From a virus, in IMG/VR virus record IMGVR_UViG_3300025083_000115, positions 1 through 34,685 of that record: DNA of 34,685 bases; one strand, written 5' to 3'. The number at the start of each line of letters is the position of its first letter. Position 1 is the stretch's first letter. Below the pieces are notes generated by a model, which ran no database searches, was not told the DNA's origin, and saw only the letters and a program-made list of their open reading frames with translations. This document shows, in pieces, positions 1-34,685 of the stretch. The translations under genes were made by a program, and so were the position numbers.

Positions 1-135
1 AAGAATATGTTCCTTTTGAATCTCTTTGCTGCTTATCTAAAAAATAAGCTACATCTGTAGGTATTCTGGAAGTTGGTTTTCCTAATCCAAGTTCATCACT
101 AACAAATTTAATATCTTTTTTTTTTTCAAATAAAT
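1..135. repeat. Left copy of terminal direct repeat (genome end overlap)
   Basis: These 135 bases match the last 136 bases of the window, except that the T run at 116-126 has 11 T here and 12 T at 34665-34676. This shows the molecule closes on itself. It may be an assembler overlap of a circularly permuted genome or a real short terminal redundancy. The sequence lies inside the gp16-like internal virion protein gene, which reads through the join on the minus strand, so it is not a separate element. The 11-T version keeps that gene open. Confidence 0.9.
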
Positions 136-169
136 CTAATGGTTTTTTATTTAAAATTTCACTACTCAT
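1..169 (-). CDS. 5' part of the gp16-like internal virion protein (continues at 34549)
   Basis: On the minus strand an ATG at 169-167 opens a frame beginning MSSEILNKKPLDLFEKKKD, which runs through the 11-base A run (T116-126 on the plus strand) into the frame that ends at 31293 on the other side of the join. It starts 7 bases after the stop of the upstream gene (177), fitting the tight late operon. Read this way the protein has 1,141 residues. With the 12-T copy at the right end, the same ATG runs into a stop a few codons later, and only a TTG start at 34679 remains. I therefore take 169 as the real start. Confidence 0.8.
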   Translation of the reverse strand, partial: MSSEILNKKPLDLFEKKKDIKFVSDELGLGKPTSRIPTDVAYFLDKQQRDSKGTYS

Positions 170-176
170 ATTATAA

Positions 177-1949
177 CTATGGAGTTAAACTAATATCTGT
201 TTCTTGTTCTAACATTTGCCAAACTTCTTTTCTATTTTTATATTTATTAATAAAATCTTGGTATCTTACATCTTTCATTAAAGGATATACTTGTTCTTTT
301 AAATGTTTGTCTGTAATCAAACCTCTATTAAATTCTATGGAATCAGTATCTTCGTCTGTATTTAATATTGGTACTTGCATACCATTTGTTTTATTAATAA
401 TATATATACCATTTACATCTGATATTCCAAAAGCGTCAGCATCTACAGCAATTAAATCATCTATTTCATTAAATGGATTTATTTTACCTTGATCGTGAAG
501 TGACTTAATATAAGTTTTAATAGATATGTCGTGATAGTCTGGTCTGTTTTGTTTTCTTGGAACTAACATTCCAAAAATATCTACTCTATAATCTCTTTCA
601 ATATTATTTTTAACAGATTCTAAAATTTGATCTTGATCACCTCTTCTAATTTTATAAAGAAGATTTGATTGTCTCATAACAAGACTTTCTATTTCATCTA
701 AATTAACAGCATCTTTTGCAAAAAAACTATTAGCAATATCTTTTGATACACTTGTAATTTTTTTAGAATCTATAATTAATTTTTTAACATCTTGAGTATT
801 TTTATTTTTATAATATCTTTGATAATCAGATACAGCATTTTCAAAAGTTGCACCCATATTATCAATCATAAAATCTAAAGCATCATAAAAATCTATTTCA
901 TCTTGAGTTAGTTTCATTCCACCTTTTAGGTAAGCATCTGCTCCTTGAGATTTATAATTTTTATAAATATCATATGCTGATTGAACTACTTTAATATTTC
1001 CTGTTATAGCAGCATTTGTAAATCCAGCTTGTAAAACATTTTTATGTGGTTTGAAAACACCATTGTTATTTATTGCTATTTCAGCAATTTGATTACCTTG
1101 TGTTATATTTCCAGAACTAACCAAATAATTTAACCCATCTGTTTTTTCTTTATCAGAAAGATGTATACCCATGTTATTCAACATACCATCTGCTATTAAA
1201 GTTATTTTTGACGCTTCTGCAAAATCTTTTTTTAATTTCTCTCTATCATTATCAGTTAAAAATTTTTTATCATTTAATGTAGAAATCATTTCCAATGATT
1301 TGTTAAAATTATTTTCATCTAAGGTTGTTTGAAAATCTATTTTAAATAAATTATTTTCTAAATTATCTAAATCTAATTGTTTAGTGGATGGAGCATCACC
1401 AAAATGTGTAGCTTTACTATCTAAATCAGAAAACATTTCATTACGATAAAATAATTTTTCTTGCTCATCTTTTGCTGTTCTGTATTTAGATAAATTTAAT
1501 TGAAAATTTGTTTCAAAATTATATGCTGTTTGTTTATCTAATTCATTTCTTGATAATTGTGCTACTTTATAATTTCTTCTAACCAAATCATAATTAAACT
1601 TATCTTGCATTATTTTTTTAATTCTTTTGTTTTCTATTTGATTTAATTTTTGATTAAATAAAAAACTAGATTGTGTTTTAAATATTTTTTGAGCTTCTGA
1701 TGGATTAAATTGTTTTGAAGATTGATCTTGTATTTGATCTAGTTCAGTAGATAATTCTAAATATTGCTTGTCTGCTTCTGCTTTTTCAGCAATCATTCTT
1801 TCTCTTTCATAATATTCTGCAATTTGAGTTACAGGTTTTACTAATGCAGCAGCAGGAGTTGCAGTAGGAGATAGTTGCAATCCTGTTCTAACACTTGGTG
1901 CTTCAGTAGTTATTGTTCCTCTAGCTTGAAATGTAGGTATCTTTGGCAT
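177..1949 (-). CDS. Internal virion protein, T7 gp15-like by position
   Basis: 590 residues, largely helical and charged, with no signal peptide or membrane segment that I can see. A Pro/Thr/Ala-rich start (residues 1-40) is followed by a long coiled-coil-like, Lys/Glu/Gln-rich stretch (about 45-160). I do not recognise a catalytic motif. It sits between a gp14-like gene and a 1,141-residue gp16-like gene, the place of gp15 in T7-like phages. Gp15 forms part of the internal core ejected into the host envelope; T7 gp15 is longer (about 750 residues). The start ATG overlaps the previous stop as TAATG at 1949. The function rests on gene order. Confidence 0.6.
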   Translation of the reverse strand: MPKIPTFQARGTITTEAPSVRTGLQLSPTATPAAALVKPVTQIAEYYERERMIAEKAEADKQYLELSTELDQIQDQSSKQFNPSEAQKIFKTQSSFLFNQKLNQIENKRIKKIMQDKFNYDLVRRNYKVAQLSRNELDKQTAYNFETNFQLNLSKYRTAKDEQEKLFYRNEMFSDLDSKATHFGDAPSTKQLDLDNLENNLFKIDFQTTLDENNFNKSLEMISTLNDKKFLTDNDREKLKKDFAEASKITLIADGMLNNMGIHLSDKEKTDGLNYLVSSGNITQGNQIAEIAINNNGVFKPHKNVLQAGFTNAAITGNIKVVQSAYDIYKNYKSQGADAYLKGGMKLTQDEIDFYDALDFMIDNMGATFENAVSDYQRYYKNKNTQDVKKLIIDSKKITSVSKDIANSFFAKDAVNLDEIESLVMRQSNLLYKIRRGDQDQILESVKNNIERDYRVDIFGMLVPRKQNRPDYHDISIKTYIKSLHDQGKINPFNEIDDLIAVDADAFGISDVNGIYIINKTNGMQVPILNTDEDTDSIEFNRGLITDKHLKEQVYPLMKDVRYQDFINKYKNRKEVWQMLEQETDISLTP

Positions 1950-2455
1950 TAGAATGATCCTTCAGTTGCTGTTAAATCTGTAATTATTTGTGTTTCTCCA
2001 CCTAATAAAGATTTACCATAAGGTGCTAAAGCACTAGCAGCTTGACCATAATATCCTATAGCTGCTGCTCTACCTTGTTGTCTTGCAAGTTGACCTTGCA
2101 TTCTAGCAAAGTTAGCTTGTTCAAATGCTCTTGCTTGACCAATTTTAGAGTTGTATTCTATTATATTTTTTTCTATTTCAGATTGTTCGGCATTAGATCT
2201 TAATATTTTTAAAGCAGTACCAGATAATTCTGCACCAGATTTTAATACAGATACTTTTGTTTCAGATTGTAGTTGTTGAAACTGTTGATCAAATCTAGCT
2301 AAATCTAATTCAGTTCTCTGTTCTATTGCTTGAGCTTCTTGTTCAGCAACTTGTGCATTTCTTTCTTGGATAGCTTGATTATATTTTCCTGTTGCTGATG
2401 CTTGTCTAGCAGCTATTATAGATGTTCCAGCAGTTATTGCAGCAGTCCAACCCAT
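1949..2455 (-). CDS. Internal virion core protein, T7 gp14-like
   Basis: 168 residues. A short hydrophobic Ala/Ile-rich N-terminus (about 3-20, GWTAAITAGTSIIAARQAS) precedes a long Gln/Ala/Glu-rich helical stretch (about 24-130) and a Gly/Ala-rich end (GYYGQAASALAPYGKSLLGG). This pattern is typical of gp14-type core proteins of T7-like phages, which insert into the outer membrane during ejection. Its place between gp13-like and gp15-like genes supports this. The ATG overlaps the upstream stop as TAATG at 2455, and its own stop overlaps the next start at 1949. T7 gp14 is slightly longer (about 196). Confidence 0.7.
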   Translation of the reverse strand: MGWTAAITAGTSIIAARQASATGKYNQAIQERNAQVAEQEAQAIEQRTELDLARFDQQFQQLQSETKVSVLKSGAELSGTALKILRSNAEQSEIEKNIIEYNSKIGQARAFEQANFARMQGQLARQQGRAAAIGYYGQAASALAPYGKSLLGGETQIITDLTATEGSF

Positions 2456-2907
2456 TAGAATAACCTCGCATACATATATTGATCTGAACCATCAAAGCCA
2501 AATTTTTTCATTAATCCTTCTTCCTCTAAACCTAACCACTTAGCAAATTTTAAGCCAGTTGTATAGTCAGCTCTTACAGCAGTTTGAACTCTATTGATAT
2601 TATTTTCTTTAGCAATTCTTGCAAAATCTTTTCTTATAGCTTTCGCTACAAGTAATGAATGATCTAAAGCATCTTTAGTAGCTAACACCCAACCTTCTGC
2701 AACACCATTCCAAATAATTTTCATACCTGCAGCGAAGATAGGTTTACCATCAATCATACCTGTAAATGCTAAGTTATCTTGTTCTAGGTTCTTTGCGTTA
2801 CCATCAAACTCCATATCCTTATCCATTAATGTATGATTCATTTGTTGCTTCATAATGTATGCTCCATGCTCTCCTGTATATCTTACTATATTTAATATTC
2901 TATCCAT
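2455..2907 (-). CDS. T7 gp13-like virion-associated protein with GNAT-like fold
   Basis: 150 residues, close in size to T7 gp13 (138). It contains GKPIFAAGMKIIWNGVAEGW (about 54-73), the beta-strand pairing seen in GNAT-like phage proteins of the gp13/DUF2833 kind. It is followed by a helical part and a KFAKWLGLEEEGLMKKFGFDG segment resembling a GNAT C-terminus. Acetyltransferase activity is not implied; gp13 is needed for virion assembly. It lies between tail tubular B and the gp14-like gene. The start overlaps the upstream gene end by 8 bases, and its stop overlaps the next ATG. Confidence 0.7.
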   Translation of the reverse strand: MDRILNIVRYTGEHGAYIMKQQMNHTLMDKDMEFDGNAKNLEQDNLAFTGMIDGKPIFAAGMKIIWNGVAEGWVLATKDALDHSLLVAKAIRKDFARIAKENNINRVQTAVRADYTTGLKFAKWLGLEEEGLMKKFGFDGSDQYMYARLF

Positions 2908-4927
2908 CGTTAGTTTGAAGTTTAGGATATAAAGATAGTATCGTCAAAGGTAAAGGTTGGTTTTGTCTTACAAATATAAAACCATCTGTCTCGTAGTTAC
3001 CTCTAAACTCTATTTCTTTATCACCTGTAAATACATTGATACCACTATCCATTGCGTTAGCTGAAGATCTAAATGGTATTCGTTCCATGTTATCTAGATC
3101 TGGACCAATCTCCACACCAATACTTTCGTAAAGTCTAGCAGTAATTTCATAGATTCTTTTAGTTTTACTTTGTGATGTACCATTCTGTGAACCAGCATCT
3201 ATTCTCATTGTTTGTAATAAAGATGTATAGCTTAATCCAATTTTAACTTTACTTGCAGATCTACTTAAAGTTATTTCTCCAGAGCTAACTACAACATCTG
3301 GATGTGTTGCACCATCAGCTAATACTGAAACTGTTTGACCTTCAAGATGAGCAAGACCAGATATAGTTGTAACTGCAGATCCATTATAAGCTAATTGTGA
3401 ATCTAAAAAGTTAAATGATGTATCATCTGCTTCATCAAAGTCATATTGATTAATAAATTCTACATATCTTTTTGTTGCACCATTGATTGTTCTTTTTATA
3501 ATTACCCATGTTTGATACTCCGAATCATCTGTAGGAATTGTTGCAACACTTTCACAAACTGAATTACCACTTCCAAACGCACCACCAAAAATATGTCTGT
3601 GCCAAGCAACTACTTGCTGTTCTCTTTGATAAGTTAGACCAACTAATTGACCATCATTTCTAGCACACCATATAACTTGATTAGGTTCTTGTTGATATGA
3701 TAATTGTTTAAATCCACCTTCTGAAATATGTTCGGCAAGGATAGTTAGATCTGGAGCTATGTAACCATCAACATCAAAGTTGTATGCTAGTTCTCTTAAT
3801 TTTCTTTTAGCTCTTTGTAAAAATAAAGTTGCGTTACCAACAGCTAGAGCATCTACATTTGCTGCACCATTGTTAGATTGTTTTTTAATTAATATGTTTG
3901 TAGGTGTAATAGCAATATCAGTACCACCACCACTAACTGCAAACTCACCCCCTGCAGTACCAATGATTAAAGTTCTTGTAGCTGTCATAAATCTAATTGC
4001 ATTTACTTGGTTAGATGCAATCGTATAAATAATAGCATCATCATCTGCTACTGTTCCATGATAGTTATCATCCATATTTTCATAATCACCAGACTTAGAA
4101 AAGAATAATGTTTGTGGTTGAGATAAGGTTGCTGCAAATACTAATCTTTGTTCAAAGAAAGTTACGCAAGAAGGATGACCAGTAGTAGAACTAAAAGAAC
4201 CTAAAGCAAAATCAGTTGTAGATGAACCATTTGATATATCAGATAACACTTCCATATCTACTACAGTTGATGATGTGTAGCCTGTAATTTTTACATGACC
4301 ATCAAGAATATGAACTAATCTACCAACATCTGTAGCCAACCAACCTTGATTAGAATTAACTCCAGTAGTTGATGATAAGGTTAATGTACCTGTATGACCA
4401 GCATTAGTATGTGATGCTGTCATAGTTGTTGTTTCAATATTATGATCCATAAATGGACCATTCGTAAATTCAACACTTGCTAATGACCAAGATGTATGAC
4501 CTGTTCTAGATAATTTTTTTACTGGATGATTAGGATGACAAATGTACATAACATCAGCAGATTGTGCGAACTTAATATCAAATAGTTCTGCTTCTAAATA
4601 AGGTGATGATATTTCATAAGCTGAACCACTAGATAATATTTGACCATCATCTTTGTAGAAACGAATGTATTGATTACCAAACTCCAGCATATAAGTTTGT
4701 GTTGTACTAAATTCAAAAGGAATTAATCTTGTTTCTTTAGAGCTATCTTTTACTTCTGCTACAAACTGTGTGCCACTTCTTCTTGCTGCACTTCCATGAG
4801 GAAACACAATCATGTTTTCTAAAGTCTTACATCCTGTAGGATATTTTTGTAAATCATTTCTACCATCTAACCTAGGTGATAATTCACCACCTGTGAAGTT
4901 CGTTAATTGAACAGCAACTCTAGCCAT
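2900..4927 (-). CDS. Tail tubular protein B / nozzle-type tail protein
   Basis: 675 residues. The N-terminus, NFTGGELSPRLDGRNDLQKY then GCKTLENMIVFPHGSAARRS, is the hallmark of a widespread podovirus tail protein placed after tail tubular A, corresponding in position to T7 gp12 (794). The rest is beta-rich with many Thr/Ser/Gly repeats, including a segment FEQRLVFAATLSQPQTLFFS and a later GGEFAVSGG loop, consistent with a propeller-like tail nozzle. It follows tail tubular A with 3 bases between genes. The product would form the tail tube tip and fibre attachment site. Family assignment is from motif recognition. Confidence 0.85.
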   Translation of the reverse strand: MARVAVQLTNFTGGELSPRLDGRNDLQKYPTGCKTLENMIVFPHGSAARRSGTQFVAEVKDSSKETRLIPFEFSTTQTYMLEFGNQYIRFYKDDGQILSSGSAYEISSPYLEAELFDIKFAQSADVMYICHPNHPVKKLSRTGHTSWSLASVEFTNGPFMDHNIETTTMTASHTNAGHTGTLTLSSTTGVNSNQGWLATDVGRLVHILDGHVKITGYTSSTVVDMEVLSDISNGSSTTDFALGSFSSTTGHPSCVTFFEQRLVFAATLSQPQTLFFSKSGDYENMDDNYHGTVADDDAIIYTIASNQVNAIRFMTATRTLIIGTAGGEFAVSGGGTDIAITPTNILIKKQSNNGAANVDALAVGNATLFLQRAKRKLRELAYNFDVDGYIAPDLTILAEHISEGGFKQLSYQQEPNQVIWCARNDGQLVGLTYQREQQVVAWHRHIFGGAFGSGNSVCESVATIPTDDSEYQTWVIIKRTINGATKRYVEFINQYDFDEADDTSFNFLDSQLAYNGSAVTTISGLAHLEGQTVSVLADGATHPDVVVSSGEITLSRSASKVKIGLSYTSLLQTMRIDAGSQNGTSQSKTKRIYEITARLYESIGVEIGPDLDNMERIPFRSSANAMDSGINVFTGDKEIEFRGNYETDGFIFVRQNQPLPLTILSLYPKLQTNDG

Positions 4928-4930
4928 AGG

Positions 4931-5512
4931 TTAGTACCTTGAGTTTATAAAAGTAGAAGCTCCCATTACATCTGCTTGACCATTATCTGGATTAGTATTG
5001 TAACCTTCAGTAGCATCTACAAATCTAGCTTCTTTTAATTTATCTTGAAATAAATTATACATATTAGAAGCAACAGGATTAGATGATGTTACTGCGTATG
5101 CAATATCAGCAGCTAATGCAGAAGATATTGTTTCTCTTAACAACTCATCATATTGATTGGGATCTGTAATTCTTGCAACATATTGTATCTTAACTGTTCC
5201 ATGATTTGCTACAATCTTTCTACCTTCAATCTTATAATCATAATCGTAATTTAAAATTGTTAAAACTCTCAAGCAATCAGCAGGTAAAGTAAACTGATAA
5301 CTAAAACCCCATGAAGGAGTTTCTGTATCTTTTGCAAGTTCAACTCTTTTAATTAAACAATTCCATGGGTGAGATCTAAATAAACTATCTCTAACTTGTG
5401 TGTATCTTGCGTTGCAAAGTCTTGCGTTCTTTGAATCTTCTGTAAGTGTTAAGATTGTTGATGCACCAAGTTGGTTTAATGCTCCATTACAAATGTCTAC
5501 TACTGATGCCAT
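4931..5512 (-). CDS. Tail tubular protein A (T7 gp11-like adaptor)
   Basis: 193 residues, almost the same as T7 gp11 (196). The start, VVDICNGALNQLGASTI, and the segment RYTQVRDSLFRSHPWNCLIK are typical of gp11-type adaptors; the following FTLPADCLRVL and Tyr-rich strands fit too. It forms the ring between portal and nozzle. It lies between the capsid region and tail tubular B as in T7-like genomes. A GGAAG ribosome site precedes the ATG at 5512. Confidence 0.88.
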   Translation of the reverse strand: MASVVDICNGALNQLGASTILTLTEDSKNARLCNARYTQVRDSLFRSHPWNCLIKRVELAKDTETPSWGFSYQFTLPADCLRVLTILNYDYDYKIEGRKIVANHGTVKIQYVARITDPNQYDELLRETISSALAADIAYAVTSSNPVASNMYNLFQDKLKEARFVDATEGYNTNPDNGQADVMGASTFINSRY

Positions 5513-5513
5513 A

Positions 5514-5714
5514 CTACTTCCTTATAATATATTTTCGCCTTATCTGTCTATCTTTTTCTAAAGCAAAAATTTCTTCTGTTGTTCTCTCTTCTTTACTGTC
5601 AAACCCATAATGATTCTTACTATCATTTTGAAATCTGTCTACTAAAATATACCTATATACATAATTATCTTTTTTAAAATGCATTACAGGTTTTAAATCT
5701 TGTATCTTTTTCAT
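5514..5714 (-). CDS. Small conserved-looking protein between capsid and tail genes
   Basis: 66 residues, basic and charged (ends RQIRRKYIIRK), with no membrane segment. I do not recognise a family. It lies downstream of the capsid gene beyond a hairpin and ends 2 bases before the tail tubular A start. It might be a virion or assembly factor because of its place, but nothing in the sequence shows this. Confidence 0.6.
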   Translation of the reverse strand: MKKIQDLKPVMHFKKDNYVYRYILVDRFQNDSKNHYGFDSKEERTTEEIFALEKDRQIRRKYIIRK

Positions 5715-5718
5715 GCAC

Positions 5719-5754
5719 TTTAAGGGGTTTCCACTCTCGCTTCCACCCCTTAAA
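5719..5754 (-). terminator. Perfect 10-bp hairpin after the capsid gene (attenuator or processing stem)
   Basis: Arms TTTAAGGGGT (5719-5728) and ACCCCTTAAA (5745-5754) are exact reverse complements, with a 16-base loop. It begins 11 bases past the capsid stop on the minus strand. No T run follows, so it is not a classical intrinsic terminator. It may lower readthrough into tail genes or stabilise the 3' end of the abundant capsid message. Confidence 0.5.
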
Positions 5755-5764
5755 ATTTTATTTA

Positions 5765-6628
5765 CTATGCTTCGTGAGCTAAGATTTCTACAACTTTTTC
5801 TTCTTCCATTCTAGTTGCACCGAATGCAGCAGAATAGTAGACTTGAGTTGCGTAACCTTTGTCTGATCTTTCATCAATTCTAGCAGTTGAATCTTTACCA
5901 ACAGCTAATGCAAGACCATCTTGTGCGAAAGCAAAACATTTTCTTTTGCTTGAAGCGATTGACAATCTGTTAGATACACAAAAGTTGAATCCTAAGAATG
6001 TACTTACATCACCTTGAGCTAATGCTTTTACTGTGTTGAAGTCGCTTGAAGTTACTTCAGTAGTTCCTAATAGGTCTGTAACCTGTTTAGGAGATACTAC
6101 GATGTATCTTGGAATTGACGGATCAACACTAGCTAAGTCAAGAATCTCTTTTGCTTCTCTAAGTTTAGCAATAGTTAAACCTACAGTTCCAGCTTCAGCG
6201 ATTTTTTGACCAGAAGGTAATGCAACAGAAGTACCACCAGCTACGCCAGTATCAGCAGCACCAGTTGCAGCAGTAATGATAGCATCATCCATAGCTCTAC
6301 CCATTGCAAAAGCAGCAGCTTGTGCATAGCTAGAAGTAGGATCTACTAACATTCTTACTTTATCTAGATCGTCTACAAGATCTGCGAACTCATAGTCAAC
6401 AAGTGAAACTCTTCTTCTTGAGTGAGGAGTATCTGCTTGTGGAGTGTCAGAGTGTCTAGTTGATCTTACTGTAGCAGTAACGCTTCCGATTTGGTCGAAG
6501 AAAGCATTCTTTCCTGTAACAGATTCAAGTCTCACTTTATCTCTTAAAAGTGATCCTTTTTGTTGTGATAACATTTGTATGTTTGAACTGTATTGTTCTA
6601 CAAATGCTTTTGTTATTTCAGTTGACAT
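5765..6628 (-). CDS. Major capsid protein
   Basis: 287 residues. The start, MSTEITKAFVEQYSSNIQML, then a Gln-rich and TGKNAFFDQIG segment, and a later YEFADLVDDLDKVRML, are typical of a capsid family found in marine podoviruses. It is thought to have the HK97 fold. A GRAMDDAIITAATGAA stretch and the ending in EEEKVVEILAHEA fit this. It lies directly after the scaffold region, as expected. A strong AAGGAG lies 7 bases before the ATG, in keeping with high expression. It is shorter than T7 gp10A (345). Confidence 0.88.
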   Translation of the reverse strand: MSTEITKAFVEQYSSNIQMLSQQKGSLLRDKVRLESVTGKNAFFDQIGSVTATVRSTRHSDTPQADTPHSRRRVSLVDYEFADLVDDLDKVRMLVDPTSSYAQAAAFAMGRAMDDAIITAATGAADTGVAGGTSVALPSGQKIAEAGTVGLTIAKLREAKEILDLASVDPSIPRYIVVSPKQVTDLLGTTEVTSSDFNTVKALAQGDVSTFLGFNFCVSNRLSIASSKRKCFAFAQDGLALAVGKDSTARIDERSDKGYATQVYYSAAFGATRMEEEKVVEILAHEA

Positions 6629-6728
6629 ATTATGTCTCCTTAATTGTTAAGTTAATGTTAAAACAAAAACAGAGACGTTATCAGAAATTCTGGCTTCTCT
6701 TGGATTTAAAGTCTTTTAGACTACAATT
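6629..6728 (-). promoter_or_regulatory. Leader of the capsid gene
   Basis: A 100-base gap in an otherwise gapless operon. It holds two small dyads, AGTCT-TTT-AGACT (6710-6722) and CAGAA-A-TTCTG (6682-6692), an A+T-rich stretch, and the best ribosome site I see in the window (AAGGAG, 6635-6640). It may carry a capsid promoter or an mRNA-stabilising structure. I could not pick a convincing -35/-10 pair. Confidence 0.3.
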
Positions 6729-6911
6729 CTATTCTTTGTTGTCAGTAAGGTTCTTTCGAATTGTCTTACTTTTCTTAGGCGAACTTTCATTCGCCTTAGA
6801 AATCCATTTATAATATTCTTCGCAGATTGGCAAGGGATTAGATTTTTGATTCTCTGATCCACTCTCTACAACAATACGAAGTATTTCTAATCTTAAATCT
6901 TCTTTATCCAT
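6729..6911 (-). CDS. Small charged protein between scaffold and capsid
   Basis: 60 residues, rich in Glu, Ser and Lys (ends KKSKTIRKNLTDNKE), with no recognised family. The ATG overlaps the scaffold stop by 8 bases (6904-6911), the usual coupling in this operon, which argues that it is translated. The position suggests a capsid-assembly accessory role but nothing proves it. Confidence 0.55.
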   Translation of the reverse strand: MDKEDLRLEILRIVVESGSENQKSNPLPICEEYYKWISKANESSPKKSKTIRKNLTDNKE

Positions 6912-7752
6912 TAATCATTGTTCTTAAAGTAAATACTTGTTGAACTACTTTGTCATGATCTGGGTGTGCTTTATTCCAGTATGGACCATTAGTATCATTA
7001 ACAAGTTTACTAATTTCAGCTTCATAGTCTGTACCTCGATCAGTATTTTCACTCTCTGTACTTATTAATTTATCTTCAGATAATATGTTTGCAATGTTTG
7101 CAAAACCTTTAATAACTTCTGGATGATCTCCTAATCTTGTACCATCCTTTAGTTCCATATCTAAGATTTGTGGATTCATATTTGCTTTAGCAACTGATCC
7201 AGCTTTTTTAATGTTAGCATCATAGTTACCACCCCACTCTTTACGAAGTTCAGCTTCTGCATTCGCTTGAGCAGTTTCAGTATCTATTCTTGCTTGTTGC
7301 ACAGATCCTTCCATAGAATTTTTATAAAACTCTAAGATACCTTGTGCTTGTTTATTATTTAAACCAAGTTGATGAGCATTCTCTGCAAATTGTTTTATTG
7401 CACCTTCATCCAATGGAGCTGTTTCTGATTTTACTTCCAACTTGTATTTGTCTGCAGATTCTGGTCTACCAAGTTTTCCATATACTTCATTCCATTGATC
7501 TTCTGTTGAGTTCTCATTTGGTACTGCAACTTTGTCTTGACCAATCATTCTAGTTGCGTTGATATAACTTTTAGCTAACGCATCTATTTCAGTAAACTTA
7601 GAAATGTTTGGATCGTTTCTAAACTCTTCCGAGATTGTTTCTTTCCAAGACTTAACAGCAGTTGGTTGTTCAGTTACTTGAGGAGTGTCTGTAGTAGTTT
7701 GTGTTGTCTCTTCTACAGGCACATCAGTTTGTGTTATCTGTTCACTTGACAT
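6904..7752 (-). CDS. Capsid assembly scaffolding protein
   Basis: 282 residues, acidic and mainly helical. A Thr/Gln/Pro/Val-rich disordered start (1-33) precedes SWKETISEEFRNDPNISKF, then GRPESADKYKLE and a long helical stretch (QQARIDTETAQANAEAELRK). The word order, with a Gly-Arg-Pro-x-x-x-x-x-Y motif in the middle, is typical of T7 gp9-type scaffolds (about 307 residues). It lies between portal and capsid genes as expected. Scaffold guides procapsid shape and leaves before DNA packaging. Its ATG overlaps the previous gene end by 11 bases. Confidence 0.8.
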   Translation of the reverse strand: MSSEQITQTDVPVEETTQTTTDTPQVTEQPTAVKSWKETISEEFRNDPNISKFTEIDALAKSYINATRMIGQDKVAVPNENSTEDQWNEVYGKLGRPESADKYKLEVKSETAPLDEGAIKQFAENAHQLGLNNKQAQGILEFYKNSMEGSVQQARIDTETAQANAEAELRKEWGGNYDANIKKAGSVAKANMNPQILDMELKDGTRLGDHPEVIKGFANIANILSEDKLISTESENTDRGTDYEAEISKLVNDTNGPYWNKAHPDHDKVVQQVFTLRTMING

Positions 7753-7978
7753 TCTTATTCTCCTTTTGTAGCATTTGTTTTATAAATAGAAGTACGCTAC
7801 GTTGACCTTCCATATATGCACTCTCATGGCTATCACCTTTTACATTGGTGGTAGAATGATAATGACATCTTTTTTCTAAGTCAGACAAAACCTCTTTGCC
7901 TTCGTCTGTATTAAAAATATATTGATAGTTGTCTCTAAGTTTTTTTACTAGATTCTCTAGCTGTTTATTTGTTTCCAT
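7742..7978 (-). CDS. Bbp19-like small phage protein
   Basis: 78 residues. The central segment YIFNTDEGKEVLSDLEKRC, then a Thr/Gly/Asp turn, then EGQRSVLLFIKQML, matches the pattern of a small family named after Bordetella phage Bbp19. That family is usually encoded beside the portal gene, as here. Its function is not known; a head-assembly role is inferred from position. It starts 3 bases after the portal stop and overlaps the scaffold start by 11 bases. Confidence 0.65.
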   Translation of the reverse strand: METNKQLENLVKKLRDNYQYIFNTDEGKEVLSDLEKRCHYHSTTNVKGDSHESAYMEGQRSVLLFIKQMLQKENKNVK

Positions 7979-7981
7979 AAA

Positions 7982-9607
7982 TTATTCAACATCAGCGTTT
8001 GCCAAAGCCTGTGCTTCTTCTGGTAATGCTTTTGCTAATGGTGCGACTTTTCCCCCTGCTTCTGCTAGTTGTTGTACTTGTTGCATCTGTTGCATTTGCT
8101 CTTGTTGTTGTGCTGCTTGTTGTCTTTCAGCATTCAATTCAGATTGTGGTTTTAATATTTTTTGTGGAACACCTACTATGTCTGCTAAGTGTCTAACCAA
8201 CTTATCCATATTGATATGATCGAATACTGGAGCAACATTTGATAAGCTACCCATAATCTCAATAGCTCTCATGATTGATTGTAACTCGCTAGACTTTTGT
8301 GCTTTAGCTAGTGGAGATACATATTCAATTTCTATATCTGTACCTGCTAAAAATTCTGGTGCAGGTCTAAATAAATTCTTTCTAAGTATTAATGCAAATG
8401 CTCTATCGATTAATGGTTTTAATAATTCAGATTGAAGTCTACCCAAAACTGGTCCAAGTAATCTCATCTTCTCTTCGTTACGTTGGATAACTTCTGTCGC
8501 TGTCATTTGTGGACCATTCTGCATCATAAGTTGATTTACATAGAAAGCATTTCTAATTGAGTTTCTTCTTTGCTCTTCCATATTTAAACCTAGTGGAGTG
8601 TTCGCACCAATGTTTAATGGTTCAATTCTATCTCTAGTTCCTGCTCTGTAAAAATTTAAACCACCTGGTACTGTTCTTACAGGTAACATAAAACCATCAT
8701 CTGGAACTAACAAAGGTGGATCAACTTGTTTCTGTGCAGACTTGATTGTAGTCTTTGACATTTCATTTAGCATCTTAACGTCTGGCAAAGCTGTCATTGC
8801 TGGAGATCTACCATAGATTTCGTGTGATGCTTTTAAGTATCTTGGTACTACAAAAGGAAACTCTCTAAAACCAGATACAGATAATTCATCTCCACTATCT
8901 GCGTCTAAGTAAACAGATTCAAAAGGCATATTATCTTTGTCTTGTTTCTTTGGATCAAAGTCAGATCTAGGATATACTGCGTGAAGTATCTCTACTTCTT
9001 CGTAAGGATCTTTCTGTGCTTTCGTTGCGATGTTCATTGATACATCACCAAACTTTTGCATTACTGCTCTTGCAGATAAACTAAACTTTCTAAATACTGT
9101 ATCGATTCTTCCTTTGTCATTTTCTGCAATAAAGATTTCGTTAATGTGTCTTGTAGAAAATTTTAAAATATCTTCATCATCTTCTTCAATAAACATTGCA
9201 GCAGTTCCAAATGTAATTAGATCATGATACAGTTCAAATATTTCTTGTTGGAAGTTAGACTTATTAAATGCAGAGTACATAACTTCTGTTGCATCTTCTA
9301 ACCATTCTTTTGCTTCATCCTCATTCTCCATATCGTTTTGTTTGAATCTTAAAGAGAACCAAGGAGTAGATGGGTTTGTCAACATACCATGTAGTGATGC
9401 TGCTAATAGTTCTACTGATTGTAATGGTGAGCCATCAAAAATAAGTTCTGTTCTTTTATCACCTTTAGATCTTGTTTTAGTTACATCTGCTTTTCTTGGT
9501 TGCATATAATCTGCAACTTCTTGCCAATGACTTTCCCAGTTTTGTCTTTGTGCTTTTAAACGATCATATCGTTTTAATAAATTTTTTGCTTTATCTGTTT
9601 GTGCCAT
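7982..9607 (-). CDS. Portal (head-tail connector), T7 gp8-like
   Basis: 541 residues, matching T7 gp8 (536). Typical segments in order: LLKRYDRLKAQRQNWESHWQ (8-27), DYMQPRK (33-39), FDGSPLQSVELLAASLHGML and LTNPSTPWFSL (about 56-85), and a wing region. The C-terminus is Gln-rich (about 495-520: QQAAQQQEQMQQMQQVQQL), a likely tunnel or barrel helix. The dodecameric portal is the vertex for packaging and the seat of the tail. It follows three small genes after the terminase. The ATG overlaps the upstream stop as TAATG at 9607. Confidence 0.92.
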   Translation of the reverse strand: MAQTDKAKNLLKRYDRLKAQRQNWESHWQEVADYMQPRKADVTKTRSKGDKRTELIFDGSPLQSVELLAASLHGMLTNPSTPWFSLRFKQNDMENEDEAKEWLEDATEVMYSAFNKSNFQQEIFELYHDLITFGTAAMFIEEDDEDILKFSTRHINEIFIAENDKGRIDTVFRKFSLSARAVMQKFGDVSMNIATKAQKDPYEEVEILHAVYPRSDFDPKKQDKDNMPFESVYLDADSGDELSVSGFREFPFVVPRYLKASHEIYGRSPAMTALPDVKMLNEMSKTTIKSAQKQVDPPLLVPDDGFMLPVRTVPGGLNFYRAGTRDRIEPLNIGANTPLGLNMEEQRRNSIRNAFYVNQLMMQNGPQMTATEVIQRNEEKMRLLGPVLGRLQSELLKPLIDRAFALILRKNLFRPAPEFLAGTDIEIEYVSPLAKAQKSSELQSIMRAIEIMGSLSNVAPVFDHINMDKLVRHLADIVGVPQKILKPQSELNAERQQAAQQQEQMQQMQQVQQLAEAGGKVAPLAKALPEEAQALANADVE

Positions 9608-10059
9608 TATCTACCTAATAAACTTGGTTTGCCTAATGTCAAGCTACCAGTTGCACCAGTAACACCTGTCATGATTGTTGGAGATCTTCCTTTAGCTTTT
9701 ACTTTTCTTTTTCTTAACAAGATTGGATCTTCAGCATCTGTTGCTGTACTCTGTGAAACTTCTGCAGTAGTTGGAGCAGTTACTGTTGGAGCTTGTACTA
9801 CTTGACCACTCGAACCTGTTGCACCACCATCATTACCACTAACAGGTTGATAAGAAGCACTTGATTTAGTTTGGTATGCACTACCTTCATAATCTAATTC
9901 TTTCTGCATTTTTGATTTTTCTGCTGATTTTTTTACACCTCTAATAGCAGCTCCTAAAATTCCACCACCTTTAATAAATTCTACAACTTTATTTTTTTTC
10001 TTAGGTGGCTCATATCTTCTTTCTCCACCCCCACCAGTTGATGCACTAGGAGATCCCAT
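9607..10059 (-). CDS. Small virion-region protein with RKxK...LLG C-terminal motif
   Basis: 150 residues: Gly/Ser-rich start, basic patch (EPPKKKNKVVEFIKGGGILG), a Thr/Ala/Gly/Ser-rich low-complexity middle, and a C-terminus LLRKRKVKAKGRSPTIMTG...LLG. The last part resembles the end of the protein at 10231-10452 (RKRKGRKSTILTG...LLG), so the two share a module. Proteins of this type occur between terminase and portal in marine podoviruses; their role is unknown. It is bounded by TAATG couplings on both sides. Confidence 0.6.
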   Translation of the reverse strand: MGSPSASTGGGGERRYEPPKKKNKVVEFIKGGGILGAAIRGVKKSAEKSKMQKELDYEGSAYQTKSSASYQPVSGNDGGATGSSGQVVQAPTVTAPTTAEVSQSTATDAEDPILLRKRKVKAKGRSPTIMTGVTGATGSLTLGKPSLLGR

Positions 10060-10229
10060 TACTTACCAAATGTTAAAGAAGATTTAGTTTCAGATTTAAC
10101 TTCTGTTTTTACTTCTGACTTAACTTCTTGATTAATACCTACACCAGTATCTAGGTCATCCATATTACTAATAACTTTTTTTGCAGCAGGTTTCTTTTTT
10201 GTAAATGCTTTTTTAATTTTATCTAACAT
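10059..10229 (-). CDS. Small Lys-rich protein between terminase and portal
   Basis: 56 residues beginning MLDKIKKAFTKKKPAAKK and ending in a Lys/Glu/Ser repeat (EVKSEVKTEVKSETKS). A perfect AGGAG lies 6 bases before the ATG (10229), and its TAA overlaps the next ATG as TAATG at 10059. The frame fills the space between its neighbours exactly, so it is very likely a gene. The KSE/KTE repeat suggests an extended charged tail. No family recognised. Confidence 0.65.
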   Translation of the reverse strand: MLDKIKKAFTKKKPAAKKVISNMDDLDTGVGINQEVKSEVKTEVKSETKSSLTFGK

Positions 10230-10230
10230 A

Positions 10231-10452
10231 TTATTCTCCTAATAAAGTTTTAAGTTTTGTTTCTTCAGATTCTTGTAGACCAAGTGGTCCAGTAAGGATT
10301 GTAGACTTTCTACCTTTTCTTTTTCTCATGATTGCATCTTGTTCAGATTTTATTTTTGCTTTCTCTTCTGCTGACAGTTCTGCTTCTGGAGCTTCTGGCA
10401 AAGGTTGCACAGGTGGTAGTGGTGGCATTTTTGGTTTGAATATTGATCCCAT
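10231..10452 (-). CDS. Small Pro/Glu-rich protein with RKRKGRxSTILTG motif
   Basis: 73 residues: a Pro-rich start (KMPPLPPVQPLPEAPEAELS), a charged helix, then RKRKGRKSTILTGPLGL and a terminal LLGE. The motif of basic run, Gly-Arg-x-S/P-T-I, Thr-Gly and terminal LLG is shared with the protein at 9607-10059, pointing to duplication of a short functional tail, perhaps a binding signal. It lies directly after the terminase gene (2-base gap). The role is unknown. Confidence 0.6.
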   Translation of the reverse strand: MGSIFKPKMPPLPPVQPLPEAPEAELSAEEKAKIKSEQDAIMRKRKGRKSTILTGPLGLQESEETKLKTLLGE

Positions 10453-10454
10453 AA

Positions 10455-11726
10455 TTAAATAATCCTGTAATCATTATCTGCTACACTTTGTGGAGCAGTT
10501 TGTCTAGTATTAATTTCTTGAAGACCAACAGCTAGGTAACGCATAGCATCACAAGCATGAGAACTCCAATCGTGTACAGGTTTCGATCTGAACATTCTAT
10601 TTTTGTCGATGTACTTCCTATGGTAATGTCTTAACGCATCTACTAAACTTTTGCAATGGTCTGTATCTATCCAACATCTAGATAGCAGCATGGTTACTGC
10701 GTGGATACCTTCTTCTACTGGTAGCTTCGGTACTACTTTAAACCTAACTCCTAACTGATATGCTATCTCTCTTCTGGTCTTTCCATTGCCAAACTCTTGC
10801 ACATCAATATCGTGTGGAGCAAAGTGATCTTTGTAGATGTAAGGTTTTTCTTCTAGCAACTGGATATAGTGTGGTAAGCCATGACCTCTCTCTTCGTGGT
10901 AATCTATTATTTGTATTGATGTTCCTTTTTGTTGAAAGAATATAATACTACTGTGGTCTGCGACACCGAGATCCCAGGCAGTTGAGACAGGCAAAGTGGG
11001 ATCGTAGGGAACTCTAGCTATCTGGTTCTTATCTTCAATCTTGTTAATCTCTTCACCATATATTGCACCTTCTATGTTTGCTATCCAATCACACTCAAAC
11101 TCTTGCATATACTTCTTCTCACCCATAACTTCTTTTGCTTTCTCTAATTCTTCTGGGTCTACAATCTTAGTATCACTTGCTTTAGCTTTGTAGTTAAACC
11201 AATCTTCTGCACCATTTGCGTGTTGGTATAGATCATAGAAGTTGTTGTTCATTCCAGCAGGTGTACCAATGAAGACACAATAACCTTTACGATCTGATAG
11301 AGCTGGTCTAATTATTTCTGCAAAGAGTTTACCATCAATGTTAGCGTATTCATCTATGACACATCCATCTAGGTATATACCTCTTAATCCATCTGAGTTT
11401 TCTGCTCCAAGTAATGTTATTCTTGAACCATTGGGTAAATCAACTCTTAGTTCTGTTTCGTTAAACTTAGTGTTTGGTATCTTTGCTGTGAACTGCTTCA
11501 TGTAATCCCACGCAATACTTTTGGCTTGTTTGAATGTGGGAGCTATGTATGCAAATCTAGGATTCTTCAACTTGCTCATTAATGCTGATCTAATCAAATG
11601 ATTTATCATACATACTGTTTTGCCAAACCTTCTGTGGCACACGAGAACACTCCATCTGTATCTATTTATCTGTTGATGTAAATAAGATTGATGTTTTCTC
11701 GGAGTATAAGGTATTTTAATATTCAT
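10455..11726 (-). CDS. terL: Terminase large subunit
   Basis: 423 residues. The ATPase has the Walker A-like loop CHRRFGKT (30-37), a Walker B strand ending VIDE (123-126) and a coupling motif GTPAG (154-158). The nuclease domain shows AWDLGVADHSS (Asp252, Asp257) and ends with SSHACDAMRYL (Asp393), with a further Asp306 in APHDID. These are the expected acidic residues of the RNase H-like packaging nuclease. It drives DNA into the procapsid through the portal and cuts the concatemer. It is shorter than T7 gp19 (586). The ATG overlaps the preceding stop as TAATG at 11726. Confidence 0.95.
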   Translation of the reverse strand: MNIKIPYTPRKHQSYLHQQINRYRWSVLVCHRRFGKTVCMINHLIRSALMSKLKNPRFAYIAPTFKQAKSIAWDYMKQFTAKIPNTKFNETELRVDLPNGSRITLLGAENSDGLRGIYLDGCVIDEYANIDGKLFAEIIRPALSDRKGYCVFIGTPAGMNNNFYDLYQHANGAEDWFNYKAKASDTKIVDPEELEKAKEVMGEKKYMQEFECDWIANIEGAIYGEEINKIEDKNQIARVPYDPTLPVSTAWDLGVADHSSIIFFQQKGTSIQIIDYHEERGHGLPHYIQLLEEKPYIYKDHFAPHDIDVQEFGNGKTRREIAYQLGVRFKVVPKLPVEEGIHAVTMLLSRCWIDTDHCKSLVDALRHYHRKYIDKNRMFRSKPVHDWSSHACDAMRYLAVGLQEINTRQTAPQSVADNDYRII

Positions 11727-11917
11727 TAGTGTATCATCTTTGATCTTTCAATACTGCTTAATGGATTATAGTCTACACCTAGTGTCATCATTACATAATC
11801 AGTAAACAGCTCTGCTGCTTTCGCATTAGGTAAACCAACAAATCTAATAATAACATTATTTGTTTTCTTATCTATATAAGCAATACAATCTAAATCTTCG
11901 GTATTAAGATAATCCAT
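11726..11917 (-). CDS. Small conserved protein upstream of terminase, first late gene
   Basis: 63 residues: NNVIIRFVGLPNAKAAELFTD resembles small beta-alpha proteins (FxGxxNxxxAxxF) that precede large terminase genes in cyanophages and pelagiphages. The function is unknown. It is too short to be a usual small terminase, for which the protein at 15082-15555 is a better candidate. It is the promoter-proximal gene of the late operon, facing the noncoding region 11918-12404, and is coupled to terL by TAATG. Confidence 0.6.
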   Translation of the reverse strand: MDYLNTEDLDCIAYIDKKTNNVIIRFVGLPNAKAAELFTDYVMMTLGVDYNPLSSIERSKMIH

Positions 11918-12129
11918 ATACTACATCTAGCTAATTTAGAATCGTTTTAAAGTAAAAAATAAAATATTGCATAAGGTTGAATAAATAGGTGCAGGGTTGT
12001 TTGTGGGGGTATGTGTCTGTGTGTCTGTTAATAAATCCCATGTATATATATATAATAAAACGACACCACAATCTGGGGGGTAGGGGGTATCGCGTTCTAT
12101 AAATATAGTCAAAACTACAACAAATATTG

Positions 12130-12157
12130 GTAACGATAACTAAAAGGTTATCATTAC
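12130..12157. repeat. Inverted repeat (operator candidate)
   Basis: Arms GTAACGATAAC (12130-12140) and GTTATCATTAC (12147-12157) pair over 11 positions with one mismatch and a 6-base spacer. The 8-mer GTAACGAT also occurs, on the other strand, in the dyad at 17905-17919 in the second divergent region. A shared binding site for one regulator is a reasonable guess. Confidence 0.5.
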
Positions 12158-12260
12158 TAAAATAAAAAACCTTTAAATAAATAGGTCAACAATACTTACC
12201 TATCCGATACTTATGACGTGGGTGGGAAGTTGACGTGTCAATGTAAGAATAGGATCATTT

Positions 12261-12290
12261 AACTATCTTTAACTATCTTTAATTTTCTTT
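12261..12290 (+). repeat. Short tandem direct repeats
   Basis: The 10-mer AACTATCTTT occurs twice back to back (12261-12280), followed by the degenerate AATTTTCTTT (12281-12290). One-turn spacing would place bound proteins on one DNA face. This could be a protein-binding array or simple slippage; it lies in the noncoding control region. Confidence 0.4.
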
Positions 12291-12404
12291 AAACTTCTCC
12301 AAACATTAAAACTATTCTAATCTATATATGCGTCAATATGTCAACTTACATTAATTAACCAATATATTAAATTAAACGAAACAAACAAAACAAAGGAAAC
12401 AAAA

Positions 12405-12599
12405 ATGACTAAATTTAAAACTTTAATAAACTTTAAAGATGGTACTTCAATGTACTATAGAGATCACAAAGAAGCTTTTGAAAATGCTAAATCAAAAGGT
12501 TTAAATGATCCACAAAATTATATGTATATGTATTCAAAAGATAACAAAGATTATTTTAAGAATATTGATTATAGAAATTATATTAACTTTAATCAGTAA
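12405..12599 (+). CDS. First early gene, small unknown protein
   Basis: 64 residues, rich in Lys, Asn and Tyr (NYMYMYSKDNKDYFKNIDY). There is no recognised family, membrane segment or metal site. An AAAGGAAA ribosome site precedes the ATG after an A/C-rich leader. Being first in the early block, it may act in host takeover, but the sequence does not show how. Confidence 0.6.
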   Translation: MTKFKTLINFKDGTSMYYRDHKEAFENAKSKGLNDPQNYMYMYSKDNKDYFKNIDYRNYINFNQ

Positions 12600-12603
12600 T
12601 AAT

Positions 12604-12690
12604 ATGATCTATAAAATATTATTCTTTGTATTTACTACAACCTTTTTAACTTCTTTGATGCTTTATATCTTGCATTTATGGAGCATCTAG
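12604..12690 (+). CDS. Possible 28-residue membrane peptide
   Basis: Starts MIYKILFFVFTTTFLTSLML and is almost entirely hydrophobic, one membrane helix. It begins 4 bases after the previous stop. I see no Shine-Dalgarno, so translation would depend on coupling. Short enough to arise by chance in A+T-rich DNA. Confidence 0.35.
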   Translation: MIYKILFFVFTTTFLTSLMLYILHLWSI

Positions 12691-12767
12691 GGGTGCGACA
12701 AATATATACAAGACAAACAAATCAAGTTAAATTATAACAATAGAAAACAACTAACAAAGGGAAAACA

Positions 12768-13025
12768 ATGAAAACACAAATAGACCAAAAAAGCCTATAC
12801 ACTCAAACAATAGGAAACAATCAAGTATTTTATAGCTACAATACAACAGTAGCAATTAAAACGCCTGTTGATACTTATGTTTGCGAAAATGTATGGTCAG
12901 TAACCACAGCGAAACACTTAAACAGAATAGAAGAATTAACAGGAAGCAACAGGGAATATCGTATGAGATATAAAGATTTTGTTAATCTTCTTGAGAATAA
13001 AAACATAGACAGAAAATATATATAA
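12768..13025 (+). CDS. Early protein, DUF8033-like
   Basis: 85 residues. FYSYNTTVAIKT (about 22-33) and VWSVTTAKHLN (about 43-53) resemble a small phage family, which I recall as DUF8033, defined by SYxTxVA and WSxTTxxH signatures. Its function is unknown. A clear AAAGGG site precedes the ATG, and a 77-base leader separates it from the previous gene. Confidence 0.65.
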   Translation: MKTQIDQKSLYTQTIGNNQVFYSYNTTVAIKTPVDTYVCENVWSVTTAKHLNRIEELTGSNREYRMRYKDFVNLLENKNIDRKYI

Positions 13026-13043
13026 TAGAAAGGATAAAATAAA

Positions 13044-13235
13044 ATGAAATATCAAGATCAATATAATGATTGGTTAGATGAACTTTATGACACAGGAATT
13101 TGGAATTTTTCTAAACTCTTAGAGGATAGCGATCCGATTGCTTATAATGTAGGTTATGATGATTATCTTGACGCAAACGATTTAAACGAAGATGAAGAAG
13201 ATGAGGAAGATGAGGAAGATGAATTGGCAAGATAA
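13044..13235 (+). CDS. Small acidic early protein
   Basis: 63 residues with a strongly acidic C-terminal part (NEDEEDEEDEEDELAR) coded by a GAAGATGAG-type repeat that probably varies by slippage. An acidic tail of this kind can mimic DNA or bind basic host proteins; that is speculation. An AGAAAGGA site precedes the ATG. No family recognised. Confidence 0.55.
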   Translation: MKYQDQYNDWLDELYDTGIWNFSKLLEDSDPIAYNVGYDDYLDANDLNEDEEDEEDEEDELAR

Positions 13236-13383
13236 GATTATTAAAAAAGTTAATGAACGAGCCAAAAAAGAGGGTGTGAGGTGCGACTGTTCGCACCCTT
13301 TTTTTCATAGAATAATTGCAATACAAAGTAGTAAAGAAAAAACAATAACAAGACATAAACAAAAACAGAAAGCGAGTAAATAA
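13219..13383 (+). CDS. Possible small basic protein overlapping a terminator hairpin
   Basis: 54 residues from the ATG at 13219 (MNWQDKIIKKVNERAKKEG...), overlapping the previous gene end by 17 bases. The middle (GVRCDCSHPFF) is coded by a perfect hairpin plus T run at 13280-13305 that looks like an intrinsic terminator. Either a real gene carries an internal attenuator, or this frame is a chance opening over a terminator. Its end merges into the repeated junction sequence before 13385. Confidence 0.4.
   Translation: MNWQDKIIKKVNERAKKEGVRCDCSHPFFHRIIAIQSSKEKTITRHKQKQKASK
13280..13305 (+). terminator. Intrinsic terminator
   Basis: GGTGCGA (13280-13286), loop CTGT, TCGCACC (13291-13297), then C and seven T (13299-13305). 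The stem is perfect and G+C-rich against an A+T-rich background, a textbook rho-independent terminator for rightward transcription. It would split the early array into a strongly expressed leading part (12405-13235) and a part reached by readthrough. Confidence 0.7.
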
Positions 13384-13384
13384 T

Positions 13385-13606
13385 ATGACAAATAAAAACT
13401 TTGAATTAGCGTGTGAATTAGCTGATGATTTATATTTCAAATTCATAGACAATTTAAGTGATGATATAGCTAGTGAATTTGTAATTGCTGATGAAGATAA
13501 TATAGGTAGCACAAAAAACACCGAGAAAGGTAGCAATTTATATTGGGAACTAGAAAGCACAATCAAAAACGCATTAGATAAACAAACAGAAAGTGAGGGA
13601 AAATAA
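13385..13606 (+). CDS. Small acidic early protein
   Basis: 73 residues, acidic and helical (FELACELADDLYFKFIDNL), no recognised family. It follows the first copy of the GAAAGCGAG-type junction. The first early gene after the terminator. Confidence 0.5.
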   Translation: MTNKNFELACELADDLYFKFIDNLSDDIASEFVIADEDNIGSTKNTEKGSNLYWELESTIKNALDKQTESEGK

Positions 13607-13607
13607 C

Positions 13608-13778
13608 ATGAATAAATATAAAGTATCTTTGTCAGTTGACAAAAATTGGATTGATAGATTTGATTTAACATTTGAAGCAGATAGTGAGTACGAAGCCGAA
13701 AGTATGGCTATGATTGAAGTTAAACAAAATTTATCTGATTATATAACTGCGTATGCAGATGATGAAAGCGAGGAATAA
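13608..13778 (+). CDS. Small early protein with beta-strand/helix pattern
   Basis: 56 residues from ATG 13608 (MNKYKVSLSVDKNWIDRF), chosen over an upstream GTG because GAGGG lies 8 bases before it. DLTFEADSEYEAESMAMIEV resembles small phage proteins with a single beta-alpha unit. Function unknown. It ends in DDESEE, the last residues being coded by the repeated junction sequence. Confidence 0.55.
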   Translation: MNKYKVSLSVDKNWIDRFDLTFEADSEYEAESMAMIEVKQNLSDYITAYADDESEE

Positions 13779-13919
13779 ATGACACATAAATATATAGTTT
13801 GGATTGGTAGTATTGATGAGTATTTTACAAATTATACTGATGCAAAAAAATGTTATGATTATTGGAAACAAAAAAAATATGATGATGTTAAAATAGAAAA
13901 AATAGAAAGCGAGAAATAA
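13779..13919 (+). CDS. Small early protein (46 residues)
   Basis: MTHKYIVWIGSIDEYFTNYT followed by KKCYDYWKQKKYDDVKIEKI. The WIGxIDEYFTxYxxA pattern, with its GYDDV-like ending, recalls small conserved phage proteins of unknown role. It starts with no gap after the preceding stop and has GAGGA upstream. It ends KIESEK at a junction repeat. Confidence 0.5.
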   Translation: MTHKYIVWIGSIDEYFTNYTDAKKCYDYWKQKKYDDVKIEKIESEK

Positions 13920-14105
13920 ATGAAAGAATATATAAATTTAGATTTTGTAAAACCAAATAAAGATTGCAACAGTTGTGATAATATAACAGACAATGAATTT
14001 GTTTGTTTTCCTTGTGAAGATTTTCAAGTTAGACAAAAATATTCAAAAGCAATTTATGACACAGATGTAATTCCACCAGAATGGTACATAGAAAGCGAGG
14101 AATAA
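13920..14105 (+). CDS. Small early protein with zinc-ribbon-like Cys pairs
   Basis: 61 residues. CNSC (about 17-20) and CFPC (about 29-32) form a four-Cys set spaced like a small zinc ribbon or knuckle. It starts right after the previous stop (TAAATG) and ends YIESEE at a junction repeat. Might bind nucleic acid or a host protein; no family recognised. Confidence 0.55.
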   Translation: MKEYINLDFVKPNKDCNSCDNITDNEFVCFPCEDFQVRQKYSKAIYDTDVIPPEWYIESEE

Positions 14106-14106
14106 C

Positions 14107-14271
14107 ATGGTACAATTAACACCAGATCATTTTGAATTGATCGACAGAAACAAAGCCAAAGCATACGAGGATAGAAAGGAAATGAGAAACGAACTAATAA
14201 ATTTTATAGAAAAATGCGACACATTGCAACTATCAAAATTGTATGATGAGTATAAAAGAAATAAAAAATAG
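14107..14271 (+). CDS. Small charged early protein (54 residues)
   Basis: MVQLTPDHFELIDRNKAKAY then EDRKEMRNELINFIEKC; helical and charged. Preceded by GAGGA 6 bases before the ATG within the junction repeat. No recognised family. Confidence 0.5.
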   Translation: MVQLTPDHFELIDRNKAKAYEDRKEMRNELINFIEKCDTLQLSKLYDEYKRNKK

Positions 14272-14284
14272 AAAGGAAAATAAT

Positions 14285-14476
14285 ATGCAAGATTATAAAA
14301 TAAAACAAGATAAGTACAAAAAATCTGTTGAAGTATTACATGAATTGATTGAAAGAAAAAGAGATCAAATTTATGACAATAAAGATAATCAAATTTATAA
14401 ACAACAATTAGAAAGTTTAAGATCAAGCATAGAATTAATTGAGGAAGATATGCCTTATCTTAATCCAAATTATTAA
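14285..14476 (+). CDS. Small coiled-coil early protein
   Basis: 63 residues from ATG 14285 (MQDYKIKQDKYKKSVEVLHE), chosen over an earlier ATG at 14243 because AAAGGAAA lies directly upstream. Heptad-like Leu/Ile spacing over most of its length suggests a helical hairpin or coiled coil. The stop overlaps the next ATG as TAATG. Confidence 0.55.
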   Translation: MQDYKIKQDKYKKSVEVLHELIERKRDQIYDNKDNQIYKQQLESLRSSIELIEEDMPYLNPNY

Positions 14477-14649
14477 TGAATAAACAATTACAACAACAAA
14501 ATTTGAGAGCAGAAATAAAAGAACTATACGATACTCTCAAAGAACAAAATGGTCTAGCTTGGAAACAAATAGTTAGAGATTATAACAACAAACAAATGGA
14601 GAAAAAAAATGACAATAAACAATTACGATACAGTAATAAAGTTAGCTGA
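14476..14649 (+). CDS. Small Gln/Lys-rich early protein
   Basis: 57 residues (MNKQLQQQNLRAEIKELYDT...). ATG overlaps the previous TAA (TAATG, 14474-14478). It overlaps the next gene by 41 bases out of frame, so its end may be a by-product. A single amphipathic helix with a Trp; no family recognised. Confidence 0.45.
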   Translation: MNKQLQQQNLRAEIKELYDTLKEQNGLAWKQIVRDYNNKQMEKKNDNKQLRYSNKVS

Positions 14650-14842
14650 TAAAGGAGAAGTCTTTGAGTATCATGTGGGGTACTTACCACGAGATAGGTT
14701 CTACGATAATCATGTTCGAGATAAAGCAAACTTGCTTAGAAGATTAGCAGAGAGTGATGTTGTGGAATTATACCAAAAAAGATTGACATATGGGAACATT
14801 AATCATGATCCTAAATTTCAATACCTAGCAAGAAAAATATAG
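14609..14842 (+). CDS. Conserved-looking early protein
   Basis: 77 residues. GEVFEYHVGYLPRDR near the start and VVELYQKRLTYGN...FQYLARK at the end match a small protein seen in many unrelated phages (EYHxGYL...LxQxR...FxYxAxR). The role is not known. AATGGAGAAA precedes the ATG. Confidence 0.6.
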   Translation: MTINNYDTVIKLADKGEVFEYHVGYLPRDRFYDNHVRDKANLLRRLAESDVVELYQKRLTYGNINHDPKFQYLARKI

Positions 14843-14854
14843 AAAGGAAAACAA

Positions 14855-15085
14855 ATGATAACATACGACAAAGTAAAAATACATTCAGTAAGAACTGATG
14901 ATACTTACTATGATAGCAAAAAGAAAAAGCATATCAAATATGCTAAACCAAAAGTAACAAAGAAACTTTTATTTGAAGATAATTGTTATGATCTTGGAGA
15001 ACTGTATATGCAGATTAAAAACTGTCATGAGAGAGATCCATATCATAAGATAGAAGTAACTTTTAATTCTAGTTTAGAATACTAA
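14855..15085 (+). CDS. Small basic early protein, last of the early array
   Basis: 76 residues, Lys- and Tyr-rich (DDTYYDSKKKKHIKYAKPK). No recognised family. A junction-type AGAAAGGAAAACAA precedes the ATG. Its end overlaps the oppositely directed small-terminase-like gene by 4 bases, so the two operons converge here with no spacer. Confidence 0.55.
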   Translation: MITYDKVKIHSVRTDDTYYDSKKKKHIKYAKPKVTKKLLFEDNCYDLGELYMQIKNCHERDPYHKIEVTFNSSLEY

Positions 15086-15555
15086 TCTTTATTATCAGAG
15101 GGTATATCAGTTATATCCTCTGATACATCAATCATATCATCTTGATTGTCTTCCCAGCTAATAGTCATTTCAGTTTTTTGATCTACCTTTTGAACCTTAT
15201 TATCAGAATATAAATCAGTAATCTTTCCTGCAACCCATTGAATGAACCGAGTTTTTTCCCTCACCCAAAGCACCTCGTTGGGTGATTCTATTTCTTGATA
15301 AGAAAATACTTGCATTAATTTATCAATTAAAGTTTGGATACCTAGCTTTCTAGCTTCAGTAATCTTAGCTTCTAACTCTGGATTTTTTCTCAAGTAAGCG
15401 TAGAACTTCATCAAGCTGAACGGATACTGTTTGTTTTGAAGTATCTCGGTAAGCGTATTTCCGTCTACCAATTTTTCTTGTATGGTAAATAGATCTTTCT
15501 CTGTTATCAATTCTTGGTTTGGTTTTGGTGTAATAGTATTCTTTGATTTGCTCAT
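15082..15555 (-). CDS. Terminase small subunit-like protein
   Basis: 157 residues. TIQEKLVDGNTLTEILQNK (about 24-42), then FYAYLRKNPELEAKITEARK, then RFIQWVAGKITDLY fit the Sf6/P22-like small terminase layout: helix-turn-helix DNA-binding start, YxxAR segment, RxxWxxxK helix and an acidic tail (DNQDDMIDVSEDITDI). It would recognise the packaging site. It is about 3.5 kb from terL and on a different operon. The first 191 bases overlap the upstream gene in another frame; the next in-frame ATG would cut into the domain, so I keep 15555. Confidence 0.65.
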   Translation of the reverse strand: MSKSKNTITPKPNQELITEKDLFTIQEKLVDGNTLTEILQNKQYPFSLMKFYAYLRKNPELEAKITEARKLGIQTLIDKLMQVFSYQEIESPNEVLWVREKTRFIQWVAGKITDLYSDNKVQKVDQKTEMTISWEDNQDDMIDVSEDITDIPSDNKD

Positions 15556-15787
15556 CAGTATAGTTCCTAAATTGTATTAGTTTTGATAGTTGTTTTATTC
15601 TTGTTTCATCTGTGTAATTAGCTTTGTTAAACTTATCATAGTTTTGAAATCCGTGAAACTTACATTTGAAAACCTTACCACCAGATAGTGGATAACCTTT
15701 CATTCTACAAGGTATTTTCTTTCCCTCTCTTAACCCAGCACGAGTGAAGCCTTGGCAAAATACCTTTCTCATTGGTCGACCCGTCAT
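15365..15787 (-). CDS. Small Cys/His protein with KFHG motif
   Basis: 140 residues. The first half, CQGFTRAGLREGKKIPCRMKG...VFKCKFHGF, contains three Cys and a His in the pattern of small phage proteins that usually carry C..KG....RCKFHGG, a likely metal site. The basic Arg/Tyr-rich rest (NRERSIYHTRKIGRRKYAYR) suggests nucleic-acid binding. The last 63 codons lie over the small-terminase gene in another frame. Start coupled to the initiator gene by TAATG at 15787. Function unknown. Confidence 0.6.
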   Translation of the reverse strand: MTGRPMRKVFCQGFTRAGLREGKKIPCRMKGYPLSGGKVFKCKFHGFQNYDKFNKANYTDETRIKQLSKLIQFRNYTDEQIKEYYYTKTKPRIDNRERSIYHTRKIGRRKYAYRDTSKQTVSVQLDEVLRLLEKKSRVRS

Positions 15788-16485
15788 TATTTATTTTCCC
15801 ATGGTTTAATCCCATTGCGTTTATTGTATTCAACTTTCTCTCTGTATCTTGGGTTAGCTTGTTTCTTTATTCTGGACAATGCCGATAGAATTTTATCCCC
15901 ACTAACATAAGTTGCTTTACTCTCTCTCTCATTATCTTCCTTTCTTTGAATGGCTAACTTACAGAGATAGACATTAGTTTTATCTTCTTTTAATTCGTTG
16001 ATAGGGAGCTTAGATAATTCATCTAATATCTTCTCCCTATCCCCTGCAAAACTCTTAACTATTTTACCTATGTTATAATGTATATTGTCTTCTACTAATG
16101 TAGCTAATGTTTGGCTATCTGACGCTAAATGTTTAGCTATCTTAGGGGTTGAGATAGCTAATGTTTGGCTATCATAAGTCTTCTCAGCTTTCAAAAATGT
16201 ATCATTAACAATATAAGTTTTACCAGATCGACCTCTAATATCTGATATGATATTTAATTTAACTAACTTAGATATTGCAGTTTTAATTGTGGCTCTACAT
16301 AAACCAGTATCTTTAGCAATAGTTTCGTGTCTCAACTGTGCCTTGTATCCATTTTTCTTCCAAGCATATTTCATTATAGATAAGAATACATTTAAGCAGG
16401 TAGATTTTTCTTCCCCATTTAAAATATTTAAGTGATGATACAGCTTATAAGTTACATGGAGAAAACCCCTAGTTGTTACGTTCAT
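15787..16485 (-). CDS. Winged-helix replication initiator, lambda O-like
   Basis: 232 residues. LRHETIAKDTGLCRATIKTA then ISKLVKLNIISDIRGRSGKT (about 52-92) is a clear helix-turn-helix with a wing, as in phage replication initiators. A linker (about 100-135) contains DSQTLA twice and is coded by three palindromic iterons (16101-16173). The C-terminal half is charged and ends in a basic KRNGIKPWENK. This is the arrangement of lambda O: N-terminal DNA binding, origin within the gene's own middle, C-terminal helicase-recruiting part. Coupled by TAATG to both neighbours. No helicase or helicase loader is visible, so host DnaB would have to be recruited. Confidence 0.7.
   Translation of the reverse strand: MNVTTRGFLHVTYKLYHHLNILNGEEKSTCLNVFLSIMKYAWKKNGYKAQLRHETIAKDTGLCRATIKTAISKLVKLNIISDIRGRSGKTYIVNDTFLKAEKTYDSQTLAISTPKIAKHLASDSQTLATLVEDNIHYNIGKIVKSFAGDREKILDELSKLPINELKEDKTNVYLCKLAIQRKEDNERESKATYVSGDKILSALSRIKKQANPRYREKVEYNKRNGIKPWENK
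16101..16173. repeat. Three palindromic iterons inside the initiator gene (probable origin)
   Basis: TAGCTAATGTTTGGCTATC occurs exactly at 16101-16119 and 16155-16173; a variant, GCTAAATGTTTAGCTATC, lies between at 16124-16141. Each is itself an inverted repeat (TAGCTAA/TTGGCTA with one mismatch; GCTAAA/TTTAGC perfect). The junction of copies 2 and 3 also forms a 9-bp inverted repeat TTAGCTATC/GATAGCTAA. An A+T-rich stretch flanks them (about 16055-16092). Iterons that are dyads inside an initiator gene next to A+T-rich DNA are the layout of the lambda origin. Confidence 0.7.
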
Positions 16486-16874
16486 TATTTATCCTTTCGT
16501 TTGGTTGATTTACATTTTAATTTGTGGTGGTCATGCAAGGATCTCAATATTATAACCCATTGATCCTCACTCATTAGTCTAAACTCTGTCTTAGAGCTAC
16601 GTATACGCTTGATCCTAAAGGTTAGGCTACTCGGTGTCAGTTCCTTATAGAATACTAAAAAGCAGGGTATATTTAGGCGTTCAGCGATGATCTTTGAGAG
16701 GGTTGTAGACTTAAATTGTTGACCTTTATCATAACAAGTCTCGATGATAGCTAAAGGCTCATAACAATACTGACAACACTCAACACTATCAATATCTATA
16801 TAAGCAATTTTATCATATTTCCTATGAAAATCTGAATATAAACCATTACTGAAAGCATACACATCTCTAGCCAT
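16485..16874 (-). CDS. Possible nuclease-like phage protein
   Basis: 129 residues. AYIDIDSVECCQYCYEPLAI (24-43) then IE (44-45), followed by a helix and IPCFLVFYK (69-77), recalls a phage family with a (D/E)-rich restriction-endonuclease-like core (DxDxxE...PxALIE...K...PxxVVxY). CCQYC gives a Cys cluster. The usual E-x-K ending is not obvious (here IETC), so activity is uncertain. It lies between the initiator and the Mom-like gene and overlaps the latter by 8 bases. Basic C-terminus (HKLKCKSTKRKDK). Confidence 0.45.
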   Translation of the reverse strand: MARDVYAFSNGLYSDFHRKYDKIAYIDIDSVECCQYCYEPLAIIETCYDKGQQFKSTTLSKIIAERLNIPCFLVFYKELTPSSLTFRIKRIRSSKTEFRLMSEDQWVIILRSLHDHHKLKCKSTKRKDK

Positions 16875-17448
16875 TTATAACCTCATTTTTTTTAGGGTAA
16901 TTTAATAAAGGATATTTTAAATTATTTAAAAAATATTTTTTATCTTTTTTATTACCAACTAAATAAACATATCTATGCTTAGAACTTCTAAAAATTCTTT
17001 TTGTTTTATCTCCTAAATGGTGTCTTGGATGTTTACCATTTTTACTTGCCATATCTGTTCTAGGTTTACTCGTTCCTGTAAAGTAAAAGTTAGTTGCTTG
17101 ATATATAAAACCTACATGATTTTGATTTGTATCAGCATAAGAAACAACTATCTTTGGTTTAGGTAAAAGTTGTAAAGATTTTCCAACTAACATTGATGCT
17201 TCATTTTTTTTATTATATTTTAAAACTAATCTATTCAATTCAATTACAAAAGATTTATTTTCTAATCCAGCAATCCCCTTGCATAAACTGGGAGAAGCAG
17301 GAGAACCATAACTAACTATACCAACTAATTCATTATTTAAAAATAAACCATAAGCATAAGATATACTAGGCATACGCTTGGCATAATGTATATTTAAAAT
17401 AAAAGGTTTAGTATCATTATAATTAATTTTTTTTACTTCATATACCAT
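16867..17448 (-). CDS. Mom-like DNA adenine modification protein (GNAT fold)
   Basis: 193 residues. Diagnostic segments in order: HYAKRMPSISYAYGLF (21-36), ELVGIVSYGSPASPSLCKGI (40-59), ELNRLVL (70-76), ASMLVGKSL (84-92), IVVSYADTNQNHVGFIYQAT (100-119), TGTSKPRTDM (124-133) and SSKHRYVYLVG. These match the phage Mu Mom family, GNAT-related enzymes that convert adenines in DNA to N6-carbamoylmethyl-type adenine and so block restriction. In phage this protects progeny DNA. It is embedded in the replication operon, overlapping a 52-residue coiled-coil gene upstream by 11 bases and the next gene by 8. No companion gene like Mu Com is recognised. Confidence 0.8.
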   Translation of the reverse strand: MVYEVKKINYNDTKPFILNIHYAKRMPSISYAYGLFLNNELVGIVSYGSPASPSLCKGIAGLENKSFVIELNRLVLKYNKKNEASMLVGKSLQLLPKPKIVVSYADTNQNHVGFIYQATNFYFTGTSKPRTDMASKNGKHPRHHLGDKTKRIFRSSKHRYVYLVGNKKDKKYFLNNLKYPLLNYPKKNEVING

Positions 17449-17596
17449 TATTTTTTAATATCCTTATCTCGTTTTCTTTCTCTTCAATCTCTTTCTCAAG
17501 TGCAAAAATTATATCAGCTTGTTTCTTAATATATTTCTTTGCTCGTTTTAATTCTAACTTGCAATCAGTTTCATCAAAGATTCCAGAGTATGTCAT
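17438..17596 (-). CDS. Small coiled-coil protein upstream of the Mom-like gene
   Basis: 52 residues (MTYSGIFDETDCKLELKRAK...FALEKEIEEKENEIRILKNN), mostly one charged helix with heptads in the second half. ATG overlaps the previous TGA (ATGA, 17596-17593) and its stop overlaps the Mom-like start by 11 bases. It fills the space exactly. It could help translation or activity of the Mom-like protein, but that is only inferred from coupling. Confidence 0.6.
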   Translation of the reverse strand: MTYSGIFDETDCKLELKRAKKYIKKQADIIFALEKEIEEKENEIRILKNNGI

Positions 17597-17853
17597 TTCT
17601 CGTATATAATTTTCTTAACTACTGATCTAGGATATGCAGTTATATTTCCAACAGATAGTTTATCTTCATCATAAGAATAAGAAGTAAAGATCTTAACTAC
17701 TTTAGAATCTTTATAATATAGATAACCAATATCCTCACACCAAGAATAGCTGAACTTATCAACATCAGCTAGATCATCATACCATTGGCTCGAGCTGCAT
17801 ATGTCAACCCAAATTACACGCACCTTTTTATATGGTAGTTTTTTCTTAGTCAT
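17593..17853 (-). CDS. Small conserved-looking protein, first gene of the replication operon
   Basis: 86 residues from ATG 17853 (MTKKKLPYKKVRVIWVDICS), chosen over an upstream TTG because GGAGAG lies just before it. VRVIWVDICSSSQWYDDL and the following SWCEDIGYLYYKD...KIFTSY fit a small phage protein of unknown role (WxDI...SxW...xxxGYL). It is the promoter-proximal gene, facing the divergent region 17854-17939. Confidence 0.55.
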   Translation of the reverse strand: MTKKKLPYKKVRVIWVDICSSSQWYDDLADVDKFSYSWCEDIGYLYYKDSKVVKIFTSYSYDEDKLSVGNITAYPRSVVKKIIYEK

Positions 17854-17939
17854 TTTCTCTCCGTTATACAATTATAATTATCCGTTGACAACCCATTAAA
17901 ATCATTGTAATCGTTACAAAAAAAACAGAAAGAAAAAAA
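17854..17939. promoter_or_regulatory. Divergent promoter/operator between replication and recombination operons
   Basis: 86 bases. Rightward: TTGACA (17885-17890) with TGTAAT 15 bases on (17906-17911), a weakly spaced promoter. Leftward: TTGTCA then 17 bases then TATAAC, close to the gene start. The dyad TTGTAA-TCG-TTACAA (17905-17919) overlaps the rightward -10 candidate, as an operator would, and shares GTAACGAT with the dyad at 12130. An AGAAAGAAAA stretch precedes the exonuclease ATG. Confidence 0.5.
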
Positions 17940-18887
17940 ATGGAAAACGATAAAATAAAAAAAGCTGAAGATTCCTTCTTACTTCGTCAGAAGAAAGCAT
18001 TCTCAATATTTAATGGTGGCGAAGGATTAGATCATTGGTCTTATTCATCAACATCAACACCTTTTGCAAAAAATTTATTAGGTTATACTTTCCCTCAAGA
18101 AGTTAGAAGGAAGTTTCCATTTAGATACAAAGCAAACTTTGGTAACTTAGTTAATAATGTGGTGCAGAAACAGATCGCAGATGTAATTTATAAATCTAAA
18201 ACAATTAAAGAAACAGAATGGGATAAAGATTATAAAGTTTGTTTCGATCAAGAAAAAGAAAACATAAATGCAAACCCACCTGTTGACGCAAAGGATAAGT
18301 TCGGTAGAGAAGCGATGATTAAGTTTGCCGAAGATTGTATTCCAATCACAAAGAAAGTTGTGCAAGATATTATTGGTAAGGATAAATTAGTTTGTGAAAG
18401 ATATGTAGAACTAAAAGAGTTTGACATGATCAAGCCTGTCATTGGTCGTATCGATTATGAAACTAAAACAAAATTTATAGAATTAAAAACTAAGCCACCT
18501 AATTTAAGAAAGGTTAAAGGCAAAGAAGAGTGGAAGATGATCACTCAAGATCTACCTTCGGAGCCTACGATTGAGAACCTTACACAGACTTCGTTCTACT
18601 ACATGGCAACAAAGAAGATACCTCACTTGGTATATGTTAATGATAAAGATTATATCATCTTTGATAAGAGCCATGAGTTAATGAAGGCAGATCATTTGCA
18701 ACATCTTTACAATATCATGATAGATAAAATTCTAACATGGGAGAAGATGATTATGTTTTGTGAGGGTAACATCAATAGATTAGCTAACATGATGGAGCCA
18801 CCAGATCTTAATCATTTCTTTTACTATAAAGATTTAGCAGATGAACAAGTACAATTAATCAATAAACTATGGGGTATAAAAATATGA
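17940..18887 (+). CDS. RecB/Cas4-like PD-(D/E)XK exonuclease
   Basis: 315 residues. The nuclease core reads VIGRIDYETKTKFIELKTK: Asp172, then Glu181-Leu-Lys183, the D...ExK metal site. It is followed by QTSFY (216-220), the QxxxY motif of RecB-type nucleases, and a strand IPHLVYV. An upstream N-terminal helix region (ANFGNLVNNVVQK) has the usual position of the GxxxH-like motif, although the His is not evident. It would resect double-strand ends for the ERF-like protein encoded next, with which it is coupled by ATGA (18884-18887). Together they form a phage recombination pair. Confidence 0.8.
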   Translation: MENDKIKKAEDSFLLRQKKAFSIFNGGEGLDHWSYSSTSTPFAKNLLGYTFPQEVRRKFPFRYKANFGNLVNNVVQKQIADVIYKSKTIKETEWDKDYKVCFDQEKENINANPPVDAKDKFGREAMIKFAEDCIPITKKVVQDIIGKDKLVCERYVELKEFDMIKPVIGRIDYETKTKFIELKTKPPNLRKVKGKEEWKMITQDLPSEPTIENLTQTSFYYMATKKIPHLVYVNDKDYIIFDKSHELMKADHLQHLYNIMIDKILTWEKMIMFCEGNINRLANMMEPPDLNHFFYYKDLADEQVQLINKLWGIKI

Positions 18888-19555
18888 GTAGTGAAACAAA
18901 CGTGTATCAAATGAAGGGAAACAATATGGGTAACATACATAAGAAACTTTACAACGCCTGTAATCATGCGAGTGGTGTAAAGAAAGCAAGCAAGGTTAAA
19001 GGTATGCCTTTTAATCCTTTGCTACATGATGACGTACAAAGAGTTGCAATGTCAGCTCTATTAGAAAATGGATTATATCCAACCTGCAATTATGTAACAG
19101 ACATCACAGAAAAATGTGTGATCGTTACTTGCACCATGAGAATAACTGACATCGATGATCCAAAAAGTTTTATTGTGATCGATGGATGTACTGCCATGGG
19201 TGGATTAGATAAGTATGGAACAGGTCAAGCAATGTCATACAGTAGAAAGTATGCGTTCTTGAATGCTCTTAACTTAAAGACAGGTATGGATTTAGAAGAT
19301 GGTTACAATGCTAAACCATTCCAACAAAATTCTGCGGAGCAATCCTCAGAACCTACCTACCTCGATGATGAGATAGATGTAGAAGAGATCATTAACAGGA
19401 TTACAGAAACTAAAACTGTTAAACAATTATCAGCAGTTAAAAGCCAAGTAAGATCAGTTGTTGGTCATCTTAAAAACAATAACTTCAAAGCATACGAACA
19501 GATCAGAGATGCAAGTAGTAAGCATGAAGTCAAACTAAACAATAATCAACAGTAG
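18884..19555 (+). CDS. ERF-type single-strand annealing protein
   Basis: 223 residues from the ATG overlapping the previous stop (ATGA). YGTGQAMSYSRKYAFLNALN with LKTGMDLEDGY is the signature end of the ERF annealing core, and IVTCTMRITDIDDP...FIVIDG its strands. A linker and a charged helical C-terminus follow. It anneals resected strands and drives recombination and concatemer formation. An alternative start at 18926 (MGNIHKKLYNA) has a good AAGGG site 7 bases upstream and begins where ERF proteins usually begin; both could be used. Confidence 0.8.
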   Translation: MSSETNVYQMKGNNMGNIHKKLYNACNHASGVKKASKVKGMPFNPLLHDDVQRVAMSALLENGLYPTCNYVTDITEKCVIVTCTMRITDIDDPKSFIVIDGCTAMGGLDKYGTGQAMSYSRKYAFLNALNLKTGMDLEDGYNAKPFQQNSAEQSSEPTYLDDEIDVEEIINRITETKTVKQLSAVKSQVRSVVGHLKNNNFKAYEQIRDASSKHEVKLNNNQQ

Positions 19556-19577
19556 TTGATATAACCAAGGAGTAAAC

Positions 19578-19883
19578 ATGGATAATAAATCCGAAAAAAT
19601 ATACATTAACCTAACCAAGAACCCAGATTGGAAGTCTCCAGAAGATAAACTTCCTATATATGTTGGTCCAAAAAATATGAAACATCCAGATAAGAACTGG
19701 ACTATTGGAGTAAACATTAATGGTAAATGGTACAACCAAGCTGCGTTCCCATCTAAAGATCAAGATGGAAATTTAAAAGCTGGTGAGTTGACTATAATTT
19801 TAACACCAAGTGGAGCAGGTAAACCTGCGAATAATAGCTTTGCAAAAGCAAATGATGGTGGTAATAACGAATATACCTTTTAA
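19578..19883 (+). CDS. Unknown protein downstream of the annealing gene (possible ssDNA-binding helper)
   Basis: 101 residues. Beta-rich segments (IYINLTKNPDW, WTIGVNINGKWYNQAAFP, GELTIILTP) suggest a small barrel, then a Gly/Asn/Ala-rich flexible tail ending EYTF. A barrel plus flexible tail with a hydrophobic end is what one expects of a small SSB-like protein, and the place beside exonuclease and annealing protein fits. The tail is not acidic enough to be convincing. Ribosome site AAGGAG, 6 bases before the ATG. Confidence 0.5.
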   Translation: MDNKSEKIYINLTKNPDWKSPEDKLPIYVGPKNMKHPDKNWTIGVNINGKWYNQAAFPSKDQDGNLKAGELTIILTPSGAGKPANNSFAKANDGGNNEYTF

Positions 19884-19901
19884 CTTAGGCTAAAGGGTAT
19901 C

Positions 19902-19950
19902 AAGCAGGGTGGGGTTTTTTTCCCTTTCTATCGTTTTCCCCACCTTGCTT
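19902..19950 (+). terminator. Large hairpin after the recombination genes
   Basis: AAGCAGGGTGGGG (19902-19914) pairs with CCCCACCTTGCTT (19938-19950) at 12 of 13 positions. The loop is 23 bases and pyrimidine-rich, starting with seven T. A run of A rather than T follows the stem, so it is not a standard rightward terminator, but the stem is by far the most G+C-rich piece nearby. It separates 17940-19883 from 19967-21080. Confidence 0.5.
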
Positions 19951-19966
19951 AAAAAAAGGATTTAAT

Positions 19967-20176
19967 ATGACAGACAATATAAAAGAACCAGCACACTACA
20001 TAGCAAACAAGATTGAACCAATAGATTTTATTATCGAAAACAATTTTAATTTCTGTGAGGGTAATGTAATTAAATATATTTCTAGATATAAAAGAAAGAA
20101 TGGTATTGAAGATCTTAAAAAAGCAAGACAGTATATAGATTTTTTGATCAAAAAAGAAGTTGAAAAAAGTAAATAA
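19967..20176 (+). CDS. DUF3310 protein
   Basis: 69 residues. PAHYIANKIEPIDFI then NFCEGNVIKYISRYKRKNG and IEDLKKARQYIDFLI cover the whole DUF3310 pattern (PxHY...IEpIdfI...fceGNviKYi.Ry..K.g.eDLkKA..Yl). These small phage proteins are common beside DNA metabolism genes; some are described as nucleotide kinase-like, but the activity is unclear. A ribosome site AAAAGGA precedes the ATG. Confidence 0.88.
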   Translation: MTDNIKEPAHYIANKIEPIDFIIENNFNFCEGNVIKYISRYKRKNGIEDLKKARQYIDFLIKKEVEKSK

Positions 20177-20178
20177 GT

Positions 20179-20433
20179 ATGACAAAATTTAAAAGAATTA
20201 TCAATGGGGAGTGTCATTTTCAAATGATTGAACTCTTTGATGATACAGAGAAAGCTGCAAACAACTCGAATAGAGGAGAGTTTGTAGAATGCAAGATCAA
20301 TAATTTAAAATTTGATTTTGCAACAGTAGCAAAGGAGCATGATGGAAGACATCAAAGTTCGTCTGCAAAAGTTGAAGGATCTTCAAGCGAAGAAACACGA
20401 GAAGTATCTGGAAGCAAAGCACAAAGTAAATAA
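20179..20433 (+). CDS. Small unknown protein
   Basis: 84 residues. The first half (GECHFQMIELFDDTEKAANN...FDFATVAKEHDG) looks folded; the last 30 residues are Ser/Glu/Lys low-complexity (KVEGSSSEETREVSGSKAQSK). That tail overlaps a separate gene (20342-20503) in another frame, so its composition may be dictated by the other gene. It starts 2 bases after the DUF3310 stop. No family recognised. Confidence 0.5.
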   Translation: MTKFKRIINGECHFQMIELFDDTEKAANNSNRGEFVECKINNLKFDFATVAKEHDGRHQSSSAKVEGSSSEETREVSGSKAQSK

Positions 20434-20503
20434 GTATCAACAAGATTCTTATAAATTACTTTGGCAAATAGAGCAGACAAAAGAAAAGTTAATGGCAAGT
20501 TAA
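20342..20503 (+). CDS. Small coiled-coil protein, overlapping out of frame
   Basis: 53 residues (MEDIKVRLQKLKDLQAKKHE...), a single charged helix with heptads and one Trp. AAGGAG lies 4 bases before the ATG, a better signal than most genes here have. It overlaps the preceding gene by 92 bases in another frame. Function unknown. Confidence 0.55.
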   Translation: MEDIKVRLQKLKDLQAKKHEKYLEAKHKVNKYQQDSYKLLWQIEQTKEKLMAS

Positions 20504-20504
20504 G

Positions 20505-20519
20505 CTATTAACTTAATAG
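20505..20519. promoter_or_regulatory. Perfect palindrome upstream of the DnaA-like gene
   Basis: CTATTAA-C-TTAATAG is a perfect 7-bp-arm dyad, 33 bases before the chosen ATG at 20553 and 1 base after the preceding stop. It could be an operator for autoregulation; it also sits in A+T-rich DNA where such dyads can arise by chance. Confidence 0.35.
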
Positions 20520-20552
20520 TTGAAAAAAAAGAAAGGAAACTGTAGGGGATCT

Positions 20553-21080
20553 ATGACCATAAATGTAAGTCAACACTATAATAAACACATCAATAAACTA
20601 AATCAAAACAACTTTATCTACAAAGTTAAGAAAGCATTTTACCTTTTAACAAACCAAGAAGAAAGATTATATGAGGTAGGGTTTTCAGAAGGATTTTTGT
20701 ACGCAGCAGAACTAATGCAAAGACAACCAATAATGGATAGCAATAACAAAACTAAAGTTGCTACTACATTTAAAACAAAGAACGCAAACTTGGAAGTCGT
20801 ATCTAAACTTGTAGATAAAGTGTGTGAGAAATATACTGTTAGCAAACATGACATCTTTAGTAAAGGTAGAACAAGGGATGTAGTTCGAGCAAGAAGTATA
20901 ATATATAATCTATTGTATGAAGGTTACAATGTTAGCCTATCTTCTATGGCTAGAGTATTTAATCAAGATCATACTACAATCATTCACTCTATAAGAAACA
21001 AACAAGATAAGAAAAATTATTGGGGTGCAGAAAATTCTATATGGCAAGAGTTCGAAGAACTAAAACAAATTAATATTTAA
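20553..21080 (+). CDS. DnaA domain IV-like DNA-binding protein
   Basis: 175 residues from ATG 20553, preferred to an upstream TTG (20520) because AGGGGA lies 5 bases before it. The C-terminal part, YTVSKHDIFSKGRTRDVVRA (104-123), RSIIYNLLYEGYNVSLSSMA, then FNQDHTTIIHSIRNK, matches DnaA domain IV, whose DHTTV-type motif contacts the DnaA box. There is no AAA+ domain. It may bind host or phage DnaA boxes to recruit or block host initiation, or act as a regulator. It ends the rightward operon and overlaps the opposing gene end by 4 bases. Confidence 0.75.
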   Translation: MTINVSQHYNKHINKLNQNNFIYKVKKAFYLLTNQEERLYEVGFSEGFLYAAELMQRQPIMDSNNKTKVATTFKTKNANLEVVSKLVDKVCEKYTVSKHDIFSKGRTRDVVRARSIIYNLLYEGYNVSLSSMARVFNQDHTTIIHSIRNKQDKKNYWGAENSIWQEFEELKQINI

Positions 21081-21325
21081 CTGTAGCTTCTATATCTTTT
21101 TACTTTAGAAGCTATAGACTTAGGTTGCTTACTAAATTGTTTACCAGATTTTTTAGCTTTTCTTTTTGCAGCAGTAGTTCTTGCATACTCTGAAGCAGAT
21201 AAGTTTTTTATCGCTGCACTTGGAAGATACCTTTCTCCAGTAACTGATGATTTTTTTCCAGACTTTGTTCGCCATTTCTGTTTGCTCCATGCTTTTAAAC
21301 TTCGTTGTCGTTTAGCCAATGCCAT
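21077..21325 (-). CDS. Small basic protein, last gene of the late operon
   Basis: 82 residues, Lys/Arg/Ser-rich. SLKAWSKQKWRTKSGKKSS, TGERYLPSAAIKNLSASEYA and KRKAKKSGKQFSKQPKSIA are recurring words of a small protein widespread in marine phages. Role unknown; DNA binding or virion packing is a guess from the charge. The ATG overlaps no upstream stop but the previous gene's TAA meets it as TAATG (21327-21323). Confidence 0.65.
   Translation of the reverse strand: MALAKRQRSLKAWSKQKWRTKSGKKSSVTGERYLPSAAIKNLSASEYARTTAAKRKAKKSGKQFSKQPKSIASKVKRYRSYS
21084..21114. terminator. Hairpin at the convergent end of two operons
   Basis: TAGCTTCTA (21084-21092) and TAGAAGCTA (21106-21114) pair perfectly with a 13-base loop, extendable to 12 positions with one mismatch. 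It lies just after the stop of the rightward DnaA-like gene and inside the last codons of the leftward gene. A two-way terminator is plausible, though no T run follows on either strand. Confidence 0.45.
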
Positions 21326-21504
21326 TATCTGTACCCACCACCCTTAGACTTGTAAGTCTTAGCAAGTAATTGAGCCTTTCTTGCAGACCATTGACCTGCA
21401 CCAGTACCCATTGTCTTTCTAGCTTTTATTTGGCTAAACAATCGCTTTCTTAAAGCAGGTTTAGTATAATTACCAGCTTTATTTACTGTACTTTTTTTCT
21501 TCAT
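21325..21504 (-). CDS. Small basic protein (59 residues) of the KAGNYTKP...GGGY type
   Basis: MKKKSTVNKAGNYTKPALRK, then a Gly-Gln-Trp-Ser-Ala-Arg-Lys-Ala-Gln core (38-46), ending AKTYKSKGGGYR. This is a small conserved protein I recognise from cyanophages and other aquatic phages; the function is unknown. The stop overlaps the next ATG as TAATG and the start is 2 bases after the previous gene's ATG-proximal stop. Confidence 0.7.
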   Translation of the reverse strand: MKKKSTVNKAGNYTKPALRKRLFSQIKARKTMGTGAGQWSARKAQLLAKTYKSKGGGYR

Positions 21505-21612
21505 TTACTTTTTCTTTTTAGCTTTAGACTTCATTATCTTTTTCTGTAAAAAAGATGGTAGCTTTTTTTGTTTAGATGTTAGTTTGCTTTTACCTTTTGA
21601 CTTACCATACAT
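21505..21612 (-). CDS. Small Lys-rich peptide (35 residues)
   Basis: MYGKSKGKSKLTSKQKKLPS followed by FLQKKIMKSKAKKKK. The MYGK...KQKKLPxxLxxxIM pattern ending in Lys recurs in aquatic phages. I chose ATG 21612 because AGGAG lies 7 bases upstream; another ATG at 21618 is too close to it. It overlaps the preceding gene end by 11 bases. Role unknown. Confidence 0.65.
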   Translation of the reverse strand: MYGKSKGKSKLTSKQKKLPSFLQKKIMKSKAKKKK

Positions 21613-21823
21613 AACCATACTCCTGTTGTTGTTGTTTCTTTTTAAGTTTTAACTCACAATAGTTATCAAAGCAACTTCCTTCTTTACCATCATGACAAAA
21701 ATATTCTCGTTTATGGGTTACTATCCAACCACCCTCATCACTCATTAACTGTTTGTCGCACTCTTTACAGTAGCCACATATTAATGATTGAACCTTTTGT
21801 TTTTTCCAACCCTTCTTCTGCAT
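21602..21823 (-). CDS. Small Cys-rich, probable zinc-binding protein
   Basis: 73 residues from ATG 21823 (MQKKGWKKQKVQ), chosen because it overlaps the upstream stop as TAATG; a TTG 12 bases upstream is less likely. CGYCKEC near residue 18 and FCHDGKEGSCFDNYC further on give six Cys and a His in two groups, fitting a zinc ribbon or knuckle. Lys/Gln-rich tail. No family recognised. Confidence 0.6.
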   Translation of the reverse strand: MQKKGWKKQKVQSLICGYCKECDKQLMSDEGGWIVTHKREYFCHDGKEGSCFDNYCELKLKKKQQQQEYGYVW

Positions 21824-22074
21824 TAGCAGTTCCAAGCACGAAGTGATTTATTAATTCTTGAGTTAGGATCTCTTGCAGTTTTAGCTGAAGTAAGTTTCTT
21901 CTTCATCCCTTTCATCCTCGCACAAAAACTAGCTCTTCTTTTATTGCCTACCTTTTTACTTGGTGCTTTAAGATTACCACCAGTAGCTTTGTTATAACTT
22001 CTTCTACCCTTAGCATTCAATCCACCTTTAGGATTCTTTCCTGCTTTTCTCTGCCATGCTGGTGTCTTTGCCAT
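21823..22074 (-). CDS. Small basic protein (DUF6321-like)
   Basis: 83 residues. PAWQRKAGKNPKGGLNAKGR (5-24), RSYNKATGGNLKAP (24-37) and RRASFCARMKGMKKKL (46-61) match a small protein found in many aquatic phages and some giant viruses, which I recall as DUF6321. The function is unknown; it is strongly basic. The ATG is 3 bases after the upstream stop. Confidence 0.7.
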   Translation of the reverse strand: MAKTPAWQRKAGKNPKGGLNAKGRRSYNKATGGNLKAPSKKVGNKRRASFCARMKGMKKKLTSAKTARDPNSRINKSLRAWNC

Positions 22075-22077
22075 AAT

Positions 22078-22296
22078 CTATTCTACTATATTTTTGATTG
22101 CTTTACTACCATCTATATTTTCTTCTAACTCTGCTTTTACTTTACCACACTTATATTCTATATTATCATTTGCTCCTCGTTCAGCAACTCGTTTACCTTT
22201 TAAGCAATCAGACATAGCAGGTTGTATTCTGTGTTCAGTTAATTCACCTGCAACAAACATACAAAGAGCCACAACTGTACTAATGACTGTTTCCAT
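22078..22296 (-). CDS. Small membrane-anchored protein
   Basis: 72 residues. An N-terminal hydrophobic helix (METVISTVVALCMFVAGELT) then SDCLKGKRVAER and YKCGKVKAELEENIDGSKAI. The two Cys could pair in the periplasm. The pattern is common in pelagiphages and cyanophages near the lysis genes. Its role is unknown; a part in lysis is inferred from place. It overlaps the preceding gene by 17 bases. Confidence 0.6.
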   Translation of the reverse strand: METVISTVVALCMFVAGELTEHRIQPAMSDCLKGKRVAERGANDNIEYKCGKVKAELEENIDGSKAIKNIVE

Positions 22297-22642
22297 TTTG
22301 TCTTACCTTGTCTTTTAAGTGTTCAACATCAGCTAATGCTTTATCTAATTGATCTCTTAGAAATTGTATATTAACTTTGTTCGTCATGTTTTGTTCTTGA
22401 GTTAATTCTAATTTTTCTGTTGTCTTATATAGATCCTCTATTAACATATATTGCTCTTGATCAGTAGGAAGTTGTTCGGATTTTTTAAGTAAGTCTGCTT
22501 GGAATAATTCTCTTGATGTCTCTAATGATGTAAGTCTAGCAGTTACTTCTGTGTATGCAAACACACCCATAGCCACAGCTACAACAATACCAATCATGTT
22601 TTTAACTGGCATAGCAACAGATGTATTCTCACTTATCTTCAT
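22280..22642 (-). CDS. Membrane-anchored coiled-coil protein (spanin-like topology)
   Basis: 120 residues: one membrane helix near the start (about 14-31: NMIGIVVAVAMGVFAYTE) and a long heptad-rich helical region (about 35-115) with many Gln, Leu and Glu. An N-in protein with a coiled coil in the periplasm has the topology of an inner-membrane spanin, and it sits in the lysis region, but no outer-membrane partner (lipoprotein with a lipobox) is seen. Coupled by ATGA to the gene before. Confidence 0.5.
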   Translation of the reverse strand: MKISENTSVAMPVKNMIGIVVAVAMGVFAYTEVTARLTSLETSRELFQADLLKKSEQLPTDQEQYMLIEDLYKTTEKLELTQEQNMTNKVNIQFLRDQLDKALADVEHLKDKVRQNGNSH

Positions 22643-22737
22643 TTCTTTTTCTTCTTTTTAGGAAAAAATACTCTATCCAAATGATTAGTAAGTTTGTCAA
22701 GCAAACCAAAAAAATTATAAATAAATCTATCAATCAT
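22639..22737 (-). CDS. 32-residue peptide with poly-Lys end
   Basis: MIDRFIYNFFGLLDKLTNHL then DRVFFPKKKKKK: an amphipathic aromatic helix followed by six Lys. Its ATG overlaps the previous TGA and its TGA overlaps the next ATG (both ATGA), so it fits the operon exactly. It may be a membrane-binding peptide. It is short, but coupled on both sides. Confidence 0.55.
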   Translation of the reverse strand: MIDRFIYNFFGLLDKLTNHLDRVFFPKKKKKK

Positions 22738-22868
22738 CTTCCTTGACCCTTGTATCTTGTCTGCTTCTTTTGTCTCTTAGCATTTTTGTTTTGAGATTTA
22801 GTATGTATACCTTTACGTTTCTTAGGTTTCTCTCTAGGAATAAAGTGTGTGAATTTTTGTTTAGCCAT
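22734..22868 (-). CDS. 44-residue very basic protein
   Basis: MAKQKFTHFIPREKPKKRKG then IHTKSQNKNAKRQKKQTRYK; nearly half the residues are Lys or Arg. The TAATG at its start and ATGA at its end bind it into the operon. The HxPRxKPKKRxGxHxKxxN pattern recurs in aquatic phages. Nucleic-acid binding is likely from composition; no proven function. Confidence 0.6.
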   Translation of the reverse strand: MAKQKFTHFIPREKPKKRKGIHTKSQNKNAKRQKKQTRYKGQGR

Positions 22869-22984
22869 TACTTCTTCTTCTTATATTTTTTTTTCTTTTT
22901 TTTCTTACCTGTTTGCTGCGAAAGAAGTGTAGGTTTCTTTTTACTGTATTGTGATACGAACATTGTAGGTGCTTGATTACTCAT
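22868..22984 (-). CDS. 38-residue peptide with Lys-rich tail
   Basis: MSNQAPTMFVSQYSKKKPTL followed by LSQQTG and a tail of eleven Lys with one Tyr. Coupled by TAATG to the holin-like gene before it and to the next basic gene after it. The poly-A run coding the tail is prone to slippage. Function unknown. Confidence 0.55.
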   Translation of the reverse strand: MSNQAPTMFVSQYSKKKPTLLSQQTGKKKKKKKYKKKK

Positions 22985-23361
22985 TACTTCCTCTTAATTA
23001 AATCTGTTGCTTTCAAACCATAGACACTTGCTATGACACCCACAAAAATTGATTGATACCAAAATGGTAGGTTAGAAAAGTATTCAAAGAAGAGCTGCAT
23101 CTTCTCCATGTGAGCAGGATTGTCTGACCAAACTGCAAAGCCAAGCATAACAATAGGTACTGATAGTAAAATTAAAATGAACTCGTCTTTCCAATCTGAA
23201 TTTCTACTCTCTAATAATTTACCTTGATACTCTGCTTCACCACTTGCCATCTTTTGAGCATGGTTCATCTGTGCATCTGCCATAAGCATTTTAGTTTTCT
23301 GCTTGTTCTTGTAGATATGACTACCTGCTTGAACAGCTAATTTAATTGCACTTAACCACAT
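22984..23361 (-). CDS. Holin-like membrane protein
   Basis: 125 residues. An amphipathic N-terminal half (MWLSAIKLAVQAGSHIYKNK... GKLLESRNSDWKDE) is followed by two membrane helices: about 58-77 (FILILLSVPIVMLGFAVW) and about 97-118 (FWYQSIFVGVIASVYGLK). It ends in a basic tail (KRK). This matches a 3TM-type holin group that I recall from aquatic phages. It would permeabilise the inner membrane and release the endolysin encoded just upstream, which it overlaps by 10 bases. Confidence 0.7.
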   Translation of the reverse strand: MWLSAIKLAVQAGSHIYKNKQKTKMLMADAQMNHAQKMASGEAEYQGKLLESRNSDWKDEFILILLSVPIVMLGFAVWSDNPAHMEKMQLFFEYFSNLPFWYQSIFVGVIASVYGLKATDLIKRK

Positions 23362-23825
23362 CTTATATCTCCTAGTATTGGTTTGTATTTTGTCTTACCA
23401 TCTTCTTTGTAAGCTCTCAAGAATTGTTTTCTAGGTTTATCTGCTACACTACAATGAACCCATCCACTAGAAGGCTCACCAATAGTATAAAATTCAAGGA
23501 TCATTTGATCCCAACCTTCTATATTATCTTTAATCCAATAAGCAAGATCAGCATTATCTGTGCCTGGACATTCGAAATCAACGGCTTCAGCTTTACAATG
23601 TTGACTATTAATTGAGCTACCTATCTTAACGCATAACTGTTCACTACGAAATCCAGACGTTATAATTACTGGACCAAACTTATCTCTAACTGGTTGTAGT
23701 AAAGTCTCGCAAAGGTTTTGTAGTTTAGCTATCTGATCAGAGTTAGGCTCGTTAGGTATACCCAATCTTATTGCTGTATCTGATTTAGTTAGTTCTTGTA
23801 GTGTAAAGTTTTCTGATAATTTCAT
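23352..23825 (-). CDS. Endolysin, M15-family peptidase (VanY/L-Ala-D-Glu type)
   Basis: 157 residues. The zinc ligands are visible as SQHCKAEAVDFE (His76, Asp83) and GWVHCS (His124), with the catalytic acid in MILEF (Glu111) and the preceding SGFRS (57-61). It cuts peptidoglycan peptide stems. The usual Gly of SxHxxGxAxD is replaced by Ala-Glu here. No signal peptide, so it needs the holin. The ATG overlaps the preceding TGA (ATGA). Confidence 0.88.
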   Translation of the reverse strand: MKLSENFTLQELTKSDTAIRLGIPNEPNSDQIAKLQNLCETLLQPVRDKFGPVIITSGFRSEQLCVKIGSSINSQHCKAEAVDFECPGTDNADLAYWIKDNIEGWDQMILEFYTIGEPSSGWVHCSVADKPRKQFLRAYKEDGKTKYKPILGDIRCG

Positions 23826-24124
23826 TCGTATATAATCCTTACGTTAAGTTTCTTTTGTTCTTTAGTTGCACCTCTAGATATAAATGATCCTTTAAGATTT
23901 CTTTTATATCCATCTTTTGCAACATAATTTTCAACTTTTCTATAGTTCTTAGATTTAACATCATAAGCAGTATACTCACCTGTTGTCATATTTAAAGTAA
24001 CAATATCTACTGGACCCAAACCACCAACTGGTGTGAACACAAGGAGATTAGGATCTTTACAAAGTCTAAGCTGTGCTTTTAATTCTGAAGTTAAGCCTGT
24101 AATAGCTTTTACTCTTCTAGCCAT
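23822..24124 (-). CDS. Small PD-(D/E)XK-like protein
   Basis: 100 residues. GGLGPVDIVTLN (34-45) then TGEYTAYDVKSKNY (48-61) puts Asp40 and Asp55-Val-Lys57 at the spacing of the PD-(D/E)XK core: D, about 14 residues, D/E-x-K. The Lys/Arg-rich rest may hold DNA. A small endonuclease or resolvase, useful before packaging, is a fair guess, though it lies in the lysis region. It overlaps its neighbours by 8 and 4 bases. Confidence 0.6.
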   Translation of the reverse strand: MARRVKAITGLTSELKAQLRLCKDPNLLVFTPVGGLGPVDIVTLNMTTGEYTAYDVKSKNYRKVENYVAKDGYKRNLKGSFISRGATKEQKKLNVRIIYE

Positions 24125-24356
24125 GATATTTAATGAAGCCTAGCAAGGAAGCTATAGCACCACCAATGAGTAATAATACTCTGAAGCCACCCTTACTTTT
24201 ATTAACATCACTTTTTAATTCTTTTATATCTGTACGCATTTCATCTATTGCTTTGAATAAAGTTTTCATTCTTTCTGCACAAACTTTTTCGTGGTAAGAA
24301 ATACGAATAGAGTTGTTATCCTCTATACCTTGTTTTAAAGTTTTTTTTTTAGGCAT
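24117..24356 (-). CDS. Coiled-coil protein with C-terminal membrane helix (XhlA-like topology)
   Basis: 79 residues from ATG 24356 (MPKKKTLKQG), which has a G-rich site GGGGGTGAGG just upstream; a GTG 6 bases earlier is possible. A helical stretch (AIDEMRTDIKELKSDVNKSK, about 37-56) is followed by a membrane helix (about 59-76, RVLLLIGGAIASLLGFI). The topology matches XhlA-type haemolysin/holin helpers. It probably acts with the holin-like protein. Confidence 0.55.
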   Translation of the reverse strand: MPKKKTLKQGIEDNNSIRISYHEKVCAERMKTLFKAIDEMRTDIKELKSDVNKSKGGFRVLLLIGGAIASLLGFIKYHG

Positions 24357-24564
24357 CCTCACCCCCTACCTCGTTACAAAAATAAGTTACATATAATTTC
24401 TCTTTATTAAACTTCTCTATGTTTTCATTGGTAACTTGAATAGTAGCTGCTGCACCAGACTTAGTACAATCTGTCCAGGAATTAAATTCTATTGATGATA
24501 CTGTTGTGTTGTTGCAAAATCCTGTGATAGCTGAACAGATTGTATAAGCTAACACAAACTTCAT
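24349..24564 (-). CDS. Small exported protein with Cys pairs
   Basis: 71 residues. A hydrophobic start with Cys (MKFVLAYTICSAITGFCNNT) may be a signal peptide or membrane anchor; Cys33 and Cys63 could form a disulphide after export. WTDCTKSG and YFCNE resemble pelagiphage lysis-region proteins. Function unknown. It is 2 bases after the preceding stop. Confidence 0.55.
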   Translation of the reverse strand: MKFVLAYTICSAITGFCNNTTVSSIEFNSWTDCTKSGAAATIQVTNENIEKFNKEKLYVTYFCNEVGGEDA

Positions 24565-24566
24565 TG

Positions 24567-24779
24567 TTAGATATTAAATGCGTCTTTAACTTCGTCTACT
24601 GTTAGACCTAAATCTTGCAGTTTAGTTTTAGCAGATGCTATTCTAACTTTCTTGGCATCTTCTGCTTCTTTTCTAGCAGTTGCGTCTATTGCAGCTTGTG
24701 CTTCTTCAGCATCTCTAGCTGCTTCTTCTTCAGCAGTGAAAGGAACTATGTTCCCATTTATGTTGTGATGTCTTGGCAT
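24567..24779 (-). CDS. Small helical tail-cassette protein, paralogue A2
   Basis: 70 residues: HHNINGNIVPFTAEEEAARD, an Ala/Glu-rich helix, then KTKLQDLGLTVDEVKDAFNI. It aligns in both end motifs with 26660-26866 (LINGNKVELTAQE...KQKLLDLGLTEEEVKALIGA). Such proteins accompany tail-fibre genes in pelagiphages and recall tail assembly chaperones. The last gene of the tail cassette. Confidence 0.6.
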   Translation of the reverse strand: MPRHHNINGNIVPFTAEEEAARDAEEAQAAIDATARKEAEDAKKVRIASAKTKLQDLGLTVDEVKDAFNI

Positions 24780-24805
24780 AATTATTTATACTCCATTGTT
24801 AATTG

Positions 24806-25426
24806 TTAAGCAATACCATAAAGGCAAATATCTCCAGCATCTATGTTTCCAGACGACATCTGGAATCTAACTGCATCAATACTGTTAGTAGTGTTTCCAT
24901 AACCAGCAGAAAAACTTGTTTGACAAAAGTCATTAGAATTATATTCATTACCAGTTGAAATAAAATGTTTTACAAAAGTTGTAGAAGCTGGGTTAAAAAT
25001 TGTTAAAGAACCAGAAAATGATTGGTCGTTATCATTTCCTATTGTAAAAGATAATGGTTGAAATGCTGTTGATTGAGCTAAATCAAAACTTGCTTGATAT
25101 GCTAATCCAGAACTATTATCTGCTTCATTATGATAACTAGCAAAAATTGTAGTAGTTTTTGTTACATTGTAATTAGAGCCACTATCTGTACTCATATTAA
25201 ATTGAAAATTAACAAAATCACTTGCTGGGTGCATATTGTTAAATGTAAATACATACTCCTTATAAGTATCATCTAGCACCACACCATCAGAGCCATCAAC
25301 AAAAGATAAAGTAGCAGAAGATGATGCTGTTAGCTTTTTAATAAATACCATACTGCCTAATCCAGTTATAGAACCAAAAGCAGTTGCGTTCTTTACACCA
25401 TTATTTGATAACTTAATTATGCTCAT
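24806..25426 (-). CDS. Tail appendage protein, beta-domain copy 4 of 4
   Basis: 206 residues. Shared with the next two genes upstream: SFVDGSDGVVLDDTY, HPASDFVNFQFNMSTDSG, YNVTKT, DLAQSTAFQ, FNPASTTFVKHF, SAGYGNTTNSIDAVRFQMSS and SGNIDAGDICLYGI. The whole protein aligns end to end with 25426-26049 and 26050-26658, so three full genes lie in tandem. The beta-rich, Ser/Thr/Asn/Gly-rich make-up fits a receptor-binding or fibre-tip domain. ATG overlaps the upstream stop (TAATG at 25426). Confidence 0.65.
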   Translation of the reverse strand: MSIIKLSNNGVKNATAFGSITGLGSMVFIKKLTASSSATLSFVDGSDGVVLDDTYKEYVFTFNNMHPASDFVNFQFNMSTDSGSNYNVTKTTTIFASYHNEADNSSGLAYQASFDLAQSTAFQPLSFTIGNDNDQSFSGSLTIFNPASTTFVKHFISTGNEYNSNDFCQTSFSAGYGNTTNSIDAVRFQMSSGNIDAGDICLYGIA

Positions 25427-26049
25427 TAACTATCCTTTATTCCGTAGAGTTTTATTTTACCAGCATCTATGTTGCCACTAGACATCTTGAATTGAACTGC
25501 ATTTACTGCACTTGTAGTATTTCCGTAACCAGCAAAAAAAATTTCTTGTGATTCATTATCTGCTCTATAATTATTGCAGTTTGACATAAAATGTTTAACG
25601 AATGTTGTACTACTAGGATTGAAAATTTTTAATTCTCCAGTACCAGATTGGTCAGCTTCATTTCCAGTACCTATAAGTACACCTTGAAAAGCTGTTGATT
25701 GTGCTAAATCTCTACCACTTTCATAAGACAATCCATTAGCAGTACCACTTTCAGCTTGATAGGCTTGAAAACCAGTTGAGGTTTTAGTTACATTGTAATT
25801 ACTTCCACCATCAACACTCATATTAAATTGAAAATCTACATTATCACTTGCTGGGTGGATATTAATAAATTCAAACTTATAAATAGGATATGTGCTATCC
25901 AAGACTACTCCATCACTTCCATCTACGAATGACAAGGTAGAACTAGAACTAGCAGTTAAAGTTTTAATATGTGTTAATGCTCCAACTGGTATTAGAGGAG
26001 CAGAGGTTACAGCACTTATGCTATTGTTGTTGTATTTAACTAATGCCAT
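25426..26049 (-). CDS. Tail appendage protein, beta-domain copy 3 of 4
   Basis: 207 residues, the closest relative of the copy downstream (same SFVDGSDGVVLD, HPASDNVDFQFNMSVDGGSN, DLAQSTAFQ and FNPSSTTFVKHF words). Differences cluster in loops, for example QAESGTANGLSYESGR against HNEADNSSGLAYQA and NNYRADNESQE against NEYNSNDFCQ. That is the pattern expected where exposed loops diverge on a fixed fold. Starts MALVKYNNNSISAVT. Confidence 0.65.
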   Translation of the reverse strand: MALVKYNNNSISAVTSAPLIPVGALTHIKTLTASSSSTLSFVDGSDGVVLDSTYPIYKFEFINIHPASDNVDFQFNMSVDGGSNYNVTKTSTGFQAYQAESGTANGLSYESGRDLAQSTAFQGVLIGTGNEADQSGTGELKIFNPSSTTFVKHFMSNCNNYRADNESQEIFFAGYGNTTSAVNAVQFKMSSGNIDAGKIKLYGIKDS

Positions 26050-26658
26050 TTATGATACCCCATATAATTTTATTACTCCACTATCTATGTTGCCAGATGA
26101 CATCTTGAATTGAACTGCGTTAATTGCAGATGTTGTGTTTCCATATCCAGCTACAAAAACATCTCCTGTATAATTTTCGCCACCTGATGGAAAATATTTA
26201 TTAACTCTTGCTAAAAAATGTTTCACAAATGTTGTTGAGGATGGATTAAATATTTGCAACATACCTGACATTGTTTCATCATTAGCATTACCAACAGAAC
26301 CTAATGTTTGAAATGCAGTTGATTGTGCTTGATCTATACCTGTTTCATAAAAAATATTTGCACCTGTATCTTGTTCATTATGAAAAGCATCAAAAAATGT
26401 TGTTGTTTTAGTAGTTGCATAATTCGAACCACCATCTGTTGAAAAATTAAATGTAAAAGAAGAATTTGAATTTGGGTGTATGTCATAAAACTTAAATACA
26501 TAGCTGTCATAAGTATCATCTATTCCAGATGTAAAAGATATTGTAGATGAGCTTGATGCAGTTTGTGTAGAGATAAGGTTTAATGCTCCACCACTTAAAC
26601 CACTTGGTTTAGTTGTGATTGCTGATAAGGAATTGTTGTTAGCAAAGTTAAGAGCCAT
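26050..26658 (-). CDS. Tail appendage protein, beta-domain copy 2 of 4
   Basis: 202 residues, the most divergent of the three tandem genes: the VDGSDGVVLD word is shortened to SGIDDTYDSY and loops differ more, but DGGSNYATTKTTTF, QAQSTAFQ, IFNPSSTTFVKHF, VAGYGNTTSAINAVQFKMSS and SGNIDSGVIKLYGV persist. Starts MALNFANNNSLSAIT like copy 3. Probably part of the tail tip or fibre; no enzyme motif. Confidence 0.65.
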   Translation of the reverse strand: MALNFANNNSLSAITTKPSGLSGGALNLISTQTASSSSTISFTSGIDDTYDSYVFKFYDIHPNSNSSFTFNFSTDGGSNYATTKTTTFFDAFHNEQDTGANIFYETGIDQAQSTAFQTLGSVGNANDETMSGMLQIFNPSSTTFVKHFLARVNKYFPSGGENYTGDVFVAGYGNTTSAINAVQFKMSSGNIDSGVIKLYGVS

Positions 26659-26659
26659 G

Positions 26660-26866
26660 TTATGCTCCTATCAATGCTTTAACTTCTTCTTCGGTTAGAC
26701 CTAAGTCTAAAAGTTTTTGTTTGCCAGATGCTTTTTTAGTTTCTGCGTCTATTTCTTTTTGTTTTAATACAGAGGTTTCGTTAGCTTCTAATACAGCTAA
26801 TGCTTCTCTGTCAGAAATTTCTTGTGCTGTTAATTCTACTTTATTTCCATTAATTAATTTGTGCAT
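26660..26866 (-). CDS. Small helical tail-cassette protein, paralogue A1
   Basis: 68 residues: LINGNKVELTAQEISDREAL, helix, KQKLLDLGLTEEEVKALIGA. Paralogue of 24567-24779, the other end of the beta-domain run, so the pair brackets the three tandem genes. Likely a chaperone-like partner of the tail proteins. TAATG coupling to the gene before it at 26866. Confidence 0.6.
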   Translation of the reverse strand: MHKLINGNKVELTAQEISDREALAVLEANETSVLKQKEIDAETKKASGKQKLLDLGLTEEEVKALIGA

Positions 26867-27780
26867 TATGTTGTAACTCCATATAAACTAAATGTTCCAC
26901 TTATTGTTCCTGTGTTTAAAAATAAACCTACTCCAGTTGCTGCACTTGAACTATCACTAGAATAATAAGCTGAACCATGATTTTGCATTACTTTTTGTGT
27001 GCCTTCTTGATTAGCACCCCAAATATTAAAATATACAGATTTATATATAGAAGTTGAAGATGGATTATTAATTATAAACTCTCCTTCATGAGCTGATGGT
27101 GTTTGTCCAACATAGTTATAAGATGTATATATTCCATTAGAATTATCAGTTGCAGTAGATGATTGAGTAACTGCAGCACTTGTTCTTTGAATAAAAAGAG
27201 TTCTATAATAATTAGATGTTGCAAATGAGCCACCAATTCTAAATCTCAAATAACTATTAGAATTTGCTGAAGCAGTAAAATTTATTGCTTTTAAAATATA
27301 TTGTTTATATGTGCTGTCAAAAACTACATCAGATGTTCCATCAATAAATTCAACACTTGATGCACCACTAGCTGTTACAGTTTTAATTAAATTTAATCCA
27401 ACAGTTGGTGTAGCAAAAGTATTATCTCCTCTTAGAAATGTAGAAGATGATTTAGTTCCTGTTGCTGTTAGTTTAGCAAGTGAAACTGTACTGTCAGACG
27501 GAACTCCCAAGTCTAATACATTACCCAATATTTGAATGAAGTCGATCACATCTCCTGTAACTAAATTTGATGCAAAGGTAATTGTAGAACCAGATACAGT
27601 ATAAGAACTTCCTGGTTTTTGTAAAATACCATTCAAACTAACCAGCATATGATTAGCACTTTCTGGAGATACATTTACAGAGCCTACTTGCATAGTGTAT
27701 GCAGCTTGACCATTGACTACTGATATTGCATCGCAGACTTGAAAGTTTCCTATTGTTGGTGTCTTACCTATATATGCCAT
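26866..27780 (-). CDS. Tail protein with adaptor N-terminus and beta-domain copy 1 of 4
   Basis: 304 residues in two parts. Residues 1-115 (MAYIGKTPTIGNFQ...LVSLNGILQKPGSSYTVSGS...FASNLVTGDVIDFIQIL) are an attachment domain as in short tail fibres of marine phages. It is joined through SLAKLTATGTKSSSTFLRGD NTFA to residues 130-304. These carry the beta domain in a divergent form (VEFIDGTSDVVFDSTYKQY, NNPSSTSIYKSVYF, GTFSLYGV). The linker also occurs in 28643-29434, evidence for module exchange. This copy is the only one with its own anchor. Confidence 0.7.
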   Translation of the reverse strand: MAYIGKTPTIGNFQVCDAISVVNGQAAYTMQVGSVNVSPESANHMLVSLNGILQKPGSSYTVSGSTITFASNLVTGDVIDFIQILGNVLDLGVPSDSTVSLAKLTATGTKSSSTFLRGDNTFATPTVGLNLIKTVTASGASSVEFIDGTSDVVFDSTYKQYILKAINFTASANSNSYLRFRIGGSFATSNYYRTLFIQRTSAAVTQSSTATDNSNGIYTSYNYVGQTPSAHEGEFIINNPSSTSIYKSVYFNIWGANQEGTQKVMQNHGSAYYSSDSSSAATGVGLFLNTGTISGTFSLYGVTT

Positions 27781-27783
27781 TCA

Positions 27784-28113
27784 TTAACCTTTTGGATTTG
27801 CGTCTTTAATTGATTTAATTCTAGCTTTCCAACCATCTATATCTTTATAGATTTCGTCTAGCTGTTCTCCAATATCTCCATATAAAGCTTTTCTAGTTGC
27901 TTTAACTTCGTTATTGGCTTCTTCTGTGTTAGCTGCAGTTTCTTGTGCTGATAATTGTGCGTCAGTAGGTTGTGCAATATCTAAATTCCACTCCTTAATG
28001 TAAGCACCATTACCATCGCTGTCATCTTGCAACATAACATCTGTTGTAAAATCTACATTTGAAACACCATTTGCTTCGCAGTATGATTTTATTTTTGTAC
28101 TTAGTTGTGCCAT
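27784..28113 (-). CDS. Tail-associated protein with XkdW-like features
   Basis: 109 residues. The words NGAYIKEWNLDIAQPTDAQL and KALYGDIGEQLDEIYKDIDG resemble small tail-fibre-associated proteins (XkdW/DUF4376 type, WxLdxaqPT...LxEQLDxLYkDi). These often lie beside phage fibre genes; their role is likely in fibre assembly. It stands between C1q-like and adaptor-bearing genes. Confidence 0.6.
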   Translation of the reverse strand: MAQLSTKIKSYCEANGVSNVDFTTDVMLQDDSDGNGAYIKEWNLDIAQPTDAQLSAQETAANTEEANNEVKATRKALYGDIGEQLDEIYKDIDGWKARIKSIKDANPKG

Positions 28114-28126
28114 AGTTTGTTCCTCC

Positions 28127-28630
28127 TTATTCTATAATTTTATGTCCACCAAATGATGTAGTGTAAATATTAGTTGCTTCAATTTTTGTTGTATAACTTC
28201 CACTACCTTCTGCATCTACATTGACATAAACTTCTAAATAATCTCCAGCAGATAAGTCTAAATGTAATTGATTTCCTACAGAAAATTGTAATCCAAAACC
28301 TGCATTTCTTGGGTCAATATAATTTTGAGCTACTACTGAACCATTTTTATATAATTTTGTTGCCATTAAAATTAATCTACTTGGGTCTGTAGAACCCATT
28401 GCGTTATAGTGAATAAAATATTTTCCACCTTTTCCAGTTGGAACTGTAAAACGATAATTTGTTGTATTATCAAAAGCACTATCAGTATCAAATTCTTTTT
28501 GATTAAAAGGAACTTTAGTATTAGACCCATCAGTAACAGTAACATCGTCATCTAAATAAGCATAAAAAGCTGGAGTGTTTCCTATCGCACCACTTGTAAT
28601 ACTATCTGCTATTAATTTTGTTATTGCCAT
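28127..28630 (-). CDS. C1q-like jelly-roll tail protein, short form
   Basis: 167 residues. TPAFYAYLDD, FNQKEFDTDSAFDNTTNYRF, TVPTGKGGKYFIHYN, LYKNGS, LSAGDYLEVYV and a terminal FGGHKIIE make up a C1q/TNF-like jelly-roll, a receptor-binding fold often used by phage fibres. The same words occur in the C-terminal part of 28643-29434, so these are paralogues; this one has only a short N-terminus (MAITKLIADSITSGAIGN). The rather strong AAGGAGGAA lies downstream for the next gene. Confidence 0.72.
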   Translation of the reverse strand: MAITKLIADSITSGAIGNTPAFYAYLDDDVTVTDGSNTKVPFNQKEFDTDSAFDNTTNYRFTVPTGKGGKYFIHYNAMGSTDPSRLILMATKLYKNGSVVAQNYIDPRNAGFGLQFSVGNQLHLDLSAGDYLEVYVNVDAEGSGSYTTKIEATNIYTTSFGGHKIIE

Positions 28631-28642
28631 AATTTATTTTCC

Positions 28643-29434
28643 TTATTCTATAATTTTATATCCAAAAAAATACATAGCTTGTGTATTTGCATAAGTATCT
28701 CTATTACCACCAAAATAATCATGTCTTAAATAAACTTCATAATAATCTCCTTCTGAAGCATCATCTATAATTTGTGTTTTTCTAACTCCATAATGTTGGT
28801 TAGCATCTAAATCATATGAAATAATAGTTGAACCATTTTTATTTATTTGAATACTTAAATGGTTAAAATCATTTCCATCGTTAATAGCACCAGAACAACA
28901 TAAAAAATATTTACCAGCATGACCAGATGGAACGGTAAAACGATAATTAGTTGAAGCATCATAAGCAGAATTTGTATCGTATGTTTCAACATTATATTGA
29001 ATTTTAGTATCAGTATTATTTGGAATTGATTGTGCAGAATTTCTTTTTGCTAAAAAACTTGGAGTGTTATCTCCACCAGCAACAGCAAATGTGTTATCTC
29101 CTCTTAGGAATGTAGTTGCGTCTTTTGTACCAGTAGCAGTTAGTTGAGATAAACCAACACTTGAGTTTGGTGGATTTACAGTTTGAACAGCTTTACCTAA
29201 ATACACACAGTACATATCATCAGATGATGATGTAGCTTCTGTTAGTGTTAATGTAGTACCACTTGCAGAATATGCAGTTGTAGGTTCTTGTCTTACAAAG
29301 TTAATAAATAATGCTAACTCATTTGCATTAGTAACTGGATTATCCAATGTGTAAGATGTAGTCGCACTTGTAGTGAAGTCTTGCTTAGCAAAACTTGTGT
29401 AACTTAATGCTGGTTGGTTTCCAATAAAAGGCAT
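28643..29434 (-). CDS. Tail protein with adaptor N-terminus and C1q-like C-terminus
   Basis: 263 residues. Residues 1-100 (MPFIGNQPALSYTSF...ELALFINFVRQEPTTAYSA...YCVYLGKAVQ) are an attachment domain like that of 26866-27780. A shared linker, SQLTATGTKDATTFLRGDN, follows, then a C1q-like jelly-roll (about 130-263; YDASTNYRFTVPSGHAGKYF, INKNGS, EGDYYEVYLRHD, FFGYKIIE). It is probably a short tail fibre or fibre tip. Confidence 0.72.
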   Translation of the reverse strand: MPFIGNQPALSYTSFAKQDFTTSATTSYTLDNPVTNANELALFINFVRQEPTTAYSASGTTLTLTEATSSSDDMYCVYLGKAVQTVNPPNSSVGLSQLTATGTKDATTFLRGDNTFAVAGGDNTPSFLAKRNSAQSIPNNTDTKIQYNVETYDTNSAYDASTNYRFTVPSGHAGKYFLCCSGAINDGNDFNHLSIQINKNGSTIISYDLDANQHYGVRKTQIIDDASEGDYYEVYLRHDYFGGNRDTYANTQAMYFFGYKIIE

Positions 29435-29441
29435 TAATCTC

Positions 29442-29768
29442 CTATGTACTTATTGCATCTACTGTTGATACCCAAACGTCTAAAGATGAAGCTGTATCTG
29501 ATATTACTTTTAAAGCATCTCCAGATTGAACTACAAATTTAGCTCCACCATCTAATACTTGTAATGATGAACCACTTGGTATTGGTGCATCTTTAATTAA
29601 ATAAATATCGTTTGAACCATCGTTTATATAAACTGATGCTACAACAGCTGATGTTGTTATATTAGCAACTGATATACCTACAACAGTATCATAACTGTCT
29701 GAAGTAAATAGAGTTGCTGCAGATGTACCTACATCGTTGCTTGTGTATCGTCTAAAGTTCTGTGCCAT
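29442..29768 (-). CDS. Small beta-rich tail protein
   Basis: 108 residues, beta-rich and without Cys: NFRRYTSNDVGTSAATLF, VVGISVANITTSAVVASVYI, then GGAKFVVQSGDALKVISD. Such proteins occur after the fibre gene in marine podoviruses; a role as fibre-binding or tail decoration protein is inferred. No enzyme motif. Confidence 0.6.
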   Translation of the reverse strand: MAQNFRRYTSNDVGTSAATLFTSDSYDTVVGISVANITTSAVVASVYINDGSNDIYLIKDAPIPSGSSLQVLDGGAKFVVQSGDALKVISDTASSLDVWVSTVDAIST

Positions 29769-29780
29769 ATATTCTCCTTA

Positions 29781-31274
29781 CTATAAAGCGATTGCCATTG
29801 CAATGCTAAATCCATTAGTTGCAAAATTACTTGTGTCTGTTGCTTCTACATTATTCCATGCAGAACCATCCCAATATTTAAGTACGTTACCAGTTGTATT
29901 GAAATATAATGCACCATCAATTAATGCGTCTCCATCATTATCTGTTGCAGGGTCGCTAGATTTTGGACCAAGATAACGATCATCAAAATTGTCGTATGCT
30001 AATTCTGCAGCAGTTTGAGCTGTTTGAGCTGCCGTAGCCGAAGTCGCAGCATTGGTAGCTTGAGTGGTTGCCGTAGTAGCCGAAGTTCCAGCATTGGTTT
30101 CAGAAGTCGATGCGTTTGACGCAGACGTTGAAGCAGCACTAGCACTTGATGAAGCATTACTTGCACTCGTTGAAGCATTTGATTCAGAAGTCGAAGCAGC
30201 AGAAGCCGATGAAGCAGATGCTGTAGCAGAGTTTGCAGAGTTAGTAGCTGAAGTTGCAGATGCCGTAGCAGAAGTTGCAGAATTAGTTGCACTAGTTGCA
30301 GCTTGTGTAGTGGGAGCATCCCAAGATGAACCATTGTAAAATCTAATATCGTTGTCTGTTGAATTGTAGTACATTGCACCTTCAACAAGAGCATCTCCAT
30401 CATTGTCTAAAGTTGGATCGCTTGATTTAGTTCCTAAGAATCTGTCATCAAAACTATCAAAACTGTTAGCAGCATTAGTTGCCGAAGTAGATGCTTCACT
30501 TGCTTTTGTAGTTGCAGTTGTTGCACTTGTTGCTGCATTGGTTTCACTTGTAGCAGCAGCAGTAGCACTAGCAGCAGCATTAGTAGCACTTGTTGTAGCA
30601 CTAGCTGCATCTACCAAAAGATCCCATTTAGCACTATCTGTATTTGTAGTTAAAGGTTCTACACCAGAAGATGTATGACCTGTGTTACATAAAAATATAT
30701 TATTTGTTGATGTATCTTTTACAATATCTCTAGCATTGTAAGTAGTTGATGCAGACCAATCACCTTGAAAAGTTCCTAGTTCTTGTGATACAACAAGTTC
30801 ACCATTATCATCAAAACCAAAAATCTTTCCTGCTCTTTCAGTTGCACCAACAGCAAATTCTGTAGATGTCATTGTGTTTGTTCTTGATAATTTAATTGAT
30901 CTATCTATTTCTTCTTGCAACTGTTGAATTGCCATCATAGATCTATCTAATCCTTCTTCATGACTTTCTGCAGGGAATGGATCATTAGCAATATAATCGA
31001 TTGCTTGTGTTTGTGGTGATGCTCTTCTTATAACCACAGTTTCTGTTGCAGTTGGAATGTTACCAGATGTAAATACAATAGTTCCACCAGAAGCAGAACC
31101 TGCACCTGTTACCGTATAATGTGTAGTTAAAGTCTTAACTGTTTCAGTAGCTGAAGCATCCCTAATAATAACTTGAAGATCAGCATCTGCGAATACTTTA
31201 AATGTATAGTTGAAGGTATCTAAAGTACCATTTCCAGAGTAGGAGTTTTTTACTGTAGTAGATGATATTGTCAT
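29781..31274 (-). CDS. Tail fibre, T7 gp17-like N-terminus
   Basis: 497 residues (T7 gp17 has 553). Residues 1-135 (NGTLDTFNYTFKVFADADLQ... QTQAIDYIANDPFPAESHEE) are the T7-type fibre attachment domain. Residues 171-215 (GDWSASTTYNARDIVKDTST) look like a small carbohydrate-binding-like module. Two long Ala/Ser/Thr stretches (about 223-270 and 321-425) form repeat stalks. Two copies of a module, DDRxLGxKSSDPxxDNDGDA with YYN/YFN and a Trp-Asp/Asn end, lie at about 275-320 and 428-478. It ends in NGFSIAMAIAL. It would bind the host surface at the tail. Confidence 0.85.
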   Translation of the reverse strand: MTISSTTVKNSYSGNGTLDTFNYTFKVFADADLQVIIRDASATETVKTLTTHYTVTGAGSASGGTIVFTSGNIPTATETVVIRRASPQTQAIDYIANDPFPAESHEEGLDRSMMAIQQLQEEIDRSIKLSRTNTMTSTEFAVGATERAGKIFGFDDNGELVVSQELGTFQGDWSASTTYNARDIVKDTSTNNIFLCNTGHTSSGVEPLTTNTDSAKWDLLVDAASATTSATNAAASATAAATSETNAATSATTATTKASEASTSATNAANSFDSFDDRFLGTKSSDPTLDNDGDALVEGAMYYNSTDNDIRFYNGSSWDAPTTQAATSATNSATSATASATSATNSANSATASASSASAASTSESNASTSASNASSSASAASTSASNASTSETNAGTSATTATTQATNAATSATAAQTAQTAAELAYDNFDDRYLGPKSSDPATDNDGDALIDGALYFNTTGNVLKYWDGSAWNNVEATDTSNFATNGFSIAMAIAL

Positions 31275-31292
31275 ATTAACTATTTCTATATA

Positions 31293-34200
31293 TTATTTTG
31301 CAAAGTAATCAACTATCATATTATTAACATTTTTAACACCTAAAGCATTTTGTGCAATAAATATAGATAGCATTCTTCTCATTTCACTTTGACTTGGTTT
31401 ATAATTTGGATCTGTTATTGATTTAACTAATCCTCTACTAGTGTTTATTATATTATCAGCTAAATCAAATGATGGAATACCACTTAATAAATTAGATGAT
31501 AATTCTGTATTTCTACCATAACCAAATAAGTTTTCATCTGATACAAAATAATATGCACTTTCAGCAACACCTGGAATTAAAGTAGACCAAGATGATCTAA
31601 GAAAAGATATTTTTGCTATTTCATCTGGTGCTAATCTTTTCTTTAAATACTCATCTCTATCTCTCATACCAAAAGAATTTATGTATATTTGTGCAGAAGC
31701 AAATGTACCAGCACCAATCATTGAAGATATAAACCTTGAATAAGTTTCGTAATCTTGACCTCTTGTTTGATGAAGAGTGTACAATCCATTAAGTAATTGT
31801 TTTTCATAAGCACCTAAACTAAACATTCTAAATTGAACAATGAGTTTTACAAAATCTTTTGTAAACCATTTGTGCATAGATGCTAAATCATTTCTTTGAA
31901 CCACTCTATCTATCCATCTGTTTAATCCAACAATATAACTTGATCTTGCATCAACATCCCAATTATCTAAACCTATTGAATCTACAAAACCTTTTTCATT
32001 TATAATAGAATGTTTGTTTATATTTTTTGCAATTTTATTAAATTCAGTTTCGGTCCAACCAAGTTGTCTATATCTAACTTGATCGCCTAATTTTAATTTA
32101 TTATATATTTTAGTTGTACCTAAATCTTTTGCTAATTTTTTTACATTTTCTACAATCTTTACAGATAATGCTTTTCCAGACCAAACTTGTGAAAGCATAG
32201 TCATAGGATTTAAAAGAGAAGCATCTGCTAAAACTCTTTTTGCTTTTGCTGAATTATATTCCACTTCGTTAAATAGTGTTGCTTTATCATCTACTAACAT
32301 ATCATCTTGACCTTCAAGTCTAGCAGTAGGAGAGTTCATAAATTTATCTTGACCCATTGACATACCTGTTGCACGAAGTTCTTTTATTAATGGATCTTTA
32401 ATATCAACTTCACCAGCTCTTAAATTATTAAAAATAGTTTCCATTTGTGGCATTGCTTTTAATGCAGTAGTCCAACCTACCTCACCTAAAGCACCATAAA
32501 GTTCAGCACCTTGAGCAAAACCTACTTGACCAAACAATCTTAAAAAATTGTAGTCTCCAATTAATCTTGCTATTCTTCTTAGTTTATCTCCTTTAGGATC
32601 AGATTTTTCTAATGGATTTCTTTTACCTAATAAAGATGCAGTAACAACATCTATAATTGCTAAGTGATCATCCAAATCATCATACTTAACATCTGGTTTT
32701 TTATTTCTATTTCTAACTCTGTTTAAAAAATTAGTTAAATCTCTTTTATTTTTAAATCCACCAAATCTAGCCATTGCTGCTTGACCAATAACTTGATTAG
32801 CATATCGAACAGTAATTCTTTCAGCATTTCTATCCATTAAATTTTTAAGAGATATAGATTTTACTTTTCCAGTTTTAGTTGATTTAACATCTGTCTTTAT
32901 ATTTATATCAAATGGTAATCTTCTTTTAGCATTTGAATCTAATTTTTTTTGTTCTTCTTTAAATTTTTCTTTAGGTGTTAATTCTCTTTTACCCATCTTA
33001 CCCATGATCTCATCTATTTGTTCTTTTGTTAAATCTAACTCTTCTAAAAATTCTTTCATACCAGCTTCATCTGTTCCTTGAAAAGCTCTAGCAAAAACAA
33101 CATCTAATCCATCATAATCAAACTTATTAGATATTTTTTTAACAATACCTTTAATCATTCTTTCAAAAGTTTTTGGTTTTATATTTGGTCTTATTTTTTC
33201 TAAAGCATTTGCATAAACTTTATAAATTTGTTCTAATCCATATTCGTCAATATTTTCTATAAGTTTTGATGTGCTGTGAACATGAGGAAAATAATTTTGA
33301 ATTGGAGATTTACCCACATCACTCCAACCATCTCTTCCAGAATCTTTTGCTATTTCTAAAACATTTTTATAAACTGATCTTAAATGATTTGCATGAGATT
33401 TCATTTCTGGTGTTAAGTATTTTAAAAATTCAGATGTCTCTGGAAACTCAGCAGCATCTGCTATAATTTCTTGAAACATTTCATTTGCACGATAAGTTCC
33501 ATTTTTTTTTATAGAAGGATTTTGTTTTAAAAAAGAAAGAAAAGCAGTATCTCTAGTTTTTTGAAACGGATCCATTACTGCTCTAAATTCAATATCTTTA
33601 TATTCCAACATTGTAGCACCCTTAGCTCCAACAATTGGATCTGGAAACATAAGTTGAGCAAGAAGTTTTATTTCATTATCTGGAGATTTATTTAAAGATG
33701 ATGACATACTAAATCTAAGAATAGGAAAAACACCAAACAATTTTGCTTTACCTTCTCTCCATGCTTTTTCATATTTAGAAATTGAATCTTCATCTGTATC
33801 TAATATTGATGCAACTTTAGCATCATCTGTTACTGTAAAATCATATTTGTTTGGAATATTTGGTTGTAATTTTTTTCTATTATTCATGTATTCTTTATTT
33901 GGTTTTTCTCCTATAGAAGATGCAAAATTATTAACTTCTTCTAATTCTAAATCATCCATTGCTTTCTTTGCAATTAAATCCATATTATTCATTTTTTTTG
34001 CTATATCTTTAGGTATTCCTCTTGATGCTGCACCAAAACCAGTACCTAAAACAAAACCACCATACATAGCATACTTAATATCTTCTACATTTTTCATTGG
34101 ATCTATTGCAACTAAACCAGATTCTATTACAGCATTTTCAACTCCAACTAAGGCTCCATACTTTAAAGCTCTATATATTCTAGCCATTTTACCACCATAA

Positions 34201-34679
34201 ATAGCTGGAGCTATTAATCCACCACTACCAATAGATAAAGCAATAGCAGGTAAATCAGCTGTTGCTGCAACCATTCTTGCAGAAAAACCTTTCCAACCCA
34301 TGTTATTTAAATTATCTTCTACATCTAATCTTTCTTGAACTTGTTTATCTAAAAAATAAAAATGATCTTTTGATTTAGCATCTAAATAAACACCTCTTAA
34401 ATATTCTGGTCTTGATTCAATTATATCAAACTCTTCTTGAGAAGGTTCGTAATTAAGATCTCTATCAAATTCATTTTTATTATATATTTTTTTAAAAGTA
34501 GATACTCCTAAATTGTCTATATTAAAAGCATCAGTTAATGCTTGACCATAAGAATATGTTCCTTTTGAATCTCTTTGCTGCTTATCTAAAAAATAAGCTA
34601 CATCTGTAGGTATTCTGGAAGTTGGTTTTCCTAATCCAAGTTCATCACTAACAAATTTAATATCTTTTTTTTTTTTCAA
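31293..34679 (-). CDS. Internal virion protein, T7 gp16-like (3' part; starts at 169 across the join)
   Basis: The main part of a 1,141-residue protein (T7 gp16 has 1,318). Helical, Lys- and Asp-rich, with a Gly/Ala/Ile-rich hydrophobic stretch near residues 135-220 that might insert in membranes (PAIALSIGSGGLIAPAIYGG; MYGGFVLGTGFGAASRGIP). Position after the gp15-like gene and length support the assignment to the ejected internal core. I see no transglycosylase motif at its N-terminus, which T7 gp16 has. In this window it seems to begin with TTG at 34679, but only because of a 12-T copy of the end repeat; the 11-T copy extends it to ATG 169. Confidence 0.75.
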   Translation of the reverse strand: MKKKKDIKFVSDELGLGKPTSRIPTDVAYFLDKQQRDSKGTYSYGQALTDAFNIDNLGVSTFKKIYNKNEFDRDLNYEPSQEEFDIIESRPEYLRGVYLDAKSKDHFYFLDKQVQERLDVEDNLNNMGWKGFSARMVAATADLPAIALSIGSGGLIAPAIYGGKMARIYRALKYGALVGVENAVIESGLVAIDPMKNVEDIKYAMYGGFVLGTGFGAASRGIPKDIAKKMNNMDLIAKKAMDDLELEEVNNFASSIGEKPNKEYMNNRKKLQPNIPNKYDFTVTDDAKVASILDTDEDSISKYEKAWREGKAKLFGVFPILRFSMSSSLNKSPDNEIKLLAQLMFPDPIVGAKGATMLEYKDIEFRAVMDPFQKTRDTAFLSFLKQNPSIKKNGTYRANEMFQEIIADAAEFPETSEFLKYLTPEMKSHANHLRSVYKNVLEIAKDSGRDGWSDVGKSPIQNYFPHVHSTSKLIENIDEYGLEQIYKVYANALEKIRPNIKPKTFERMIKGIVKKISNKFDYDGLDVVFARAFQGTDEAGMKEFLEELDLTKEQIDEIMGKMGKRELTPKEKFKEEQKKLDSNAKRRLPFDINIKTDVKSTKTGKVKSISLKNLMDRNAERITVRYANQVIGQAAMARFGGFKNKRDLTNFLNRVRNRNKKPDVKYDDLDDHLAIIDVVTASLLGKRNPLEKSDPKGDKLRRIARLIGDYNFLRLFGQVGFAQGAELYGALGEVGWTTALKAMPQMETIFNNLRAGEVDIKDPLIKELRATGMSMGQDKFMNSPTARLEGQDDMLVDDKATLFNEVEYNSAKAKRVLADASLLNPMTMLSQVWSGKALSVKIVENVKKLAKDLGTTKIYNKLKLGDQVRYRQLGWTETEFNKIAKNINKHSIINEKGFVDSIGLDNWDVDARSSYIVGLNRWIDRVVQRNDLASMHKWFTKDFVKLIVQFRMFSLGAYEKQLLNGLYTLHQTRGQDYETYSRFISSMIGAGTFASAQIYINSFGMRDRDEYLKKRLAPDEIAKISFLRSSWSTLIPGVAESAYYFVSDENLFGYGRNTELSSNLLSGIPSFDLADNIINTSRGLVKSITDPNYKPSQSEMRRMLSIFIAQNALGVKNVNNMIVDYFAK

Positions 34680-34685
34680 ATAAAT
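34550..34685. repeat. Right copy of terminal direct repeat
   Basis: 136 bases that repeat positions 1-135, with one extra T in the run at 34665-34676 (12 against 11). Apart from that I see no difference. The extra T breaks the reading frame of the gp16-like gene across the join, so it is the likely error or a slippage variant. Confidence 0.9.

Follow-up and report, generated by a model that had tools for sequence, protein, structure and literature searches.

A virus of SAR11, the most abundant bacteria in the ocean, very probably carries the start of its DNA copying inside the gene of the protein that recognises that start, as phage lambda does. The window (the whole stretch of 34,685 nucleotides that was analysed) contains repeated sites that lie inside an initiator gene and are constrained as DNA, and a conserved A+T-rich segment is located directly beside these iterons, as in a lambda-type embedded origin. 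We consider it highly likely that these elements form the origin at which an HTVC010P-type pelagiphage starts replication, placed within the gene of its own initiator. A lambda-like origin within the initiator gene had been proposed in an earlier note on this DNA and is supported here by conservation at the DNA level among relatives, the evidence coming from sequences only.

Table 1. Positions of the candidate origin elements, the initiator gene and its domains in the window
Feature	Position	Strand	Description
O-like replication initiator gene, 232 aa	15787..16485	-	PHROG initiation/O-like families; Pfam HTH_36
Winged-helix DNA-binding domain, residues ~5-100	16186..16473	-	AlphaFold2 pLDDT mostly 80-93; HTH_36
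Iteron 1	16153..16173	-	GATAGCCAAACATTAGCTATC, 21-bp imperfect palindrome
Iteron 2	~16124..16142	-	AGATAGCTAAACATTTAGC, shifted frame; 32 nt from iteron 1
Iteron 3	16101..16119	-	GATAGCCAAACATTAGCTA; 22 nt from iteron 2; almost no synonymous change among relatives
Conserved A+T-rich segment, candidate unwinding element	16060..16100	-	TTAGTAGAAGACAATATACATTATAACATAGG...; synonymous constraint; A+T 0.80
C-terminal helical domain, candidate contact to host helicase/loader	15790..16071	-	alignment; AlphaFold2 pLDDT 86.7; putative function

The window was assigned to the HTVC010P-type pelagiphages on the basis of tblastn matches to isolates and the common gene order. It represents a podovirus genome, complete or nearly so, with 126 bases repeated at both ends, and its virion genes, previously described as T7-like, are T7-like podovirus genes by annotation. 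The initiator gene matched 19 phage records with 46-72% identity (tblastn), all 19 being Pelagibacter phages, and had relatives in at least 80 IMG/VR contigs. Its flanks in the window encode an unknown 129-aa protein, Mom, a 140-aa ORF and the terminase small subunit. The isolates share the order of nuclease and ssDNA-annealing genes, small ORFs, initiator, 140-aa ORF and terminase small subunit gene, and this order was the same even where the relatives' initiator was only ~25-30% identical. HTVC024P, HTVC100P, HTVC010P, Greip, Lederberg and Skadi ('Ubiqueviridae') have the same gene in the same position and gene order, most of them with such embedded iterons. The Mom-like DNA modification protein (16867-17448, minus strand; Pfam Mom, E=1e-33) is encoded upstream of the initiator gene, where several relatives have other small ORFs. 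No prophage relatives were detected in a scan of bacterial genomes, the single match being a phage contig in an archaeal MAG. Positions 1-9722 of L342, filed as 'Candidatus Woesearchaeota archaeon' RS366 (PBPJ01000001.1), come from an HTVC010P-type phage and show the shared gene order; the contig is a mis-binned MAG sequence.

The two exact 19-base copies and the variant reported earlier were recovered on the minus strand, the exact copies at 16101-16119 and 16155-16173 and the variant between them. Read along the gene's strand, the three 19-base copies are GATAGCCAAACATTAGCTA, AGATAGCTAAACATTTAGC and GATAGCCAAACATTAGCTA. The word GATAGCYAAACAT occurs exactly three times in the window (minus-strand starts at 16173, 16141 and 16119, at distances of 32 and then 22 nt). 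When up to three mismatches were allowed, the 19-mer was present at the two exact sites only, with 0.03 expected by chance. The iterons code for the linker, and both exact copies are translated as DSQTLA on the gene's strand, as had been stated. The variant copy is read in a different frame and yields KIAKHLA, though its DNA is nearly identical to that of the exact copies. Because the spacings of 32 and 22 nt are not multiples of three and the middle copy lies in another frame, the repetition belongs, on this evidence, to the DNA and not to the protein. Of 1000 synonymous-codon shuffles of the gene, 7 equalled its best repeat in the linker. The claim that each copy is an inverted repeat held only in part: the symmetry was good in iteron 1, where 8 of 9 arm pairs matched (P=0.007), moderate in iteron 2, with 6-bp arms (P=0.07), and weak in iteron 3 (P=0.19); the commonest iteron type among relatives gave P=0.016. 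The iteron word was confined to the initiator gene in the window and in nine of the ten other complete genomes examined, the tenth, HTVC203P, being without a clear iteron to search for.

A total of 172 unique full genes were collected from six viral-contig scans and the isolates. The best linker repeat had a lag of 22 nt in 66 of 70 window-clade, 26 of 33 HTVC010P-clade and 16 of 26 Skadi-clade genes, and a lag of 21 nt in all ten HTVC034P-clade genes examined. Among 62 representatives, 50 had a lag of 21 or 22 nt and 39 had repeats that exceeded those of synonymous shuffles (P<=0.02). No significant direct repeat was seen in the linker of the ten HTVC203P-clade genes or of a few others. A GATAG pair exactly 22 nt apart was present in 102 genes, with the copies always in different frames, one being read ATA GC. 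(Ile-Ala/Asp) and the other GAT AG. (Asp-Ser/Arg). The bases after GATAG co-varied between the copies (CCGT/CCGT, CTAA/CCAA, CCAC/CCAC, ACGT/ACGT and CTCA/CTCA). In 40 representatives, the copies agreed at 150 of 160 positions within the four bases after GATAG, versus 115 with shuffled pairings, and none of 20000 shuffles reached the observed value, a statistic that ignores phylogeny. The shuffle comparisons ignore shared ancestry in general; the evidence from frame shifts and spacing is less dependent on it. Two iterons were universal in the window's superclade, and the third, 32 nt upstream, was optional. Distant clades had unrelated iterons at this place in the linker, 21-22 nt apart, namely GGGTATTAAAGAACAC in HTVC034P, GTATAWAAAAGATCA in Skadi and GATATTAAAACTGTTAAGG in L236, the last with ~30% protein identity. 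The suggested check for iterons kept at the DNA level in relatives was run and gave a strongly positive outcome, seen in the 22-nt spacing, shifted frames, concerted change, synonymous collapse and clade-specific iterons. The recognition-helix region also differed between iteron classes: window-type iterons (CYAAAC after GATAG) were paired with R[AS]T[IV]KTA, the CCGT type with RTTIK[SEDN]C, the CTCA type with SRATVKRC, the HTVC034P type with SRSTVRRC and the Skadi type with SRITVRR. This pattern, which follows the tree, is no more than suggestive of the recognition helix and iteron class changing together.

The A+T-rich stretch noticed beside the iterons was confirmed, with 80% A+T in the 40 bases from 16060, and it lies on their C-terminal side. 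The ratio of observed to expected synonymous change was 0.02-0.1 at codons 126-132 and low to codon 138 in 103 superclade genes, with values of 0.02-0.35 at codons 129-138 for the window's superclade; the low-synonymous codons 126-138 span iteron 3 and the A+T-rich segment. A comparison of the window's superclade with the Skadi/HTVC034P/HTVC203P superclade, which has different iterons, gave ratios of 0.11-0.20 and, over codons 128-136, of 0.11-0.28. The core of the A+T segment right after the iterons, AATATACATTA, occurs in frame 0, 1 or 2 among relatives via small indels. An overlapping gene as the cause of the synonymous dip and a repeat at the protein level only were both rejected, since the A+T element shifts frame and no other frame is open across relatives. 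In the neighbouring genes, no synonymous dip below 0.3 was observed except in the 140-aa ORF, over its overlap with the terminase small subunit gene. This overlap of ~190 nt (15365-15555, minus strand) involves different frames; relatives show little synonymous change there, which indicates that the dual coding is conserved.

The assignment of the gene to the winged-helix proteins was borne out by a Pfam HTH_36 match at residues 32-80 (E=6e-7) and by the AlphaFold2 model, in which the disordered linker (residues 101-138) had pLDDT values below 50 at 101-120 and 129-136. PHROG searches with the window protein returned phrog_270 (replication initiation, 3e-7) and the O-like phrog_678 (1e-6, no curated cut-off), and O-like matches were obtained for 41 of 63 aligned relatives (best 7e-10). 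The lambda O family scores were not reached, neither for Pfam Phage_rep_O (15.8 bits versus a cut-off of 28.7) nor for NCBIfam TIGR01610 (18.1 versus 45.5). The term lambda-O-like, as used in the earlier note, holds for the layout of the origin but not for the curated family cut-offs. The window protein probably works like O, but with scores under the cut-offs of both lambda O models it is formally not a lambda O family member. What the most distant relatives retain is its C-terminal domain, with Lys208 and Tyr214 invariant, and a fold search of the predicted domain found no PDB relative. The full model likewise had no informative relative in the PDB. Among the low-TM winged-helix matches in BFVD, all weak, were a GpO N-terminal protein as well as replication initiators and replisome organizers. 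The winged helix is a generic fold, and transcription regulators were weakly matched too.

Relatives of the initiator gene are annotated in GenBank as 'putative transcriptional regulator', and the published annotation of the HTVC010P-type isolates differs in this respect from the initiator reading given here. If the protein were a regulator as annotated, the repeats would be an intragenic operator controlling its own or downstream (terminase) genes, and both the generic winged helix, whose PDB neighbours include CodY and ArsR, and the position of the gene ahead of the terminase small subunit gene would be compatible with this. We regard such an operator as improbable, for the sites lie ~310 nt inside the gene and none were found at promoters or elsewhere in the genomes examined. 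Promoter-like matches in the window were at chance level and none overlapped the iterons, the PHROG matches are to replication initiators, and the strict constraint on the adjoining A+T segment, common to clades with different iterons, would be left unexplained.

An origin embedded in the initiator gene must also be weighed against a replication start elsewhere, driven by a phage DnaA domain IV protein or by host DnaA, with the iterons acting as a control site only. The window does encode a DnaA domain IV (box-binding) protein without an AAA+ domain (20520-21080, plus strand; Pfam, E=4e-16), and the gene is annotated in most HTVC010P-type isolate genomes. However, DnaA boxes in the window were neither exact nor clustered, with scattered one-mismatch matches in an A+T-rich genome, and the protein would presumably be unable to melt DNA or load helicase like DnaA, since only the C-terminal part of DnaA is matched; we rate a DnaA-driven start as very unlikely. 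It is scarcely credible that the terminase small subunit binds the repeats as a packaging (pac/cos-like) site, even though its gene (15082-15555) lies ~500 nt downstream and lambda cosB also uses repeated sites: an origin accounts better for the initiator homology and the A+T segment, and the iteron classes track the winged helix of the containing gene in a comparison confined to that domain. GC skew did not contribute to locating the origin: the turn that the earlier note proposed to look for at about 16.1 kb was absent, and the plain profile follows the coding strand and is uninformative. A third-position skew of +0.05 to the left versus -0.14 to the right, obtained with hand-picked window genes, was rejected as evidence after a comparison of 11 genomes with uniform ORF calling, in which the sign of the strand-corrected skew varied and no peak was seen at the initiator gene.

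Phage lambda served as a positive control, and its gene O was found to contain four iterons in three frames, spaced by 20, 24 and 23 and followed by an A+T tract. As in lambda, the pelagiphage iterons lie in the linker of a winged-helix initiator gene, in different frames and ~20-24 nt apart, with the A+T tract on the C-terminal side, inverted symmetry in some of the iterons and a probable dependence on the host polymerase (PMC7466680). The minimal unwinding unit of lambda consists of two iterons and the A+T tract (PMC7466680), and the elements common to the window's superclade are likewise two iterons and the A+T segment. In contrast to the four lambda iterons, the pelagiphages have two or three, with spacings of 22 and 32; they are lytic podoviruses of SAR11, no P gene adjoins, the C-terminal domain has no recognisable relation, scores stay below the O family cut-offs and iteron classes are very diverse among relatives. 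Iteron number also varies in Shiga toxin-converting phages, which have six instead of four, the extra iterons lengthening the O protein (PMC7466680), a situation resembling the optional first iteron of the pelagiphages. However, those phages are close lambdoid relatives with a P gene, whereas in the pelagiphages the iteron sequences themselves differ between clades.

Scanning of the ORFs with Pfam recognised no polymerase, helicase, primase or lambda P-like gene, so that use of the host replisome is likely. No helicase loader gene P and no P-like family was found adjoining the initiator gene, and a highly diverged loader may be present among the unknown ORFs scanned with Pfam. The Skadi genome is likewise stated to lack polymerase, helicase and primase (PMC10504331). 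The same paper infers use of the host DNA polymerase, an unnamed lambda-like helicase loader and rolling-circle-like replication; it labels the initiator gene as a transcriptional regulator and mentions no origin (PMC10504331). For the origin embedded in the initiator gene, we infer that the iterons are bound, the DNA is melted, the helicase is recruited and the host replisome is used. The 232-aa winged-helix protein would bind, as dimers, the iterons in its own linker DNA, and the resulting complex would bend the DNA and open the adjoining A+T-rich segment. The C-terminal domain would then bring in the SAR11 replicative helicase, directly or via a host loader, the helicase presumably coming from the host because no helicase, loader, primase or polymerase could be recognised in the phage, and the host replisome would copy the phage genome. 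More tentatively, and with the odds somewhat against it, a single small protein might do the work of both lambda O and P, its conserved C-terminal domain loading or capturing the SAR11 helicase (DnaB, perhaps with DciA) with no separate loader and its winged helix reading fast-changing self-coded iterons, possibly helped by the DnaA domain IV protein. If this were true, the iterons and their reader would form a specificity system that diversifies rapidly, in a virus group that is among the commonest in the ocean.

The HTVC010P-type phages are reported to be the second most abundant known pelagiphage group (PMC12753301). In line with the earlier note, which knew of no such description, no pelagiphage replication origin was found in the open-access papers searched. 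The present reading provides a precise, testable origin and initiator for these phages, and a likely function for a gene that is present in many isolates and metagenomic contigs and is currently filed as a transcriptional regulator. It would extend the lambda design to lytic SAR11 podoviruses and supply a naturally varied set of initiators with matching iterons in which the evolution of origin specificity can be studied. Two further observations concern the genomes themselves. One relative, L004 (IMGVR_UViG_3300030202_000274), whose initiator is 91% identical, is 66.6 kb long, ~2x the phage genome, and may be a chimera or a dimer assembly. In the window, repeats of 21 and 42 bp are located at 30030-30600, within an alanine/serine-rich tail-fibre gene (29781-31274).
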